A DNA stretch of 64,000 nt. It comes from Streptomyces sp. AA1529. GTDB lineage: Bacteria > Actinomycetota > Actinomycetes > Streptomycetales > Streptomycetaceae. Both the position numbers and the translations under genes were made by a program. This document shows positions 1 to 64,000 of this stretch, piece after piece; position 1 is the first letter of the stretch; each line of letters begins with the position of its first letter. The stretch spans positions 248,001-312,000 of the forward strand of contig NZ_ALAP01000092.1 in the NCBI RefSeq assembly GCF_000280905.1. Direction: 5' to 3'. The notes below the pieces were generated by a model that was not told the DNA's origin, searched no databases, and saw only the letters and a program-made list of their open reading frames with translations.

Positions 1-1
1 C

Positions 2-46
2 GTCACGCGGTACCGCTCCTGGATCCGGTCCGTCGCGGGCGTCTGA
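2..46 (+). CDS. 3' end of an unidentified CDS (partial)
   Basis: The first bases read as an open plus-strand frame of 14 codons (VTRYRSWIRSVAGV) ending in TGA at 44-46. A strong hairpin follows at 69-112, as expected after a gene end. The rest lies outside the window, so no function can be assigned, and the frame could be chance. Confidence 0.35.
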   Translation, partial: VTRYRSWIRSVAGV

Positions 47-68
47 GCGGCCGGGACCGACCGGTGCG

Positions 69-112
69 GCCGCCGGTTCCCCGTGCCGGACCACGCGCGG
101 GGAACCGGCGGC
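69..112. terminator. Bidirectional terminator hairpin
   Basis: A 15-bp perfect stem (arms 69-83 and 98-112, core CCGGTTCCCCG/CGGGGAACCGG) with a 14-nt loop. It lies between the partial plus-strand gene and the minus-strand monooxygenase ending at 149, so it probably serves both. There is no U-tract, which is usual in Streptomyces. Confidence 0.6.
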
Positions 113-148
113 AGAGCACCCGGGGACGGAACACGGCGTCCGCTGCGG

Positions 149-1300
149 TCAGGGACGGCCCGCCGCGGGGGGACCGGCGGTCATCATGGAGACCAGAGCC
201 CCGGGGCTGTCCGGGCCGAAGAGCAGGTCGAGCCCGGCTGCGGACTCGGCGGCCCGCTCCGCGCTGCGCGGGAAGAGAGCCTCCTCGTAGACGGTGAGGG
301 CCTTCTCCCGGTCGCCGGGGTGGGCGGCGAGGGCCTGTGCGAGCTCGGCGCCGTCCAGCATCGCGAGGTTGGCTCCCTCGCCCGCGAACGGGGACATCAG
401 ATGGGCGGCGTCGCCCAGCAGCGTGACGCCCGGCACCCGCTCCCAGCTGTGGCCTACGGGCAGCGCGTGGATCCGGCGCGGGACCAGGCGGCCGTCGGCC
501 TCGGCGAGCAGCGCGCGCAGACTCGGGTGCCAGTCGGCGAAGCACTCCAGGACCGCCTCCTTGGCGGCCTGCGTGTCGGTGAAGTCGATGCTGTCGAGCC
601 AGGATTCACGGGCCCGCACGGCGACATACACGTGCAGGCTGCCGTCGGGCTCCCGGTGCGCGAGGAAAGCCCGGCCGTCCTCCGGCGCGAAGAACATCCC
701 CCCGCCCAGCAGCGCCGCCGCCGCGGGGTGGCGGACGTCGGCCTCGAACAGGTCGAGTTCGACGAAGGAGACACCGGTGTAGGCGGGCAGGGCGGGCGAG
801 AGCAGCCGGCGGACCCGCGACCAGGCGCCGTCGGCACCGACCAGCAGGTCCGTCGTGACGGCACCGCCGTCGGCGAACGTCACCTCGTGGCGGCCGTCGT
901 CCAGTGAACGGACGGTGTCGGCCTTGGCGTTCCAGCGGACGGTGCCCGCCGGCAGCGCGCCGAGCAGCAGGTCCCGCAGCCGGCCGCGGTCCACCTCGGG
1001 GCGGGCGCCGGTCCCGTCGTCCTCCTCGGCCAAGCGGAGGGCGGCGTCCTTGCCGACGATGCGCAGCTCCTGGCCGCCCGGATGGATGATGCGTTGGAAC
1101 CCGGCGGTCAGACCGGCTGCCTCCAGGGCGACCTGTCCGTTCTCCTCGTGGATGTCGAGCATGCCCCCCTGCGCGCGGGCGTGCGGAGAGGCGTCGAGAT
1201 CGAAGACGGCCGCCTCGATGCCGTGTACATGCAGGACGCGGGCGAGCACGAGTCCGCCGAGGCCGGCGCCGACGACGACTACGGGGTGATGCAGAGACAT
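149..1300 (-). CDS. FAD-dependent monooxygenase (TetX/PHBH-like)
   Basis: A 383-residue class A flavoprotein monooxygenase. Such enzymes use NAD(P)H and O2 to hydroxylate an aromatic or polyketide-like substrate. The N-terminal Rossmann motif GAGLGG (about residues 9-14) binds the FAD ADP moiety. A GADGAWSR segment near residue 155 is the DG motif, and GDAAHLMSPFAGEGAN near 295 is the GD motif contacting the FAD ribityl chain. The last two are typical of TetX-like members. ATG 1300 was chosen because GAGGTGA precedes it at good spacing. It lies 43 bp downstream of a TetR gene on the same strand, so it is probably in that operon and induced by the substrate or a related compound. The substrate cannot be read from sequence; drug inactivation and a biosynthetic hydroxylase are both possible. 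Confidence 0.85.
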   Translation of the reverse strand: MSLHHPVVVVGAGLGGLVLARVLHVHGIEAAVFDLDASPHARAQGGMLDIHEENGQVALEAAGLTAGFQRIIHPGGQELRIVGKDAALRLAEEDDGTGARPEVDRGRLRDLLLGALPAGTVRWNAKADTVRSLDDGRHEVTFADGGAVTTDLLVGADGAWSRVRRLLSPALPAYTGVSFVELDLFEADVRHPAAAALLGGGMFFAPEDGRAFLAHREPDGSLHVYVAVRARESWLDSIDFTDTQAAKEAVLECFADWHPSLRALLAEADGRLVPRRIHALPVGHSWERVPGVTLLGDAAHLMSPFAGEGANLAMLDGAELAQALAAHPGDREKALTVYEEALFPRSAERAAESAAGLDLLFGPDSPGALVSMMTAGPPAAGRP

Positions 1301-1343
1301 GGGAGTCACCTCACGGGTGGTGAGAACTGGGCCCCGGCCGGAG

Positions 1344-2039
1344 TCAGGCACGGGGAGTGTGGCGGATGCCGTCCAGAAGCACGCGGAAGGCCCATCCGAG
1401 CCGCTCCTCGGGAGTGCCGGTGAACAGCTCGGCGCCGAGAGCGGCGAGCCGCGGATGGGTGGTGCCCGAGATGTCGGCCAGTGCGGTACCGGCCGCCTGC
1501 GGCCATGCGGCTGCTCCGGCTCTCTCGGCCTCGTCCCGGGTGGCGTGCTCCGCGGCTGTGGCGGTGGCGGTCTGCAGCAGGAGATCGACTCCCCAGGCCG
1601 CCCGGTCGTCGGGGACGCCGCCCTCGTGGAGCAGCCTCAGCAGCGTCTCCAGCAGGGCGAGGTAGTGCGGCCCGGACGGCTGGACGGCGAGGGCGGCGCG
1701 GGCCAACTGCGGATGCGCGAAGAGGACGCGCGTGCAGGAGCCCAGGACGGCCACGGCGCGCTCCTGCCAGTCGCCGCCGGGCACGGCGGGATCGAGGTCG
1801 ACCTCGGCCAGCAGCCCGTCCAGCACGGCCGCGTGCAGTGCGGCGGTGTTGTGCACATAGACGTAGAGCGAGGCGGGCCCGGTGTCGAGCTCCCGCGCCA
1901 GCCGTCGCATCGTCACCCGCTGCAGGCCTTCGGCGCGCATCAGCGCGACGGCGGTGGCGACGATGCCCTCTCTGCTGAGAGCGGGCTTGGCGGGCCGCTC
2001 CCGGCGGCTGCGGGGCGCGGCGGAGTGCTGTGCGGTCAC
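1344..2039 (-). CDS. TetR-family transcriptional regulator (TetR_C-type)
   Basis: A 231-residue repressor with the usual N-terminal helix-turn-helix (about residues 20-65; ALSREGIVATAVALM, then GPASLYVYVHN as recognition helix). The C-terminal ligand-binding domain is like that of tetracycline-type TetR proteins. GTG 2039 is favoured over the in-frame GTG at 2045 because a TTGTTC-N17-CATACT promoter places the transcription start at or beside it, giving a leaderless message. Two palindromes sit inside that promoter, so the protein probably represses itself and the downstream monooxygenase. The inducer is unknown. Confidence 0.85.
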   Translation of the reverse strand: MTAQHSAAPRSRRERPAKPALSREGIVATAVALMRAEGLQRVTMRRLARELDTGPASLYVYVHNTAALHAAVLDGLLAEVDLDPAVPGGDWQERAVAVLGSCTRVLFAHPQLARAALAVQPSGPHYLALLETLLRLLHEGGVPDDRAAWGVDLLLQTATATAAEHATRDEAERAGAAAWPQAAGTALADISGTTHPRLAALGAELFTGTPEERLGWAFRVLLDGIRHTPRA

Positions 2040-2045
2040 TCCCAC

Positions 2046-2079
2046 AGTATGACGAACATGTTCGTCACGAACAAGTTCG
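2046..2079 (-). promoter_or_regulatory. TetR autoregulatory promoter with two operators
   Basis: Reading the minus strand, -35 TTGTTC (plus 2069-2074) and -10 CATACT (plus 2046-2051) are 17 bp apart. The -10 ends 6 nt before the GTG start at 2039. The spacer holds a 16-bp perfect palindrome GACGAACATGTTCGTC (2051-2066), and a related CGAACAAGTTCG (2068-2079) covers the -35. Repressor bound at either site would block RNA polymerase. Assigning the sites to the adjacent TetR is inference from position. Confidence 0.75.
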
Positions 2080-2255
2080 CCCCTCTGTCGCCGGGAACAG
2101 GCCGCCACGCGGCGCGGAGCCGACCGCCCGGTGGCATGTCGCTGCGGCCGGAGGGGGGAATCGGACATGCCCCCCGCACGGCCGCCCCGCCCCGATGGTC
2201 ACGGCACGGCGCCGCCCCGCGCGGGAGCCACCGCGCCCACCGCGACACGGCGCGC

Positions 2256-2915
2256 TCACGGCTCCGCGCGCCAGACGAGGGTGTAGCGCCAGAAGAGGCG
2301 GCGGCGCAGGTGCACGCCGGGCAGGATGCGGCGGGCCTCCCGGGCGATCTCGGCGAAATCCTGCTCCGGCGGGCGGGCCGGGGCCGTCATCGAGAGCGGA
2401 GGCGGCGCAGTGCGCCCCCTGTTGCGGCACCAGCCCGCGGCGACGTTCAGCGGAACCGAGGCTGCGCCGAGTGCGTGGTCGCCGGCGCTCCGCGCCCGGG
2501 CGCAGCCGACGACCACCAGCGTGCCCCCGGGCGCCAGCCGGCGGCGGAACGCGCGGAGTGCCTCGCCGAGCGGCAGGTGGTGGAGGACCGCGACGCAGGT
2601 GAGGACGTCGTACGGTCCGGCGGGAAGCCCGGCGGGTGCGTCCGCGACCGCGAAGGCCACCGGAGCCGCCGCGGGGGTCGCCGCCGCTGCCCGGGCGGTG
2701 AGCACCGGGTCGGCGTCGACGGCGTGCACCTCCCGGGCGCGCGTCGCCAGCAGCCTGGCCAGGTCGCCGCTGCCGGAACCGACGTCCAGGGCGCGGTCGA
2801 AGCGCCGGGGGATTCGGCGCAGGATCCAGCGGTGGTAGTGCGCGTTGTGGTCCCAGGGGTGCGCCGCGTTGAAGCGGTCCAGTGCGGCCAGGATCCGGTG
2901 CGGCAGGGGCGTCAT
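2256..2915 (-). CDS. Class I SAM-dependent methyltransferase
   Basis: A 219-residue protein with a Methyltransf_11/25-type fold. SAM motif I is LDVGSGSGDLARLL (about 43-56), an acidic loop HAVDAD ends strand beta2, and DVLTCVAVLHHLP (about 104-116) matches the post-motif II region typical of small-molecule methyltransferases. The short C-terminal part (RRLFWRYTLVWRAEP) is common in actinobacterial members annotated only as class I SAM methyltransferases. It stands alone between the TetR promoter and the MFS gene. ATG 2915 has only a weak ribosome-binding site. The acceptor is unknown. Confidence 0.8.
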   Translation of the reverse strand: MTPLPHRILAALDRFNAAHPWDHNAHYHRWILRRIPRRFDRALDVGSGSGDLARLLATRAREVHAVDADPVLTARAAAATPAAAPVAFAVADAPAGLPAGPYDVLTCVAVLHHLPLGEALRAFRRRLAPGGTLVVVGCARARSAGDHALGAASVPLNVAAGWCRNRGRTAPPPLSMTAPARPPEQDFAEIAREARRILPGVHLRRRLFWRYTLVWRAEP

Positions 2916-3096
2916 GGAGCAAGTCCACCACCTCGCCGGGCGGGTGGGCCCGGTCTCCGCCCGTCAGCGCGAGCGGGAGCGGGAGCGGGACCGAGGCCGG
3001 ATGCCGCGGCGGACCCGGGCCGGAGCCGGTGCCGGGTCCGGGGGTGCGGACGGCCTGCGGTGCGCCCCGTACCGGAGGGCGCACCGCGCCTGCGGC

Positions 3097-4548
3097 TCAG
3101 GCCGGCGCCGGCACCTGGTCCTTCGGGGTCTGCTCGCCTTCGTCCGCGCCCCCGGCCGCCCGCACCGCCGGGATGACGGCGGCGATCACGGCGGCGACGA
3201 GGGCGACTCCGCAGCCGATCAGCAGACCGGTACGGAATCCGGTCTCCGAGGCGAGTCGGTGGCCGCCCATGGTGATGGTCAACTGCGCGAGCACCACACC
3301 GATCACGGCCGAGCCGATGGTGGTGCCGAGTGAGCGCATCAGCGTGTTGAACCCGTTGGCGGCGGCCGTCTCGGAGAGCGGTACCGAACTCATGATGAGG
3401 GCGGGCATGGCACCGTAGGCGAGGCCGACCCCGCTGTTGATCACGATGCCGACGACCATCAGCCCCCAGGCGGAGTCCATCAGCGCCAGGGACAGTCCGT
3501 ACCCGGTGGAGATCACCAGGGCGCCGCAGACGAGGGCGAGTTTGGGACCACGCGCGTTGATCAGCTTCCCGCCGAGCGGCGAGACGATCATCATCATCAC
3601 GCCGCCCGGGGCCATCCACAAGCCGGTGGCCAGCATCGACTGCCCCAGGCCGTACCCGGTGATCTCGGGGAACTGCAGGAGCTGGGGCGCGATCAGCATG
3701 AAGGCGTACATGCCGACGCCGACCAGGATCGACGCGACGTTGGTGAGCAGCACCCGCGGCCGGGCGGTGGTGCGCAGGTCGATCAGTGGATCCCGGGTGC
3801 GCAGCTCCCAGACCCCCCAGGCGGCGAGGGCCGCTGCGGCGACGATGAACAGGCCCAGCGTGGTTCCCGAACTCCAGCCCCAGTCGGCACCCTTGGAGAT
3901 CGCCAGCAGCAGGCACACCAGGCCGACGGCGAGACCGAGTGCGCCGGGTGCGTCGAAGCGCTGCCCCTTGGCGCCGGCCGGGACATCCGGGACCAGGAAC
4001 CAGATCAGTGTGCCGATCAGCAGAGCGAGCACGGCCGAGCCCCAGAACAGGGCCCGCCAGTCGGCGTACTCGGCCACTGCCGCGGCGACCGGCAGCCCGA
4101 TGGCACCGCCGATCCCCATGGAGGCGCTGACCAGGGCGATGGAGCCGCTGAGTTTCTCGGCCGGCACCACGTCGCGCAGCAGCGCGATCCCCAGCGGCAC
4201 CATGCCCATGCCCATGCCCTGCAGTCCCCGGCCGACGATCATCGGGAGGACGGAGGAGGAGAGGGCGCACACCACCGAGCCGGCCACGAGCGGAACGGCG
4301 CAGATCAGCAGCATCCGGCGTTTGCCGATGAGATCGCCGAGGCGGCCGGAGACCGGCACGCACACGCCCGCGACCAGCAGCGTGACGGTGATCACCCATG
4401 CCGCGTCGCCGGGTGTGGTGTGCAGGATCCGCGGCAGTTCGGCGATGAGGGGGGTCACCAGGGTCTGCATGACCGCGGCGACGGTGCCGGCCAGCGCGAG
4501 CGTGGCGACGACGCCGCCAGTGCGGGAGGTCGGCTGGGGACCGTCCAT
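3097..4548 (-). CDS. MFS drug/metabolite exporter (DHA2-like)
   Basis: A 483-residue polytopic inner-membrane transporter. Signature A appears after the second helix as GRLGDLIGKRR (about 68-78), and the many hydrophobic segments fit a 12-14 helix proton antiporter of the EmrB/QacA group. The start ATG 4548 follows a good GGAG-type site. The gene diverges from a MarR regulator at 4732, and the 183-bp gap between them holds overlapping palindromes, the classic layout of an efflux pump controlled by its own MarR sensor. The substrate cannot be inferred. The C-terminus is short and charged. Confidence 0.88.
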   Translation of the reverse strand: MDGPQPTSRTGGVVATLALAGTVAAVMQTLVTPLIAELPRILHTTPGDAAWVITVTLLVAGVCVPVSGRLGDLIGKRRMLLICAVPLVAGSVVCALSSSVLPMIVGRGLQGMGMGMVPLGIALLRDVVPAEKLSGSIALVSASMGIGGAIGLPVAAAVAEYADWRALFWGSAVLALLIGTLIWFLVPDVPAGAKGQRFDAPGALGLAVGLVCLLLAISKGADWGWSSGTTLGLFIVAAAALAAWGVWELRTRDPLIDLRTTARPRVLLTNVASILVGVGMYAFMLIAPQLLQFPEITGYGLGQSMLATGLWMAPGGVMMMIVSPLGGKLINARGPKLALVCGALVISTGYGLSLALMDSAWGLMVVGIVINSGVGLAYGAMPALIMSSVPLSETAAANGFNTLMRSLGTTIGSAVIGVVLAQLTITMGGHRLASETGFRTGLLIGCGVALVAAVIAAVIPAVRAAGGADEGEQTPKDQVPAPA

Positions 4549-4611
4549 GACGGGACTCCTCTGCGGGTTCGGGGTTCCACCGGTACGGAGCGGTGGCGCA
4601 CGGTCGGATTG

Positions 4612-4639
4612 GATGTGCATCATACATATGATGTGCATC
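4612..4639. promoter_or_regulatory. Probable MarR operator between divergent genes
   Basis: Two copies of GATGTGCATC (4612-4621 and 4630-4639), each a GATG-TG-CATC dyad, lie 18 bp apart. They flank and overlap a third dyad, ATCATA-CA-TATGAT (4619-4632). The patch is AT-rich in a GC-rich genome and sits between the MFS and MarR starts, so it is a likely shared operator and promoter zone. The 18-bp spacing puts both dyads on nearly the same face of the helix. Confidence 0.6.
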
Positions 4640-4731
4640 AGCCATATCGCATGCGCCATGCACCCTGCGTGATACACAGGACCACTGGAGGCACGCTCGG
4701 CCGCCCGGCGCGCGGCCCCCGAGGGAGGCAC

Positions 4732-5187
4732 ATGGACGAGGCCACGCGCCAGGTCGAGTACGAGCAGATGCTGCTCAGCCGCTACCTCCACCTGCACAAG
4801 TCCAAGGGGCGGCGCAAGGACAGCACACTCGACCGCAGCGCCTACATCCTGCTCAGCCGGATCCGGATGCAGGGGCCGATGTCCATCGGCCAGCTCTGCG
4901 ACGCCTTCGGCCTCGACGCCTCCACCCTCAACCGACAGACGGCCGCCGCCGTGCGCGCCGGACTCCTGGAGCGCATCCCCGACCCGGACGGCGGCATGGC
5001 CCGCAAGTTCCGCACCACCGCCGAAGGCGAGCAGCGGCTGGACGAGGAGCGCGAAGGCACCGTGCGCAGCCTGGAGCGGATCATGGCCGACTGGGACGAC
5101 GCGGACATCGCCGCCTTCGCCGCCTACCTCAAACGCTTCAACACCGACATCGAACGCCTGGACGGCCGCCCCTGGCCCCGGCCGTAG
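4732..5187 (+). CDS. MarR-family transcriptional regulator
   Basis: A 151-residue winged-helix regulator. The helix-turn-helix spans roughly residues 45-75 (MSIGQLCDAFGLDASTLNRQ) and the wing follows at about 80-95 (PDPDGGMARKFRTT). Flanking helices form the dimer interface. ATG 4732 is preceded by GAGGGAGG. It is divergent from an MFS exporter and probably represses it until a small ligand binds. A hairpin at 5213-5232 lies just after the stop. Confidence 0.88.
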   Translation: MDEATRQVEYEQMLLSRYLHLHKSKGRRKDSTLDRSAYILLSRIRMQGPMSIGQLCDAFGLDASTLNRQTAAAVRAGLLERIPDPDGGMARKFRTTAEGEQRLDEEREGTVRSLERIMADWDDADIAAFAAYLKRFNTDIERLDGRPWPRP

Positions 5188-5633
5188 CGCGGCCGCGCAC
5201 GCGGCGCACCACCCGCCCGGGGCACCGGGCGGCACCGGCATCCGACCCTGGCCGTACCGAGGTGTCCGCCTGCGGTCCGCCCGGCGGCAGTGCCGTACGG
5301 CCGTGGGACCGGGGGGAGTTCGTCCTGCGGCCGGACTCCGGGGGCAGGACACCCGGAAGCATCGGCAGGGTCGGCCCGGACATCTTCCAGGAACCCGGGC
5401 ACCCGGCATCATCATGTCCGCTGAACATCTCCCGGCCGCGTCCCCGACGGCGCAGGAGCGGTGCCCACGCGACGACGGTCCGGGGGGGGGCACGGTGCCG
5501 GGTGTCCCGGTGTGGGCTCGCCGTGCCGCGGTCGCCGTGGTGTGGGTCGCGCTCCCCTCGGGACGGCTCCCGGCGGCGCGGCGGAACGGTTCCCGGCGCT
5601 CCGGGCAGCCCCGGGACCGCATCCGGTTCGGCG
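5188..5633. other. 446-bp non-coding gap with a G9 run
   Basis: No frame here shows coding character. It holds the MarR terminator (5213-5232) and a run of nine G at 5482-5490, prone to slippage and to sequencing error. I see no RNA gene. Confidence 0.5.
5213..5232 (+). terminator. Terminator hairpin after MarR gene
   Basis: CCGCCCGG-GGCA-CCGGGCGG, an 8-bp perfect GC stem with a tetraloop 25 bp after the MarR stop codon. Confidence 0.5.
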
Positions 5634-5840
5634 CTATGCGACCGGGGGTTCGGAATCCGCCGGCTCCCGCGGCGGGTGGGGCGCGGGCTCCTGCTTCAGG
5701 GCCCGCGCCTCGCTCCGGAGGATCCGCAGGGACGTGCCGAGTGAACGCGCGGCGCCCGGCAGCCGTTTGGATCCGAAGACGAGCATCGCCACGAGTACCA
5801 CGACCATCAGGTGCCACGGCTCCAGACCGTTGCGCAGCAT
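5634..5840 (-). CDS. TatA/TatE-type twin-arginine translocase component
   Basis: A 68-residue single-span membrane protein. A hydrophobic segment (HLMVVVLVAMLVFG) leads into the TatA hinge FGSKRLP and an amphipathic helix (GAARSLGTSLRILRSEARALKQE), followed by a polar Pro-rich tail. This is the TatA/E plan; the family forms the pore of the Sec-independent exporter. The second in-frame ATG (5840) is preferred because GGAGG precedes it; the ATG at 5855 has a weaker site. No tatB or tatC is nearby, so this is probably an extra TatA paralogue. It diverges from the LCP gene. Confidence 0.8.
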   Translation of the reverse strand: MLRNGLEPWHLMVVVLVAMLVFGSKRLPGAARSLGTSLRILRSEARALKQEPAPHPPREPADSEPPVA

Positions 5841-5949
5841 CCGCCCCGCCTCCATCCTTCGTCACTTGCTACATTGCGCAACTGTACAACCCTGGAAGCG
5901 GTGCGGCCGTCTTCGCTGTCACAGAACGCCGCACGGACGAGGAGCGCGC

Positions 5950-7464
5950 ATGTCGGACCGCCACGCGGGGAAGCCCGCGCACCACAACGGAGGCCGGACG
6001 GACCGCCGTCGGCGGCGCACCGGCAGAGCCCGGACGGCCGGACTGCTGACGCTCTCGCTGCTGGTACTGGCCGCCGCCGGAACCGGCTGGTTCCTGCTGC
6101 GGCTGAACAGCAACATCTCCACGTTCGATACGGACGGGCTGAGCAGGGAACGCCCGGCGGCCGGGGCCGGCGGCCAGAACGTCCTGGTGATCGGCTCGGA
6201 CGCGCGCACCGACGGGAACGACCGGCTGGGCGGGGGCCGCAAGGACGACACGGGGCGCTCCGACACCGCGTTCCTGCTGCACGTCTTCCGGGACAGCGAG
6301 CACGCGGTGGCCGTCTCCTTCCCCCGGGACACGCTGGTGGAGATCCCCCCGTGCAAACTGCCCGACGGCAGCTGGACAGCGGCCCGCCGCAACACCATGT
6401 TCAACGCGGCGTTCTCCGTCGGAGGCAGCCGCGAGGGCAACCCGGCCTGCACCCAGAACACGGTCGAGAAGCTGACCGGGCTGCGCGTGGACCACACCGT
6501 CGTCGTCGACTTCCAGGGGTTCTCCGCGATGACCGAGGCGGTCGGCGGGGTGCCGGTGTGCGTGCCCGAAGACCTCTACCAGGGCGATCTGAACCCCAAC
6601 CGGGGCTCCCGCGGCGCACGCGTCTTCCGGGCCGGCGAGCAGACCGTGTCCGGGCAGCGGGCCCTGGACTACGTCCGCATCCGGCACGGGATAGGCGACG
6701 GCTCCGACATCGGCCGGATCAAACGCCAGCAGGCATTCGTCGGCTCGCTGGTCAAGAAGATCAAGGAGAAGGGATTCGGCCCCACGACCCTGCTGCCGCT
6801 CGCCGACGCCGCCACCGAGTCCCTGACCGTGGACGAGGGCCTGGGAACCGCAAAGAAGATGGTCGACTTCGCGATGTCCCTCAAGGACATCGACCTGGAG
6901 AACACCGAGTTCGTCACCATCCCCTGGCGCTACCAGGGCAACCGCGTCGCCGTCCGCCACCCCCAGGCCGAAAGGCTGTGGGCTGATCTGAGGGCCGACC
7001 GGCCCCGGAAGGGGAGCGGCGCTCCCGAAGCGTCCCACGGGCCCGGCACGCCGAGTCCGTCGGCTCCGGCACCCCGGACGCCGGTCTCCGGCACCGGTAT
7101 CAGCGTCTCCGTCCGCAACGGCACCACCACCCCCGGGCTGGCGGCTGCCGCCGCCGCGGAGCTGCGCGCCCACCACTTCACCGTGACCGGCGTCGGCAAC
7201 GCGGAGGAGCGCGACCGCACCACCACCGTGCTCACCTACGGCCCCGGCGCCCGGTCGGACGCCGCGAAGCTCGCGCGGGTCCTTCCCGGTGCCCGCCTGG
7301 AGCCCGGTGATCCGCCCGGGCTGCGCGTGACGCTCGGCGCCGACTACCGGCCCCCGTCCTCGTCCGGCACCCCGGACCCGGACCCCGGGTCCGGGCGGGG
7401 CGAAGCGGAGGAGACCGGCCGCTCGGCCGCCGACGACCCCTGCTCCGACCTCTCCTACGGCTGA
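5950..7464 (+). CDS. LCP-family cell-wall glycopolymer ligase with LytR_C domain
   Basis: A 504-residue membrane-anchored protein. A basic cytoplasmic tail (1-29) precedes one transmembrane helix (about 30-51). The LCP domain (about 75-340) contains the conserved GSDAR, a SFPRDT strand and the Arg-rich GSDIGRIKRQQ that binds lipid pyrophosphate. After a Pro/Ser linker, a LytR_C domain begins near residue 378 (ISVSVRNGTTTPG). LCP enzymes move polyprenyl-linked glycopolymers onto peptidoglycan; the two-domain form is typical of Actinobacteria. ATG 5950 follows GACGAGGAGCG. It stands alone, divergent from tatA. The glycopolymer handled is unknown. Confidence 0.9.
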   Translation: MSDRHAGKPAHHNGGRTDRRRRRTGRARTAGLLTLSLLVLAAAGTGWFLLRLNSNISTFDTDGLSRERPAAGAGGQNVLVIGSDARTDGNDRLGGGRKDDTGRSDTAFLLHVFRDSEHAVAVSFPRDTLVEIPPCKLPDGSWTAARRNTMFNAAFSVGGSREGNPACTQNTVEKLTGLRVDHTVVVDFQGFSAMTEAVGGVPVCVPEDLYQGDLNPNRGSRGARVFRAGEQTVSGQRALDYVRIRHGIGDGSDIGRIKRQQAFVGSLVKKIKEKGFGPTTLLPLADAATESLTVDEGLGTAKKMVDFAMSLKDIDLENTEFVTIPWRYQGNRVAVRHPQAERLWADLRADRPRKGSGAPEASHGPGTPSPSAPAPRTPVSGTGISVSVRNGTTTPGLAAAAAAELRAHHFTVTGVGNAEERDRTTTVLTYGPGARSDAAKLARVLPGARLEPGDPPGLRVTLGADYRPPSSSGTPDPDPGSGRGEAEETGRSAADDPCSDLSYG

Positions 7465-7599
7465 ACCGCCCCGGCCGGCGGATCCGCGCCGGGGAACCGG
7501 CACCGGGGCCCGGCGCGGCCGGGCGAGTCGCTCCCGGCCGGGAAACTCCGCGGGCCGGGGCGGGACTCCGGCGGCCGCGGGGAACTAGGCTGCGGTCGC

Positions 7600-8034
7600 A
7601 TGCTGTTCCGTGAGCCGAGACCAGGACGACCGGTGGACGGCACCACGAAGGTCGCACGGTGGCTGCTGGTGCTCTTCCTCGCACCGGTCTGCTGGGGCCT
7701 GTTCCAGCTGGCCGGAGCCCTGCCCTCCGCGCAGACGCCGAGATGCCCGGGCACCGTCCTGGACGAGGACGGCGAGGAACTCCCGCAGACGCAGCTGCGT
7801 CCCGGGCAGACCTGCCACACCCAGGACGGGCTGCGTCCGACGGGCAGCAGGACGTTCGAGGAGGCCGAGAACCTGCGAGCACAGAAGCAGCGGGAACTGC
7901 TCGCGGAGGGCGCGCTGTTCACCTTCTACGGAGCAGGCGGACTGGCGCTGGTACTCGGCCGCCTCGGACCCCCCTGGCGCCGGCCGGAGAGGGGGCAGCA
8001 CACCCGGTCCGAGACCGACGGCGACACGGGCTGA
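7600..8034 (+). CDS. Small hypothetical membrane protein
   Basis: A 144-residue protein with two hydrophobic segments (about 18-38 and 105-120). The extracytoplasmic part between them has two Cys (in PRCPG and QTCHT), and the C-terminus is polar. I recognise no family. Third-position GC is high, supporting real coding. No ribosome-binding site precedes ATG 7600, but TAGGCT at 7586-7591 is a good Streptomyces -10 that would start transcription at or next to the ATG, so the message is probably leaderless. Confidence 0.65.
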   Translation: MLFREPRPGRPVDGTTKVARWLLVLFLAPVCWGLFQLAGALPSAQTPRCPGTVLDEDGEELPQTQLRPGQTCHTQDGLRPTGSRTFEEAENLRAQKQRELLAEGALFTFYGAGGLALVLGRLGPPWRRPERGQHTRSETDGDTG

Positions 8035-8071
8035 ACCGTCCGGCGGCGCCGATGCCCGGGAGGCGTCCGCG

Positions 8072-10771
8072 CTACCCGGCAGCGCGGCCGCCCCGCCGCC
8101 GGGCGGCGACCAGCGCGGCTCCGTACAGCGCGAGGACCAGGGCGAGCAGTGCGTACGACGCGGCGGTCAGTGCGGTGACCATGCCCAGCGCAGGCCCCAG
8201 CGGGGTGAGCGGCAGCACGATACCGACGACCGCGAGGACGGCGGCGGCCAGTTGCACGGGACCGGCCGGTCGCCACCGGCCGATACCGCGGCCGCTGCGC
8301 AGCAGCACCATCACCATCGCCTGGGTCAGCAGGTTCTCGGTGAACCACCCGGCGTGGAAGAGCCCCTGGCCCGCTTCGGTCGCCGCCTCCGCCACGGTCC
8401 AGGCCAGCACCCCGAAGGTGGCCAGGTCCGCCGCGGCGTTCAGCAGACCGAAGCCGGTGATGAACCGGAGGAGCGCCCCGGGACGCAGCGCGGCGGGCCG
8501 GCGCAGTTCGGCAGGCTCCCGGCGGTCGAAGGCGAAGGCGAGCTGCGCGGCGTCGAAGAACAGGTTCTGGACGAGGACCTGCGCGGGCAGCATCGGGACG
8601 AACGGGAACAGCAGAGCCGCGGCGAGCATCGCCACGGCGTTGCCCAGATTGGAGGAGAGCGCCACCCGCAGATAGGAGGTGAGGGTGACGCTGCTGTGCC
8701 GCCCCGCGGTGACGGCGGGCTCCACCGTGGCGAACGACTGCTCGCCCAGCACCACGTCGGCACTCTCCCGGACGGTGGGCACCGCATCGCGCGGGCACAG
8801 TCCCACATCGGCGGAGCGCAGCGCTGCGAGGTCGTTCACACCGTCGCCGAGAAAGCCGGTGGTGTGCCCGGCCGCGCGCAGGGCGGCGACCACCCGGGCC
8901 TTGTGCCGCGGAGTGCACCGGGCGAAGACGGTGACGTGCCCGACCGCCTCGGCGAGCGCACGGTCCTCCAGCCGGTCGATGCGGTCGGCCGTCAGCACGC
9001 CCTCCGCGCCGGGCTCCAGGCCGAGTTCGCGGCAGACGCGGGCCGCTGTGCCGGGGTGGTCACCGGTGAGGATCTTGACGCCGACGCCCTGGTCCCGCAG
9101 GCCCCGCAGTGCCTCGGGGGCATCGGGGGCGAGGGCGTCGCGCAGGGCGACCAGCCCGCGGAAGGAGAGCCCGCGTTCGTCCGCGGAACTGTACGCGTGC
9201 GCGCCCGCTCGGGAAGGGCGCTCGGCGGTGGCCACGGCCAGCAGCCGCAGGCCGTCGGCGGCGTGGCGCGCCGCCGATCTGCGCAGTTCCTCACGTTCGG
9301 GCTCGGCCAGCACACAACGCTCCAGTACCGCCTCGACGGCGCCCTTGACGACGAGGATGTGCGTTCCCGGACGGTCGGACGCGCGGAGCACCGCGGTCGA
9401 CAGCCGGCGGACCGGGTCGAACGGCAGCACCGCCACTCCCTCGTACTCCTCCTCCAGGCAGGGGAGGCCGTAGCGCTCGGTGGCGGCGTGCAGGATGGCA
9501 TCGTCCAGGGCGTCGGCCACCGGGGTCTCGGCGAGCTGGAGCGTCCACAGCGAGTTGCGGGCCGCCCAGCGCAGCACCGCCGCGTCCGGCGCACCGGCCC
9601 GATCCACCGCACGGTCGAGGACCGGACGGTCCTGGGTGAGGGTGCCGGTCTTGTCGAGGCAGAGCACGTCCATGGCGCCCAGGTCGTGCAGTGCGGGCAG
9701 CCGCCGGACGATCACCTCGCGCTCCCGGGCGAGCGAGGCCGCGCCGCGGGCGAGCACCGCGCCGACCACGACCGGGAGCATCTCGGGAGTGAGGCTGACG
9801 GCGACCGCTATGGCGAACGGCAGGATCGCCACGCCCCGGCCGCTGACGGCCGCGTCGGCAGCCAGCACGACCGGGGGTGTCAGCAGCATGAACCGGACCA
9901 GGATCCAGGCGGTGCCGTGCAGCGCCCGGTCGAAGGCGCTCTGCCGCGGACGGGTGTGCTGGTGCCCGGCGGCCAGTCCGGTCTCCGCGCCGGTGGCGAG
10001 CACCACCGCGCGCCCTCCTCCCGCGAGCACGGTACTGCCCTGGAAGCACAGATGCGGCTCGCCGAAGAGGGCGGTGCCGGTGTCCGGCTCCCCGGACGAG
10101 GGCGCGGCACCGGGTTGTCCCGTGCTGGTCCCGCCGCTTCCGGCGGACGCCTGGCGCTTGCCGAGCGGCCCCGACTCCCCGGTCAGCTGCGCCTGCCCGA
10201 CGACCAGGCCGGTGGAGCTCAGCAGCAGCACGTCCGCGGGCACGAGGTCGCCGGGCCCGAGCCGGATGACGTCTCCGGGTACCAGGTCGGCGACCGGCAG
10301 CTCCCTTTCGTCCGGGCGGGCGGCGTAGGTGTCGCGGCGGCGCAGCACGGTGACGGTTCCGGCGACGAGCACACGCAGCCCGGCGACCGAGCGGTCGGCC
10401 CGCAGTTCCCCTCCCGCACGCAGCACGCAGCTGACCGTCACCAGGGCCAGGATCACGCACGCGGTCCCCACGGAACCGATCGCGGCCGAGACCAGCCCCA
10501 GCAGCAGCAGAACGGCGGTGAAAGGTTCACGCACCCGTTGGACGAGGCGCCGCGCCAGGGAGGGGGTGTGCCAGGCAGGCGGCGTGTTCTCCCCGTGCCG
10601 GGCCAGGCGTTCCTCGGCTTCCGCCTCGGTCAGTCCGCGCGGGCCGGTCTCCAGGTGCCGCAGTGCCGTGAGCGGTGCCTGCGCCGCGAGTGCGGTGCCG
10701 GCACCCGGCTGCGGGAGCGCCGCCCCCTCCGTGCGGTGGCCGGGTCCCGGAGGCTCAGGCACCGGACTCAT
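8072..10771 (-). CDS. MgtA/MgtB-type (P3B) cation-transporting P-type ATPase
   Basis: An 899-residue P-type ATPase. The phosphorylation motif DKTGTLT is near residue 373 and the hinge GDGVND near 643. The M4 motif SLTPEMLP (about 324) and PMLPAQVLVQNLFFD in the C-terminal helices are hallmarks of Mg2+-importing MgtA/MgtB rather than heavy-metal or Ca2+ pumps. In the known family, ATP hydrolysis drives Mg2+ into the cytoplasm. The ATG at 10771 lies 17 bp inside the 3' end of an ArsR-family gene, so translation is probably coupled. An ArsR partner is unusual for MgtA, which is usually under PhoP/PhoQ or RNA control, so the real cation may not be Mg2+. Confidence 0.88.
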   Translation of the reverse strand: MSPVPEPPGPGHRTEGAALPQPGAGTALAAQAPLTALRHLETGPRGLTEAEAEERLARHGENTPPAWHTPSLARRLVQRVREPFTAVLLLLGLVSAAIGSVGTACVILALVTVSCVLRAGGELRADRSVAGLRVLVAGTVTVLRRRDTYAARPDERELPVADLVPGDVIRLGPGDLVPADVLLLSSTGLVVGQAQLTGESGPLGKRQASAGSGGTSTGQPGAAPSSGEPDTGTALFGEPHLCFQGSTVLAGGGRAVVLATGAETGLAAGHQHTRPRQSAFDRALHGTAWILVRFMLLTPPVVLAADAAVSGRGVAILPFAIAVAVSLTPEMLPVVVGAVLARGAASLAREREVIVRRLPALHDLGAMDVLCLDKTGTLTQDRPVLDRAVDRAGAPDAAVLRWAARNSLWTLQLAETPVADALDDAILHAATERYGLPCLEEEYEGVAVLPFDPVRRLSTAVLRASDRPGTHILVVKGAVEAVLERCVLAEPEREELRRSAARHAADGLRLLAVATAERPSRAGAHAYSSADERGLSFRGLVALRDALAPDAPEALRGLRDQGVGVKILTGDHPGTAARVCRELGLEPGAEGVLTADRIDRLEDRALAEAVGHVTVFARCTPRHKARVVAALRAAGHTTGFLGDGVNDLAALRSADVGLCPRDAVPTVRESADVVLGEQSFATVEPAVTAGRHSSVTLTSYLRVALSSNLGNAVAMLAAALLFPFVPMLPAQVLVQNLFFDAAQLAFAFDRREPAELRRPAALRPGALLRFITGFGLLNAAADLATFGVLAWTVAEAATEAGQGLFHAGWFTENLLTQAMVMVLLRSGRGIGRWRPAGPVQLAAAVLAVVGIVLPLTPLGPALGMVTALTAASYALLALVLALYGAALVAARRRGGRAAG

Positions 10772-11114
10772 ACGACCGCAGTCCGTTCACCGGCGCACCC
10801 CGGCCGAGGGCCAACTGCCGGACCATCTCGTGCACCACGGTGACGACGGCCGGGTCGTCGACCAGATACACCTGCCGCCGCCCTTCCCGCCGGGACCGCA
10901 CCAGTCCGGCCAGCTTCAGCTTGGCCAGGTGCTGGCTGACGGCCGGCAGCGTCCCGCCCACCCGTTCGGCGAGGTGGGAGACATCGCACTCGCCCTGGGA
11001 CAGCGCCCAGACGATGTGCACCCGGGACGGCGAGGCCAACAGGCCGAAGGCGGTGGCGGCCTGCGTCAGCAACTCGGCGGAGGGGTCCTGCCCACCGCCT
11101 GCCTCCCGTGCCAC
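10755..11114 (-). CDS. ArsR/SmtB-family metalloregulator
   Basis: A 119-residue winged-helix repressor. The DNA-reading segment is SHLAERVGGTLPAVSQHLAKLKLAGLV (about 46-72), followed by the wing RREGRRQVYLVDD. Candidate metal ligands are Cys43 and His47 at the start of helix 3 (ECDVSHL) and Asp86/Asp87 and His95 in the last helix. The canonical SmtB alpha5 DxH...HxxH/E set is incomplete. GTG 11114 was chosen because GGGAGGAGAG precedes it; the longer open frame upstream is antisense to another gene. Its 3' end overlaps the P-type ATPase start, so it probably controls the pump through an operator upstream of itself. Confidence 0.85.
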   Translation of the reverse strand: MAREAGGGQDPSAELLTQAATAFGLLASPSRVHIVWALSQGECDVSHLAERVGGTLPAVSQHLAKLKLAGLVRSRREGRRQVYLVDDPAVVTVVHEMVRQLALGRGAPVNGLRSYESGA

Positions 11115-11393
11115 CGCTCTCCTCCCGTCCACGCCGTGTCCCCCGTCCGGGCAGCCCGGACCCGCGGAGCACCACAGTGTAGAGCGCGTGCGGGCGGCAG
11201 CGATGCCGCGGCGAGCCGGGCGGCGCGCGACGGCAGCCGGGGGCGGTCGTCCGAGAGCCGCAGGCGGTCTGCAACGGTTCGACGGCGACCCGGTGAAACC
11301 GTCACCACGCACACGGTGACGGCGCATCCTTGCCTGGACGCCGGGCCGCACTCGGCCGTCGGCGGACCCCAGGAGCCAGAAGGGAAAGAGCCG

Positions 11394-11873
11394 ATGCCCA
11401 TACCCGTGTGCTCGCTGATCATGAACGAGAACCAGAGAGTCGCTTCCGACGGGGCCTACCACGTGGTGCGCTTCCCGTTCGGCGGAGGCGAGTCCTACGA
11501 CGCCGAGGGCATGCACCAGGTACGGCAACCGGACGGCTACGACGTCTCCGACTGGCGCGCCGACGACCGATCCGGACTGATCTGGCCCGCCGTCGACGGA
11601 TGGGGCGTCGTCACCGTCATGATCCAGTGGGAGCCCGGCGACTACAGCGAACTGCGCGACCAGGTCGTACGCGACCCGCTCGGCCTCACCGACGACCCGG
11701 TGGACACCACGGCCACGGACCACCGGCGCCCCTCCCCCGGCATGCAGTGCTTCACCAAGCACCATGAGCTCTTCGTGCACCCGGACGTCCCGCTGGCCAT
11801 CCGCGTCGCCCACAACGACTCCCGGTCCCGGGACCTGGTGCACGCGCAGTTCAAGCTGGCGATCCACACCTGA
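11394..11873 (+). CDS. Conserved-looking hypothetical protein
   Basis: A 159-residue protein I do not recognise. The N-terminus (MPIPVCSLIMNENQ) is not a clear signal peptide. The body is rich in Asp, Trp, Tyr and His (FPFGGGESYDAEGM, SGLIWPAVDGWGVVTVMIQWEPGDYSEL) with no transmembrane segment, suggesting a soluble beta-rich protein. ATG 11394 is preceded by AGAAGGGAAAGAG. It is divergent from the ArsR gene, about 280 bp away, and ends before a strong hairpin. A phage- or contractile-tail-related origin is conceivable, but nothing here proves it. Confidence 0.7.
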   Translation: MPIPVCSLIMNENQRVASDGAYHVVRFPFGGGESYDAEGMHQVRQPDGYDVSDWRADDRSGLIWPAVDGWGVVTVMIQWEPGDYSELRDQVVRDPLGLTDDPVDTTATDHRRPSPGMQCFTKHHELFVHPDVPLAIRVAHNDSRSRDLVHAQFKLAIHT

Positions 11874-11927
11874 GCTCCCCGCGCCCGGCCGGAGAACGAC
11901 CACCGGCCCGGCCGCTCCGCACGTGCG

Positions 11928-11965
11928 GGGAGCGGGTGGGAGGTGTGTTCCTCCCACCCGCTCCC
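11928..11965. terminator. Bidirectional terminator hairpin
   Basis: A 16-bp perfect stem GGGAGCGGGTGGGAGG/CCTCCCACCCGCTCCC with a TGTGTT loop, between the convergent ends of the hypothetical gene (11873) and the transglycosylase-like gene (12003). Confidence 0.8.
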
Positions 11966-12002
11966 TGGTGGTTCTGCGGTGTGGTGTGTTGCGGGGTGTG
12001 TG

Positions 12003-12605
12003 TCAGTAGGCGGAGTCGACGTTGTCCATGCTGCCGTAGCGGTCGGCGGCGTAGTTGCAGGCGGCGGCGATGTTGGCGACGGGGTCGGTGAGGTCGTCGG
12101 GGGTGCCCTTGACGTGGTACTGGTCGAAGGTGGGCTGGATGACCTGGAGGAGTCCCTTGGAGGGGATGCCCTTCTGGGCGTTGATGTCCCAGTCGTTGAC
12201 AGCGTTGGGGTCGCCTGCGGACTCGCGGATGATGTTGCGTTTGATGCCGTCGTAGCTGCCGGGGATGTCGTGCTTGGCCATGACGGCGCGTGCCTCGCGG
12301 ATCCAGCCGTCCAGGTTGTCGGCGTACTCGGCCTTCGCGCCGCTCTTGCCGCTGCCCTTGGCGGCCTTGGCGGCCTTGTCCGCACTCTGCTTGGCGTGGT
12401 GGGCCTGGGTGGTCAGGTGCTGGGCGGTGGCGGCGGCCCGGTGGCCGGCCGGGCCGGCGGTGTCGGGGGTGTCGGGGGTGGCGGCGTGGGCGGTGCCGGT
12501 CAGGGCGGTGGCGGCGATACCGGCCGCGCCCAGGGCGGTCAGGCCGCCGACGGCCAGCCGGCGGGTGGGGCGGACGGTACTCAGAGCGGTGAGGGTGGTG
12601 CGCAT
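12003..12605 (-). CDS. Secreted lytic transglycosylase-like protein (SLT fold)
   Basis: A 200-residue exported protein. A long Arg-rich signal peptide ends near the AHA of TGTAHAATP (about residue 42). A charged Ala/Lys linker (about 70-95) leads to an SLT/lysozyme-like domain. NIIRESAGDPNAVND carries the presumed catalytic Glu of the ES motif, and GIPSKGLLQVIQPTFDQY is the GLLQ/xxTF motif. Members cleave peptidoglycan during growth and sporulation. ATG 12605 has a GAAAGG site. It stands alone between two hairpin or GC-rich regions and has a long structured leader. Confidence 0.85.
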   Translation of the reverse strand: MRTTLTALSTVRPTRRLAVGGLTALGAAGIAATALTGTAHAATPDTPDTAGPAGHRAAATAQHLTTQAHHAKQSADKAAKAAKGSGKSGAKAEYADNLDGWIREARAVMAKHDIPGSYDGIKRNIIRESAGDPNAVNDWDINAQKGIPSKGLLQVIQPTFDQYHVKGTPDDLTDPVANIAAACNYAADRYGSMDNVDSAY

Positions 12606-12941
12606 GGGGGAGCGGAACCTTTCGCGGGGGGACGTGGCGCCGCACCCGGCACGGGGCTGCCGGTGGTCTGGCTGCGGCGTGGGGCCCACCGTGCGGGAGG
12701 CACCCCCCACCCCGGCAACCATGTGACCTACGACCCCGCCTCGTCCCCCGCACCCGCACCCGCACGCCACCCCCACCCCCACCCCGAACCCGGCATACCG
12801 GACATACGATGCCGGTTCGTACGTGACGTGGACCCTATGGGCGGCCTCACACCACCCACCCCGCAAAACCCCCGCCCCCGCACCCCCAGTACTCACCCCC
12901 ACGCACACCGCAACCGGCCGGGAAACCACCGGGATCGCACG
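12606..12941 (-). promoter_or_regulatory. Long GC-rich leader of the SLT gene with G-quadruplex potential
   Basis: This 336-bp non-coding stretch upstream of the SLT gene holds a minus-strand G-run cluster (plus 12745-12791, at least six G3-G5 tracts) and an inverted repeat CCGGCAT/ATGCCGG (12790-12796 and 12810-12816). I looked for the c-di-AMP (ydaO) riboswitch that precedes many Streptomyces cell-wall hydrolase genes. Its core (GGGGUGAAUC, CCGAAUCCG, CAGCUAACC) is absent. Confidence 0.4.
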
Positions 12942-14095
12942 TCAAGCTGTCCGGGAGTCCGCCGTGTCCACTCGTCCGGCCAGCTCCAGAAGTTCGTCGA
13001 CCGGGTCGCCCCGGAGGGCGGCACGGGCCGCCGCAGTCAGCCGAGCGCGGGCAGGGCCCGGAAACGCCAGCTCGTGCGCGCTGTGCGCCGGTTCGGCCGC
13101 ACCGGCGGCGTACCGGGAGAGTCCGGCCTGCGCCATGGCCCGCACACCCGCTTCGGCATGTCCTGGCAGCGGACGATGGCCGACGACCGGCAGGCCCGCC
13201 GCGAGCGCTTGGGCGGCCGTCTGGCCCGCGGCGTTGTCGAGCAGCACATGGGTCGCCGCCATCAGGCCCGGCAGGTCGGTCACCCAGCCGAGCGGCAGCA
13301 GGCCGGGATGGCGGGTCGCGCGGTGCCGCAGCCGCGCGTCGTTCCCGCACAGCAGCACCGGGACACAGCCGTGGTCCGCGAGTTGCCGCGCGGTCTCCAT
13401 CAGCCGGGTGCCGACGCCCCAGGCGCCCGTGGACATCAGTACGGCGGGCCGCTCCGCGGAGAGCGGGCGGGTGTGCTGCGCCGCCGCTGCCACATGCCGG
13501 TCCAGCAGGGCCCGCCAGCGGCCCTCGACGTCCCGGGCCCGGAAGAAGCGGGCGGGCACCACCGGTCCCGTGCTCCGCGCGGGGCCTCCCAGCGCGGAAC
13601 GCACCTGGGCGGCGGCGGCCTCGGTGACGCACAGGTGGAGATCGTTCCCCGGGTGCAGCCAGCCGCGGTGGACGGCGAAGTCGACCACGACGACCGCGGC
13701 GGGCACCGCCAGCGCCCCCCTGGCCCGCAACCGCCCGGTCACCTGAGCGCTCAGATGGAAGGTGGGCACGACGACATCGGGGCGCAGCTCCGCGACGGTT
13801 CTCAGGAGCGGGCGCTCGGCGAGTGCCGCCAGCGGTGCGCTGCTGGGGCGGGCCCGGGCGCGGCGGCCGTGGCGAGGAAGCTCGCGTACACCGCGCCGTA
13901 GAGCTTCGGTGCGTGCCGCACGGTGCCCCGGTAGCCGGTCCGCAGCGCCCGGCCGCTGCCTGCCGGGAGCATGCCGAGGATGTCGCGTACGACCGCCGGG
14001 TGCCCGCGGGCCCGCAGCCGGTGCGCCAGTTCGTGCGCGACCGCGTCGTGGCCCGCGCCCATGCTGGCACTCAGCAGCAGGAAGCGGTGCGGCAT
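12942..14095 (-). pseudogene. MGDG-synthase-like glycosyltransferase, frameshifted
   Basis: The N-terminal part (14095 down to about 13850) has a GT-B nucleotide-sugar transferase start with SASMGAGHDAVAHEL, the conserved MGxGH motif of MGDG synthase/UgtP-like enzymes. It then reads through YGAVYASFLATAAAPG and hits a stop at 13802. The rest of the enzyme (PLAALAERPLLRTVAEL to the donor-site region MSTGAWGVGT, LLLDNAAGQTAAQALAAGLPVV) continues in the -1 frame to 12942. One missing C in the run at plus 13845-13848 (GGGG) explains the shift. It may be a real recent mutation, a sequencing error or, less likely, programmed frameshifting. ATG 14095 has a GGAG site. The gene diverges from the SDR operon. 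Confidence 0.75.
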
Positions 14096-14470
14096 GGGGC
14101 TCCAGGGTCGTCGGCGGGGCGGACCGGCGCGGTCCCGGACCCGCTCGGCCCGGGACAGCGCGCCGGGGCTCTGCGGGCGGCCGGACACGTCCGCAGCCCC
14201 TCGGCACGTCCGTAGACCCAGTGTGCTGTCCGCTCGTCGGCGGCGGCGTAGCGACACTCAGCCGTTCCGGCCCGGCGCCGCCGTCCCCCCGGCCTCCGCC
14301 GGGCGGCACGGCCCGTCGGCGCGGGGAGCCGAACAGGTGGTTCGGCGGACCCGGGCAGGGCTCCGGGCGGCTGCCGAGCGCGGTTGCCAGCATGCTGGAG
14401 CCGGGGCCGGTTGCGCCCCGGTACATGTTCCCGGCCCCGTCGGGGCCCGTACTGCTCACCGGAGGCGTCC
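14096..14470. other. 375-bp divergent intergenic region
   Basis: Lies between the start of the glycosyltransferase (minus) and the SDR operon (plus), so it must hold both promoters. I see no confident -10/-35 pair, no strong dyad and no coding frame. Confidence 0.4.
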
Positions 14471-15385
14471 GTGTTCGACAGGCTCGGCAGATCCGACGGC
14501 CGTCCGACGGATCCGCCGCTCCGGGCCCCTTCGCTGCGGCACCGCTACCGGCGGCATCCGGCCGGCCGGCTGTCGGTGCCCGCCCGCGCCCGGCCGCTCG
14601 GGCGCGCACCGTCCGGCACGGAGGCGGACAGCCGGGCGCACCGTCCGGTGGCCCTGGTGACCGGGGCGTCCTCGGGTATCGGCGCGGCCGTGGCCGAGGA
14701 ACTCGCCGCCGACGGCTCCTGGCGGCTGCTGCTCAACGGCCGGGACGGGGGACGGCTGGAGCAGGTGGCGACCCGGACCGGCGGAGTGCCACTGGCGGCG
14801 GATCTGGCCGACGCGCGGTCCCGCACGCAGCTGGCCGAGGAGGCCCTGGTGCACAGCGGCAGGGTGGACGCGCTGGTGGCGGGTGCGGGCATCGGCTGGG
14901 CGGGGTCGTTCGCCGCGATGCCCCCGGAGGACATCGACGAGGTGCTGGCGCTGAACCTGAACGCGACGCTGCACCTGGTGCGGCTCCTGCTGCCCGGCAT
15001 GGTGGACCGGCGCTGCGGACAGGTGGTGCTGATCGGTTCCATGGCGGGCAGTGTCGGGGTGCGGGGCGAGGCGGTGTACTCGGCGACGAAGGCCGGGCTC
15101 GCCGCGTTCGCCGACAGTCTGCGCTACGAGTTGGCTCCGAGCGGGGTGGGGGTCTCGATGGTGCTGCCCGGAGTGGTGGACACACCGTTCTTCCAGCGCC
15201 GCGGCGCCCCCTATCGGCGCGACCGGCCGCGGCCGGTACCCGCGGCGCGGGTGGCCGAGGCGGTGTGCCGGGCACTGCGCACGGGCCGCCCCAACGCGTA
15301 TGTGCCGTCCTGGATGGCCATGCCCGCGTGGCTGCACGGGACGGCCCCGGGGGTGTTCCGCAGCCTGGCCCAGCGCTTCGGCTAG
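14471..15385 (+). CDS. Short-chain dehydrogenase/reductase
   Basis: A 304-residue classical SDR. A poorly conserved Arg/Pro-rich N-terminus of about 58 residues precedes the NAD(P)-binding motif TGASSGIG (about 64-71). Further marks are GAGIG in place of NNAG, the catalytic Ser in LIGSMAGS, and YSATK (Tyr about 203, Lys about 207). GTG 14471 has GGAGGCG just upstream; a start closer to the Rossmann fold cannot be excluded. The stop is 8 bp before the transporter gene, so the genes form an operon. Its partners suggest a lipid, sugar or envelope substrate, but that is inference. Confidence 0.85.
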   Translation: MFDRLGRSDGRPTDPPLRAPSLRHRYRRHPAGRLSVPARARPLGRAPSGTEADSRAHRPVALVTGASSGIGAAVAEELAADGSWRLLLNGRDGGRLEQVATRTGGVPLAADLADARSRTQLAEEALVHSGRVDALVAGAGIGWAGSFAAMPPEDIDEVLALNLNATLHLVRLLLPGMVDRRCGQVVLIGSMAGSVGVRGEAVYSATKAGLAAFADSLRYELAPSGVGVSMVLPGVVDTPFFQRRGAPYRRDRPRPVPAARVAEAVCRALRTGRPNAYVPSWMAMPAWLHGTAPGVFRSLAQRFG

Positions 15386-15393
15386 GCGCCCGC

Positions 15394-16272
15394 GTGCTGT
15401 GGACAGCTCTCTCGATCCTGCTGGCGGTACTCGCCGCCATGGGGAACGCGGCCGCTTCGGTGCTCCAGCGGCGGGCGGCGGCGGTGGAGCGGCCGGGCCC
15501 GTCCGGGCGGCGGTTGTCGTGGCTGCCGGGACTGCTGCGCCGTCCGGTGTGGCTGTGGGGGGCGGGAACACTGGTGCTGTCGGCGGTGTGCCAGGCGGGT
15601 GCGCTGGCGACGGGGCCGCTGGCGGTGGTGCAGCCGGTGATGACGACGGAGCTGCTGTTCACCCTGATGCTGGGCGGCCTGGTGTTCCGGCAGCGGCCCG
15701 GCGGGCGGGCATGGGTGGCCTTCGCGGCGATGGTGGTGGGGCTGGCGGCGTTCCTGTGGCTGGTGTGGCCTTCTGGCGGGGCGGCCGCTGTGCCCTCCGG
15801 CCGCTGGATGGTGATGGCGCCGCTGGTCGTCGCGCTGGTGGTGGTGCTGGTCGTGGTGGCCTTCCGGCTGCCCTCCGCGCCGCGGGCGACCGTACTGGGC
15901 TCGGCCACCGCCGTGCTGTTCGGGGTGACGGCCGCGCTGATGAAGGACGCCATCTCCTATCTGGCGGACGACGGACCGGTGGCGCTGCTGACCGCGTGGC
16001 AGACCTACGGGGTGGCCGTCGCGGGCGGAGCGGGGTTCCTGCTGCTGCAGATGACACTGCACGCGGGGACGCTGGTCGCCTCGCAGCCCGCGCTCACGCT
16101 GGGGGACGCGTTCTTCAGTGTGGTGCTGGGCGCCGCCCTGTTCGACGAGCGGCTGTCGCTCGGCTGGCGGGTGCTGCCGGAGCTGGCCGCGCTCGCGCTG
16201 ATCAGTGCGGGAAGTGTGCAACTGGCCCGGTCGCCTGCGGTGGCGGGCACCTCCGGGAAGGAGATCTGGTGA
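15394..16272 (+). CDS. DMT-superfamily membrane transporter (EamA/NIPA-like)
   Basis: A 292-residue protein with about ten hydrophobic segments, Gly/Ala/Leu/Val-rich, and no signal cleavage site. The N-terminus (WTALSILLAVLAAMGNAAASVLQRRAA) and the internal half-repeat fit the DMT fold, closest in feel to actinobacterial DMT/NIPA-like transporters. The cargo is unknown. GTG 15394 follows the SDR stop by 8 bp, and its own TGA overlaps the deacetylase start in GTGA, so the three genes are probably co-translated. It may flip a lipid-linked or small polar intermediate for the neighbouring enzymes. Confidence 0.8.
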   Translation: MLWTALSILLAVLAAMGNAAASVLQRRAAAVERPGPSGRRLSWLPGLLRRPVWLWGAGTLVLSAVCQAGALATGPLAVVQPVMTTELLFTLMLGGLVFRQRPGGRAWVAFAAMVVGLAAFLWLVWPSGGAAAVPSGRWMVMAPLVVALVVVLVVVAFRLPSAPRATVLGSATAVLFGVTAALMKDAISYLADDGPVALLTAWQTYGVAVAGGAGFLLLQMTLHAGTLVASQPALTLGDAFFSVVLGAALFDERLSLGWRVLPELAALALISAGSVQLARSPAVAGTSGKEIW

Positions 16273-17054
16273 ACCGGCCGCGCCTGCTGACCGCGCTGGC
16301 GGCCGCGCCGGCAGCCGTCGCGGCCGCGAACATCGTGCCGGCCGCCACCTGGCTGCCGCCGGTGCGGGCCGCGTTCCGCCCGGAGCTGGACGGGCGCGGC
16401 CGGGCCGACCACATCGCGCTGACCTTCGACGACGGACCGGACCCCCGTTCCACCCCGGCCTTCCTGCGGGAGCTGGACCGGCTGGGGCTGCGGGCGACGT
16501 TCTTCCTCCAGGGCGCCGCCGTACTGCGCCACCCCGCTCTCGTACGGTGCATGGCCGCCGAGGGCCACGAGCTGGCGGTGCACTGCTGGGAGCACCAGCC
16601 CCCCTGGTTCCCGCGCCCGGCCGCCGACCGCCATGACCTGGAGCGGGCGCTGGCCGCCGTGCGGGAGACCGCCGGGACGGAGCCGCTGTGGTACCGGCCC
16701 CCCTACGGGGTGCTCACCGCGACCCGTTGGTGGGCCGCCCGGCGGCTGGGACTGCGGCCGGTGCTGTGGACCGCCTGGGGACGCGACTGGCAGGCGGGTG
16801 CCGGACCCGACAGCGTCCTCACCGCGCTGCGCGCGCGCCTGAGCGGCGGGGCGACCGTCCTCCTGCACGACAGCGACCGCAACAGCGCTCCCGGCTCCTG
16901 GCGGGTCACGCTGGCGGCCCTGCCCAGGCTGGTCGCCCTCTGCCGGGCCGCCTCCTGGCGTATCGGTCCGCTGGCGGAACACGGGCCGGTGGCGGTGACC
17001 GCGAGGAGGGCCGGGGGGACGGCCGGGGCGGAGCGGTCGCCGCTCACGGACTGA
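16269..17054 (+). CDS. Polysaccharide deacetylase (CE4/NodB-like)
   Basis: A 261-residue NodB-fold protein with a hydrophobic N-terminus (about 6-26) that may be an anchor or signal. The CE4 motifs are in order: TFDDGPD (Asp54/Asp55), the metal-site HCWEH (His105, His109), RPPYG (143-147) and a late LLHDSD. The family uses a divalent metal to remove N-acetyl groups from peptidoglycan, chitin or exopolysaccharide, or to hydrolyse related amides. It starts at the GTGA overlap with the transporter gene and ends before a terminator. With the SDR, DMT and glycosyltransferase genes it suggests an envelope-glycan or glycolipid function. Confidence 0.87.
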   Translation: MNRPRLLTALAAAPAAVAAANIVPAATWLPPVRAAFRPELDGRGRADHIALTFDDGPDPRSTPAFLRELDRLGLRATFFLQGAAVLRHPALVRCMAAEGHELAVHCWEHQPPWFPRPAADRHDLERALAAVRETAGTEPLWYRPPYGVLTATRWWAARRLGLRPVLWTAWGRDWQAGAGPDSVLTALRARLSGGATVLLHDSDRNSAPGSWRVTLAALPRLVALCRAASWRIGPLAEHGPVAVTARRAGGTAGAERSPLTD

Positions 17055-17078
17055 CGGGCCCGCACCGCCGATCGGGGA

Positions 17079-17099
17079 CACCGGGCCTCCGGCCCGGTG
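17079..17099. terminator. Bidirectional terminator hairpin
   Basis: CACCGGGCC-TCC-GGCCCGGTG, a 9-bp perfect stem with a 3-nt loop between the convergent deacetylase (ends 17054) and sugar kinase (ends 17129) genes. Confidence 0.65.
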
Positions 17100-17128
17100 C
17101 CGGGGAGCGCGGCGGACGGTGCCACGGG

Positions 17129-18607
17129 TCAGCGGTCCTGCGCCGCCGCGAGGGCGTGGACCACGTCGGCCGACGCCGGGTAGAGCGCACGGTAGAGGGC
17201 GTAGAACTCCTCGTACCTGCCGGTGGTTCCGGAGTGCGGTGCGACGGTCCCGCGAACGGGGTTCCAGGTGTCGGCGGAGGCGTCGGTCACCAGTTGCGCG
17301 GCGAGCAGCGCGCCGCCGTAGCAGGCTCCGACGGAGGTGGTCCGCAACTCCTGGGACCTGCCGGTGACATCGGAGACGATCCGGGTCCACAGCCCGCCCT
17401 GGGTGCCGCCGCCGACGGCGACGATCCGGCGGATGTCCCCGCCCGCCCGCTCGATGGCCTCGATGTTGTGCCGGACGGCGTAGGCGGTCGCCTCGAGCGC
17501 GGCACGGTAGAGGTCGCCACGGGTGTGGCTCAGCGTCAGGCCGGCGAGGACGCCGCGGGCGTGCGGATCCATGACGGGGGTGCGCTCGCCGGCGAAGTAG
17601 GGCAGCATCAGCAGCCCGTTCGCGCCGGGAGGCGAGGCTTCGGCGAGCCGCAGCAGCTCCGCGTAGTCCGGGGTGCCGAACAGCTCCCGGAGCCAGCCGG
17701 TGACGGCACCGGAGGTGGCCGTGCCGCCGGCCAGACTGCGGGTGCCGGGCAGGGCTCCGACGGTGCTCCACAGCGCCGGGTCGGTGAGCAGGCCGGGCAC
17801 GGTGTGGATGAGGAACATGGTGGTGCCGTACATCAGCATCAGGTCGCCGGGCCGGTGGGCGCCCACGCTCAGTGCCTCGGCCCAGGCGTCCACGGTGCCG
17901 GTGACGACGGGGATGCCCGGGGGCAGTCCGGTGCGGCGGGCGGCCTCGTCCGTGACGGCGCCCGCGGCCTCACCGGACCAGCGCAGCGGAGGCAGTTCGA
18001 GTCCGGGGGCGACGCGGTCGGCCCAGGGCGCGTACCACTGGTGCGCGACGGTGTCGTAGAGCGGGGTCGTCTGGCTCGCCGTGTGGTGGTCGAGCACGTA
18101 GCTGCCGGTCAGCTTGCGCACGAGCCAGGAACTGGAGGTGTAGAACCTCCTGGCGCGCGCGTACAGCTCCGGTTCCTCGTCCGCGATCCAGGCGATCTTG
18201 GCGCCGGCTGCCTGGCTGCTCAGGTCGGAGCCGCAGCGGCGCCGGATCTCCTCGGTGCCCAACTCCGCTCCGAGGCGGGCGATCTGGTCGACGGAGCGGG
18301 TGTCGACGCCGTAGAGGATCGCGGGGCGGAGGGGCACGTCGTCGGCATCGGTGAGCAGGACGCAGGGGCCCATGCCGCTGACTCCGACGGCGACGGGCCG
18401 GGCGTCGGCCGCGCCGGTCAGCTCCCGGGAGAGGGAGGCCAGTTCGTCCCACCAGACACCGGCGTCCATCTCCACCCGCCCCGGAGCCGGCCGGTCGACG
18501 GTGTGCTCGCGCACGGCGGAGGCCAGCAGCGTGCCGTCCAGCCCCACCAGTACGCCCTTGCTGCTGGAGGTGCCGATGTCCACACCCAGGACTGCGTTGA
18601 GCGCCAT
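17129..18607 (-). CDS. FGGY-family carbohydrate kinase (xylulokinase-like)
   Basis: A 492-residue ASKHA-fold kinase. The N-terminal phosphate-1 motif is GVDIGTSSSKG (8-18), a second glycine strand is GVSGMGPC, the presumed catalytic Asp lies in GTVDAWAEAL, and the adenosine loop is VGGGTQGGLW near residue 400. FGGY kinases phosphorylate xylulose, ribulose, glycerol and related sugars; the MDPHARG segment resembles XylB-type members. ATG 18607 has only a weak ribosome-binding site. No sugar gene is adjacent, but a polyol import/dehydrogenase operon lies at 25.9-31.0 kb and would supply a ketopentose if it handles arabitol or xylitol. That link is inference. Confidence 0.85.
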   Translation of the reverse strand: MALNAVLGVDIGTSSSKGVLVGLDGTLLASAVREHTVDRPAPGRVEMDAGVWWDELASLSRELTGAADARPVAVGVSGMGPCVLLTDADDVPLRPAILYGVDTRSVDQIARLGAELGTEEIRRRCGSDLSSQAAGAKIAWIADEEPELYARARRFYTSSSWLVRKLTGSYVLDHHTASQTTPLYDTVAHQWYAPWADRVAPGLELPPLRWSGEAAGAVTDEAARRTGLPPGIPVVTGTVDAWAEALSVGAHRPGDLMLMYGTTMFLIHTVPGLLTDPALWSTVGALPGTRSLAGGTATSGAVTGWLRELFGTPDYAELLRLAEASPPGANGLLMLPYFAGERTPVMDPHARGVLAGLTLSHTRGDLYRAALEATAYAVRHNIEAIERAGGDIRRIVAVGGGTQGGLWTRIVSDVTGRSQELRTTSVGACYGGALLAAQLVTDASADTWNPVRGTVAPHSGTTGRYEEFYALYRALYPASADVVHALAAAQDR

Positions 18608-18910
18608 GGCGGCAGGCTTCCAGGGATCACCGGCAGGGTCAACGTTTTCCCTGCTCAGCGAAGCGTGACCGGTCGGGCGCGGCGGCCGGCGGGTTGGCGC
18701 GGCGGGTGACCCGCCGCGCGGGCGGCGGCACGGAGGAGGCCGGGCCGCGGCAGGTTCGGCCGATGCCGGGGACGGGCACCATGTCCCGGATGACGGCATT
18801 CCGCAGTTAGTTGACCAAGTGTCAAGGTATGCGCAGTTTTCCGGCCGTACGGCGGGGGAGGCAGCAGGCGAACCATTCGAAGGGCACCGCCCTCGGCCAA
18901 GGAGCACCAC
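18608..18910. promoter_or_regulatory. Divergent promoter region with TTGAC-N5-GTCAA dyad and a hairpin
   Basis: This 303-bp region between the sugar kinase and a secreted-protein gene contains GCGCGGCGGG-TGA-CCCGCCGCGC (18697-18719, 10-bp stem), about 90 bp upstream of the kinase start. It also has an inverted repeat TTGAC-CAAGT-GTCAA (18811-18825) in a locally AT-rich patch. The dyad can act as an operator, and its arms resemble -35 elements (TTGACA on the minus strand, TTGACC on the plus). Confidence 0.45.
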
Positions 18911-19267
18911 ATGACACCGGTCACCGTACGGCCCCCCAGGGCCGCGGCCAGGCTCGCCGCTCTCACGCTCGCGGCGCTGACGCTGCTGTCCCTGCCCTCG
19001 GCTGCCACCGTGGCCGCCGTCGGCGCCGCCACCCCGCCGGGCCTGAGCTGCCACACCGGCAAGCACCACAACGACGAGTACACCGGCTACGCCCTGTGCA
19101 GGAACAACGGCAGGGCGACGCGGACCTTCTGGGTCCATCTGGTCTGCGGCTGGAGCCCTGACATCGACGGCGAACATGTCACGCTGCGGCCGGGGCAGTC
19201 CGGCCAGTCCACCGCACACTGCAGCGCCCTGGGCAGCGGCATCGGGCGGATCGAGGTGCGCCCCTGA
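18911..19267 (+). CDS. Small secreted cysteine-containing protein
   Basis: A 118-residue protein with a signal peptide (basic 1-14, hydrophobic 15-37, likely cleavage around VGAA-TPPG). The mature part of about 78 residues has four Cys (47, 63, 79, 104), enough for two disulfides, and aromatic/Gly-rich strands suggesting a small beta fold. I recognise no catalytic motif. AAGGAG precedes ATG 18911. It could be a secreted inhibitor, carbohydrate-binding module or surface protein. Confidence 0.75.
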   Translation: MTPVTVRPPRAAARLAALTLAALTLLSLPSAATVAAVGAATPPGLSCHTGKHHNDEYTGYALCRNNGRATRTFWVHLVCGWSPDIDGEHVTLRPGQSGQSTAHCSALGSGIGRIEVRP

Positions 19268-19276
19268 CCCCGGCGG

Positions 19277-20002
19277 TCAGTCGCGCCCCGGCTCCCGGGC
19301 GGCCCCCCGGACCGACGCCGCGAACCGGTGGGCCAGCTTCCGCCACACCGGCGTCGAGGTGACGGCGTCCTCGCTCGCCCGGCGGTGGAGCTCCGCGCGA
19401 TCGAGGCCGCGCTCGGCACGGCCCGCCAGCTCCCAGGACAGGATCCGGTCGGGCGAGGTCTCCGGGTGGAACTGGACTCCCCAGGCCCGCTCCCCCACCC
19501 GGAACGCCTGGTAGGGGCAGCGCTCGCTCCGCGCGAGCCAGGCGGCGCCGGGCGGGAGCGCCGTGATGGCATCCACATGCCGCTCGACCGCCGTCACCGG
19601 GGAGGGCAGGTCGTGGAAGAGCGGATCGCTCCGCGCCTCGGCCCGCAGGGTGAGCGGGGTGCTGCCGATCTCGGGCTCACCGTGCTCCGCTGCGACCTCT
19701 CCCCCGGCGACGTGGGCCAGCATCTGCCCTCCGAGGCAGATGCCGAACACCGGCGCCCCCGTGTCGAGCGCCTCGGCCACCAGGGCGCGGGTGGGCGCCA
19801 GCCACGGGGCACGTGCGTCGTCGTCGGGCAAAAATCCGCCGCCGAGCACCACCAGGGCACCGCCCGCAAGCCGCGAGGGGAGCGGCGCCCCTTCGTGGGC
19901 CGGGACGGTCCGGACGGCGACGCCCGCTTCGGCGAGCCAGTCGCCGAACCGTCCCGGCCCGCCCTGCGGGGTGTTCTGCACCACCCATGCTGTCGCCGCC
20001 AC
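19277..20002 (-). CDS. Class I glutamine amidotransferase-like protein
   Basis: A 241-residue GATase-1 fold protein. The nucleophile elbow FGICLGGQMLAH has the catalytic Cys, and WGVQFHPETSPD has the His of the Cys-His-Glu triad with the usual Glu two residues later. Stand-alone members act on gamma-glutamyl compounds or give ammonia to a partner enzyme. GTG 20002 was chosen because GGAAGG lies just upstream and the N-terminal strand (ATAWVVQNTPQGGPG) follows at once. No synthetase partner is next to it, so its substrate is open. Confidence 0.82.
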   Translation of the reverse strand: MAATAWVVQNTPQGGPGRFGDWLAEAGVAVRTVPAHEGAPLPSRLAGGALVVLGGGFLPDDDARAPWLAPTRALVAEALDTGAPVFGICLGGQMLAHVAGGEVAAEHGEPEIGSTPLTLRAEARSDPLFHDLPSPVTAVERHVDAITALPPGAAWLARSERCPYQAFRVGERAWGVQFHPETSPDRILSWELAGRAERGLDRAELHRRASEDAVTSTPVWRKLAHRFAASVRGAAREPGRD

Positions 20003-20185
20003 CGCGCCCGCCTTCCGTTCGAAATCCGCACCGGCCGCCGCGTTCCGGTCCTGACCCGGACCCGGGTACCGGCCGGCCCGGCTTCCGCGCCATGGTGACA
20101 CGGCCCCGCGGCCCGGTCACCGGCACTCCGTACGCCGGTCACTGCCGGGCGGCGGACTCCGCCGCGCCGTACATGCGGGGTGACC

Positions 20186-20238
20186 GCACGAGCGAGGGCC
20201 GGACAGGGTGCGTGCCCTGTCCGGCCCTCGCTCCGTGC
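20186..20238 (-). terminator. Very long terminator hairpin
   Basis: A 19-bp perfect stem (20190-20208 with 20215-20233, TGCGTG loop) is extended by 4 bp after a one-base bulge. It follows the 3' end (20280) of a minus-strand gene and lies about 190 bp upstream of the amidotransferase start, so it insulates the two. Confidence 0.75.
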
Positions 20239-20279
20239 ACGGCGCCTTGCGCATTGCTCCGGTCGCCGGCGCGGCCGTT

Positions 20280-20636
20280 TCAGATACGGCCGCGGGTCCA
20301 TCGCGTCACGGGGCCCGCGCTGCTGCGGGCGGTCCTCCGCCCCAGCGCGAACGCCCCCGCCAGCAGGGCGAGGAGGCCGCCGGCCGTGCCGGCGGTGAGG
20401 TTCCTGCGCTCCTTGACAGCAGTCGCACCGGCGGCAGCGGCCGCGCCGGCCTTGGCCCCCGCGGACACCAGGGTGTCCTTGGCGGCCTCGCCCTTCGTCC
20501 TCAGGTTCTCTCCCGCGGAGTGCGCGCCTTCGCCCGTGGCGGCGCCATGGGCGCCGGGTCCGGCTCCGTTCGCCGTCACGGTCTCGACCGCGCTCTCCGC
20601 GCCGCGTCCCTTGGAATTCTTCACCGGGTCAGCCAT
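20280..20636 (-). CDS. Small hypothetical membrane-tethered protein
   Basis: A 118-residue protein with a polar, Gly/Ala/Lys-rich first half (KNSKGRGAESAVETVTANGAG) and one predicted membrane segment at about 80-98 (LTAGTAGGLLALLAGAFALG). A basic C-terminus (RRTARSSAGPVTRWTRGRI) suggests a cytoplasmic tail. I recognise no family. It resembles the low-complexity small membrane proteins common in Streptomyces. ATG 20636 is the only sensible start. It ends before the long hairpin. Confidence 0.6.
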   Translation of the reverse strand: MADPVKNSKGRGAESAVETVTANGAGPGAHGAATGEGAHSAGENLRTKGEAAKDTLVSAGAKAGAAAAAGATAVKERRNLTAGTAGGLLALLAGAFALGRRTARSSAGPVTRWTRGRI

Positions 20637-20698
20637 GCCGCTGCGGGTGACCGCACAACGCGGCCCCAAACCGTGCGATGTGCTTCCGCGTCCGTCGG

Positions 20699-20971
20699 TC
20701 AGCCGCCGTACATCCCGCGGAACACCACGAAGCCGAGCACCATGCCGATGACGAGCCCGGCGACGGACACCCCGATCGCGACCGGTGCGAGCCGCTCCTG
20801 TTTGGACTTGGCGACGAAGCCGCAGACCATGCCCGCTATGCCGAAGCCGGGCGGGCAGAATATGAAGGCCACGGCACCGAGCACGATCCCGACGATGCTC
20901 AGCGTGTTGGAATCGTTGGCAGGCGGCGGACCTGGCTGGTACGGCTGATTGGGCGGACCTGAGTACGACAC
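20699..20971 (-). CDS. Small two-TM protein with Pro-rich N-terminus (DUF4190-like)
   Basis: A 90-residue protein. The N-terminus is rich in Pro, Gln, Tyr and Gly (SGPPNQPYQPGPPP), followed by two hydrophobic helices (about 24-50 and 62-84) joined by a basic loop (KSKQERL). This is the DUF4190 plan, a family of unknown function common in Actinobacteria. GTG 20971 has an excellent site (GGAGGGGGAATTA). It lies 62 bp upstream of the next minus-strand gene, and the two may be co-transcribed. Confidence 0.75.
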   Translation of the reverse strand: MSYSGPPNQPYQPGPPPANDSNTLSIVGIVLGAVAFIFCPPGFGIAGMVCGFVAKSKQERLAPVAIGVSVAGLVIGMVLGFVVFRGMYGG

Positions 20972-21061
20972 TAATTCCCCCTCCAGGGTTCGGTTCCGCC
21001 ACCCTATGGAGTGAGAGCTGTGCTGGGTAGCCTGTGTGACAGCTCTGCAACCCGGCCTTGA

Positions 21062-21559
21062 TCAGGGCGTGGCTGGTGCAACCGGGTGCGAACAGCCGGG
21101 GGAGCCGTCCGCCGCGGCGTCGGCGAACCCCCGGAGGCCGGTGAGGAGCGCTTCGCGGTCCGCGGCGGGCATGGCGGCCAGGATGCCGAGCAGGGCCTCC
21201 TCGCGGCGCTCGCGCAGATCGTGCAGATGCGCCCTGCCCTGCGGAGTCAGCCGCAGTTCCAGCTCGCGTCCGCTGGTGGGACTGGGTGAGCGCGCGACGA
21301 AGCCGATCGCCTCCAGCCGGTCGCAGAGTCTGCTGACCGACGACGGCGCGGAGCCCAGCGCTTCCCCCAGCGCCCGCAGGTTCATCCCCTCGTCGCGGTC
21401 GACGCAGTACATGACGCGCAACTGAGACGGGGACACCGGCGCGCGGGCGGTCGCGTTCCGGCCCTGCTCCCAGAGCACTTCCAGCAGTTCGATGATCTCG
21501 CCCGCGCGCTGTCCGGCCTGCTGGGCGCAGCCGCCGGGCAGTGAGGGATCCCCGCCCAT
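21062..21559 (-). CDS. MarR-family transcriptional regulator
   Basis: A 165-residue winged-helix protein. The helix-turn-helix is LRALGEALGSAPSSVSRLCDRLEAIGFV (about 60-87) and the wing PTSGRELELRLTPQGR follows. The N-terminal helix and the C-terminal helices from about 110 form the dimer interface. ATG 21559 was chosen over upstream starts because GGGAGTGG precedes it. No divergent target gene is obvious; the next gene upstream (21782, same strand) is a membrane protein. Target and ligand are unknown. Confidence 0.82.
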   Translation of the reverse strand: MGGDPSLPGGCAQQAGQRAGEIIELLEVLWEQGRNATARAPVSPSQLRVMYCVDRDEGMNLRALGEALGSAPSSVSRLCDRLEAIGFVARSPSPTSGRELELRLTPQGRAHLHDLRERREEALLGILAAMPAADREALLTGLRGFADAAADGSPGCSHPVAPATP

Positions 21560-21781
21560 ATCAGTACCACTCCCTAACGGCGGCACGGCCAGACCGGGAT
21601 CGGCCCGCCGGCCCCGCGTCGGTGCCCGCTGCGCGGCGGGGCTGCTTCCACCGGCCCACTGCGGCGTCCGTCATCGGCAAGCCTCTCCCTGAGCACCCCG
21701 TATGCCCGGTCGGCGGCCATGTCATGCCCGGCACCGGCCGCGCCACGGCACCCGGCGGGCAGTACCGGCGCTGCGGCAGCG

Positions 21782-22447
21782 TCAGGGCACGTCCGGCCCC
21801 GTGCCGGGCGGCGGCTGCCGGTGGGCGGCGGCGAGCCCGCGGGACAGGCCGGGCCGGGTGGAGCGGTCCCGCTCGGCTCGGGCGCCGCTGGCGCGGGCGT
21901 TGAGAAGCGAGTCGAAGAGGGCACGCCCCTCCAGCAGCGCGGCGCGCATGTCCTCGGTCTCCGCCGCGTTCGGGCCCGACGCGCCCCCGGCCCGCCGCGC
22001 GTCGCGGAGTTGCCGGTATCCCTGGACCCGCCGGGCGTGGTGCACCGAGAGCGCGGCGAGGCGTTCCTCGAACGACAGCCCGGCGGGGTAGCCCCGCTCT
22101 TCGGCCAGGCGCTCCAGCAGCGTCTCGGCCGCACCGAGCGCCCGGGCCGGGGAGTCGACGAAGTCCTCCTGGACGGCTCTCCACTGCGCGAGGTGGCGCT
22201 CCCGCGCGCCGGAGGCGAGCGGGAGCACCGCGAGGGAGCCGTACCGGTCGAGCCTGCCGGCCAGCTCGCGCCGCGTGGTCCGGGTGTCGCCGTGCCGCCG
22301 GGCGAGGACACGCGTGTACTCGGGGCCGAAGCGGCGCTCCAGCAGCTGGGCGTCCACGGCGGCCGCCCGGCGCCGGAGGCGGACCGCGATGACGAAGGCG
22401 AGGCCCAGGATCACGGCGGTACCGGCGACGAGCAGGAGGATGAACAT
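21782..22447 (-). CDS. Hypothetical membrane-anchored protein
   Basis: A 221-residue protein. One N-terminal transmembrane helix (2-22, FILLLVAGTAVILGLAFVIAV) is followed directly by RLRRR, which puts the bulk in the cytoplasm. The soluble part is mostly helical and Arg/Ala/Leu/Glu-rich (ETLLERLAEERG, EDMRAALLEGRALFDSLL). I recognise no domain beyond its general resemblance to uncharacterised actinobacterial single-pass proteins. ATG 22447 is well placed. It may share a promoter with nothing else; the flanking MarR gene is 222 bp away. Confidence 0.65.
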   Translation of the reverse strand: MFILLLVAGTAVILGLAFVIAVRLRRRAAAVDAQLLERRFGPEYTRVLARRHGDTRTTRRELAGRLDRYGSLAVLPLASGARERHLAQWRAVQEDFVDSPARALGAAETLLERLAEERGYPAGLSFEERLAALSVHHARRVQGYRQLRDARRAGGASGPNAAETEDMRAALLEGRALFDSLLNARASGARAERDRSTRPGLSRGLAAAHRQPPPGTGPDVP

Positions 22448-22760
22448 GTGGGCCTTCTCCCCGGCCCCGACGGGCGGCGCCCGGGAGCCGTACCGAGGGG
22501 CGGGCCGCGGAGGAGGGACCCGGCACCTGCCCGGCTTCCCGGACGACGCACCGGTAAACCACGAATCACGGCAGCGCGGGCCAAATCGGCGCCGTGGCCG
22601 TCGAGTTGCCGACAGGTCAGTCGATGGATGGTGCGGGCGTGGCGGAGGTGCGCCCCGTTGCCCGCCCTAACCGGTCGTCCGTGTCACGCTCGGGCTCCCC
22701 GCTCGCTAGGATCCGGAGCAGATGTCCGGGCACGGGGCCCGGGGAGTGCGGTTGGGGTGA
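22448..22760. promoter_or_regulatory. Divergent region; promoter of the cold-shock gene
   Basis: This 313-bp gap contains TAGGAT at 22707-22712, a good Streptomyces -10 for the downstream cold-shock gene, with a start about 40 bp before its ATG. The upstream -35 match is poor. I see no other structure or coding frame. Confidence 0.45.
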
Positions 22761-23216
22761 ATGGTGAACACAGTTGTCGGTCGAGTCGTCCGTTTCGACG
22801 GTGCGCGGGGGTACGGGTTCATCGCCCCCGACCACGGAGGCGAGGACGTCTTCCTGCACGCGAACGACCTGATGATGCCGGAATCGTTCGTGCACACCGG
22901 AGTCGCGGTGGAGTTCGAGATCGAGGACGGGGACCGGGGCCTGAAGGCCTCCTCCGTCCGGCTTCTGGACCACTCGGACGTGCCCGGGCCGGAGACCGCT
23001 CCGGCTGCCGGGGGCCGGGTCCCGCACGGCCCGGCGGCCTCCCGCGGCGAGGACGGGGAGGATCCGATGTGCGATGTGCTCGGTGTCGCCGAGTACACCA
23101 GGGCGGTGACGGAGCTGCTGCTGGAGGCGGCGCCGGACCTGACCGGCGCACAGATCCTCGACATCCGCCGCCGCCTGGTGCAGTTCGGGAAGAGCCACGG
23201 CTGGGCCGAGGACTGA
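22761..23216 (+). CDS. Cold-shock-domain protein with C-terminal extension
   Basis: A 151-residue protein. The N-terminal OB-fold cold-shock domain (about 1-68) has RNP1-like GYGFIAPD and RNP2-like DVFLHAND, so it should bind single-stranded nucleic acid. An acidic linker of about 25 residues follows, and a helical C-terminal domain (about 100-151, YTRAVTELLLEAAPDLTGAQ...) is absent from classical 67-residue Csp proteins. This longer form is common in Streptomyces. ATG 22761 is preceded by a weak GGGGAGTG. The role of the extension is unknown. Confidence 0.85.
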   Translation: MVNTVVGRVVRFDGARGYGFIAPDHGGEDVFLHANDLMMPESFVHTGVAVEFEIEDGDRGLKASSVRLLDHSDVPGPETAPAAGGRVPHGPAASRGEDGEDPMCDVLGVAEYTRAVTELLLEAAPDLTGAQILDIRRRLVQFGKSHGWAED

Positions 23217-23297
23217 CCGGACGTGCGGGCCGCGACGGTCCGCCGCGGGCTTCGGCGGGATGTTCCCGGCGGACCCGGCGGCAGGGTCGCTGCAGGC

Positions 23298-23324
23298 GTG
23301 GCGGCACGCCGGGCGTGCCGCCAC
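23298..23324. terminator. Bidirectional terminator hairpin
   Basis: GTGGCGGCACGC-CGG-GCGTGCCGCCAC, a 12-bp perfect stem with a 3-nt loop between the convergent cold-shock (ends 23216) and GNAT (ends 23339) genes. Confidence 0.8.
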
Positions 23325-23338
23325 GGGTCCCGGCGGGG

Positions 23339-23923
23339 TCAGATGCCGAACGCGGCGGGGTAGCGGATGACCCCGGACGGCACCGGCCCCGCCTCCGCGT
23401 CCAGGAAGAGGGCCATCAGGGCCTCGTCCGGCACGTCGACAGTGGCACGGATCCCCAGGCGGGAGGCCGGAAGGAATCCGAACCGCGGGTAGTACTCCGG
23501 ATGCCCGAGGACGAGCACCAGATTCTCACCGCGCCGCCGGGCCGCCCGCAACGCGGCCCGGATCGCTGCCGTTCCGGCACCGGTGCGCTGGTACGGGGGC
23601 AGCACCGCGCACGGGGCCAGCGCGAGCGCGGGATGTCCGTCCACGTGGCAGCGGGTGAGCAGGGCCTGCCCGACCGGGGTGCCGTCGGGCGCCTCGGCGA
23701 GCAGGGAGAGTCCGTCGAGCCACGCGGCGGGATCGGCGCGCAGCGCCTCGACGAGCCCGGCCTCCTCGGACGTCGGGAAGGCCGCGAGGAGGATCCTGCG
23801 GACCGCGGCGGCGTCGGCCGCGGAGTCGGGCCGCTCGGGTCGGGTGGTGAAGGAGCCTGCAGAAGGCTGGGGCAACGGGAACACCTTCGGTACGAGGGGT
23901 CCCGGTACTGCCGGCGCACTCAC
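23339..23923 (-). CDS. GNAT-family N-acetyltransferase (YhbS-like)
   Basis: A 194-residue GNAT. Motif A for acetyl-CoA is visible as VLPPYQRTGAGTAAIRAALRAAR (QRTGAG in place of QxxGxG/A), and the strand after it ends in VLGHPEYYPRFGF, the YYPRFGF segment typical of YhbS/COG3153 members. The substrate is unknown. GTG 23923 gives the full frame but lacks a clear ribosome-binding site; an internal GTG at 23884 is an alternative that would drop 13 residues. A small open frame with a good ribosome-binding site lies just upstream. Confidence 0.82.
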   Translation of the reverse strand: MSAPAVPGPLVPKVFPLPQPSAGSFTTRPERPDSAADAAAVRRILLAAFPTSEEAGLVEALRADPAAWLDGLSLLAEAPDGTPVGQALLTRCHVDGHPALALAPCAVLPPYQRTGAGTAAIRAALRAARRRGENLVLVLGHPEYYPRFGFLPASRLGIRATVDVPDEALMALFLDAEAGPVPSGVIRYPAAFGI

Positions 23924-23958
23924 CGGGCGCCCGGCGTACGGCCGGAAGGCGCCAGGGG

Positions 23959-24033
23959 TCAGGCCGGAACCGGAACCGAGGGGAGGGAGACTGTCCGGAC
24001 ACCGCGCGAAGCGGTGGTCTGCACGGCAGCCAT
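23959..24033 (-). CDS. Possible 24-residue leader ORF upstream of GNAT
   Basis: ATG 24033 follows GGGGGAGATGAG at ideal spacing and opens a 24-codon frame (MAAVQTTASRGVRTVSLPSV, then PVPA) ending in TGA. It stops 35 bp before the GNAT start, which lacks its own site. It may be a leader peptide or a short translated upstream ORF. No homology is known to me and chance is possible. Confidence 0.3.
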   Translation of the reverse strand: MAAVQTTASRGVRTVSLPSVPVPA

Positions 24034-24055
24034 CAGCTCATCTCCCCCGATCTCG

Positions 24056-24090
24056 TCCGGATCGGCGACCCGGGCGGTCGCCGATCCGGA
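24056..24090 (-). terminator. Long perfect hairpin after the LysM gene
   Basis: TCCGGATCGGCGACC-CGGGC-GGTCGCCGATCCGGA, a 15-bp perfect stem with a 5-nt loop. It lies downstream of the LysM gene and upstream of the GNAT region, the second of two hairpins here, and isolates the GNAT gene. Confidence 0.7.
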
Positions 24091-24112
24091 ACGCTAGCAC
24101 AGCTCCGGTACG

Positions 24113-24136
24113 GGGCTCCCGCCGGGCGGGGAGCCC
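24113..24136 (-). terminator. Terminator hairpin after the LysM gene
   Basis: An 8-bp stem GGGCTCCC/GGGAGCCC (24113-24120 with 24129-24136) around an 8-nt loop, downstream of the stop codon at 24213. Confidence 0.5.
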
Positions 24137-24212
24137 GGGGAGCCCGCCCCCGGTCCGCCGTGACGGCGTGCGGACCGGGGACGGCGGACCGGATCGGCGG
24201 CGTCCCGGCGGG

Positions 24213-24878
24213 TCAGTACCAGCCGTGCTCGTCGTGGAAGGCGAGTGCCGCCTGCCAGGAGCCGTACCGCTCCTTGACGTAGCGCTCGGCGCCGGCATGC
24301 TGTTCGGCGACCGTGCCCTTGCCCCAGGGCTGGTCGGTCTGGAACAGGCCGTGGTACTTGCCGTTCTGCGCGTTCGGGTTGCCGCTGGACTCCCGGCGGA
24401 TGATCTCCGCCTTGGCCGCGCTCTCCGCCGTCGAGGAGTGCGGCGCGGCGGGCGCGCTGCTGCGCGGTGCCTGCTGCTCAGGGACTGATTCCTGCTGCTC
24501 GGGGGCGGGTTGCTGGTCCTGCGGCGCCGACTGCTGTCCGGCGCTGGACCCGGTCGGGCTGCCCGGAGCCGCCGGGGCGGGCCGGGGTGCGGCCTCCCCG
24601 ATGGTCAGCCGCTGCCCGGGGTAGATCCGGTCGGGATCGGGAAGCGCGTTCCGCTCCGCGAGTTCCTGCCATCTGGTGCCATGGCTCCGGGCCACCTCGG
24701 AGAGCGTGTCGCCGGGCCGCACCTGGTAGGTGGTGGTCGTGGGGTCCTGACGCTGCGCGGCCTCCGTGTGCGTGTGCGTGTCGGATGACTGCCCCTCCTG
24801 CGCGAAGGCAGGCGCGGCCGGAACGGCGACTGCGGCAGCCGTGAGGACGCCGAAGGTGGCGATCTTGGTCTTACGCAT
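24213..24878 (-). CDS. Secreted LysM plus transglycosylase-like protein
   Basis: A 221-residue exported peptidoglycan-binding protein. A signal peptide (1 to about 26, cleavage after AFA) is followed by one LysM module (about 52-95, TYQVRPGDTLSEVARSHG ... IYPGQRLTI) that binds glycan GlcNAc, then a long Gln/Pro/Ser linker. The C-terminal domain (IIRRESSGNPNAQN..GLFQTDQPWG..GTVAEQH) matches the transglycosylase-like/resuscitation-factor fold with the catalytic Glu in RRESSG. ATG 24878 is favoured over the in-frame TTG at 24887 because AAGGAC lies at good spacing. It probably remodels the wall during growth or germination. Confidence 0.87.
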   Translation of the reverse strand: MRKTKIATFGVLTAAAVAVPAAPAFAQEGQSSDTHTHTEAAQRQDPTTTTYQVRPGDTLSEVARSHGTRWQELAERNALPDPDRIYPGQRLTIGEAAPRPAPAAPGSPTGSSAGQQSAPQDQQPAPEQQESVPEQQAPRSSAPAAPHSSTAESAAKAEIIRRESSGNPNAQNGKYHGLFQTDQPWGKGTVAEQHAGAERYVKERYGSWQAALAFHDEHGWY

Positions 24879-25045
24879 CTGAATCAAGTCCTTACCGTCG
24901 AGCCCGGAAGCTCTCTGTTGGGGTCAGAGGAAAGCCCGTCAGGGCCGTAGCAAACTCCGTCAGATGCCGTCCGGGCCGACGATCCGTTCTGCTTTGCCGA
25001 TCTTTCACCCGTCCAGAGGTACCCGGCGTCCCCGATGGGCGGTAC

Positions 25046-25609
25046 CTAGCCGGGGTTGGCACGCAGCCAGTCCAGAACCTGCGCGGCGTGCCGGTCCGGC
25101 GGGAAGACGGGGTGGAAGACGTGCTCGATCGCGCCGGCGCGGACGATCAGGGTGAGGCGCCGGTAGAACAGCCGCCCGCCCACTTCGAGAACGGGCATCC
25201 GCAGAGCTCCCGCGAGGGCCAGCACCGGGTCGGAGAGCAGTCCGAACGGCAGCCGCAGCCGCTGGGCGAGCTCGCGCTGGCAGGGGCTGTCCTGACCGGA
25301 GAGGCCGAACACGCGGGACGCCCCGGCGGTCAGCAGCTCCGCGTGCCGGTCCCGGAATCCGCAGGCTTCCTGGAGGCAACCCGCCGCACCGGGGACGGAG
25401 TCCCAGCCGACGGGCAGCTCGCGGGGGCGTGCGGCGCGCGGAAAGGCGTAGAGGACGGTGCGCCCGTCGCCCAGCCGGTCCAGGGCGACCAGCCGGCCTT
25501 CGATGTGCGGAAGTCCGAGGGAGGGCAGCCGCGTTCCGGGCAGGTGGTCGGCGGCACCGTCGTCCCCGGGTTCGGGAAGTCCAGCCGGCAGTCGCGTCAG
25601 GTCGTCCAC
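25046..25609 (-). CDS. Bcp/PrxQ-type peroxiredoxin
   Basis: A 187-residue thioredoxin-fold AhpC/TSA protein. The peroxidatic Cys78 lies in GAAGCLQEAC, with a second Cys five residues later (Cys83), the CxxxxC spacing of atypical 2-Cys Bcp/PrxQ enzymes. A third Cys (110) is in DSPCQREL. Pro and Thr of the canonical TPGCT are partly replaced (PGAAGC), so activity should be tested. It would reduce H2O2 or organic hydroperoxides. GTG 25609 was chosen for the GAAGGA site upstream. It is divergent from the DeoR gene. Confidence 0.75.
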   Translation of the reverse strand: MDDLTRLPAGLPEPGDDGAADHLPGTRLPSLGLPHIEGRLVALDRLGDGRTVLYAFPRAARPRELPVGWDSVPGAAGCLQEACGFRDRHAELLTAGASRVFGLSGQDSPCQRELAQRLRLPFGLLSDPVLALAGALRMPVLEVGGRLFYRRLTLIVRAGAIEHVFHPVFPPDRHAAQVLDWLRANPG

Positions 25610-25820
25610 GTGGTGTCCTTCCCCGTGCCGGGGTGCGTGCGGCGGAGTCTCCCGGAACGCTAGCCGCGCCCGCACCGCGCGGGCCGCACGACGCCGGGCC
25701 CGTGCGGCCCGCGGGACGGAACGGGCACCGAACGGGCGAGTGTTCGCCTCCAACGGTCGACATACCCTCGACCGCGAATGCGTCGTTCCTGCTCAGCGGC
25801 GTTTCCGCGGACGGTGCCGA

Positions 25821-25912
25821 CGGGCAGAAACGGTCACGATCTTCTCCGCCGGGAGGCTGGTCGTACCGGACGGAGCCCGGTACAACTCTCCACACGGGCA
25901 GGAACGGGCATG
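25821..25912 (+). promoter_or_regulatory. Repeated motif upstream of the DeoR gene
   Basis: CGGGCAGAAACGGTCACG (25821-25838) and CGGGCAGGAACGGGCATG (25895-25912) match at 15 of 18 bases and are 74 bp apart, in the region that must hold the promoter of deoR and its polyol operon. They are plausible DeoR operators; the assignment is by position only. Confidence 0.4.
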
Positions 25913-25944
25913 TCCGTGACCGAACGGAGAGGGGCGACGGGGCC

Positions 25945-26706
25945 ATGAGCGCGGCGGAGCGGCAGCGGCAGATCGTCGGCGCGGCGCGACGGCTGGGCTC
26001 TGTCGAGGTGGCCTCGCTGGCGGAGGAACTGGGCGTCGCCAAGGAGACGGTCCGCCGCGACCTGCGGGTGCTGGAGGAGCACGGGCTGCTGCGCCGGACC
26101 CACGGCGGGGCGTACCCGGTGGAGAGCGCCGGGTTCGAGACGACCCTGGCGTACCGCACCACCATGCACGTGCCCGAGAAGCGGCGGATCGCCTCGGCCG
26201 CCGTCGAACTGCTCGGGGACGCGGAGACGGTCTTCGTCGACGAGGGGTTCACCCCGCAGCTGATCGCCGAGGCGCTGCCCCGGGACCGGCGGCTGACCGT
26301 GGTGACGGCCTCGCTGCCGGTGGCCCGGGTGCTGGCGGCGGAGGAGGAGTTCACCGTGCTGCTGCTCGGCGGACGGGTTCGGGGCGGCACCCTGGCCACC
26401 GTCGAGCACTGGACGACGAAGATGCTCGCCGGCTTCGTCATCGATCTGGCCTTCGTGGGCGCCAACGGGATCTCCCGGGAGCACGGCCTGACCACTCCCG
26501 ACCCGGCGGTCTCCGAGGTCAAGGCGCAGGCCATGCGGGCCGCTCGGCGGCGGATCTTCGCGGGGCTGCACACCAAGTTCGGCGCGGTGAGCTTCTGCCG
26601 CTTCGCCGAGGTCGCCGACTTCGAGGCGCTGGTCACCTCGGTGAACCTGCCCGCCCCGGAAGCACACCGCTACGCGCTGCGTGGGCCGCAGGTCATCAGG
26701 GTCTGA
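25945..26706 (+). CDS. DeoR-family regulator of the polyol operon
   Basis: A 253-residue sugar-operon repressor. The N-terminal DeoR helix-turn-helix is VEVASLAEELGVAKETVRRDLRVLEE (about 20-45), followed by LRRTHGGA, the family marker. The C-terminal DeoRC sugar-phosphate isomerase-like sensor domain includes VDEGFTPQLIAEAL, DLAFVGANGIS and HTKFG. Such regulators are released by a phosphorylated sugar. ATG 25945 is preceded by GGAGAGGGG. The binding-protein gene begins 85 bp downstream, so it probably regulates its own operon. The inducer is unknown; a xylulose or fructose phosphate is a fair guess. Confidence 0.87.
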   Translation: MSAAERQRQIVGAARRLGSVEVASLAEELGVAKETVRRDLRVLEEHGLLRRTHGGAYPVESAGFETTLAYRTTMHVPEKRRIASAAVELLGDAETVFVDEGFTPQLIAEALPRDRRLTVVTASLPVARVLAAEEEFTVLLLGGRVRGGTLATVEHWTTKMLAGFVIDLAFVGANGISREHGLTTPDPAVSEVKAQAMRAARRRIFAGLHTKFGAVSFCRFAEVADFEALVTSVNLPAPEAHRYALRGPQVIRV

Positions 26707-26731
26707 TCCGGCCCGCTTCCCAGCTTCTGTA

Positions 26732-26754
26732 CGGGCGGCGGTACCGCACGCCCG
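26732..26754. promoter_or_regulatory. Nested palindrome before the polyol transport genes
   Basis: CGGGCG-GCGGTACCGC-A-CGCCCG: a 10-bp perfect palindrome (26738-26747) inside matching flanking arms, 38 bp upstream of the binding-protein ATG. It could be an operator or an attenuator that adjusts expression between deoR and the transporter genes. Confidence 0.4.
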
Positions 26755-26791
26755 CGTTCAACCGGAATATCACGATTCGCCAGGAGTTCAT

Positions 26792-28195
26792 ATGCGCTGT
26801 CAGAGCAGGCCGCAGGGCCGGATACGCAGCCGACCACATCGGGCCAGGGCGGTCAGGGCAGCCACTGCCGCCGCCACGGCGAGTGCGCTGCTCGCGCTGT
26901 CCGGCTGCGCCGGCGCGGGCAGCCTCGGCTCCGGCGGCGACACGATCAGCGTGCTGATGGTGAACAACCCGCAGATGCTGGAGCTGCAGAAGCTGACCGC
27001 CGAGCACTTCACCGCGGAGACGGGCATCAAGGTCCAGTTCACGGTGCTCCCGGAGAACGACGTACGGGACAAGATCAGCCAGGACTTCGCCAACCAGGCC
27101 GGGCAGTACGACGTGGCGACGCTCAGCAACTACGAGACGCCGATCTTCGCCAAGAACGACTGGCTGCGCTCCCTGACCCCCTACACCCGCAAGGACAAGC
27201 ACTTCGACCAGCAGGACATCCTGCCTCCGGTGCGCGACTCGCTCAGCGGCGAGGACGGCCAGGTCTACGCCGAGCCGTTCTACGGCGAGTCGTCCTTCCT
27301 GATGTACCGCAAGGATGTCTTCGCCCAGGAGGGCCTGAAGATGCCCGCGCACCCCACCTGGCCGCAGGTGGCGAAGCTCGCCGCACAGGTCGACGGTGCG
27401 CAGCACGGCATGAAGGGCATCTGCCTGCGCGGGCTGCCGGGCTGGGGCGAACTCGTCGCACCGCTGACGACGGTGGTGAACACCTTCGGCGGGACCTGGT
27501 TCGACAAGGACTGGAACGCGCGGCTGAAGGACCCCGCCTTCCGGAAGGCGACCAAGTTCTACGTGGACCTGGTGCGCAAGCACGGCGAGTCCGGGGCCTC
27601 CCAGTCCGGGTACGCGGAGTGCCTGAACAACATGACCCAGGGCAAGACCGCCATGTGGTACGACGCCACCGCCGGGGCCGGTTCCCTGGAGGGCGCCAAG
27701 TCCAAGGTGAAAGGCAAGATCGGCTACGTCCCCGCGCCGGTGGTGAAGACCCGCAGCTCGGGCTGGCTCTACAGCTGGGCCTGGGGGATCCAGAAGGCGA
27801 GCCGGAACCCGGACAAGGCCTGGAAGTTCATCTCCTGGGCCTCCGGCAAGGAGTACGAGAAGCTGGTCGGTGAGAAGTTCGGCTGGGCCAACGTCCCGGC
27901 GGGCAAGCGGGCCTCCACCTACGAGCTGCCGGAGTACAAGAAGGCGGCCGGCGCCTTCCACGAGGTCACCCGGGAGGCCATCACCAAGGCCAGGCCCCGC
28001 GATCCGGGCGTGCAGAAACGGCCCACGATCGGCATCCAGTTCGTCGACATCCCCGAGTTCGCCGATCTGGGGACGAAGGTCTCGCACGAGATCAGCGCCG
28101 CCATCGCGGGCCGCCAGTCGGTGGACGAGGCGCTGCGCAAGGCCCAGAAGCTGGCACAGGAGGTCTCCGACGACTACGAGGGGCGAGGGCAATGA
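26792..28195 (+). CDS. Polyol/sugar ABC transporter substrate-binding lipoprotein
   Basis: A 467-residue extracellular lipoprotein. The signal peptide ends in a lipobox LALSGC with Cys39 lipidated. The mature protein has the SBP_bac_1 fold; ISVLMVNNPQMLELQKL, PFYGESSFLMYRKD and WAWGIQKASRNPDKAWKF resemble mannitol/sorbitol-binding proteins of the SmoE/MtlE group. It captures the solute for the two following permeases. ATG 26792 has CAGGAG. It overlaps the next gene by ATGA, showing translational coupling. The exact polyol (mannitol, sorbitol, arabitol) cannot be fixed by eye. Confidence 0.85.
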   Translation: MRCQSRPQGRIRSRPHRARAVRAATAAATASALLALSGCAGAGSLGSGGDTISVLMVNNPQMLELQKLTAEHFTAETGIKVQFTVLPENDVRDKISQDFANQAGQYDVATLSNYETPIFAKNDWLRSLTPYTRKDKHFDQQDILPPVRDSLSGEDGQVYAEPFYGESSFLMYRKDVFAQEGLKMPAHPTWPQVAKLAAQVDGAQHGMKGICLRGLPGWGELVAPLTTVVNTFGGTWFDKDWNARLKDPAFRKATKFYVDLVRKHGESGASQSGYAECLNNMTQGKTAMWYDATAGAGSLEGAKSKVKGKIGYVPAPVVKTRSSGWLYSWAWGIQKASRNPDKAWKFISWASGKEYEKLVGEKFGWANVPAGKRASTYELPEYKKAAGAFHEVTREAITKARPRDPGVQKRPTIGIQFVDIPEFADLGTKVSHEISAAIAGRQSVDEALRKAQKLAQEVSDDYEGRGQ

Positions 28196-29160
28196 GCACT
28201 CCGACCACCACTGCCCCGGACGCGCACGACGAGAAGCGTCCGCCGGCCGCCCGGCCCGCCGCGCCGAAGGGGCCGCCCAACCGGCTGCGCGGCTGGGTCA
28301 CCCGCGCGCCGCTGCTGCCCGCCCTGGTCTTCCTGATCATCGTCACCCAGTTGCCGTTCGCGGCCACCCTGGTGGTCTCGTTCTTCGACTGGAACGCGCT
28401 CTACCCCGAAGCCCGGTCCTTCGGCGGCTTCGCGAACTACCAGGAGGTGCTCAGCGATCCCGAGCTGCGCGACTCCGTGGTCACCACGGCGGTGCTGACC
28501 GCGGTCGTCGTCCTGGTCAGCCTGGTGCTCGGGCTGCTGCTGGCGCTGCTGCTCGACCGCAGCTTCCGCGGCCGCGGCGTGGTGCGCACGCTGCTGATCG
28601 CGCCGTTCCTGCTGGTGCCGGTGGCCGCGGCGCTGCTGTGGAAGCACGTGCTGTACAACCCCGAGTACGGGCTCTTCAACGGTGTGCTGAGCTGGCTGTT
28701 CGGGGACGACGCGCCGCAACCGGAATGGGTGGCCGAGATGCCGCTCGGCGCCGTGGAGATGGCGCTGATCTGGCAGTGGACGCCGTTCATGATGCTGATC
28801 CTGCTCGCCGGGCTGCAGAGCCGGCCCGCCGACTCGATCGAGGCCGCCCGGATCGACGGGGCCGGGGCCTGGCAGATCTTCCGCTATCTGACACTGCCGC
28901 ACCTGCGCCGGTATCTGGAGCTGGGGGCGCTGCTGGGATCGATCTACATCGTGCAGAACTTCGACGCCGTCTTCACCATCACCTCCGGCGGGCTGGGCAC
29001 CGCCAACCTGCCGTACACCATCTACCAGACCTTCTACCAGGGCCATGAGTACGGCCTCGCCTCGGCCGCCGGCGTGCTCGTCGTCATCGGCTCCCTGATC
29101 ATCGCCACCCTCGCGCTGCGGGTGGTCTCGTCCCTCTTCCGCGAGGAGGTCCGCGCATGA
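28192..29160 (+). CDS. ABC polyol transporter permease, first subunit
   Basis: A 322-residue inner-membrane permease with six predicted helices after a polar N-terminus (1-35). The EAA loop that docks the ATPase reads DSIEAARIDGAGAWQIF (about residues 218-234). MalF/SmoF-type first subunits of carbohydrate importers have this plan. It is joined by ATGA overlaps to the binding protein and the second permease. No ATP-binding subunit is encoded in the operon; in Streptomyces the shared ATPase MsiK commonly energises such importers, and I assume that here. Confidence 0.88.
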   Translation: MSTPTTTAPDAHDEKRPPAARPAAPKGPPNRLRGWVTRAPLLPALVFLIIVTQLPFAATLVVSFFDWNALYPEARSFGGFANYQEVLSDPELRDSVVTTAVLTAVVVLVSLVLGLLLALLLDRSFRGRGVVRTLLIAPFLLVPVAAALLWKHVLYNPEYGLFNGVLSWLFGDDAPQPEWVAEMPLGAVEMALIWQWTPFMMLILLAGLQSRPADSIEAARIDGAGAWQIFRYLTLPHLRRYLELGALLGSIYIVQNFDAVFTITSGGLGTANLPYTIYQTFYQGHEYGLASAAGVLVVIGSLIIATLALRVVSSLFREEVRA

Positions 29161-30059
29161 GCGCCCTGACCGCAGACGCACCCGAGGCGGCGTCGTCCAC
29201 CGCCGGGCCGAAGGCCGCCTCCGCCCCGCCCGGAAGCATCCGCCGCAAGAACACCGCGCTGGGCCTGCTGGCCTGGGTGTGCGGGCTGCTCTTCGTGCTG
29301 CCGATCGCCTGGATGGTGCTGACCTCGCTGCACTCGGAGTCGGACGCCGCCACCAACCCGCCGTCGCTGGCCGCCCCGCTGACTCTCGACGGCTACCGCG
29401 CCTTCTTCGACGCGGGCGGCGGGGCCGGACCCTGGCCCGCGCTCGCCAACTCGCTGATGGCCTCGGTCTTCTCCACCCTGCTGGTACTGGTGCTGGCGCT
29501 GCCCGCCGCGTACGCGCTGTCCATCCGGCCGGTGCGCAAGTGGCGTGACGTGCTGTTCTTCTTCCTGTCGACGAAGATGCTGCCGATCGTCGCCGGACTG
29601 CTGCCGATCTACCTGTTCGCGAAGAACACGTCGTTCCTCGACAACATCTGGCTGCTGGTCATCCTCTACACCTCGATGAACCTGCCGATCGCGGTGTGGA
29701 TGATGCAGTCCTTCCTCGCCGAGGTGCCGCCCGCCCTGATCGAGGCGGCGCAGATCGACGGGGCCCGGCTGCCGACCGTCCTCGCCCGGGTGGTCGCGCC
29801 CGTCGCCGCGCCCGGAATCGCCGCCACCGCGCTCATCTGCTTCATCTTCTCCTGGAACGAGATGCTGTTCGCGCGGGTCCTGACGGGGGTCGTGGCGCAG
29901 ACCGCGCCCGTCTTCCTGACCGGTTTCATCACCAGCCAGGGCCTGTTCCTGGCCAAGGTGTGCGCCGCGTCTCTCGTGATCTCCCTGCCGGTGCTCGCCG
30001 CGGGGTTCGCCGCCCAGGACAAGCTGGTCCAGGGCCTGTCGCTAGGAGCTGTCAAATGA
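29157..30059 (+). CDS. ABC polyol transporter permease, second subunit
   Basis: A 300-residue MalG/SmoG-type permease with six helices and a periplasmic loop after helix 1. Its EAA motif reads EVPPALIEAAQIDGARL (about residues 183-199), where the ATPase binds. It forms the pore with the upstream permease. ATG 29157 overlaps the first permease by ATGA, and its stop overlaps the dehydrogenase gene in the same way, so all four genes from 26792 are coupled. Confidence 0.88.
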   Translation: MSALTADAPEAASSTAGPKAASAPPGSIRRKNTALGLLAWVCGLLFVLPIAWMVLTSLHSESDAATNPPSLAAPLTLDGYRAFFDAGGGAGPWPALANSLMASVFSTLLVLVLALPAAYALSIRPVRKWRDVLFFFLSTKMLPIVAGLLPIYLFAKNTSFLDNIWLLVILYTSMNLPIAVWMMQSFLAEVPPALIEAAQIDGARLPTVLARVVAPVAAPGIAATALICFIFSWNEMLFARVLTGVVAQTAPVFLTGFITSQGLFLAKVCAASLVISLPVLAAGFAAQDKLVQGLSLGAVK

Positions 30060-31045
30060 AGGCCGCACTCGTCGAGTCGGTGGGCAAGGTGTCCCTGACG
30101 GAGGTTCCCGACCCGACCCCCGGTCCCCGCGAGGTGGTGGTGAAGGTCGCGGCGTGCGGGCTGTGCGGAACGGATCTGCACATCAAGCAGGGCGAGTTCG
30201 CCCCCTCGCTGCCGCTGGTGCCCGGTCACGAGTTCGCCGGGGAGGTGGTGGCACTGGGCAGCGAGGTCGACGAGCTGGCCGAGGGGGACCAGGTGGCCGT
30301 CGACCCCTCCCTGTACTGCCACGAGTGCCGCTACTGCCGCCGCGGCCACAACAACCTGTGCGACCGGTGGGCCGCGATCGGCGTGTCCACGGCCGGCGGT
30401 GCCGCCGAGTACGCGGTAGCGCCCGTGGCCAACTGCGTGCGGCTGCCCGAACATGTGCGGACCCAGGACGCGGCGCTCATCGAACCGCTCTCCTGCGCGG
30501 TGCGCGGCTACGACGTGCTCAAGAGCCAGCTCGGGTCCCATGTACTGATCTACGGTTCGGGGACGATGGGACTGATGATGCTGGAGCTGGCCAAACGAAC
30601 CGGTGCGGCGAGCGTGGAGGTCCTCGACCTGAACCCCGAACGGCTGGCCACGGCCCGCGGTCTGGGGTGCAGCGGCGCGGCGGCGACCGCCGAGGAACTG
30701 GACCGGCCCGGCGGCTGGGACCTGGTGGTGGACGCCACGGGCAACGCGGCCGCCATCCAGGACGGCCTCGGCCGGGTGGCGAAGGCGGGCACCTTCCTCC
30801 AGTTCGGTGTCTCCGACTACGCGACCCGGGCCACGATCGAGCCGTACCGCATCTACAACCAGGAGATCACCATCACCGGCTCGATGGCCGTCCTGCACAG
30901 CTACGAGCGGGCCGCCGAACTGTTCGCCGGCGGGATCCTGGACCCGGAGGTGTTCATCTCCGACCGGATGCCGCTGGACTCCTACCCGGAGGCGCTGGAC
31001 CGGTTCGCCGAGGGCAAGGGCCGCAAGATCGTGGTGGTGCCCTGA
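30056..31045 (+). CDS. Zinc-dependent polyol/alcohol dehydrogenase (MDR family)
   Basis: A 329-residue medium-chain dehydrogenase. Catalytic zinc ligands include Cys37 (ACGLCGTD) and His58-Glu59 (GHEF). The structural zinc lobe has Cys88, Cys91, Cys94 and Cys102 (CHECRYC...NLC). A glycine-rich GSGTMG (about 165-170) binds NAD(P). As the last gene of the polyol importer it most likely oxidises the imported polyol to a ketose (arabitol to xylulose, sorbitol to fructose). It is coupled to the second permease by an ATGA overlap. No kinase follows; the FGGY kinase at 17129-18607 could supply that step. Confidence 0.88.
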   Translation: MKAALVESVGKVSLTEVPDPTPGPREVVVKVAACGLCGTDLHIKQGEFAPSLPLVPGHEFAGEVVALGSEVDELAEGDQVAVDPSLYCHECRYCRRGHNNLCDRWAAIGVSTAGGAAEYAVAPVANCVRLPEHVRTQDAALIEPLSCAVRGYDVLKSQLGSHVLIYGSGTMGLMMLELAKRTGAASVEVLDLNPERLATARGLGCSGAAATAEELDRPGGWDLVVDATGNAAAIQDGLGRVAKAGTFLQFGVSDYATRATIEPYRIYNQEITITGSMAVLHSYERAAELFAGGILDPEVFISDRMPLDSYPEALDRFAEGKGRKIVVVP

Positions 31046-31283
31046 GGCGGTGCCGCTCCCGCCCGTCCGGGGTCTCACGGCCACCGGGCGGGTGCCGGGC
31101 CCGGGACGCTCGGCCGGGACCGGTGCCGCCGGTGCGATCACCGCCTTGACGTACCGAAAGGTCGTCGTGGCGGAACGCTCCGCCGAACGCGGGGCCGGCG
31201 CCGCGGCTCGTTGCCGATCACGGATGCGCTCGTTGAGTCAGGGCATCCGGGGCATCGGGCTCCGGGGTGAGAGAGGAGGACTC

Positions 31284-31517
31284 GTGCCACGGAAGGGTAT
31301 CGCCCTGGCGGCGGCCGCCGCGGTGAGCAGCGTGCTGTTCGCGGCGGTTCCGGCCACCGCCGTGTCCCCCGCGCAGACGCGTGCCGGTGGACCTCCCTAC
31401 CCGTACGCCGACTGCGTGAAGGAGGCGAAGCGGCAGACGAAGGGCACCGACCACGCGGCCAGGTCCCTGTGCGACAAGCTGGTGAAGAAGGGGTGGATCA
31501 AGCCGCCCCGCGCCTGA
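31284..31517 (+). CDS. Small secreted protein with two cysteines
   Basis: A 77-residue protein. A signal peptide (1 to about 26, cleavage after ATA) leaves about 50 residues that are Lys-rich with Cys44 and Cys63, spaced for one disulfide (YADCVKEAKRQ ... SLCDKLVKKGWIKPP). I do not recognise a family; similar tiny secreted proteins are common in Streptomyces. GTG 31284 is well supported by GAGAGGAGGA. A strong hairpin follows the stop. Confidence 0.7.
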   Translation: MPRKGIALAAAAAVSSVLFAAVPATAVSPAQTRAGGPPYPYADCVKEAKRQTKGTDHAARSLCDKLVKKGWIKPPRA

Positions 31518-31529
31518 TCCGGCCCGCGG

Positions 31530-31565
31530 GCCCCGCCGGACGGTCCACGCACCGTCCGGCGGGGC
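31530..31565 (+). terminator. Strong terminator hairpin
   Basis: A 14-bp perfect stem CCCCGCCGGACGGT/ACCGTCCGGCGGGG with a CCACGC loop and one further G-C pair (31530/31565), starting 13 bp after the small secreted-protein stop. Confidence 0.8.
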
Positions 31566-31659
31566 TCTCTGCTGTCGTCGCCCGCTGCTCCGGCCGGGCA
31601 CGGTGCACGACCGGGCCCGGCCGGCGGTCGCCTGACCTGGGTGCCAGGAGGAGAGTTCC

Positions 31660-32060
31660 GTGACCGGTTCGGGGCCCCGCCCCGTCCCCGATCCGCGCAG
31701 CCGCCCTGTTCTGCCGGACCATGTGCGCGAGTGTGTCCCGCTCGAGCACGGCGAGGTCTTTCTGCGCGGCGGCAACCACACCCGGTTCGAGGAACAGTTG
31801 TACGAGAATCGGGCTGCCGGTCGGCACCGGCGGCAGCCAGGTGGCGGCCCGCGGACTCAACCGCTTCCAGCCCGGCTGCACGCTGTGGGTCGTCCCGCTC
31901 GGCAGGGCGCAGAAGCAACTCGCGCTCGCGGGCCCGAGCCGGCTGCACGGGGTGGCCCAACGTTCGAAGCCCTGTCTGCCCGGCTGCGCCCTGCGGGCGG
32001 GCGACGCTCCTCCAGGACACTCCCCAGGACCGGCGCAGGGCCGCTCCCGGGCCGCTGCCG
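31660..32060 (+). pseudogene. Possible frameshift-damaged CDS of unknown function
   Basis: GTG 31660 has an excellent site (AGGAGGAGAG) and opens a coding-like frame to about 31810 (VRECVPLEHGEVFLRGG, FEEQLYEN). Coding character then moves to another plus frame (GLPVGTGGSQVAARGLNRF, CTLWVVPLGRAQKQL) and, near 31970, seems to return to the first (TFEALSARLRPAGG). Two compensating shifts are possible, or the gene is decaying. No product can be named. The true 3' end is unclear. Confidence 0.3.
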
Positions 32061-32102
32061 GCGGGAGCGTCCCGTCGGCCGGCGCCTTCCGTTCCGGTCC
32101 GA

Positions 32103-32164
32103 CAGTCGGCCGGTCCGGCGGCGGCCGGTCCGGCAGTCGGCCGGTCCGGCGGCGGCCGGTCCGG
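32103..32164. repeat. 31-bp tandem repeat, two exact copies
   Basis: The 31-bp unit starting CAGTCGGCCGGTCCGG occurs at 32103-32133 and 32134-32164. Each unit holds internal CGGCCGGTCCGG repeats. It lies between the probable pseudogene and the ANTAR gene and looks like local slippage. Confidence 0.85.
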
Positions 32165-32207
32165 CGGCGGATCGCCGGGCACGCCGCGGCCACCGGTTGG
32201 GAGCGTC

Positions 32208-32672
32208 TCAGCCGGCGGTTCCGTTCTGCCGGGCGGCGCGGGCGGCGCGCGCGCAGGAGGCCGACACGGCGCTGCGCAGCCATTCCGGCAGCGGCTCCTG
32301 GTGGGTCGCCCGGGTCAGCAGGCGGGCGACCTCCCGGAGTTTGGTGTTGGTCCGCTGCGAGGTGTCGACCAGCACCCGCCATGCCGTCTCGGGGCCGCAG
32401 CGCCCCGAAGCCATGATCACCCCGCGCGCCTGGTCGATCAGGGGACGGCTGTCCAGCGCCTGCCGGAGTTGGGCCACCTCCTCCCGGAGTCGGTGCAGCT
32501 CGGCGGGCGGACATGCCTCGTGCGCCGGGCCGGCGGCCCCGGACTCCGCACCGGCGGCCGACGGTTCTCGGCCGACGGCCCGGGGCTCTTCACGGGAGTC
32601 CCCGGGCCTCTCGTCAGGAGGAGGAGAATCGGAGGTGTAGAAGGTCCCCTCGCTGGTCACCCGTAGCTCCAT
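32208..32672 (-). CDS. ANTAR-domain protein
   Basis: A 154-residue protein. An unstructured Pro/Glu/Ser N-terminus (1-60) leads to a short coiled coil (ELHRLREEVAQLRQALDSR) and an ANTAR domain (about 82-130, LIDQARGVIMASGRCGPETA...LREVARLL). ANTAR domains bind tandem stem-loops in nascent RNA to prevent termination, usually under a sensor or phosphorelay; no GAF or receiver domain is attached here. The start is uncertain: ATG 32672 fits the coding boundary but its site is weak. Confidence 0.8.
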   Translation of the reverse strand: MELRVTSEGTFYTSDSPPPDERPGDSREEPRAVGREPSAAGAESGAAGPAHEACPPAELHRLREEVAQLRQALDSRPLIDQARGVIMASGRCGPETAWRVLVDTSQRTNTKLREVARLLTRATHQEPLPEWLRSAVSASCARAARAARQNGTAG

Positions 32673-32965
32673 CCGAGCTGGTTCGGCCCAGGAGCCGGCG
32701 CGGTAGCGCCCCGGACCCGGCCTAGGCGGAGCCGGGCGCGCGCCCTGCCGCCCCAGGGCGAGTGGACAAGCGATCCCACTGCCCGGGGCGGCGCCACGGC
32801 AGGATTCATCGTGCCTCCGGAGACAACTGTTGTCGCATGACACATGTCTGCCCGTCCGGGCGGGACGGTACGCCCACCTGTGAGATAGCGAACACCGGCG
32901 CACCCGTACCGTGGCGGGACGCCCTCCCGCCCGGGAGGGCCACCCCATGACCGAGGAGCGCCGCC

Positions 32966-34021
32966 GTGACCCCGCCCCAACCGCCCGTGCTGGTCGAAAG
33001 GGACGGCCGCGCCGGCCGTCTCGTGCTCAACCGCCCGCGCACGCTCAACGCACTCGACCGGGAGATGGTCGACCGGCTCACCGGAGCGCTGGACACCTGG
33101 GAGCGGGACGACGCGGTCGCCGCCGTCGTCCTCAGCGGCGCGGGCGAGCGGGGGCTGTGCGCGGGCGGAGACATCCGCGGGATCCACGAGGACGTGCGAC
33201 AGGGCGGCGGCGCGGACTCCGCACGGTTCTGGGCGGCGGAGTACCGCCTCAACGCCCGGATCGCCCGCTACCCCAAGCCGTACGTGGCGCTCATGGACGG
33301 GGTCGTGATGGGCGGCGGTGTCGGAGTCTCGGCACACGGCAGCGTCCGCGTCGTCACCGAGCGGTCGCGAGTCGCCATGCCGGAGACGGGCATCGGCTTC
33401 GTCCCGGACGTGGGCGGCACCTGGCTGCTGTCGCGGGCGCCGGGCGAGCTGGGCACACACCTGGCACTGACCGCCGGAGCGGTGGGTGCGGCGGACGCCC
33501 TGCTGTGCGGACTGGCGGACCACTTCGTCCCCGCGGACCGGCTCGCGGACTTCGCCGCCGCGCTGTCCCACACCCCGCCCGCGGACGCGGTGGCGCGGTA
33601 CGCGACCGTCCCGCCGGAGTCCGAACTGGCCGGGCAGCGGGCCTGGATCGACACCTGCTACGACTCCGACAGCGTTCCGGAGATCCTGGCCCGGCTGCGC
33701 GACCACGGCGGGACCGCGGCCAAGGAGGCGGCCGCGGCCGTCGAGTCGAAGTCCCCCACCTCCCTCAAGGTCACCCTCGCCGCGCTGCGCCGGGCACGGG
33801 ACCTCACCTCGCTGGAGGCGGCTCTGGAACAGGAGTACCGCACCTCCGTCGCCGCGCTCTCCTCACCCGACTTCGCCGAGGGCGTGCGGGCCCGGATCAT
33901 CGACAAGGACCGCAGCCCGCGCTGGTCGCCCGGCGCACTCGAGGAGGTCTCCGAGGAGGAGGTGGCACGGCACTTCGCGCCGCCGGACAGCGGCGACCTG
34001 AGGCTCGACGTGCGAATCTGA
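32966..34021 (+). CDS. 3-hydroxyisobutyryl-CoA hydrolase-like (enoyl-CoA hydratase/isomerase family)
   Basis: A 351-residue crotonase-fold enzyme. The first oxyanion-hole strand is GLCAGGDIRGIHE (about 63-75), the second MDGVVMGGGVGVSAHG (about 110-125), with VAMPETGIGFVPDVGGTW carrying the acidic residue. The length and long C-terminal domain fit HIBYL-CoA hydrolase (valine catabolism) rather than a 260-residue enoyl hydratase. GTG 32966 follows GAGGAGCGCC. It stands alone, so valine degradation is inferred from family only. Confidence 0.8.
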   Translation: MTPPQPPVLVERDGRAGRLVLNRPRTLNALDREMVDRLTGALDTWERDDAVAAVVLSGAGERGLCAGGDIRGIHEDVRQGGGADSARFWAAEYRLNARIARYPKPYVALMDGVVMGGGVGVSAHGSVRVVTERSRVAMPETGIGFVPDVGGTWLLSRAPGELGTHLALTAGAVGAADALLCGLADHFVPADRLADFAAALSHTPPADAVARYATVPPESELAGQRAWIDTCYDSDSVPEILARLRDHGGTAAKEAAAAVESKSPTSLKVTLAALRRARDLTSLEAALEQEYRTSVAALSSPDFAEGVRARIIDKDRSPRWSPGALEEVSEEEVARHFAPPDSGDLRLDVRI

Positions 34022-34156
34022 CGCTTTCTGCGGGCATATTCTGATGGCCCATGAGCTACCCGTGCGTTCCTCACATCACGTTCGTGACAGAACTGACTAC
34101 ACATTCCCCTCACACATGCTGCACGCTTGATCCGTGCTTCCGAGGGGAGGGGAACG
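34022..34156 (+). promoter_or_regulatory. AT-rich ramC promoter region
   Basis: This 135-bp gap upstream of ramC is AT-rich for this genome. It has a TCACG-TT-CGTGA dyad (34076-34087) and two CCTCACA repeats 39 bp apart (34069-34075, 34108-34114). In other streptomycetes RamR/AmfR activates this promoter; these elements are candidates for its site, but I cannot fix the motif by eye. Confidence 0.45.
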
Positions 34157-36913
34157 ATGGACAAGCGGTACGAGATCTTCTGTCTCGCGGACCCGTATTT
34201 CTACGAAACACCCGACCGCTTGTCGGACTCCGCGTCACGCACCGCCACGGACGACACGGGAAGACGGTCCGACGAGTCGGCCGCCGACCGTTCCGCTGAT
34301 CCGGGCGCATTCCCGGTAGCGAGCCGACCCGTCCCCGCCGGCTGGCGGCAGACCCGGTCCGGCGACTGGCTGGAGCTGCGCCCGGTGGCGGGAGAATTCC
34401 CGCTGCAGGGCTGGAAGATTCACGCCTCGGCGACTCTCGACAACGCGGACGAAATCGGCACGGCGATCTGGGACCACTGCGTACCCCGCGGAATTCCCTT
34501 CAAATTCGTGCCGCACCGCACCCTCCTGTACCTGCGCAACGCCAAATATGCCGGGCGCGGCACGAGCGGTAAATTCGCCACGATATACCCGGCCGACGAG
34601 ACACAGCTCGAGAGCATTCTGCGCGAGCTGGACGAGAGCCTGTCGGGCCGGCCGGGGCCGTACATCCTGACGGATCTGCGCTGGCGCACCGGACCGCTGT
34701 ACGTACGCTACGGCGGCTTCGCGCCGCGATTCTGCGTCGACGGCCAGGGCAGGCTCGTACCGGCGGTGGAGGACGCCGGCGGCCGGCTCGTCCCGGACCG
34801 CAAGGACCCCGCGTTCCGGGTGCCCGACGGGGTGACGCTGCCCGCCTTCCTCCGGCCGGAGCTGGCGGCGCGCGACGCGGCCACCGTCCAGGAGCTGCCC
34901 TACCGGATCGAGCGGGCGCTGCACTTCTCCAACGGCGGTGGTGTCTACGGCGGCGTCGACACCCGGGACGGGAGCCGGGTCGTGCTCAAGGAGGCACGGC
35001 CGCACGCCGGACTCGCGGCCGACGGCGCCGACGCGGTGGCCCGGCTGGAACGCGAGAAGGCCGCACTCGACCGGCTCGCCGGACTGCCGGTGGTACCGGC
35101 CGTCCGGGACTGGTTCGAACTGGACGGGCACCGGTTCCTGGTGATGGAGGAGCTCGCGGGGCAGACCCTCAACTCCTTCTTCGCCAGACGCCATCCGCTG
35201 CTGAGCTCCGATCCCGACCCGGAAGCACTCACCCGGCACACCGAGTGGGCGCTGCGCATGCACCGGCTGGTGGAGGACGCCGTCGCGGCGGTGCACGAGC
35301 GGGGCATCGTCTTCAACGACCTGCACATGTTCAACATCATGGTGGCGCCCGACGAGCAGTCCGTCGCGCTGCTGGACTTCGAGGCGGCCGCACCCGCCGA
35401 GGACGACCCGCGCCAGATCGTCGCGCACCCCGGATTCATCGCCCCGGCCGACCGCACCCGCTACGAGATCGACCGCTACGCACTGGCATGCCTGCGGCTC
35501 GCGCTGTTCGTCCCGATGACGACGCTGCTGGCGGTCGACCGGGCCAAGGCGGCGCACCTGGCCGAGATCGCCGCCGAGCAGTTCCCCGGCATCCCGCCGG
35601 AGTTCCTGGCCGAGGCCGTCGCCACCATCGAGGGCACGGCCGCCGGTACCGCCGCGGTCCGTGGCACCCGGGTCGCCGCGGCTCCCGCGCCCGGCGACTG
35701 GCCGTCGGCCCGGGACGCGATGGTGCGGGCGATTCTCGCCTCGGCCACTCCCGAGCGCGACGACCGGCTCTTCCCGGGCGACGTGGCGCAGTTCAACGAC
35801 GGCGGAGGGCTCGGGCTGGCGCACGGCGCCGCCGGAGTGCTGCACGCGCTCGCCGAGACGGGCGCCGCCCGCTTCCCGGAGGGCGAGGAGTGGCTGCTGC
35901 GGCACACCGACCCCCCGCCGCGCGGCACCCCGCTGGGGCTCTACGACGGCCTGCCCGGAGTCGCCTGCGTACTGGCCCGCTTCGGCCACACCAAGCGGGC
36001 GCTGGAGCTGACCGAGCGGGTGCTGGACGAGAAGTGGCAGCGGCTGGGCAGTTCCCTGCACGGCGGTCTCGCCGGTCTCGGTCTCGCGCTGGAGCAACTC
36101 GCGGACGACACCGGTGAGCAGCGGCTGCACTCGGCCGCCCTGGAGGCCGCCCGGCTGCTGGCGCGGCGGCTGGACGAACCCGACGACGGCACCCGGGGAG
36201 TCAACCGGGCCGGGCTGCTGCACGGTGCCACCGGATCCGCGCTGCTGTTCCTGCGGCTGTACGAACGGCACGGCGACCCCGCGCTGCTCGACCTGGCCGA
36301 CCGCGCGCTCGCCCGCGACCTGGCGCACTGCGTCCGGGACAGCGCGGGGACCTGGCAGGTCGACGAGGGCAGCCGGGTGATGCCCTACCTGGGTGCGGGC
36401 AGCGTGGGCATCGGCATGGTGCTCGACGACTTCCTGGGCCACCGGCCGGACCACGAGGGCTTCGCGACCGCGCGGGAGGGCATCCTGCCCGCCGCACGGA
36501 TGCGCTACTACGCGCAGCCCGGGCTCTTCCAGGGCCGGGCCGGGATGCTGCTGCACCTCAGCCGGACCACCGCGCCCGGTGTCACCGAGGCCGACCGGCA
36601 GGCGCAGCTCACCGGGCTCGGCTGGTACGGGATGACGTACCAGGAGGGCCTCGCCTTCCCCGGCGACCAGATGATGCGGCTGTCGATGGATCTGGCGACC
36701 GGCACCGCGGGCTGCCTGCTCGCCACGGGTGCCGCCGTCGGCACCGCGGCCGGCGGGACCCCGCCGAGCCTGCCGTTCCTGGCACCACCGGCGCAGCGCA
36801 GCGCCACACCGCCGCCCGGGCCGGCCGCGCGCCACAGCAGCGCGCCGGCACCCGGCGGCCCACAGACCGGCCTCCGGGGCGGGGGCCGTACCGAAGCACA
36901 ACCGTCCCTGTAA
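34157..36913 (+). CDS. ramC: Class III lanthipeptide synthetase (RamC/AmfT-like LanKC)
   Basis: A 918-residue LanKC enzyme that dehydrates Ser residues of the SapB precursor and cyclises them with Cys. An N-terminal lyase-like region (about 1-250) leads to a Ser/Thr kinase domain: Lys near 277 (VVLKEAR), catalytic loop FNDLHMFNIM (Asp about 388), then DFE in place of DFG. The C-terminal LanC-like barrel (about 550-880) shows repeated HGAAG, YDGLPG, HGGLAG, HGATG and FQGRAG loops but lacks the Zn-binding CHG/Cys set of nisin-type LanC, as in RamC. ATG 34157 has GGGGAGGGG. ramS follows 36 bp downstream, making an operon with the two ABC genes. Confidence 0.93.
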   Translation: MDKRYEIFCLADPYFYETPDRLSDSASRTATDDTGRRSDESAADRSADPGAFPVASRPVPAGWRQTRSGDWLELRPVAGEFPLQGWKIHASATLDNADEIGTAIWDHCVPRGIPFKFVPHRTLLYLRNAKYAGRGTSGKFATIYPADETQLESILRELDESLSGRPGPYILTDLRWRTGPLYVRYGGFAPRFCVDGQGRLVPAVEDAGGRLVPDRKDPAFRVPDGVTLPAFLRPELAARDAATVQELPYRIERALHFSNGGGVYGGVDTRDGSRVVLKEARPHAGLAADGADAVARLEREKAALDRLAGLPVVPAVRDWFELDGHRFLVMEELAGQTLNSFFARRHPLLSSDPDPEALTRHTEWALRMHRLVEDAVAAVHERGIVFNDLHMFNIMVAPDEQSVALLDFEAAAPAEDDPRQIVAHPGFIAPADRTRYEIDRYALACLRLALFVPMTTLLAVDRAKAAHLAEIAAEQFPGIPPEFLAEAVATIEGTAAGTAAVRGTRVAAAPAPGDWPSARDAMVRAILASATPERDDRLFPGDVAQFNDGGGLGLAHGAAGVLHALAETGAARFPEGEEWLLRHTDPPPRGTPLGLYDGLPGVACVLARFGHTKRALELTERVLDEKWQRLGSSLHGGLAGLGLALEQLADDTGEQRLHSAALEAARLLARRLDEPDDGTRGVNRAGLLHGATGSALLFLRLYERHGDPALLDLADRALARDLAHCVRDSAGTWQVDEGSRVMPYLGAGSVGIGMVLDDFLGHRPDHEGFATAREGILPAARMRYYAQPGLFQGRAGMLLHLSRTTAPGVTEADRQAQLTGLGWYGMTYQEGLAFPGDQMMRLSMDLATGTAGCLLATGAAVGTAAGGTPPSLPFLAPPAQRSATPPPGPAARHSSAPAPGGPQTGLRGGGRTEAQPSL

Positions 36914-36949
36914 CACACAACCCAACACCCCGATAGGGAAGGAAACATC

Positions 36950-37072
36950 ATGGCCCTTCTGGACCTGCAGACCATGGAGCCCGAGGAGCGCACCGGCGGC
37001 GGCGACGACAGCAGCGCCAGCCTGCTCCTGTGCGACAAGCTCAGCTCCCACAGCGCGCTCCTGTGCCTGTGA
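36950..37072 (+). CDS. ramS: SapB-type lanthipeptide precursor (RamS/AmfS-like)
   Basis: A 40-residue precursor. The leader LLDLQTMEPEE keeps the LxDLQxME motif that recruits LanKC enzymes. The core, Ser21-Ser-Ala-Ser-Leu-Leu-Leu-Cys28 and Ser32-Ser-His-Ser-Ala-Leu-Leu-Cys39, has two Ser-x2-Ser-x3-Cys motifs, as does RamS of S. coelicolor (SRASLLLC and SSLSITTC, recalled from memory). This predicts two lanthionine/labionin-type rings plus dehydroalanines and a hydrophobic, surface-active peptide needed for aerial hyphae. It differs in a Leu C-terminus and DKL linker. ATG 36950 has GGGAAGGAAAC. Confidence 0.9.
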   Translation: MALLDLQTMEPEERTGGGDDSSASLLLCDKLSSHSALLCL

Positions 37073-37076
37073 CCGG

Positions 37077-38906
37077 GTGACTCACGCACCCAGTGCTCCC
37101 GGGCGGGGTTCTGCCCCCGCCCGGGGGCACTCCCCTGTCTCCGGACCGCCGGCCGGCCCGGCCCGCCGCGCTCCCGCCGACCGGCTGCTGCTCGCCGCGG
37201 GACGGCCGCACCTGTGGCGCACCCTCGCGCTGTTCGCCACGGCGACCGGGGCTGCGCTCGCCGCGCTGGCACTGCCCGCGGCCCTGGGCCGCACCCTCGA
37301 TCTGCTGCTGGCCGGCGAGGCGGCCGACGGCGCCGAGACGGGCCGCTGGCTCGCCTGCTGCGCAGCGCTGACCGCCGCCTCGGTGGCGTTGGACGCGGCC
37401 GACGCGGTGCTGACCGGCACGCTCAACTCCCGTACCACAGCCGGGCTGCGCACCCGGCTGGCCGGCCATCTGCTGGCGGTGGGACCGCACCGTGCGGGCC
37501 GCTTCAGCCACGGGGACCTGGTCACCCGCTGCACCGGAAACGCCGCGCACGCGGGCACGGCACCCGGCAGCGTCGCCTCCGCGCTGGCCGCGCTGGTCAC
37601 GCCGGTGGGTGCGCTCGTGGCACTCGCGGTGCTCGACCTGCGGCTCGCGGCGGTCTTCCTCGCCGGCACCCCGCTGCTGGTGCTGCTGCTGCGCGCGTTC
37701 TCCCGCACTTCGACCGACTGCGTGACCCGCTACCAGGAGACCCAGGCGCAGCTCGCCGGGCGGCTCGTGGAGGCACTGACCGGAGCCCGCACCATCGCGG
37801 CCGGCGGCCTGCGCGAACGTGAACAGAAGCGGGTGCTGGAACCGCTGGACCGACTGTCCGCACACGGCCACCGAATGTGGCAGGTGCAGGGCCGGGCTAC
37901 CGCGCAGGCCGCCGTGCTGGTGCCGCTGCTCCAGGTCGCGGTGGTCGCGGTCGGCGGACTGCTGCTGGGCCGGGGGGCGCTGAGCGTGGGCGGTCTGGTG
38001 GCCGCCGCCCGGTACGCGGTACTGGCGGCAGGCGTCGGCACCCTCGTCGGCCAGCTCAACGCGCTGGTGCGCGGCCGTACCGCGGCACGGCGGCTGGCGG
38101 AGGTCCTGGAGGTGCCCGCCATGGCGACCGGGCGCCGGGCGGCCCCGGAGCACACTGCGGGCGGCCGGCCGGGACGGCTGGAACTGCGCGGTGTGCGCGC
38201 CTCGTACGCGGGTGAGCCGGTGCTGCACGACGTGGACCTGGTGGTGCCCGGCGGCACCACGGTCGCCGTGGTCGGCCGGTCGGGAGCGGGCAAGTCGCTG
38301 CTGGCAGCCGTCGCCGGGCGGCTCGCCGAACCGGAGGCCGGGCAGGTGCTGCTGGACGGTACCGACCTGGCCGAACTGGATCCGGCCGCCCTGCGGCGGG
38401 CCGTCGGATTCGCCTTCGAACGCCCGGTGCTGTTCGGCTCCACGGTCGGCGAAGCGCTCGCGGCCGGGATCCCCGCCGGACACGAGGGGCGCGAGGCCCG
38501 GGTCCACGCGGCGGCCCGCGCGGCCTGCGCCGACGGGTTCGTCCGTACTCTGCCGCACGGCTACGGCACGCCCTGCGCACAGGCCCCGCTCTCCGGCGGC
38601 GAGATCCAGCGGCTGGGCCTGGCCCGGGCGCTCGCCCAGGACGGCCGGGTGCTCGTGCTGGACGACGCCACCTCCAGCCTGGACACGGTGACCGAGTGGA
38701 AGGTCACCCGGGCGCTGGCGGACCCGGGCGGGCGGGGCGGGGCACGCACCCGGCTGGTCGTCGCGCACCGCGCCTCGACCGCCGCCCGCGCGGACCTGAC
38801 CGCCTGGCTGGACGGCGGCCGGATCCGGGCGCTGGCTCCGCACCGGCAGTTGTGGGAACAGCCCGGCTACCGGTCCCTCTTCGGCAGCGGGAGCGACGAT
38901 GACTGA
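37077..38906 (+). CDS. ramA: ABC half-transporter (RamA-like)
   Basis: A 609-residue exporter half-unit. Transmembrane helices occupy about residues 45-300. The nucleotide-binding domain has Walker A GRSGAGKS (near 400), signature LSGGEIQR and Walker B VLVLDDATSS. With the next gene it should form a heterodimer exporting the SapB-like peptide. GTG 37077 is the only in-frame start before the first helix that I can find, 4 bp after the ramS stop and without a clear site; a strong hairpin (37092-37131) then falls in its first codons. The 3' end overlaps ramB by 8 bp. Confidence 0.8.
   Translation: MTHAPSAPGRGSAPARGHSPVSGPPAGPARRAPADRLLLAAGRPHLWRTLALFATATGAALAALALPAALGRTLDLLLAGEAADGAETGRWLACCAALTAASVALDAADAVLTGTLNSRTTAGLRTRLAGHLLAVGPHRAGRFSHGDLVTRCTGNAAHAGTAPGSVASALAALVTPVGALVALAVLDLRLAAVFLAGTPLLVLLLRAFSRTSTDCVTRYQETQAQLAGRLVEALTGARTIAAGGLREREQKRVLEPLDRLSAHGHRMWQVQGRATAQAAVLVPLLQVAVVAVGGLLLGRGALSVGGLVAAARYAVLAAGVGTLVGQLNALVRGRTAARRLAEVLEVPAMATGRRAAPEHTAGGRPGRLELRGVRASYAGEPVLHDVDLVVPGGTTVAVVGRSGAGKSLLAAVAGRLAEPEAGQVLLDGTDLAELDPAALRRAVGFAFERPVLFGSTVGEALAAGIPAGHEGREARVHAAARAACADGFVRTLPHGYGTPCAQAPLSGGEIQRLGLARALAQDGRVLVLDDATSSLDTVTEWKVTRALADPGGRGGARTRLVVAHRASTAARADLTAWLDGGRIRALAPHRQLWEQPGYRSLFGSGSDDD
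37092..37131 (+). terminator. 17-bp hairpin directly after ramS
   Basis: Arms 37092-37108 and 37115-37131 pair over 17 bp with one G-T wobble and a 6-nt loop (TTCTGC), starting 20 nt after the ramS stop. It can act as an attenuator or 3'-end stabiliser, making more ramCS message than ramAB. It lies inside the apparent 5' coding end of ramA. Confidence 0.75.
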
Positions 38907-40836
38907 GCCCGCGGCGGCACCCCCCGGGGCCCCGGTGGAGGGGGTGGGCACCGGACCCGCGGAGCGGCAGGCGCCGCACCGGCGCGCGGGCGGCCGGCAC
39001 CGGGCGCCGCGCGGGCTCGGACGGGCCGGGGTGCGCTTCCTGCTGCGGCGGCCACGGGTGCTGCTGGCGCTGGCGGGCTGGTCGGTGCTGGAGGCGGCGC
39101 ACACCTTCGCGCTGGGATTCGCGCTCGCACGGGCCCTGGACGACGGTTTCCTGGCGGGCCGCCCGGCCGTGGGTCTGGGGTGGCTGGGCGTCGCCGCCGC
39201 CGGACTGCTCGCGGGGGCCTGGGGCACGGCACGGGTCTACCGGCAGGTCGCGGCGCTCGCCGAACCGCTGCGGGACGAACTGGTGCGCCGCGTGGTGGGC
39301 CGCGGGCTGTACGAGGCCGTGGCCGCCGCCGGGGCCCCTGGTCGGGCCGCGGACGACGCCGCGGGTACCGGTGTCGTCTCCCGGCTGACGCATCAGGTGG
39401 AGATCGCCCGGGACAGCTTCGCGGGGCTGGTGATGGTCTCGCGCTCGTTCCTGTTCACCCTGATCGGCGCGGTCTCCGGGCTCCTGGCGCTGGCGCCGGT
39501 GCTGCTGCTGGTCGTCGTACCGCCGCTGGTGGCCGGGCTCGCGGTGTTCGCCGGGACCCTGCGGCCGCTCGCCCGTCGGCAGCGGGACTTCCTGGTGGCG
39601 GACGAGGAACTGGCACATGAGGCGGGCACGACGGTGCGGGCGCTGCGGGACGTGACCGCGTGCGGGGCCCAGGAGCGGGTGCGGCAGTCCGTGGTGGAGA
39701 AGGTGGCGGCGGAGCAGCGGGCGGCCGACGCGCTCGCGTACTGGGGGGTGGCCCGGGCGCTGGCGCTGGGGCTGGGCGGACGGCTGCCGGTGGTGCTGCT
39801 GCTGGTGCTCACCCCGTGGCTGCTGCGGCAGGGCGTGAGCGCCGGGGCGCTGGCGGGGGCGCTCACCTACCTCACCCAGGCGCTGCTGCCCGCGCTGCAG
39901 AGCCTGGTGCACGGCCTGGGCGGCGCCGGTGCGCGCTTCGCGGTGGTGATCGGCCGGCTGCGGGACGGAGCCCCGGAACCGTCCCCCGATCCGCCGCGCA
40001 CCCCGCTCCCCGGCCCGCGGGCGGGCGTGCCCGGGGGCGGCGCGGCGGCCGTCTCCGGCGGGGCGGGAGGCGCCGCGGCTCCCGCGCTGGAGCTGCGGGG
40101 AGTCACCTTCGCCTACGGACCGGCGGCCGAGCCGGTGCTCGCCGGGCTCGATCTGACGGTCCCCCCGGACGGGCGGCTGGCGGTCGTCGGCCCCAGCGGG
40201 GCGGGCAAGTCCACACTGGCGCTGCTGGTGGCCGGAGTGCTGCGGCCGTCGAGCGGCGAGATCAGGCTGCACGGCAGCCCCGCCCTGCCGCCGCTGCCGG
40301 AAGGGGCTCCGCGTCCGGCCCGGTTGCCTCCGGCGGTGGAGCAACGGGTGCTGATCCCGCAGGAGTCGTACGTCTTCACCGGCAGCGTGCGGGAGAACCT
40401 GTGCTGTCTGCTGCCGGACGGCGCCGCCGTGCCGGGACCGGTGCTGCTCGGCGCCGCCGAGGCGGTGGGGGCGGACGCGCTCGTGCGGCGGCTGGGCGGG
40501 ATCGACGGGCCGGTGGATCCGGCAGCGCTCTCGGCGGGTGAGCGGCAGCAGATCGCGCTGGCCCGCTCCTATCTGTCCCCGGCCCCGCTGGTCGTCCTGG
40601 ACGAGGCGGGCAGCCAGCTGGACCCCGCCGCCGAGGAGGTGGCCGAGCGCGCCTTCATCCGGCGCGGCGGGGCGCTGGTGGTGATCGCGCACCGGATCAG
40701 TTCGGCTCTCCGCGCCGACCGGGTGCTGGTGCTGGACGGCGAACACACCTGCTGCGGGACCCATGCCGAGCTGCTGGAGCGCTCCGGGCTCTACCGCGAC
40801 CTGGCGGCGGGCTGGGCTCCGCCCTCGCGGGTGTGA
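38899..40836 (+). CDS. ramB: ABC half-transporter (RamB-like)
   Basis: A 645-residue exporter half-unit. A basic, Pro-rich N-terminus (1-50) precedes the membrane domain (about 55-350). A Gly/Ala/Pro linker leads to the nucleotide-binding domain: Walker A GPSGAGKST (about 434), a degenerate signature LSAGERQQ and Walker B VVLDEAGSQLD. The signature lacks the second Gly of LSGGQ, common in one half of a heterodimer. Its start overlaps ramA by 8 bp, so the two are co-translated. It is the last gene of the operon, before a convergent hairpin. Confidence 0.87.
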   Translation: MTEPAAAPPGAPVEGVGTGPAERQAPHRRAGGRHRAPRGLGRAGVRFLLRRPRVLLALAGWSVLEAAHTFALGFALARALDDGFLAGRPAVGLGWLGVAAAGLLAGAWGTARVYRQVAALAEPLRDELVRRVVGRGLYEAVAAAGAPGRAADDAAGTGVVSRLTHQVEIARDSFAGLVMVSRSFLFTLIGAVSGLLALAPVLLLVVVPPLVAGLAVFAGTLRPLARRQRDFLVADEELAHEAGTTVRALRDVTACGAQERVRQSVVEKVAAEQRAADALAYWGVARALALGLGGRLPVVLLLVLTPWLLRQGVSAGALAGALTYLTQALLPALQSLVHGLGGAGARFAVVIGRLRDGAPEPSPDPPRTPLPGPRAGVPGGGAAAVSGGAGGAAAPALELRGVTFAYGPAAEPVLAGLDLTVPPDGRLAVVGPSGAGKSTLALLVAGVLRPSSGEIRLHGSPALPPLPEGAPRPARLPPAVEQRVLIPQESYVFTGSVRENLCCLLPDGAAVPGPVLLGAAEAVGADALVRRLGGIDGPVDPAALSAGERQQIALARSYLSPAPLVVLDEAGSQLDPAAEEVAERAFIRRGGALVVIAHRISSALRADRVLVLDGEHTCCGTHAELLERSGLYRDLAAGWAPPSRV

Positions 40837-40876
40837 CGGGCACGGTCCCCCACGGGGGCGGCACCGGTGTGCGGCC

Positions 40877-40901
40877 GCGGGGAGCGGCCGGCGCTCCCCG
40901 C
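40877..40901. terminator. Bidirectional terminator hairpin
   Basis: A 10-bp perfect stem around CGGGGAGCG/CGCTCCCCG with a 5-nt loop, between the convergent ramB (ends 40836) and ramR (ends 40916) genes. Confidence 0.7.
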
Positions 40902-40915
40902 GCACCGAAGCCCCC

Positions 40916-41533
40916 TCAGAGCCAGCCGGCTCCCTGGGAGATGCGGATGGCGTCCACCCGGTTGCGTGCGCCCGTCTTCCGCGTGATGGCGGACATGTAG
41001 TTGCGCACGGTGCCGGTGGAGAGCCCCAGATGCCGGGCGATCTCGCCGACGGACGCTCCTTCGGCCGCAGCCGAGAGCACGGTCAGCTCCCGTTCGCTCA
41101 GTGGGGCTTCCGAGGCGCGTAAGAAGGTGCCGGCGAGCGCGTTGTCGACGAAGCGCTCGCCGGCGGCGACTCTTCGTATGCCGGTCACCAGTTGCTCGGG
41201 GAGCGCGTCCTTGCACACGAATCCGCGGGCTCCCACGTCCAGCGCCCGGCGCAGGGCCCCCGGGCAGTGCTGGCTCACCAGTACCAGCAGCCGCTGGGCC
41301 GCGTCGGCGGTCCGTACGGCACCGGTCCGGGAGAACCCCGCCAGTTCGTCCAGCGGCGACCGTTTGGTCACATCGGCGTCCACGATGCAGACGTCGGCGG
41401 TCCGCGTCCGCGCCAGCCGCATCGCGTCCTTGGCGGGTGCGGCCTCGATGGCCATGTCGGGCTCCCGGCCGACCAGAGCGGCCAACGCGCAGCGGAGTAT
41501 GCGGACATCGTGCACCAGCAGTACCCGGATCAC
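40916..41533 (-). CDS. ramR: NarL/LuxR-type response regulator (RamR/AmfR-like)
   Basis: A 205-residue regulator. The receiver domain (1-120) has a single acidic residue in the pocket (HD at 8-9, where DD is usual), the phospho-acceptor aligned to Asp52 (IVDADV) and Lys108. The C-terminal LuxR helix-turn-helix (about 142-200) reads LSERELTVLSAAAEGASVGEIARHLG...TVRNYMSAITRKTGARNR. In other Streptomyces, RamR activates the ramCSAB promoter. No histidine kinase is beside it. GTG 41533 has AGGGGGGACC upstream. Convergent to the operon it should control. Confidence 0.88.
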   Translation of the reverse strand: MIRVLLVHDVRILRCALAALVGREPDMAIEAAPAKDAMRLARTRTADVCIVDADVTKRSPLDELAGFSRTGAVRTADAAQRLLVLVSQHCPGALRRALDVGARGFVCKDALPEQLVTGIRRVAAGERFVDNALAGTFLRASEAPLSERELTVLSAAAEGASVGEIARHLGLSTGTVRNYMSAITRKTGARNRVDAIRISQGAGWL

Positions 41534-41796
41534 TCTTGGTCCCCCCTAGATGCCTGATCGCCTCACGGATGACAGGCGCAACTCCATACATACAAGCTCA
41601 TAGGAGCGAAGAGGCGCACAGTTTTGGCCACACATTGAGACCAAACGTGTGCGATGTGTTATGAGGGGCGCGTTAGGGGGCGCATTCAGCGTGGGGACGC
41701 AGACCGTACGCCCCATGCCCCGCTCCGTCTCCTGCCCCGTACCACCCCGGATGCCGCCTGCGCCCGACCCCGCCGCGGGACCACCTCGCCCCCGGC
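41534..41796 (-). promoter_or_regulatory. AT-rich ramR promoter region
   Basis: This 263-bp gap upstream of ramR has several AT-rich stretches (41580-41640). In S. coelicolor and S. griseus, AdpA and BldD act upstream of ramR/amfR. I could not pick a convincing site by eye. Confidence 0.35.
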
Positions 41797-42411
41797 TCAC
41801 ATCTCGTCCTCGTCCACCGTCCGCAGTGCGCGCTCCTCGGGGGACAGCCCCTCGCTCTCGCCCGCCTCCCGGCCGTAGACGTCCTGCCGGCGGGGCGGCG
41901 CCGCCTCGGGATCGGCACGGAGCGCCCCCGCGAGAGCGTCGGGCAGGCCGGAGACCACCTTCCGCTCGGACTCCTCGGGCTCCTCCTCCGCGAGCCGCTC
42001 GTCCAGCGACTCGCCCGCACGCATCTCCGCCGGGGTGGGAGCGGCGCGCGTCACGGCGGTCGGGGTGTCACCGGGCACCGACTCCTGCTGCGGGTCGCTG
42101 GACCGCTGCTGCATCGGCCCGCCGTCCTGCAGGTCGGGAATGCCCTCGTCCTCGGGTTCGGCGCCCGGGTCGGCGGGTTCCGCGTGCTCTTGCTCGGCCT
42201 CGGCCTGCGGGGTCAGGAACGAGGTGTCGAATCCGCCGCCGTCGTCCCCGGCGACGCGCGGCGGAGGATCGGACTCCACGGGCGGTTGCCAGTGGCCGCG
42301 CTCCAGACGCTCGCCCGGCTCCCGGCCCGGCACGGGCCCGGGCCGCAACTCGGCGGCGTCCTCGATGGTGACGCCCTCCTCCGCGGGGATGTCCCTGCCG
42401 TCTCCCGTCAT
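41797..42411 (-). CDS. Acidic Pro/Glu-rich hypothetical protein (DUF5709-like)
   Basis: A 204-residue soluble protein without hydrophobic helices. It is strongly acidic (many Glu/Asp, several E-rich blocks such as RLAEEEPEESERK and SPEERALRTVDEDE) and rich in Pro, Gly and Gln, so probably mostly disordered. The phrases AGESLDERLAEEEP and the C-terminal GREAGESEGL resemble uncharacterised actinobacterial DUF5709-type proteins. ATG 42411 has GAGGAGGCC. It is next to the ligase gene on the same strand, 95 bp apart. Confidence 0.7.
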   Translation of the reverse strand: MTGDGRDIPAEEGVTIEDAAELRPGPVPGREPGERLERGHWQPPVESDPPPRVAGDDGGGFDTSFLTPQAEAEQEHAEPADPGAEPEDEGIPDLQDGGPMQQRSSDPQQESVPGDTPTAVTRAAPTPAEMRAGESLDERLAEEEPEESERKVVSGLPDALAGALRADPEAAPPRRQDVYGREAGESEGLSPEERALRTVDEDEM

Positions 42412-42505
42412 GGCGGCCTCCTCTCGTGGGGACCCACAGCGGGTACCCCAGGGACCCCGCGGCTACGCAGCGGCCGCACCCCCGGACGCGCCGGAGTCCG
42501 GCCGG

Positions 42506-43519
42506 TCAGCGGCGGGGCCGCTCCCGGACGACGTCCCCGGGATCCTTGTCGTCGCGCAGGCCGAGGAACCGGGGATGCCGCAGCATTCCGTCGCGTGTCC
42601 ACTCGGTGAAGCCGATCTGCGCCACCAGGCGCGGCTGCACCCAGTGCACGCCCCGTTCGCGGACCGGGTCGGCGAACGGGGAGCGCTCCGCCGCCAGCCG
42701 GTCGAGCGCGCGGCGCAGGGACAGCAGGGTGCCCCGGTCGAAGCCGGTGCCGGCCTTGCCCGCGTAGCGCAGCGCGCCGTTCTCGTAGTGGCCCAGCAGC
42801 AGCGCGCCGAAGCCCTCGCGGGTCCCGGCGGGCTCGGTGAAGCCGCCGACGACGAATTCCTGGCCGCCGGTGCACTTGAGCTTGAGCCAGTCGGGTGAGC
42901 GGCGCGGCAGGTACCGCCCGTCGGCCCGCTTGGCGATCAGGCCCTCCCAGCCGCGGGCGCACGCCTGCTCCAGCAGCTGTCCGCCGCCCTCGTTGCGGTG
43001 GGTGGTGAAGCGCAGCGGGCCGCCGAACTCCAGCGTCCGGCGCAGCAACGATTTGCGGGTGCGCAGCGGGAGCCGGGTCAGATCCGTGCCGTCGAGCCGC
43101 AGCAGGTCGAACACGTAGTAGGTGACGGCCACGCCGCTGGCCCTGGCCCGCCGGGCGGTGCTCAGCTGCATGCGCTGCTGGAGCCGGGCGAAGTCGGTGC
43201 GGCCGTGCACGAGGGCGACGATCTCGCCGTCGACGGTGAAGTCCGGGCAGCTCTGGGCGGCGAGCGCGTCGGCGATCTCCGGCCAGGTCTCCGCCATGCG
43301 CCGCCCCGTCCGGGAGAGCAGCCGCTCCCGGCCGTGCTCCCGGACCGCCAGCATCCGCACTCCGTCGAGTTTGCGTTCGAAGATCCAGCGGCCGGCGGGG
43401 AAGTCCCGGCGGTCGCTCAGCTCCGCGAGCATGGGCCGCCCGGCCAGCTCCGCACCCGGGGGCGCCGGGCGCAGCAGCTCGCGCTGCTCCTCGGGGAGCG
43501 AGTCCGGCAGAGCGCTCAT
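42506..43519 (-). CDS. ligD: ATP-dependent DNA ligase (LigD ligase domain)
   Basis: A 337-residue ATP-dependent ligase. The nucleotidyl-transferase lysine lies in FERKLDGVRM (about 49-58), with further motifs GEIVAL, GWEGLIAKRADG and SPDWLKLKC, and an OB domain at the C-terminal part. It corresponds to the LigD ligase module of bacterial end joining. ATG 43519 overlaps the stop of the phosphoesterase gene by 4 bp (ATGA), so the two are coupled and work as a split LigD. The polymerase module and a Ku gene are not in the window. Confidence 0.87.
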   Translation of the reverse strand: MSALPDSLPEEQRELLRPAPPGAELAGRPMLAELSDRRDFPAGRWIFERKLDGVRMLAVREHGRERLLSRTGRRMAETWPEIADALAAQSCPDFTVDGEIVALVHGRTDFARLQQRMQLSTARRARASGVAVTYYVFDLLRLDGTDLTRLPLRTRKSLLRRTLEFGGPLRFTTHRNEGGGQLLEQACARGWEGLIAKRADGRYLPRRSPDWLKLKCTGGQEFVVGGFTEPAGTREGFGALLLGHYENGALRYAGKAGTGFDRGTLLSLRRALDRLAAERSPFADPVRERGVHWVQPRLVAQIGFTEWTRDGMLRHPRFLGLRDDKDPGDVVRERPRR

Positions 43520-44133
43520 GACCGGCCGCCCTCCCGGGTCCACTCCTCGGTCGCCTCCCGCGCGACCTGTTTGAGGGTGCGGTCGCTGCGGGCCGAGCGG
43601 ACGCGCCACGGATCGGGTGTCCCGCGCGCGGAGGCGTGCCGGTCGTTCTTCTTGACCAGCAGCCACGCCTCGCGCTCGCCGTCCTCCCCGCCGCGGAAGC
43701 GGGAGAGGGCCCAGTCGCCGCGCAGCTTGCCGCCGTGGGTGCGGAAGGAGATGTGCCCCTTCTCCAGCGCTCTGCCGAAGTCGCGGGAGAGCGGCTCGTA
43801 GGTGCCCTCGTCCCAGACGATGACCGGCCCGGCGCCGTACTCTCCCGCCGGGATGACGCCCTCGAAGGTGCGGTACTCCAGCGGATGGTCCTCGGTGGGC
43901 ATGGCCAGCCGCTTGTCGTGCGGGTCCGTGGAGGGGCCCTTGGGCACCGACCAGGACTTCAGCACACCGTCCCACTCCAGCCGGAAGTCGAAGTGCAGCC
44001 GGGTCGCGTCGTGGATCTGCACCACGTAGCGCGGTTCGCCGCCGCCCTCCGGCGATCCGCCCGGGGGCTCCGCCGTCCGGTCGAAGCGCCGCTTGCCGCG
44101 GTAGGTCCGCAGCACGTCGTCGTCGCCGCTCAT
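43516..44133 (-). CDS. LigD 3'-phosphoesterase domain protein
   Basis: A 205-residue protein of the LigD_N/3'-phosphoesterase family. It has RYVVQIHDATRLHFDFRLEWDG (His and Asp of the active site), LKSWSVPKGP, HPLEYRTFEGVIPAGEYGAG and a C-terminal WLLVKKND. It trims 3'-phosphate or ribonucleotide ends before ligation. ATG 44133 is the natural start. It overlaps the ligase gene by ATGA and lies upstream of it. Confidence 0.87.
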   Translation of the reverse strand: MSGDDDVLRTYRGKRRFDRTAEPPGGSPEGGGEPRYVVQIHDATRLHFDFRLEWDGVLKSWSVPKGPSTDPHDKRLAMPTEDHPLEYRTFEGVIPAGEYGAGPVIVWDEGTYEPLSRDFGRALEKGHISFRTHGGKLRGDWALSRFRGGEDGEREAWLLVKKNDRHASARGTPDPWRVRSARSDRTLKQVAREATEEWTREGGRS

Positions 44134-44249
44134 GCCTGGTCCTCGAATCCGTGCCGGTGCCGGCGCCGCTCGGCTTCCGCCGCGGGCACGCCGGGCGCGC
44201 CCCGGGTTCCACTGTGGCGCCAGATGTGCGGGGCCGCAGCCGGAGCCGC

Positions 44250-44783
44250 TCAGCGGGGGGCGGGGCCGAGCTGGGTCGCCCACGGGATGAGGGGCAGGGT
44301 GAGCGGCGGCGGATGGACACCGCCGGGACCGATGACGTGGTTGCCCACCCGGCCGCCGAGATGGACGAGGCGCCCGTCGTCCTCCCGGAAGTGCACGGCA
44401 CCGTCCCCGCGCTGCACGGCCGCCACGGCTTCGGCCAGGAAGCCCAGCTCGCCCATGTCCAGGTCGGACCACTCGTACTCGCTCCACATGTACTGGTCCA
44501 CCCAGAGCGTGGCCACGTCGTCGAAGTAGACGGCGATCATGGTGGAGGCGTTCCCCGGGCCGATCAGTACGCAGAACTCGTCGGTCACCAGGGGGGTGAG
44601 CGGATAGCCGGGCACGGACCTCGCGGCGTCCTCGAAGATCCGCACGACGGGGTGCGCGGACCGCGGCGGGGCGGCCTCGCGCACGCTGCCCGGGCCCTGT
44701 CGTACCCGGACGTGGGCGCGGGTGGCGGTGCCGGGGGCCGCGGCCCCGCTCCCGCCCAGCTCGCCGCTCAGTTGTTCGCTCAC
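44250..44783 (-). CDS. Hypothetical protein
   Basis: A 177-residue soluble protein I do not recognise. The N-terminus is Gly/Ala-rich and polar. The centre has a hydrophobic strand region (PLTPLVTDEFCVLIGPGNASTMIAVYFDDVATLWVDQY) and an acidic patch (MWSEYEWSDLDMGELGF). The C-terminus is Gly/Pro-rich. GTG 44783 follows GAGGGGAAG. It is upstream of the split LigD genes on the same strand, about 116 bp away, so it could be in their transcript. No link to repair can be read from the sequence. Confidence 0.6.
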   Translation of the reverse strand: MSEQLSGELGGSGAAAPGTATRAHVRVRQGPGSVREAAPPRSAHPVVRIFEDAARSVPGYPLTPLVTDEFCVLIGPGNASTMIAVYFDDVATLWVDQYMWSEYEWSDLDMGELGFLAEAVAAVQRGDGAVHFREDDGRLVHLGGRVGNHVIGPGGVHPPPLTLPLIPWATQLGPAPR

Positions 44784-45021
44784 CGTCGCGCTTCCCCTCG
44801 TCGTCCGGTACCGGTGCGGCTCGCGGCGCCTCGCCGGCCACCTCCGCCGAATGGCCACCATATGCACCTTTTATCCGTTGAGCAGCCCGGAGACCCGATC
44901 GGCGGCGCCGCGGCTGAGCCGAACGAGCGGCGTACCCAATTCCGCGGCGGGTCAGTTGACTTCACTGGAGGCACGGGCACCGTTCCGGCCCGCCTCCGCC
45001 ACCGGACACGAGGAGGGCCGC

Positions 45022-46062
45022 ATGACGTCGACACCCCGTACGCCTGCCACCACCACCGCACCCGCGTCCACCCCGGCCCTCGGGGCACCCGCCACCGCGA
45101 CGGCGCCGCTCCCCCAGGACGAGCTGGCCGCCTACCTCGCCGCGCACCCGGCGCCGGCCGCCGCCGTGGACGCGGTGATCCGCGACGAACGCGGCGACCT
45201 CCTGGTAGTCGACCCGGTCTACAAGGCGGACTGGGATCTGCCCGGCGGCATGGTCGACGACGAGGGCCTGGTCGACGGCCTGGTGCGGGAGCTCCGGGAG
45301 GAACTGCAGCCCCCCGCGCTGCGCGTCGGGCGGCTGCTCGCCGTCGACAACGTACCCGCCGCGGTCTACGGCAGGGCACTCACCGCCTGCGTGTACGCCG
45401 TCCACCTCCCGCACCCGGTGAGCGCGCACGACCTGCGGCTGCAACGGGACGAGCTGCGCGCTGCCGTCTTCCTTCCCCCGAACGAGGCGCTGGCAAGGCT
45501 GCCCGAGCGGTTGCGGCGCCGCACGGCCGCCGCCCTCGCCGCCGAGCACGGCGCCCACACGGCGCACCTGCTGGACGGTCACCCGGCCCCCCTCGACGAA
45601 GGCGACCGCCGCGCCCTGCTGCCCGGGCCGGCGGTGGCCGCCGCGGCGCTGGTCACGGATGCGACGGGCCGGATTCTCGTGCTCGACGCCGACGAGGCCG
45701 GGGACGCCTGGGGCGGAGGTGCGCCCTGTCGACTGCCCGGAGCCCTGGTGACAGCGACGGAGACCCCCGCGGCAAGCGCGGCGCGGGCCCTGAACACCCA
45801 TCTGGGCGATGCGGCGGGACTCACCGTGGGGCGGCTGCTGGCCGTCGACAGCACGCTGTGCCCCTCGGGAGGCCGCACCCTGCTGGCCCACCTGTTCGAA
45901 GCCCATACGCTCGTCCCGCTGCACCGCACCGGCGGCCACTGGCTCACCCCCGACGACGCCGCCCGGTTCCTCCCCCCGCACGAGACCCGCCTGCTGAGCA
46001 GCGCGCCCGGCCGGACCCGCGGAGCACCGGACCGCACCCAGGGGCTGCCGCCGCAGCGGTGA
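45022..46062 (+). CDS. Tandem Nudix-domain protein, second domain degenerate
   Basis: A 346-residue protein with two Nudix folds. Domain 1 (about 48-165) has a full Nudix box, GGMVDDEGLVDGLVRELREEL, so it should hydrolyse a nucleoside diphosphate-X substrate with Mg2+. Domain 2 (about 205-325) begins similarly (RLPGALVTATETPAASAARAL) but lacks the REx2EE metal ligands, so it is probably non-catalytic. A low-complexity Thr/Ala/Pro tail (1-25) precedes domain 1. ATG 45022 has AGGAGGG. The substrate is unknown. Confidence 0.82.
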   Translation: MTSTPRTPATTTAPASTPALGAPATATAPLPQDELAAYLAAHPAPAAAVDAVIRDERGDLLVVDPVYKADWDLPGGMVDDEGLVDGLVRELREELQPPALRVGRLLAVDNVPAAVYGRALTACVYAVHLPHPVSAHDLRLQRDELRAAVFLPPNEALARLPERLRRRTAAALAAEHGAHTAHLLDGHPAPLDEGDRRALLPGPAVAAAALVTDATGRILVLDADEAGDAWGGGAPCRLPGALVTATETPAASAARALNTHLGDAAGLTVGRLLAVDSTLCPSGGRTLLAHLFEAHTLVPLHRTGGHWLTPDDAARFLPPHETRLLSSAPGRTRGAPDRTQGLPPQR

Positions 46063-46289
46063 GCCCGGCAACGGACCGCGGCGCACACCGCCGGGCCGCC
46101 CGGCTTCCGGCGCACGGCCCGGGGGGCCGGGGGCCGGGCCGGAGTTCGGAGTGGGATCGGCCCGGGGTGGGATCGGGCCCGGCCCGCCGCGGGACTTCTC
46201 CGCACCGGCATCGCGCGACGGTGCGGTGGCCTCGCGCCTCCGGCCCGGAGCCCGGTAATAGGCGGAGCAGCGGCGGGCAGGATGGGTCG

Positions 46290-47051
46290 GTGACCCCTAT
46301 GACCCGAGCGATGTCGTTCAACACGGCGCCCGACCGCTACGCCGCTTTCCGGCCGTTCTACCCACCCGCGCTGTTCGAGCTGGTCGAGGAGCTCTCGCAG
46401 ATACCCCTGGCGGGAGCCCGGATCGCCGATGTGGGGGCGGGCACCGGCATCTCCACCACGCAGCTCGTGCAACGCGGCGCCGACGTGGTCGCGGTGGAGC
46501 CCGGCGAGGGCATGGCCGCATGGTTCCGCAAGAGCCTGCCGGACGTACCGCTGGTACGCGGGGACGCCAACGCCCTGCCCCTCGCGGACGGGTCCCGCGA
46601 CCTGGTCACCTACGCGCAGGCATGGCACTGGGCGGAGCCGCACCGGGCGGTCCCCGAGGCGATGCGCGTGCTGCGTCCGGGCGGATCGCTCGTCGTCTGG
46701 TGGAACCTCACCGCCCACGACGTGCCCTGGATCGGCGCGCAGGCAGAGCGCATCACCCACCACACGGGCGTCTCCTCCCCACCCCTGAACCAGGTCGGCG
46801 ACCACGGCGCGCTCCGCAGGGCCGGCCTCGACGGACTCCGGCTGTCCCACCGGCACACCCGGTGGAGCCGCACCGTCCCGCTCGACCTCCATCTGGGCAA
46901 CCTGGCCAGCCACTCGGGATTCCTGGTCATGCCCGAGCAGGCCACCCGCGACTTCCTGGACACCGAACGCACCCGACTGCGCGCGCTCTTCCCGGACGAG
47001 CAGGTGGAGGAGGTCTACGTGGTGGACCTGCTGGTGGCACGCCGCGACTGA
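46290..47051 (+). CDS. Class I SAM-dependent methyltransferase
   Basis: A 253-residue methyltransferase. SAM motif I IADVGAGTGISTTQL (about 43-57), the acidic end VAVEPGEGM, and the Methyltransf_11 post-I/II motif AQAWHWAEPHRAVPEAMRVLRPGGSL are clear. The WHW signature is common in small actinobacterial methyltransferases acting on small molecules. GTG 46290 (ATG 46299 is nine bases inside) is favoured because CAGGAT lies close enough for a leaderless message. It is not in an operon. The substrate is unknown. Confidence 0.82.
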   Translation: MTPMTRAMSFNTAPDRYAAFRPFYPPALFELVEELSQIPLAGARIADVGAGTGISTTQLVQRGADVVAVEPGEGMAAWFRKSLPDVPLVRGDANALPLADGSRDLVTYAQAWHWAEPHRAVPEAMRVLRPGGSLVVWWNLTAHDVPWIGAQAERITHHTGVSSPPLNQVGDHGALRRAGLDGLRLSHRHTRWSRTVPLDLHLGNLASHSGFLVMPEQATRDFLDTERTRLRALFPDEQVEEVYVVDLLVARRD

Positions 47052-47318
47052 CCCAAACGGCACGGCGCCCCGCACCGCGGCGCCCCGCCCAAAGACCCGC
47101 CTCCCGCGGCGACGTCCGGTCCCCGGCGGACGCGCCCGGCACTCGGCACGGTGTGTCCGGGGGCTTCCGCACCACCCGGACCCGGCGCGGGAGAACCGCG
47201 TCTCCGCAGGGAATTCTCCGTCGCCTCCCTGGAGGGGCGCACTGATGTGCCAGTAGGGTGCGCGCCCATCGCCGCCGAGAGCGCGGCGTGTTGAGCCGCG
47301 ACGTTGTGGAGGTAGCGG

Positions 47319-48068
47319 ATGAGCGCGGGCTCGATCTTCTTGTGGGAACTGCTGGGGACCGCAGTGCTGGTCATGCTGGGTACCGGGGTTGTCGCCAACC
47401 ACGCACTGCGGAGAACGAACGGGAACGGCGGGGGCATACTGTTCATCAACATCGGCTGGGGGTTCGCGGTCTTCACCGGCGCCAGTGTCGCGGCGCCCAG
47501 TGGCGCGCATCTCAACCCCGCGGTCACACTCGCCCTCGCCGTCGCCGACAAGACCGACTGGTCGGACGTCCCCGTCTACATGCTGGCGCAGCTGCTCGGC
47601 GGTGTCATCGGCGCGGTGCTGTGCTGGGCCACCTACAAGCTGCAGTTCGACCACCACGACGATCCGGCGGGCACACTCGGCGTGTTCTCCACGGCGCCGA
47701 CCATCCGCAACAGCTTCTGGAACACCGTCACCGAGGTGCTGGGCACCTTCGTCCTGATCGCCTTCATCCTCTTCTCCCCGACCTTCAAGCCCGGCCCCGG
47801 CGAGGGGGGCATACCCGAGTTCGGCAACTCCGCCCTGGGATACGCCGGCGTCGCCTTCGTCGTGCTGGTGATCGGCACCTCGCTCGGCGGGCCGACCGGC
47901 TACGCCATCAACCCGGCCCGCGACCTCGGTCCGCGGCTCGCCTATGCGTTCGTGCTGCCCATAAAGGGCAAAGGCAAGGCCGACTGGGCCTACTCCTGGG
48001 TCCCTGTCGTCGGTCCGCTGCTCGGTGCCGTCCTGGCAGCCCTTCTCTACCTGGCCTATCCGGCGTAG
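47319..48068 (+). CDS. glpF: Aquaporin/glycerol facilitator (GlpF-like)
   Basis: A 249-residue six-helix channel of the MIP family. The two pore NPA boxes are GAHLNPAVTLAL and TGYAINPARDLGPR. The Asp after the second NPA Arg (NPARD) is the mark of glycerol-permeable channels rather than water-only ones. It lets glycerol or small polyols enter by diffusion. ATG 47319 has GTGGAGG. Unlike the usual actinobacterial layout, no glycerol kinase or glycerol-3-phosphate dehydrogenase follows, so its regulation is separate. Confidence 0.85.
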   Translation: MSAGSIFLWELLGTAVLVMLGTGVVANHALRRTNGNGGGILFINIGWGFAVFTGASVAAPSGAHLNPAVTLALAVADKTDWSDVPVYMLAQLLGGVIGAVLCWATYKLQFDHHDDPAGTLGVFSTAPTIRNSFWNTVTEVLGTFVLIAFILFSPTFKPGPGEGGIPEFGNSALGYAGVAFVVLVIGTSLGGPTGYAINPARDLGPRLAYAFVLPIKGKGKADWAYSWVPVVGPLLGAVLAALLYLAYPA

Positions 48069-48324
48069 GGCCCGGCGCGGGGCCACCACCGGGGCGGTCG
48101 GCCCCGGCCCCGGTGGCGGCCCCGGCCGGCAACTGCTGGACGTGCTGCGGCAGCAGTTCTCCGGTGCGGGCAGCGACGCGAAGCCGCCGCACCCGGGCGG
48201 GAGACGGAGGATGCGCTCTTTCGCTCCCGCCCGTCAGCGGGTTGTCCTGGTGGAGACGTGCCGGCAACCGCGGCACGCCCGGGCGCGCCGCACCCGGCGT
48301 GCGCGCCGCCAGGAGGGAGTTCCC

Positions 48325-49224
48325 ATGGAGAGCACCGCCGAGGCCGGGCCCGCCGGCTGGTACGTCGACGAGCGCTGCACCGACTGCGACGTGGCCCGCC
48401 AGCTCGCCCCCGGACTCGTCCGCGCCGCGCCGGGCCGCTCCGAGCTCGTCCGGCAGCCGCAGAACCCGGCCGAGACCGCGCAGCTGCGGGCCGCCGCGCT
48501 GGCCTGCCACACCCGGTCGATCCGCCCGCCGGGTGGCCGGTTCGACCCGGCGGAACCCGACGACCCGTTCCCGCTTCCGCTCGACGAGAACGTGCTGCTG
48601 TGCGGACACAACTCGCCCCGGACCGCCGGTGCCAACTCCTACCTGCTGCGGCGTCCCTCCGGGCACTGGATGATGGTCGACACCCCGCGCTACGGCGAGC
48701 CGCTGGCCCGGCGCTGGACGGCGGACCGCCGCATCACCGACGTGCTGCTCACCCACCGGGACCACGCGGCGCACGGCCGGCGCTGGGCCGACCGGCTGGA
48801 TGCCCGCCTGTGGATCCACGAGGGGGACCTGGACGCCGCCCCGGACGCCGACCGGGTGCTGCGCGGCCGGGCGCCCACCGAGATCGGCGAGGGTGTCGTC
48901 GCCGTCCCGCTGCCGGGCCACACCCGCGGCAGCGTCCTGTACCTGGCCGACGAGCGCTACTGCTTCAGCGGGGACAGTTTCTACTGGGCGCGGACCCTGG
49001 ACGACCTGGAGGTCGCGCAGAGCGTCACCTGGTACTCCATCGAGGAACTCGCCGCCTCGCTGGCCTCGGTGGCGGGCGAGCTGCGCTTCACATGGCTGCT
49101 GCCCGGGCACGGCGGGCGCAAGCGACTGCCCCCGGAGGAGATGGGGCGGCGCCTGCGGCGGCTGGCCGAGCGCGCCGCCACCCTGCGGCCGCGGCCCGTC
49201 GACTTCACCGCCGTACGGTGGTAG
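48325..49224 (+). CDS. MBL-fold hydrolase with N-terminal Cys-pair region
   Basis: A 299-residue protein. The N-terminal segment (1-75) has WYVDERCTDCDVARQLAPG, a short Cys-x2-Cys stretch resembling a ferredoxin-like [4Fe-4S] start, seen in an actinobacterial family of metallo-beta-lactamase-fold proteins. The MBL metal motif is THRDHAAHGRRW (HxDH type), with GHTRGS and FSGDS, and the final LLPGHGG. ATG 48325 has AGGAGGG. The substrate is unknown; this layout also occurs in plant-like hydrolases of unknown function. Confidence 0.78.
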   Translation: MESTAEAGPAGWYVDERCTDCDVARQLAPGLVRAAPGRSELVRQPQNPAETAQLRAAALACHTRSIRPPGGRFDPAEPDDPFPLPLDENVLLCGHNSPRTAGANSYLLRRPSGHWMMVDTPRYGEPLARRWTADRRITDVLLTHRDHAAHGRRWADRLDARLWIHEGDLDAAPDADRVLRGRAPTEIGEGVVAVPLPGHTRGSVLYLADERYCFSGDSFYWARTLDDLEVAQSVTWYSIEELAASLASVAGELRFTWLLPGHGGRKRLPPEEMGRRLRRLAERAATLRPRPVDFTAVRW

Positions 49225-49311
49225 TGCCCGGCCCGCTGTCCGGGCGCCCCGCTACGGTGGTGGCGCCCGCCGCGCCTCCTGCGGCACCCCTGCCCCGCGA
49301 GGAGCCGCGCC

Positions 49312-49872
49312 GTGAGAGCCGCACGCCTGGTCACCGATGTCCTGCAGCCCCGCAACGCGCTGCTGGTGGGACTGACCGGGCTGGGAGTGGCCGCCGCGGG
49401 GAACTGGACGGGCGCCCCCTGGGGGCTGTTCGCGGCGCTGTGCGCGGGCCTCGTCCCGGCCTCCTACATCGAGTGGGAGCGCAGCCGGGGCACCTGGGGC
49501 GACCGGCACGTGGTGGACCGCACCCAGCGGCTGCCGATCTTCGTGGTGATCCTCGGATCGGTGGGGGTCGGCGCACTGGTGATGGTGCTGGGGCGGGCCC
49601 CACGCGACATTCTGGTCGCGATGGTGGCGCTGTGGGCGATGACGGTGTGCCTGCTGGCGGTGAACACCGTCTGGAAGATCAGCGTGGACTCGGCGGTGGC
49701 CGCGTCGGTGGTGGCGATGGCGGCCGTGGTGCACTCCCCCTGGTGGCTGCTGGCCTGCCCGCTGGTGGTGGCGGTGTGCTGGTCCCGGATCGCGCTGGAG
49801 TACCACACGGTGGCGCAGACGGCCGCGGGCGCCGCGTGCGGCGCGGTCACCGCGGGCGCCTGGCTGATCTGA
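49312..49872 (+). CDS. Membrane protein related to PAP2 phosphatases
   Basis: A 186-residue integral membrane protein with about five hydrophobic segments. The C-terminal half, KISVDSAVAASVVAMAAVVH followed by SRIALEYHTVAQTAAG, resembles the PAP2 motif 2/3 region (SRxxxxxHxxxQ in place of SRxxxxxHxxxD), so the fold is shared but catalysis may be lost. GTG 49312 follows GAGGAGCCG. TACGGT at 49251-49256 is a candidate -10. It stands alone. Confidence 0.7.
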   Translation: MRAARLVTDVLQPRNALLVGLTGLGVAAAGNWTGAPWGLFAALCAGLVPASYIEWERSRGTWGDRHVVDRTQRLPIFVVILGSVGVGALVMVLGRAPRDILVAMVALWAMTVCLLAVNTVWKISVDSAVAASVVAMAAVVHSPWWLLACPLVVAVCWSRIALEYHTVAQTAAGAACGAVTAGAWLI

Positions 49873-50041
49873 GGCGGGCGCACACCGCGGAGACCGCCGG
49901 GCGTCGCCGGCGGGCGCGGACGTGGGCCGAAGGGGTCACCTGTCGCGGCGGTACGCCGGGGTACCCGGCGCTCGGGACGGCGGGATGGTTCCGTTTCCTG
50001 CGTCCCGGACCGATGCCGACCGATCCGCTTCGAGGTGCGTC

Positions 50042-51424
50042 ATGGCTCCCGCTCCCGTCCCGCCGTCCCTCTCCCGAGCGGAGCTGCGGGCGGTCTTCGC
50101 GCAGCAGACCGGCGCGGGCGCGGCCGGTCGCGGCCTGGTCGGGATCGAGGTGGAGGCGGCGGCGCTGGACCCGGCCACCGGCCGTGCGGCGCCGTACGCC
50201 GGGCCGGGCGGGGTACGCGCCCTGCTGGAGCGGCTCGCCGCCGACCGGCCCGGAGCGGTGCCCCAGTACGACCGCGGGGCACTGGTGGGTGTGCGGCTGG
50301 CGGAGGGCGGCTCGGTCTCGCTGGAGCACGGAGGCGCGGTCGAGTACTCCTCCCCGCCGTGCTCGTGCGTCGCCGCCCTCGCCGAGGTGACCGACCGGGC
50401 GCTGCGCGGACTGGCCGCGGCGGCCGGACGGTTCGGCTTCGCGCTGGTACCCGGGGCGCAGTACCCGTTCACGACGCCCGCCGAGGTGCCCTGGGTGCCG
50501 CACTCGCGGACCCCGGTGATGCGGCGCCACTTCGAGGGGCTGGGTCCGCCCGGCTCCGCCGGGGTGCAGGTGATGTCGCTGGCTCTCTCCACGCAGGTGT
50601 CGCTCGACTACGGCGGGCCCGCGGATCTGGCGGAGAAGCTGCGGGTGCTGTCGGCCGCCTCCACCCCGGCGGCGGCGCTGTTCGTCAACGCGCCGCTGGA
50701 GGGGGGCCGTCCGTGCGGGTGGCTGTCGCGGCGCATGGACTACCTCAGCCGGACCGATCCGGCGCGCACCGGGGTCGTCCCGGCGCTGCTGCGCGAGGAC
50801 GTGGACGTGGAGGCGTTCATCGACTGGGCACTGGGCCTTCCGATGATCCACCGCGCGTCGCCGGACGGCGGCCGGTGCGCCGCGCCGCCGGAGCCGTTCG
50901 GCACGCTGCTGCGGGAGGGTTTCGGGGACGGAAGCCGGCCGGGGCCCGAGGACTGGCGGGCCCATCTGTCGCAGATCTTCTCGGACGTACGGCTGCGCGA
51001 CACCCTGGAGCTGCGCGCGGTGGACGGCCCGCCCTACGGGGCGCTCTGCGCGGCGCCCGCGTTCTGGACCGGGCTGTGCTATCACCCACCGTCCCGCGCC
51101 GCGGCCTGGGAACTGCTGCGCGGGATCGGCGCGGCGGAGCACCGCGCGGGGGTCCGCGACATCGCCCGCCGCGGAACGGCCGCCCGGCTGGCGGGCCGTC
51201 CGGTACGGGAGGTGGCGGCCGAACTGCTGCGGCTGAGCGAGACCGGCCTGCGGGCGCGGATCGCCGAGGGCGTCGAGCGCCCGGAGGCCCTGGAGTTCCT
51301 GGCTCCGCTGCAGGAAGTCGCCGCCTCCGGCGTCACCTTCGCGCAGCGCACGCTCGACCGGCTGCGCGAGGATCCGGCCACGTTCCCGGCGCGCCACATC
51401 GCGCGGCACCGCATCCCCGGGTGA
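50042..51424 (+). CDS. Glutamate-cysteine ligase family protein (GCS2/EgtA-like)
   Basis: A 460-residue carboxylate-amine ligase of the GCS2/plant-type class. The N-terminal LVGIEVEAAALDP (about 32-44) supplies the metal-binding Glu, EHGGAVEYSSPPCSC and LSTQVSLDYGG are the substrate and core motifs, and SQIFSDVRLRDTLELRAVDG is the C-terminal core. Related EgtA proteins make gamma-glutamylcysteine for ergothioneine synthesis. No egtB, egtC or egtD neighbour is visible, so the physiological product is unclear. ATG 50042 has GAGG at fair spacing. Confidence 0.8.
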   Translation: MAPAPVPPSLSRAELRAVFAQQTGAGAAGRGLVGIEVEAAALDPATGRAAPYAGPGGVRALLERLAADRPGAVPQYDRGALVGVRLAEGGSVSLEHGGAVEYSSPPCSCVAALAEVTDRALRGLAAAAGRFGFALVPGAQYPFTTPAEVPWVPHSRTPVMRRHFEGLGPPGSAGVQVMSLALSTQVSLDYGGPADLAEKLRVLSAASTPAAALFVNAPLEGGRPCGWLSRRMDYLSRTDPARTGVVPALLREDVDVEAFIDWALGLPMIHRASPDGGRCAAPPEPFGTLLREGFGDGSRPGPEDWRAHLSQIFSDVRLRDTLELRAVDGPPYGALCAAPAFWTGLCYHPPSRAAAWELLRGIGAAEHRAGVRDIARRGTAARLAGRPVREVAAELLRLSETGLRARIAEGVERPEALEFLAPLQEVAASGVTFAQRTLDRLREDPATFPARHIARHRIPG

Positions 51425-51515
51425 TCCCCGCTCCCACAGCGAGCGGGCGCCGCTCCGGAGCACGGAGCCGGCGGGCGCTCCGGCGCGCCGCGGCTGCCGC
51501 GTACGCCGGACCGGA

Positions 51516-51535
51516 CCGCGGACGGGAGTCCGCGG
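51516..51535. terminator. Bidirectional terminator hairpin
   Basis: CCGCGGAC-GGGA-GTCCGCGG, an 8-bp perfect stem with a tetraloop, between the convergent ligase-family (ends 51424) and glutamate dehydrogenase (ends 51568) genes. Confidence 0.55.
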
Positions 51536-51567
51536 ACGGTACCGGCCCGGACCGGTTCCGCCGGGCG

Positions 51568-53670
<2,103 letters not shown>

Positions 53671-53689
53671 TCACGGTGAGGAGCGGCAG

Positions 53690-53884
53690 ATGTCCAAGCG
53701 CCGACCGGACCACGAAGGCAGCGAGCCCGACCGGATCCGCGGGCCCGAGGAGCGCCGGACGCACGGCGGAATGCCGGAGAAGCCGGACGACGAGGCGCTG
53801 GCCCGGCGTACGGAACGGGAACGGGTCGAGACCGGGGTCGACGACTACGACCCCGAGGACGTGCCTCCGGCGACGGAGCCCTGA
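53690..53884 (+). CDS. Small acidic hypothetical protein
   Basis: A 64-residue hydrophilic protein (SKRRPDHEGSEPDRIRGPEE ... VETGVDDYDPEDVPPATEP) with mixed charge and no hydrophobic core, so probably disordered. ATG 53690 has GTGAGGAG. Its stop is 46 bp before the succinate-semialdehyde dehydrogenase gene, so the two may share a transcript. I recognise no family. Similar short charged proteins are common in Streptomyces. Confidence 0.55.
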   Translation: MSKRRPDHEGSEPDRIRGPEERRTHGGMPEKPDDEALARRTERERVETGVDDYDPEDVPPATEP

Positions 53885-53930
53885 CGATCCCGCCGCCCGG
53901 TCCCGCCGGGCCCACGGCTGAGAGGTGGCC

Positions 53931-55322
53931 ATGCCCATCGCCACGGTGAACCCCGCGGACGGCACGACCGTCAAGACCTTCGATCCGCTCTCCGCCGCCG
54001 AGGTGGAGCAGCGTCTCGCGGACGCGGACGCCGCCTTCCGCGGCTACCGCACCACCACGTTCGAGGAGCGGGCCCGGCTGCTGAACGCGGCCGCGGACCT
54101 GCTGGAGCGGGAGACGGAGGGTGTCGCCCGCGTCATGACGACGGAGATGGGCAAGCCGCTGGCCGCCGCCCGGGCCGAGGCCGCCAAGTGCGTCAAGGCG
54201 ATGCGCTGGTACGCCCGGAACGCCGAGGAACTGCTGGCCCCCGAGTATCCGGCCCCCGGGGACGTGGCGGACTCCGGAGCGGTGCGGGCCGAGGTGCGCT
54301 ACCGGCCGCTGGGGCCGGTGCTGGCCGTCATGCCGTGGAACTTCCCCCTCTGGCAGGTCGTCAGGTTCGCGGCGCCCGCGCTGATGGCGGGCAACGTCGG
54401 ACTGCTCAAGCACGCCTCGAACGTGCCGCAGACCGCGCTCTACCTGGGCGACCTCTTCCACCGGGCGGGCTTCGCGCGGGGCTGCTTCCAGACGCTGCTG
54501 ATCTCCTCCGGCGCCGTCGAGGAGGTGCTGCGCGACCCGCGCGTGGTCGCGGCGACGCTGACGGGCAGCGAGGGCGCGGGGCGGGCGGTCGCCTCGGTGG
54601 CGGGCGACGAGATCAAGAAGACCGTCCTCGAACTCGGCGGCAGCGACCCCTTCGTCGTGATGCCGTCGGCCGACGTCGAGGCCGCCGCGCGCACCGCGGT
54701 GACCGCGCGGGTGCAGAACAACGGGCAGTCGTGCATCGCCGCCAAGCGCTTCCTCGTCCACACCGACGTGTTCGACGCGTTCGCCGAGCGGTTCACGGCG
54801 GGCATGCTGGGGCTGACCGTGGGCGATCCCATGGAGCCGGGCACCGATGTCGGCCCGCTCTCCGGCGCCCGGGGCCGCGAGGACCTGGAGGAGCTGGTCA
54901 CCGACGCGCTGGCCCAGGGGGCGCAGGCGCTGTGCGGGGGCCGTCGGCCGCAGGGACTGGAGCAGGGCTTCTACTACGAGCCGACCGTGCTCACGGGGGT
55001 CACCGCGCAGATGCGCATCCACCGCGAGGAGACGTTCGGCCCGGTGGCGACCCTCTACCGGGTGGCGGACCTGGAGGAGGCGGTGACGCTCGCCAACGAC
55101 ACTCCGTTCGGCCTTAGTTCGAATGTGTGGACGCGGGACGAGTGCGAGGCGGACCGCTTCGTCCAGGACCTCCAGGCGGGTGGGGTCTTCTTCAACGGGA
55201 TGACCGCCTCGCATCCGGCACTGCCCTTCGGCGGGGTGAAGCGCTCCGGCTACGGCCGGGAGCTGGCCGGGCACGGCATCCGCGAGTTCTGCAACGCGAC
55301 GACCGTCTGGCGCGGTCCCTGA
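53931..55322 (+). CDS. gabD: Succinate-semialdehyde dehydrogenase
   Basis: A 463-residue ALDH. Visible are the NAD(P) pocket strand MPWNFPLWQ, a GSEGAGRAVA loop, the general-base Glu in LELGGSDPFV (about residue 237), and the nucleophile Cys (about 268) in NNGQSCIAAKRF. The missing first 20-30 residues of larger ALDHs and the late RSGYGRELAGHGIREF match GabD-type enzymes. It oxidises succinic semialdehyde to succinate in the GABA shunt or related routes. ATG 53931 (GAGAGG) is favoured over GTG 53925. Confidence 0.85.
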   Translation: MPIATVNPADGTTVKTFDPLSAAEVEQRLADADAAFRGYRTTTFEERARLLNAAADLLERETEGVARVMTTEMGKPLAAARAEAAKCVKAMRWYARNAEELLAPEYPAPGDVADSGAVRAEVRYRPLGPVLAVMPWNFPLWQVVRFAAPALMAGNVGLLKHASNVPQTALYLGDLFHRAGFARGCFQTLLISSGAVEEVLRDPRVVAATLTGSEGAGRAVASVAGDEIKKTVLELGGSDPFVVMPSADVEAAARTAVTARVQNNGQSCIAAKRFLVHTDVFDAFAERFTAGMLGLTVGDPMEPGTDVGPLSGARGREDLEELVTDALAQGAQALCGGRRPQGLEQGFYYEPTVLTGVTAQMRIHREETFGPVATLYRVADLEEAVTLANDTPFGLSSNVWTRDECEADRFVQDLQAGGVFFNGMTASHPALPFGGVKRSGYGRELAGHGIREFCNATTVWRGP

Positions 55323-55356
55323 TCCTCCGGAGGGGCGGGGACCGCGGACGGCGCGC

Positions 55357-56823
55357 TCAGTTCCGCGTCACCGCGCGGTTGACGCCGGTCACGAACGTCG
55401 TGGCCAGCACCCAGCCCGCGACGACGAGCAGGTAGGCCAGCCACTGGTAACCGCCCTCCGGCGCATAGGACTTCTCCTGCCCGAAGTCGACGACGGGCAG
55501 CAGCAGGTCGAGTGCGTAGGCGAGGGGGTTGAACTCGGGGGCCTCGTCCGCCTTGAGCGGGCGCGGCGGATGCAGCCCGTAGGCGAGCGCGCCCACCAGC
55601 AGCAGACCGACCAGCCACCCGGCCGCCCGCATGGGGCGGAAACCGTAGCCGACGGTCGCGTCCTGCAGATGGCCCCACAGCCGTCCGTAGAGCGGCCGGG
55701 TGGCCCGGTGGCGGCGCTCCTTGGCGAGTTGCACGGAGCGCGCCGCCGCGTCGTCCCCGATGTGCCGGTAGGCGGTGGCCAACTGCTCGTAGGCGAAGGG
55801 CACATAGCCGTCCGCCTCGCGGGCGAGCACCCGGAGCCGGTCGGCGGCCGGGAGGACGGGGGTGAGCGCGGTGTAGGTCAGCCCGTCCAGCTGCACCTGC
55901 GCGGGCCACACCTCGGGACGTATGTGCAGCAGTTCGAACCGGGCCCGGCGCAGATTGACGGTGCCCTGGACGGGCGGCGCGTCGCGGAGCCAGAACTCGG
56001 CCGCCGTGCAACTGCTGGCCCGCAGCGCGACCCCGCCGGGGTTGGAGAGCCGGGCGTAGGCGAGGTTGAGCTGGCCCGGCACGGTGGCCCCGCGCAGATT
56101 GACCCGGCCCTCGGCGTGCAGCCGCATGGCGTGCAGATCGGTACCGACCGTGAGGGTCTCGGCGTGCAGCGCGGTGTTGCCGCCGCCGGGGTACAGCAGC
56201 CGGGCACCGTCGAGCCGGACGAGTCCGGCCACCGTCAGCCCGTCCAGGCGGGTCCGCCCGTGCACCGTCAGCCGTGTGGCCTGCAGGTCCTCGCCGACGG
56301 TGGCGTGGTCCAGCTTGAGGCTGCCGCCCTCGCGCTCGGCCGCCGCCGCTTCCGGCTCCCCGGCGGTGGCCCGGGTGCCCAGCTCCGCGCGGTCCAGGAA
56401 GAGAGCTCCCCCCACCCGCGCTCCGGACAGGCCCACCGACCCCGGTACCCGGCAGTCGTTGAGCCGCAGCGCACCGGCCACCCGCAGCGTCGCCGCCCAC
56501 AGTCCCGGCATCCGGCAGCCGCTCAGGGAGAGCTGCCGGAACTCGGCGCCGTAGAGCACCGGAGTCTCCTCGAACACGCACTCCCGCAGCGACACCGGGG
56601 CCCTGACCGCCCCGGAATGCAGATTGAACTCGCCGGTGATCCGGGCGCCGCGCAGCCGCAGTGCGGGGATCTCCCCGTCCTCGGCGGGTGAGGTCAGCAG
56701 CAGGGCCCGCAGCACCCGGGCCCGTACCGACCGCTCGGCGGCCGCGGAGAGATCCACGGTCCGCCCCCGGGGAAACGCCTCCCACACCCGCCGCTCCGGC
56801 CCCGTCAGTTCGTCGATCTCCAC
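55357..56823 (-). CDS. Membrane protein with pentapeptide-like repeat domain
   Basis: A 488-residue protein. The N-terminal and central part (about 25-360) is built of short repeats ending in A/L-R-L-x-G/D (LRLRGARITGEFNLHSG, LRLNDCRVPGSVGLSGARVGGALFL), the beta-helix pattern of pentapeptide-repeat proteins. The C-terminal part has two transmembrane helices (about 400-422 and 460-484). This architecture is frequent but uncharacterised in Streptomyces. GTG 56823 has GGAAGAG. It is convergent with gabD. Role unknown. Confidence 0.75.
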   Translation of the reverse strand: MEIDELTGPERRVWEAFPRGRTVDLSAAAERSVRARVLRALLLTSPAEDGEIPALRLRGARITGEFNLHSGAVRAPVSLRECVFEETPVLYGAEFRQLSLSGCRMPGLWAATLRVAGALRLNDCRVPGSVGLSGARVGGALFLDRAELGTRATAGEPEAAAAEREGGSLKLDHATVGEDLQATRLTVHGRTRLDGLTVAGLVRLDGARLLYPGGGNTALHAETLTVGTDLHAMRLHAEGRVNLRGATVPGQLNLAYARLSNPGGVALRASSCTAAEFWLRDAPPVQGTVNLRRARFELLHIRPEVWPAQVQLDGLTYTALTPVLPAADRLRVLAREADGYVPFAYEQLATAYRHIGDDAAARSVQLAKERRHRATRPLYGRLWGHLQDATVGYGFRPMRAAGWLVGLLLVGALAYGLHPPRPLKADEAPEFNPLAYALDLLLPVVDFGQEKSYAPEGGYQWLAYLLVVAGWVLATTFVTGVNRAVTRN

Positions 56824-57107
56824 GCGGGGGACTCTTCCGGCACGCCGGGCGTCCGTCAACCGCGTTCCGGCGCCGCGGAGTCCGGCGGTCACCGCGTCCG
56901 GCAGGCGCCGGAGGTGCCGCGCCGGCCCGGCGGCGTCCGTCCCGGGCCGGTCACCCGGACCGTGCGCGGTCCGCCCGCCGGTGCCCGCCGCGGCACCCCG
57001 CATTACCCCGCGCGTAATCGACCGGGTACCCGGCGCCGGGGCACAGTCATGGCATCGCCCCGCCGGAGCACACCGGCGGGCGGCACACGACGAGGGGACG
57101 ACGCACC

Positions 57108-57476
57108 ATGAACACCTACGAAGCCGCTGTGGAGCGCTACTTCGCCGCCTGGAACGCACCGGACGAGGCGAGCCTGGCCGCGGCCGTGGCCGCGGCGTGG
57201 ACCGAGGAGGGCAGCTACACCGACCCCCTGGCGCAGGCCACCGGCCACCCGGAGCTGTCCGCGGCCATCCGGGCCGCCCAGGAGCAGTTCCCCGGCTGCA
57301 CGTTCCGGCTGACCGGGGCGGTCGACGGGCACCACGACATCGCCCGGTTCTCCTGGGAGCTGGTCGTCGCGGCCGACGGCTCGGCTCCCGCGGCGGGGTC
57401 GGACGTGCTCACGCTGGCCGACGACGGCCGCATCGCGTCGGTCAAGGGGTTCCTCGACCGGGTGCCCGGCGCCTGA
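57108..57476 (+). CDS. NTF2-like/SnoaL-type small protein
   Basis: A 122-residue cone-fold protein. An N-terminal helix YEAAVERYFAAWNAPDEASL, the strand region GSYTDPLAQATGHPEL and a C-terminal FSWELVVAAD fit the SnoaL-like/NTF2 superfamily, which includes cyclases, isomerases and ligand carriers. No catalytic set can be named. ATG 57108 has GAGGGGACGA. It is 29 bp from the next gene on the same strand. Confidence 0.75.
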   Translation: MNTYEAAVERYFAAWNAPDEASLAAAVAAAWTEEGSYTDPLAQATGHPELSAAIRAAQEQFPGCTFRLTGAVDGHHDIARFSWELVVAADGSAPAAGSDVLTLADDGRIASVKGFLDRVPGA

Positions 57477-57505
57477 CCTCCCGGGCGGCGGGCTACGGTG
57501 CCCGG

Positions 57506-58060
57506 ATGGACACGGGGACGCGGGATTCCGGCGCGGACTGGCCCGTCGCAACCGGTACGACGGCGCTGAGCGTGCTGCTGCCGGAGGTGGACCCACTGGT
57601 CCGCGGCTGGCGCGCACGCTACGACACGGCCGCGCGGCACGGGGGAACAGCACATCTGACGGTGCTGTTCCCCTTCCTCCACCGCGACCGGATACGTGCC
57701 CCCCAGCGGGCGGCGCTGGCGGCGCTGTACGCCCGGCACCGGCCCTTCACGGTCACGTTCGGCCGCTGCGGCTCCTTCCCCGGCGTGCTGCACCTGGTGC
57801 CCGAACCCGCTGCCCCGCTGCGCGCGCTGACCGCCGCGGCAGCCGCCCGCTGGCCCTCGCATCCGCCCTACGGCGGGGTCCTCGGCGCGGTGGAGCCGCA
57901 CCTCACGGTCGCCAACAGCGGCGGCGCCGGGGTGCACCGGCGGATCGCCGCGCAGCTGACGGCACGGCTGCCGGTGACCGCGCGGGTGAGCCGCGTCGAG
58001 CTGGTCGTCCACGAGGAGGGCCGCTGGCTTCCCTGGCTCGGCTTCCCGCTGGGCGGCTGA
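57506..58060 (+). CDS. 2H phosphoesterase / 2'-5' RNA ligase family protein
   Basis: A 184-residue protein with the two signature HxT motifs of the 2H superfamily, HLTVLFPF (about residue 50) and HLTVAN (about 132), about 80 residues apart. The family opens cyclic phosphodiesters or joins 2'-5' RNA bonds. TACGGT at 57494-57499 lies 6 nt upstream of ATG 57506, and no ribosome-binding site is present, so the message is probably leaderless. Its natural substrate is unknown. Confidence 0.78.
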   Translation: MDTGTRDSGADWPVATGTTALSVLLPEVDPLVRGWRARYDTAARHGGTAHLTVLFPFLHRDRIRAPQRAALAALYARHRPFTVTFGRCGSFPGVLHLVPEPAAPLRALTAAAAARWPSHPPYGGVLGAVEPHLTVANSGGAGVHRRIAAQLTARLPVTARVSRVELVVHEEGRWLPWLGFPLGG

Positions 58061-58097
58061 GCCGGCCCGGGCGGCGGCCCTCCGGCGCGGGCGGGCC

Positions 58098-59129
58098 TCA
58101 GGGCCGGTGGTCCGCCGGGATCTCCTCTCCCGCCGGTACGGGGCCCGGCGGGGTGCCGTCGCCGAAGGGGCGGCCGCCGAGCTGCTCGCGGTGGTGCGGG
58201 GTCAGCCAGCCGGACAGATCCGGCCCCGCGGGCACGATCGAGGTGGGGTTGATGCCGGTGTGGACGACGTAGTAGTGCCGCTTGATGTGGTCGAAGTCGA
58301 CCGTGTCGCCGAATCCGGGCGTCTGGTACAGGTCCCGCACGTACGCCCACAGCACCGGATCCTGCTCCAGCTTGTTGCGGTTGCACTTGAAGTGGCCGTG
58401 GTAGACGGCGTCGAACCGCACGAGCGTGGTGAACAGCCTGATGTCCGCCTCGGTGAGGGTGTCGCCGACCAGGTAGCGCTGCTCCCGCAGCCGCTCCGAG
58501 ACCAGGTCCAGGCGGCGGAAGACGTCCGCGTAGGCGGCGTCGTACTCCTGCTGTGTGGTGGCGAACCCGGCCCGGTACACACCGTTGTTGACGTCGCGGT
58601 AGATCCCCTGGGCCACCTCGTCGATCTCCTCCCGCCGTGCCCGCGGGTAGAGGTCGGGCGCGCCCGGCCGGTGCAGCGCGCGCCACTCGGTGGCCAGGTC
58701 GAGCGTGAGCTGCTGGAAGTCGTTGGTGACCAGCTTGCCGCTGGGCACGTCCACCACGGCGGGCACGCTGACGCCGCCCGGGTAGCCGGTCTCGCGCTTG
58801 TCGTACGCCTCGTGCAGGAAGCGGATGCCGAGCACCGGGTCGCGGCCGCCGGGGTCGAGCGTGAAGCGCCAGCTCCGGTCGTCCTGGATCGGGTCGGCGA
58901 CGGCCAGCGACAGCGCGCTCTCCAGGCCCAGCAGCCGGCGCGAGACCAGTGCCCGGCTCGCCCAGGGACACGCTCGGCTGACCACGAGCCGGTAGCGGCC
59001 CGCCTCGACGGGCCAGCCGTCCCTCCCGTCGGCTGTGATCCGGTCGGCGAAGTGGCTCCTGGACCTCTTGAACGCCTTCCGGCCGTACTCGGTGTTCCCG
59101 GCGTCGCCGCCGGCCGCAGCGGTACTCAT
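58098..59129 (-). CDS. Glutathionyl-hydroquinone reductase-like protein (Omega GST family)
   Basis: A 343-residue GST-superfamily protein of the ECM4/YqjG group. The N-terminal domain has the active-site Cys in SRACPWASR (about 54), plus PALVDV-type loop VSVPAVVDVPSGKLVTND. The all-helical C-terminal domain carries the family's VRFDAVYHGHFKCNRN and VDFDHIKRHYYVVH. Such enzymes remove glutathione from quinone conjugates. Most actinobacteria use mycothiol, so the thiol partner here is uncertain. ATG 59129 has GGAGACGGGG. Confidence 0.83.
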   Translation of the reverse strand: MSTAAAGGDAGNTEYGRKAFKRSRSHFADRITADGRDGWPVEAGRYRLVVSRACPWASRALVSRRLLGLESALSLAVADPIQDDRSWRFTLDPGGRDPVLGIRFLHEAYDKRETGYPGGVSVPAVVDVPSGKLVTNDFQQLTLDLATEWRALHRPGAPDLYPRARREEIDEVAQGIYRDVNNGVYRAGFATTQQEYDAAYADVFRRLDLVSERLREQRYLVGDTLTEADIRLFTTLVRFDAVYHGHFKCNRNKLEQDPVLWAYVRDLYQTPGFGDTVDFDHIKRHYYVVHTGINPTSIVPAGPDLSGWLTPHHREQLGGRPFGDGTPPGPVPAGEEIPADHRP

Positions 59130-59209
59130 CCCCGTCTCCTTCCCGCAGTCCGGGGCAGCGGAGTCCCCGGCCGTCCGAGCGCATCCCATCACTCCGGCGG
59201 TCCCGTTGC

Positions 59210-59253
59210 CGAGTACCGACGCGTGAGGAAACGAGTACCGACGCGTGAGGAAA
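59210..59253. repeat. Exact 22-bp tandem duplication
   Basis: The 22-bp unit starting CGAGTACCGACGCGTGAGG is present twice without a gap (59210-59231, 59232-59253), about 80 bp upstream of the GST-like gene on the minus strand. Each holds an ACGCGT palindrome. It may be a duplicated regulatory site or slippage. Confidence 0.9.
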
Positions 59254-59360
59254 GCGGTGCTGAGCAGGCAACGGGCCCACGCGCCGGGGAGTTCGCGCGC
59301 CCGGAGCGGCTCGCGGCACCCCCGCCGCGGCACAGGCCCGCGTCCGCCGTCGGCACCTCG

Positions 59361-59627
59361 TCAGCGGCCGAGCTGCCAGGGAAAGGGGAGGAGCTGGTCG
59401 GCGCGGCAGTACACCTCGCACGCGAAGGGAAGCACGGCCGCGGACGGATGCAGCCGGGCGCCTTCGAGACTGGCCAGCAGCCGGGCCGTGTGGTGGATGC
59501 AGCCGGTGTGCTGCGCTCCGTTCCGGTCGACGACGGTCACCACCGTGGGCCTGCCCTCGCACGGTGTCGGATCCGCCCGGTCCGCCGCCGCGCACCGCGG
59601 GCCGTCGTTCGCCGTCGTGCTGTCCAT
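59361..59627 (-). CDS. Small hypothetical protein
   Basis: An 88-residue soluble protein with His/Cys-rich central part (RNGAQHTGCIHHTARLL) and a C-terminal strand pattern. I do not recognise it. ATG 59627 is the chosen start, with a weak GGGGGTG site; an earlier in-frame start would add 32 low-complexity residues. Coding is supported by third-position GC but is only moderate. Confidence 0.5.
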   Translation of the reverse strand: MDSTTANDGPRCAAADRADPTPCEGRPTVVTVVDRNGAQHTGCIHHTARLLASLEGARLHPSAAVLPFACEVYCRADQLLPFPWQLGR

Positions 59628-59763
59628 CCCGCACCCCCGAGTCGCTCGCCCCCGCTCACCGGACAGCCAGTGGCTTCCCCCTACGGAGCGCGGGCATGGC
59701 GGAGTTGGGAAAGCCATGGGCAACTCTTAACACGCCGGACGCGGCGCGCACCGGCGCACTCGC

Positions 59764-60555
59764 TCAGGCGGCGAGGAAGTCCCGCACCACCGGCGCCAGC
59801 GCCTCGGCGGGTGCCTGGTGGAACGCCCCGGGCACCGTCCGGTGCTCGCCGCACGGGAGGGCCTCCGCCACCGCACGCGCGGCGTCCTGGAGCAGCCGGG
59901 TGCTGGCGTCGCTGGAGAGGACGAGCACGGGGACCCGCACAGCGGTCAGGATGCCGGCCGGGAGGGTGGCGTCGCCGAGCAGCGTGGTGTCGTAGCGGAG
60001 TGTGTGGGCGATTCTCGTCAGGCCGCCCCAGGCCGGGGAGCGGCGGGCGCCCGCCACGGACTCCGGTGGCAGCCCGATGATCTCCCCCAGGAAGTACGCC
60101 ACGGCGTCCGCGCGCCGCTTCCGGTCGAGGAGGTCGGCGAGGCGGGCCGCGTGCGCCGGGTCCTGGGGGTGCCCCACGGCGCCGGTGAAGGGCGGTTCGA
60201 AGAGCACGAGCCTGCCGGGGGCCGCGCCGGTGCGCGCTGCCGCGCCGAGCGCGATCAGGGCACCGGACGACACGCCGAAGGCGCATGCCGCTCCCCCGCC
60301 GAGTGCGCCGAGCACGGCGGCCAGGTCCTCGTCCTCCCGCGCGGGGGCATAGGGCGGGGTGTCGCCGCTCCCGCCCCTGCCCCGGCGGTCGTAGACCACT
60401 CCGGAGAGTCCGAGGCCGGCCAGTTCACGGGCGAGCGGCAGGCCCTCGTACCGGGTGCTGAGCGCGCCACCGGTCAGGACGACGGGCGGGCCGTCCCCGA
60501 GTTGCTCGAAGGCGATGCCGGTGCCGTCGGGCGAGGTGGTGAAGCGCACGGTCAT
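59764..60555 (-). CDS. Alpha/beta-fold hydrolase
   Basis: A 263-residue enzyme. The nucleophile elbow is GVSSGAL (about 94-100), the Asp lies in VLVLSSDAST (near residue 215), and the His in GAFHQAP (near 248). RRGRGGSGDTPP resembles the loop of esterase/peroxidase-type hydrolases. The substrate is unknown. ATG 60555 is the natural start. It is downstream of the ascorbate-type PTS genes on the same strand, 88 bp away, and could be part of that transcript. Confidence 0.8.
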   Translation of the reverse strand: MTVRFTTSPDGTGIAFEQLGDGPPVVLTGGALSTRYEGLPLARELAGLGLSGVVYDRRGRGGSGDTPPYAPAREDEDLAAVLGALGGGAACAFGVSSGALIALGAAARTGAAPGRLVLFEPPFTGAVGHPQDPAHAARLADLLDRKRRADAVAYFLGEIIGLPPESVAGARRSPAWGGLTRIAHTLRYDTTLLGDATLPAGILTAVRVPVLVLSSDASTRLLQDAARAVAEALPCGEHRTVPGAFHQAPAEALAPVVRDFLAA

Positions 60556-60643
60556 GGCGGGCCCTTCCTGGCTGCGGTGGTGTGCTGCGACTTCTACCAG
60601 CAGCCGGGGCCCGGCGGCGGCGGGACGCGGCCGGGGTACCGGC

Positions 60644-62266
60644 TCAGTCCGGCGGCGGGGGCGGGACGGGGGCACCGGCCGGCGGGGGCAGCTTGGGGAA
60701 GCGGCGCGGTGCCGTGTCCCCGGCCGGGCCGGGCGGCGGGATCCGCGCGGCACCGGGCGGGGCGGCCTCCGTGCCGGTCGCCGCCGCGGGTGCGGGCCCT
60801 GCGGCGGCGGGTCGCGGCAGCAACGCGTCGCGGCGGGCGCCGGGGTCCCAGCCGGGCTCGACGACGCGTTTCTGCACCAGGACGGCTCCGGCCAGCAGCA
60901 CGGCCCCGACGGCGAGCATCAGGGCGATGCCGACCGGCCGGCCCGCCCTGCCCGCGTAGCCGATGAGAGTGCCGAACCAGCCGAAGTCGGCGTCGCCGAA
61001 GGTGGTGTTCTCCGCCCCGAAGGTGCCCAGCACTTTCAGCAGCACGGCGGGCAGCAGGGTGATGAGGACGCCGTTGCAGAACGCGCCCAGCGCGGCGCCC
61101 CGCCTGCCGCCGGTCGCGTTCCCGTAGACACCGGCCGCGCCGCCGGTGAAGAAATGCGGCACCAGCCCCGGCAGCACCAGCGCCAGGCCGAAGGCGGGGC
61201 TGAGCAGCCAGGCGAGCAGCCCGAGCGTGCACAGGCCGCCGGTGAAGCTGGCGAGGAACCCCACGAGTACCGCGTTCTGCGCGTACGGGAAGACGATGGG
61301 CGCGTCCAGCGCGGGCACGGCACCGGGAACGGCCTTGTGCGCGATCCCCTGGAAGGCGGGGACGAGTTCGCCGAGGACCGTTCGGACGCCGAAGAGGATG
61401 ACGGCCACCGCGATGCCGAACCGCAGCCCCTGCAGCACGGCTTGCATGAAGTAGTCTCCCAGGCCGGTGGCGGCCGTACCGCCGTCGGCGGCGAACGCCC
61501 GGAAAGCCGTCGCCTCACCCGCGTCGGCCAGGTACAGCAGCGCCATGACGAGGTGGATCAGCAGCATGGACAGTGCGGTGGCCACCATCGAGTCGCGCAG
61601 GAACCGCAGCCCTTCCGGCAGCCTCATGTCCTCGGTGCTGCGGCTGCGTCCGCCGACGAGCCGGCCGACGGCACCGGCGGTCACGTAGCCGGCCGTGCCG
61701 AAGTGCCCGACGGCGATGCTGTCGCCGCCGGTGATCCGCTTCGTCCACGGCTGCGCGAGGGCGGGCATCGAGACGAGGAGGATGCCGAGCAGCACTCCGC
61801 CGACGGCCACCACGAGCCACCCGGGCAGCCCCGCGGCCGCCAGCACCATCGTCAGCAGGGTCGCCATGAAGAGCATGTGGTGGCCGGTCAGGAAGACATA
61901 GCGCAGCGGCGTGAACCGGGCCAGCAGCAGGGAGAGGGCGAATCCCGCGGTCATCAGCCAGGCGACGCGGGCACCGAACCGGTCCTGCGCGATACCGACG
62001 ATCGCCTCGTTGGTGGGAATCACCCCGTGCGCGCCGGTGGCACCCTGGATCATCTCGCCCAGCGGTGCCAGCGCGCCGACGACGAGTCCGGCGCCGGCGC
62101 CGATCAGCAGAAAGCCCAGCGTCGCCTTGACGGCCCCGCCGACGATCTGCCCTCCGGGTTTCCGCAGGGCCGTCAGACCGGCCGCCGTGATGAGACCGAT
62201 GAGGTACGCGGGAACGCTCAGGATCTCGGTGCCGAGGAATGCCGCGAGGGTGACCAGCCAGTCCAT
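60644..62266 (-). CDS. Ascorbate-type PTS IIC permease (UlaA/SgaT-like)
   Basis: A 540-residue membrane protein with about 11 helices. Motifs typical of SgaT/UlaA are FLGTEILSVPAYLIGLITAAGL at the start, GEMIQGATGAHGVIPTNEA, GHHMLFMATLL and GYVTAGAVGRLVGG. Family members translocate and phosphorylate ascorbate or a related acid sugar with IIA and IIB proteins. The C-terminal tail (about 470-540) is Pro/Ala-rich and unusual. It lies 114 bp downstream of the IIAB gene. ATG 62266 is well placed. Confidence 0.88.
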   Translation of the reverse strand: MDWLVTLAAFLGTEILSVPAYLIGLITAAGLTALRKPGGQIVGGAVKATLGFLLIGAGAGLVVGALAPLGEMIQGATGAHGVIPTNEAIVGIAQDRFGARVAWLMTAGFALSLLLARFTPLRYVFLTGHHMLFMATLLTMVLAAAGLPGWLVVAVGGVLLGILLVSMPALAQPWTKRITGGDSIAVGHFGTAGYVTAGAVGRLVGGRSRSTEDMRLPEGLRFLRDSMVATALSMLLIHLVMALLYLADAGEATAFRAFAADGGTAATGLGDYFMQAVLQGLRFGIAVAVILFGVRTVLGELVPAFQGIAHKAVPGAVPALDAPIVFPYAQNAVLVGFLASFTGGLCTLGLLAWLLSPAFGLALVLPGLVPHFFTGGAAGVYGNATGGRRGAALGAFCNGVLITLLPAVLLKVLGTFGAENTTFGDADFGWFGTLIGYAGRAGRPVGIALMLAVGAVLLAGAVLVQKRVVEPGWDPGARRDALLPRPAAAGPAPAAATGTEAAPPGAARIPPPGPAGDTAPRRFPKLPPPAGAPVPPPPPD

Positions 62267-62380
62267 GGAGCCTTCCGCTGCGTGCCGTGCTCGGGCGGGT
62301 GGGGAGGGCGCCCCGAGGTCGTGCGGGAGCTGCCGGGAGTCCGCGGGGTGCGTGGCGGGGAAGCCGGGCGCGGGACGCGG

Positions 62381-63151
62381 TCAGACGTCGTAGGTGTCGC
62401 GCAGCACGGCGTCCACCTCCTTCTCGCTGGTGAAGTCCGCGACGACCCGCACCGGGATGCCCAGGTCGCCGAGGAGCCCGGCGATCTCGCGCGAGGTGAG
62501 GACGGCCGCGGCCCCGGACGCCTTGCCCCGCGCGGAGACGGTGTCCGTGGCCTCGACGGTGACGTGCTGCTCCCAGCCCCAGCGCTCCAGCACCCGCTCC
62601 AGGGTGTTCTTGAGGAAGAGGCTGGTGCCGACCCCGTTCCCGCAGACCGTGAGGATCCGCTGCACGGCCGGCCCGCTGCGCCGCGGCTGTCCACCACCGC
62701 GCTCCCGCGCATCGAGCAGCCGGTGCACCGCCTGCGGGCTCGGTGCGGCGCGCAGGGCGGCCGCCGCGTCCGGATCGGCCAGCAGCCCGGCGAGGGCCGC
62801 CATGGCGGCCGTGTGGGCGTGGGCGTCCGCCGCGGCGAGCGCCACGACGAGGGTGACCGGGTCGTTCGCCGCATGGCCGAACTCGACGGGTTCGGCAGGC
62901 CGCACCCAGGCCAGCCCGGTCCGGTGCACCGCGGGCGAGGGCCGGGCGTGGACGAGGGCGAGCCCGGGCGCGACGACGACGTAGGGCCCGTTCTCCTCGA
63001 TGTTCCCGATCATCTCGTCGGTGTACGCGTCGGTACTGACACCTTGCGTGACCAGCAGGCCGCCCGCGGCGCGGACCGCGGAGCGCCAGTCCGCCACGGC
63101 GATGTCCAGACGGATCGCCGCACAGGGCAGCAGTTCGCTCAGTGACGCCAT
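62381..63151 (-). CDS. Ascorbate-type PTS IIA-IIB fusion
   Basis: A 256-residue cytoplasmic phosphocarrier. The IIA domain (1-145) has the phospho-accepting His68 in PGLALVHARP. The IIB domain (about 162-256) has Cys170 in the P-loop ILTVCGNGVGTSLF, as in lactose/ascorbate-type IIB. It receives phosphate from HPr and passes it to the IIC substrate. IIA and IIB are separate proteins in E. coli (UlaC, UlaB) but fused here. ATG 63151 has a moderate site. No Enzyme I or HPr gene is in the window. Confidence 0.88.
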   Translation of the reverse strand: MASLSELLPCAAIRLDIAVADWRSAVRAAGGLLVTQGVSTDAYTDEMIGNIEENGPYVVVAPGLALVHARPSPAVHRTGLAWVRPAEPVEFGHAANDPVTLVVALAAADAHAHTAAMAALAGLLADPDAAAALRAAPSPQAVHRLLDARERGGGQPRRSGPAVQRILTVCGNGVGTSLFLKNTLERVLERWGWEQHVTVEATDTVSARGKASGAAAVLTSREIAGLLGDLGIPVRVVADFTSEKEVDAVLRDTYDV

Positions 63152-63384
63152 GCCCCGGATGGTGGCACGCCGCTCCGGCCGGCCGGTGGCCGCCTCCCGA
63201 CAGCTGTCCGGAGGCGGGCGCCGGAGGGCAGGCCCGGTGCGGGGCGCGGCAGGCCCGGCCGCACGGGGTCGTGTCGCTGCCGGCGGCAGGGGTACCCGGC
63301 CGTCCGGCGGACGGCTCCGGCTGCCTCCCGGCGCCGGGGTCGGTTCACCGATCGCAGCGCACCCGGGAGCACCAGGGAGGAACC

Positions 63385-64000
63385 ATGCGCCTCGATTCCC
63401 TCGCACCTCTTCTCCACCGGAACGGACCGTGGGCCACCGTCTGCACGAGCACGGCGCAGGCCACCGAGAACGCCGGGGACGAGCGGCGGCTGGCGGCCCG
63501 CGCCGCGGGGGACGAGCTGCTGCGGCAGGGTGCCGACTCCGCGACCGCCGATGCCATCGCCGGGCACTTGGCCGCGCTCTCCCCGCGCACCCGGCCACAG
63601 GGCAGCGCGGTCTTCGCGTCGGACGGGGACGTGGTGCTGGACCTGCCGCTGACCGTGGCGCCCGAACGGCAGCACGTCACCTGGTCGACACTGCCGCATC
63701 TCGCACCGCTGCCGGAGCTGCTGGGCGAGAACCCGCGCTGCCTGACGGCACGCATCGACCGCACGGGGGCGGACTTCGAGCTGGTGGACGCGCACGGGAC
63801 GCGCAGCGCGGGGCGGGCCACCGGCGAGGAGTGGCCCATCCACCGCAACTCCACCGGCGAGCTGTCGGAGAAACACTTCCAGTTGCGGGTGGAGAACACC
63901 TGGGAGAGCAACGCCGGACTGATCGCGGAGGCGATCGAACGCCGCTTCCGGGAGACGGCGGCCGAGGTGCTGGTGCTCAGCGGCGAACCCCGGGAGCGGC
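63385..64000 (+). CDS. Vms1/baeRF-like protein, 5' part (cut by window end)
   Basis: The frame from ATG 63385 (AGGGAGGAACC) stays open to the window end, 205 residues. MRLDSLAPLLHRNGPWATVC, then ENAGDERRLAARAAGDELLRQGA and HLAPLPELLGENPRCL resemble the actinobacterial Rv2629 family, distantly related to eRF1 and Vms1/Ankzf1 and suggested to act on stalled peptidyl-tRNA. The C-terminus is missing, so the call rests on the N-terminal region only. Confidence 0.65.
   Translation, partial: MRLDSLAPLLHRNGPWATVCTSTAQATENAGDERRLAARAAGDELLRQGADSATADAIAGHLAALSPRTRPQGSAVFASDGDVVLDLPLTVAPERQHVTWSTLPHLAPLPELLGENPRCLTARIDRTGADFELVDAHGTRSAGRATGEEWPIHRNSTGELSEKHFQLRVENTWESNAGLIAEAIERRFRETAAEVLVLSGEPRER

Follow-up and report, generated by a model that had tools for sequence, protein, structure and literature searches.

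Positions 34157-41533 of the window, as we call the whole 64,000-nucleotide stretch of Streptomyces sp. AA1529 DNA that was analysed, hold five intact genes in the ram/amf order (Table 1). The LanKC enzyme, the 40-residue precursor, the two ABC half-exporters and the convergent NarL-type regulator that the first-pass annotation had named are all recovered by the open reading frames and domain scores, and its wider claim of a SapB-like class III lanthipeptide locus is borne out by the RamS, SapB_AmfS and LanKC profile scores and by the gene order. The genome as a whole contains one precursor match and one LanKC above the cut-off; 26 weaker matches to the LanKC model fall below the cut-off and lie on its kinase-domain positions. 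Directly upstream of the operon are an ANTAR-domain gene (32208-32948, minus strand) and an ECH_2 enoyl-CoA hydratase/isomerase gene (32966-34021, plus strand), the hydratase match being kept in seven of nine close relatives.

Table 1. Features of the ram/amf-type locus, in window coordinates.
Feature	Coordinates	Strand	Basis
Conserved block ahead of LanKC, possibly a promoter or RamR-type operator (predicted binding)	34052..34107	+	alignment of 10 close loci
LanKC (RamC/AmfT type) class III lanthionine synthetase, 918 aa	34157..36913	+	NF038151; RamC_N, Pkinase, LANC_like
RamS-family precursor MALLDLQTMEPEERTGGGDDSSASLLLCDKLSSHSALLCL, 40 aa	36950..37072	+	PF19402, NF033212
ABC half-exporter 1, RamA-like by place	37077..38906, start unsure	+	ABC_membrane + ABC_tran
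Hairpin of 17 pairs with a 6-base loop; putative 3' stabiliser of the mRNA or partial terminator	37092..37131	+	fold, covariation, family-wide shuffle test
ABC half-exporter 2, RamB-like by place	38899..40836	+	ABC_tran; adjoins exporter 1 in related loci
LuxR/NarL-type response regulator, RamR/AmfR-like by place, TTA codon 138	40916..41533	-	Response_reg + GerE

The LanKC scores 1124 bits against NCBIfam NF038151 (cut-off 575) and carries the lyase, kinase and metal-free cyclase domains of this enzyme family (Pfam RamC_N, Pkinase for the kinase, and LANC_like). For the ThurKC residues reported to be important, Lys65, Lys108, Lys117, Arg163, Arg191 and Glu384 (PMC10604976), the counterparts read by eye from an alignment to ThurKC, whose numbering offset was derived from the chain, are K87, K130, K139, R184, R215 and E409, and the kinase residues D388 and N393 are present as well. 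Of these residues, K139, R184, D388, N393 and E409 never vary across 100 LanKCs; K87 and K130 are conserved in 99 of them, R215 in just 64. The zinc-ligand positions are occupied by G746, F791 and Q792, which fits a metal-free class III cyclase. Two points count against the proposed function: the weaker conservation of R215, and the Gln that the window LanKC has at the position of Asp771, which ThurKC needs for ring formation. Gln is the commonest residue there (34 of 100 LanKCs) and so no special trait of the window.

The precursor reaches 59.1 bits against Pfam RamS (PF19402, cut-off 24.3) and 53.9 bits against NCBIfam SapB_AmfS (NF033212, cut-off 25), family scores that put its RamS-family membership beyond chance. 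Its translation is as first described, with a leader containing LLDLQ and a core, DDSSASLLLC-DKL-SSHSALLC-L, in which two SxxSxxxC motifs are joined by a three-residue linker and followed by a final Leu; a stop or frameshift was looked for along the whole gene and none was found.

How common this core is was read from a survey of the genus, in which 392 genomes were searched and 209 gave RamS-family matches. The best 150 matches, down to about E 5e-13 and hence short of weak members, were listed, and the precursors of 131 of them (the window's own, 30 loci and 100 stretches) were read, the other 19 having scores equal or close to those of the rows taken. Among these 131 of the best 150 matches the linker has one residue in 33, two residues in 85 and three residues in 13 including the window, so that the three-residue form accounts for roughly a tenth of the precursors read, and a Cys-Leu end is found in 33/33 one-residue and 13/13 three-residue precursors. 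The 13 three-residue linkers within the same set are DKH in eight, DKL in two, DTH in two and DKF in one. The recurrence of three-residue linker and Leu end in these 13 of 131 marks a subtype.

The nearest relatives come from a LanKC scan of named genomes, with 79 loci chosen for their likeness to the window and 20 further loci added. In S. qinglanensis the precursor protein is identical, its DNA differs at one of 123 bases and its LanKC is 96% identical to that of the window. The DK-linker precursors of S. smyrnaeus, S. spirodelae, S. albus, S. reniochalinae and S. diacarni belong with that of S. qinglanensis to the same subtype and the same operon, but carry Thr in ring 2 and, as third linker residue, Gln in S. 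spirodelae (DKQ) and His in the other four (DKH), in S. albus in two subspecies. Within the core, the window and S. qinglanensis depart from their nearest relatives at two places only: the third linker residue is Leu where the others have His, Gln or Phe, and the second ring contains Ala in place of Thr. The core does differ from the SapB and AmfS types, as the first-pass annotation had proposed, but its distinctness was overrated, and divergence as a novelty is not supported: linker length and Leu end are common to a well-spread subtype. The idea of a divergent, possibly unique core was rejected on the census of the three-residue subtype together with the identical S. qinglanensis precursor. 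Five core fragments searched for in the open full-text literature, as distinct from figures and subscription papers, gave no match, and no characterised product of the three-residue DK-linker design was found in that search. Flavipeptin came into view as a close relative through S. flavidovirens, which carries the subtype, and was dropped, since its source is Kribbella flavida. Outside the genus, two or three tandem precursors follow the LanKC in Micromonospora, Actinomadura and Jidongwangia loci (L102, L106, L108, L110), and Actinomadura craniellae (L100) has a seven-residue linker, DGEGHSG, with the last Cys as final residue.

Downstream of the precursor, both exporters and a minus-strand regulator are matched in 84 of the 90 loci long enough (window excluded); of the six exceptions, three show the regulator match without the exporter pair, two show none of the three matches and one lacks the regulator. 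Two of the three loci without exporter pair but with regulator match have a DKH core. In S. aidingensis and Streptomyces sp. YIM 98790 (L072, L076) the regulator match comes soon after a DKH-type precursor and the exporter pair is unmatched, so that another export route would be needed there. A domain search lists no C39 peptidase domain for either exporter of the window, and Gly-Gly cleavage by an exporter was rejected on this absence. No protease domain was found by Pfam search among the five operon genes, while five M1-peptidase matches elsewhere in the genome are candidates only; for flavipeptin the protease FlaP has been named (PMC10885120).

A hairpin with a fold z of -3.62 (37060-37160) lies just behind the precursor gene. 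When the 110 bases after the precursor were compared with 40 dinucleotide shuffles per locus in 97 loci, 82/97 beat all 40 shuffles (79/97 in a first run) and 91/97 had at most two shuffles equally good. The coding controls beat all 40 shuffles in 4/98 (precursor gene), 1/98 (inside LanKC), 2/93 and 3/92 (exporter positions), and the control upstream of LanKC in 14/98. Just before the precursor the count is 31/98, which may reflect an additional hairpin in part of the loci; in the window LanKC and precursor are only 36 bases apart. Among nine close loci 153/153 cells are paired, with both sides changed at four pairs and none broken. A strong hairpin between precursor and exporter is seen across linker types. 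A search of 33500-42000 against Rfam found nothing at E values up to 1, and a scan for U-tract terminators picked one chance-level terminator elsewhere and not the hairpin, which is accordingly not a U-tailed terminator by that scan.

Partial terminators or 3' stabilisers of this kind occur in other lanthipeptide operons, and the hairpin, placed as it is between the precursor gene and the exporter genes, is most naturally read as such an element. That the hairpin is instead part of the exporter 1 coding sequence, its pairing a by-product of GC-rich coding, is unlikely. In the window the frame is open across the hairpin and is preceded by an in-frame GTG (37077), the sole in-frame ATG, GTG or TTG within 260 bases past the precursor stop, and in 20 of the 72 loci whose frame spans the hairpin a start codon precedes it; against this, the other 52 have no ATG, GTG or TTG before the hairpin, and a further 17 loci have a frame that opens only within the hairpin or beyond it (the longest open frame, irrespective of homology, stood for the exporter frame, and 8/97 lacked a long frame). 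Coding controls at only one to four of 92-98 loci and the four pairs changed on both sides with none broken likewise speak against a coding by-product.

The receiver domain of the regulator barely passes its cut-off (30.3 versus 30.2), and the gene has one TTA codon, number 138. A TTA codon in regulator or LanKC occurs in 56 of the 88 loci where both were scored, in the regulator only in 46, in LanKC only in five, in both in five and in neither in 32; the same TTA habit is reported for amf-like clusters in a review (PMC4255298). Seven of nine close relatives lack the regulator TTA, which is present in L090 and, at a different codon, in L036; two loci without it, L095 and L040, have a TTA in LanKC instead. 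Upstream of LanKC, two 8-mers of the conserved block, TGCGTTCC and CGTGACAG, occur in 29/100 and 24/100 upstream regions of 170 bases, as raw counts, and a sigma-70 promoter scan found no promoter.

Intact genes, family membership, gene order, catalytic residues and conservation of the hairpin make it very probable that the window encodes a functional ram/amf-type operon whose product is a RamS-family class III lanthipeptide with two rings, exported and active as a morphogen of aerial growth. In the proposed course of events, regulation would begin with the convergent regulator, which would switch the operon on and whose TTA codon may tie it to bldA in this strain, and the hairpin probably causes more transcripts to end behind the precursor gene than to continue into the exporters. 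LanKC would bind the LLDLQ leader, phosphorylate Ser residues in both SxxSxxxC motifs and then eliminate water, and would close two rings over Ser3-Ser6-Cys10 and Ser14-Ser17-Cys21 of DDSSASLLLCDKLSSHSALLCL. The leader would be trimmed by a host protease encoded outside the cluster, the two half-ABC proteins would export the peptide, and the amphipathic product would act at the colony surface, where it would help aerial hyphae to rise.

Two alternatives bear on this reading. The class III lanthipeptide of the same operon might have a main role other than morphogenesis, for example inhibiting or signalling to other strains, and the strain-selective action of the durhapeptin variant S26T (PMC13380574) and the switching of linker classes on the LanKC tree described below point that way. 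We nevertheless regard this as quite improbable, as the ram/amf gene order is kept, no immunity-like gene is found by domain among the five operon genes, and the genome has 10 chaplin-domain matches, from which the species is expected to form aerial hyphae. Still more improbable, to a high degree, is a silent or decayed locus in which the genes look intact and no product is made: the native durhapeptin locus gave no detected product under the tested condition (PMC13380574), but the search for stops and frameshifts came up empty, the catalytic residues are kept and the precursor protein is the same in S. qinglanensis. The functional morphogen operon therefore stays the preferred reading, and the window locus is sound and ordinary, belonging to a known family and to a common subtype; with the same peptide type in many related species, it is a catalogue entry and not a surprise.

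The distribution of the subtype on the enzyme phylogeny is of wider bearing. In a FastTree tree of 100 LanKCs drawn around that of the window, the linker classes are one residue in 43 loci, three in 34, two in 20 and seven in one, with two unclassified, the three-residue share being enriched by the way the set was drawn. The window falls within a starred set of eight, all with three residues, and the tree requires 12 changes of linker class compared with 44.1 when the classes are shuffled. On an IQ-TREE quick tree of 58 rows, hand-picked from 97 classed rows without near-copies and without the rows from other genera in the outer clade, the grouping of all 30 three-residue rows together is rejected (p-AU 3e-8). 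These tree tests indicate that linker types have switched several times, which bears on whether such peptides serve as specific signals or can replace one another as surfactants. A tentative and rather doubtful extension is that the one-, two- and three-residue linker types of RamS-family peptides, which would switch on LanKC backbones, serve as signals limited to a group; the charged DK-linker would be a third such type, with peptides active chiefly on strains of their own type. That amf-cluster divergence plays a part in speciation has been suggested and left unsettled (PMC4255298); if the extension were true, SapB-like divergence separating species would become directly testable via swapped cores.

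With respect to known systems, the window shares with SapB (ramCSAB-ramR, Streptomyces coelicolor) and with AmfS (amf locus, S. griseus) the gene set, the LanKC family, the LLDLQ leader, the two SxxSxxxC motifs, the exporter pair and the regulator. SapB-type precursors among the 131 read of the best 150 matches have the linker GD and an Asn or His end where the end lies in the matched stretch, whereas in the window the linker is DKL, the end is Leu and both motifs start with Ser-Ser, so that it is not a SapB proper, as defined by GD linker and Asn end. AmfS-type precursors have the linker EY, EF or EH in the same 131 matches and a Thr-Pro end in five fully read loci. SapB and AmfS thereby appear as two among several core designs of one conserved operon.

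Durhapeptin of S. durhamensis, with the core TGASTASLLSCVSAASVLLCL, resembles the window peptide in its two SxxSxxxC motifs, its C-terminal Leu and the adjoining ABC genes and response regulator, but has one uncharged linker residue (Val) in place of DKL (PMC13380574). On the LanKC tree, which does not include durhapeptin's own enzyme, other one-residue-linker loci lie closer to the window than do its six SapB-type and two AmfS-type loci. For a durhapeptin variant two labionins are supported; for this enzyme group, that of the window LanKC as well, the ring type is described as unreadable from the sequence (PMC13380574). The only form assayed for activity, the Ser-to-Thr variant S26T, induced aerial hyphae in 4/17 strains carrying durhapeptin or related clusters and had no action on its own producer (PMC13380574), which cautions against assuming a morphogen role for every member of the family. 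Durhapeptin shows that a Leu end and paired SxxSxxxC motifs, as found in the window core, occur in a working morphogen, the action of which can be selective (PMC13380574).
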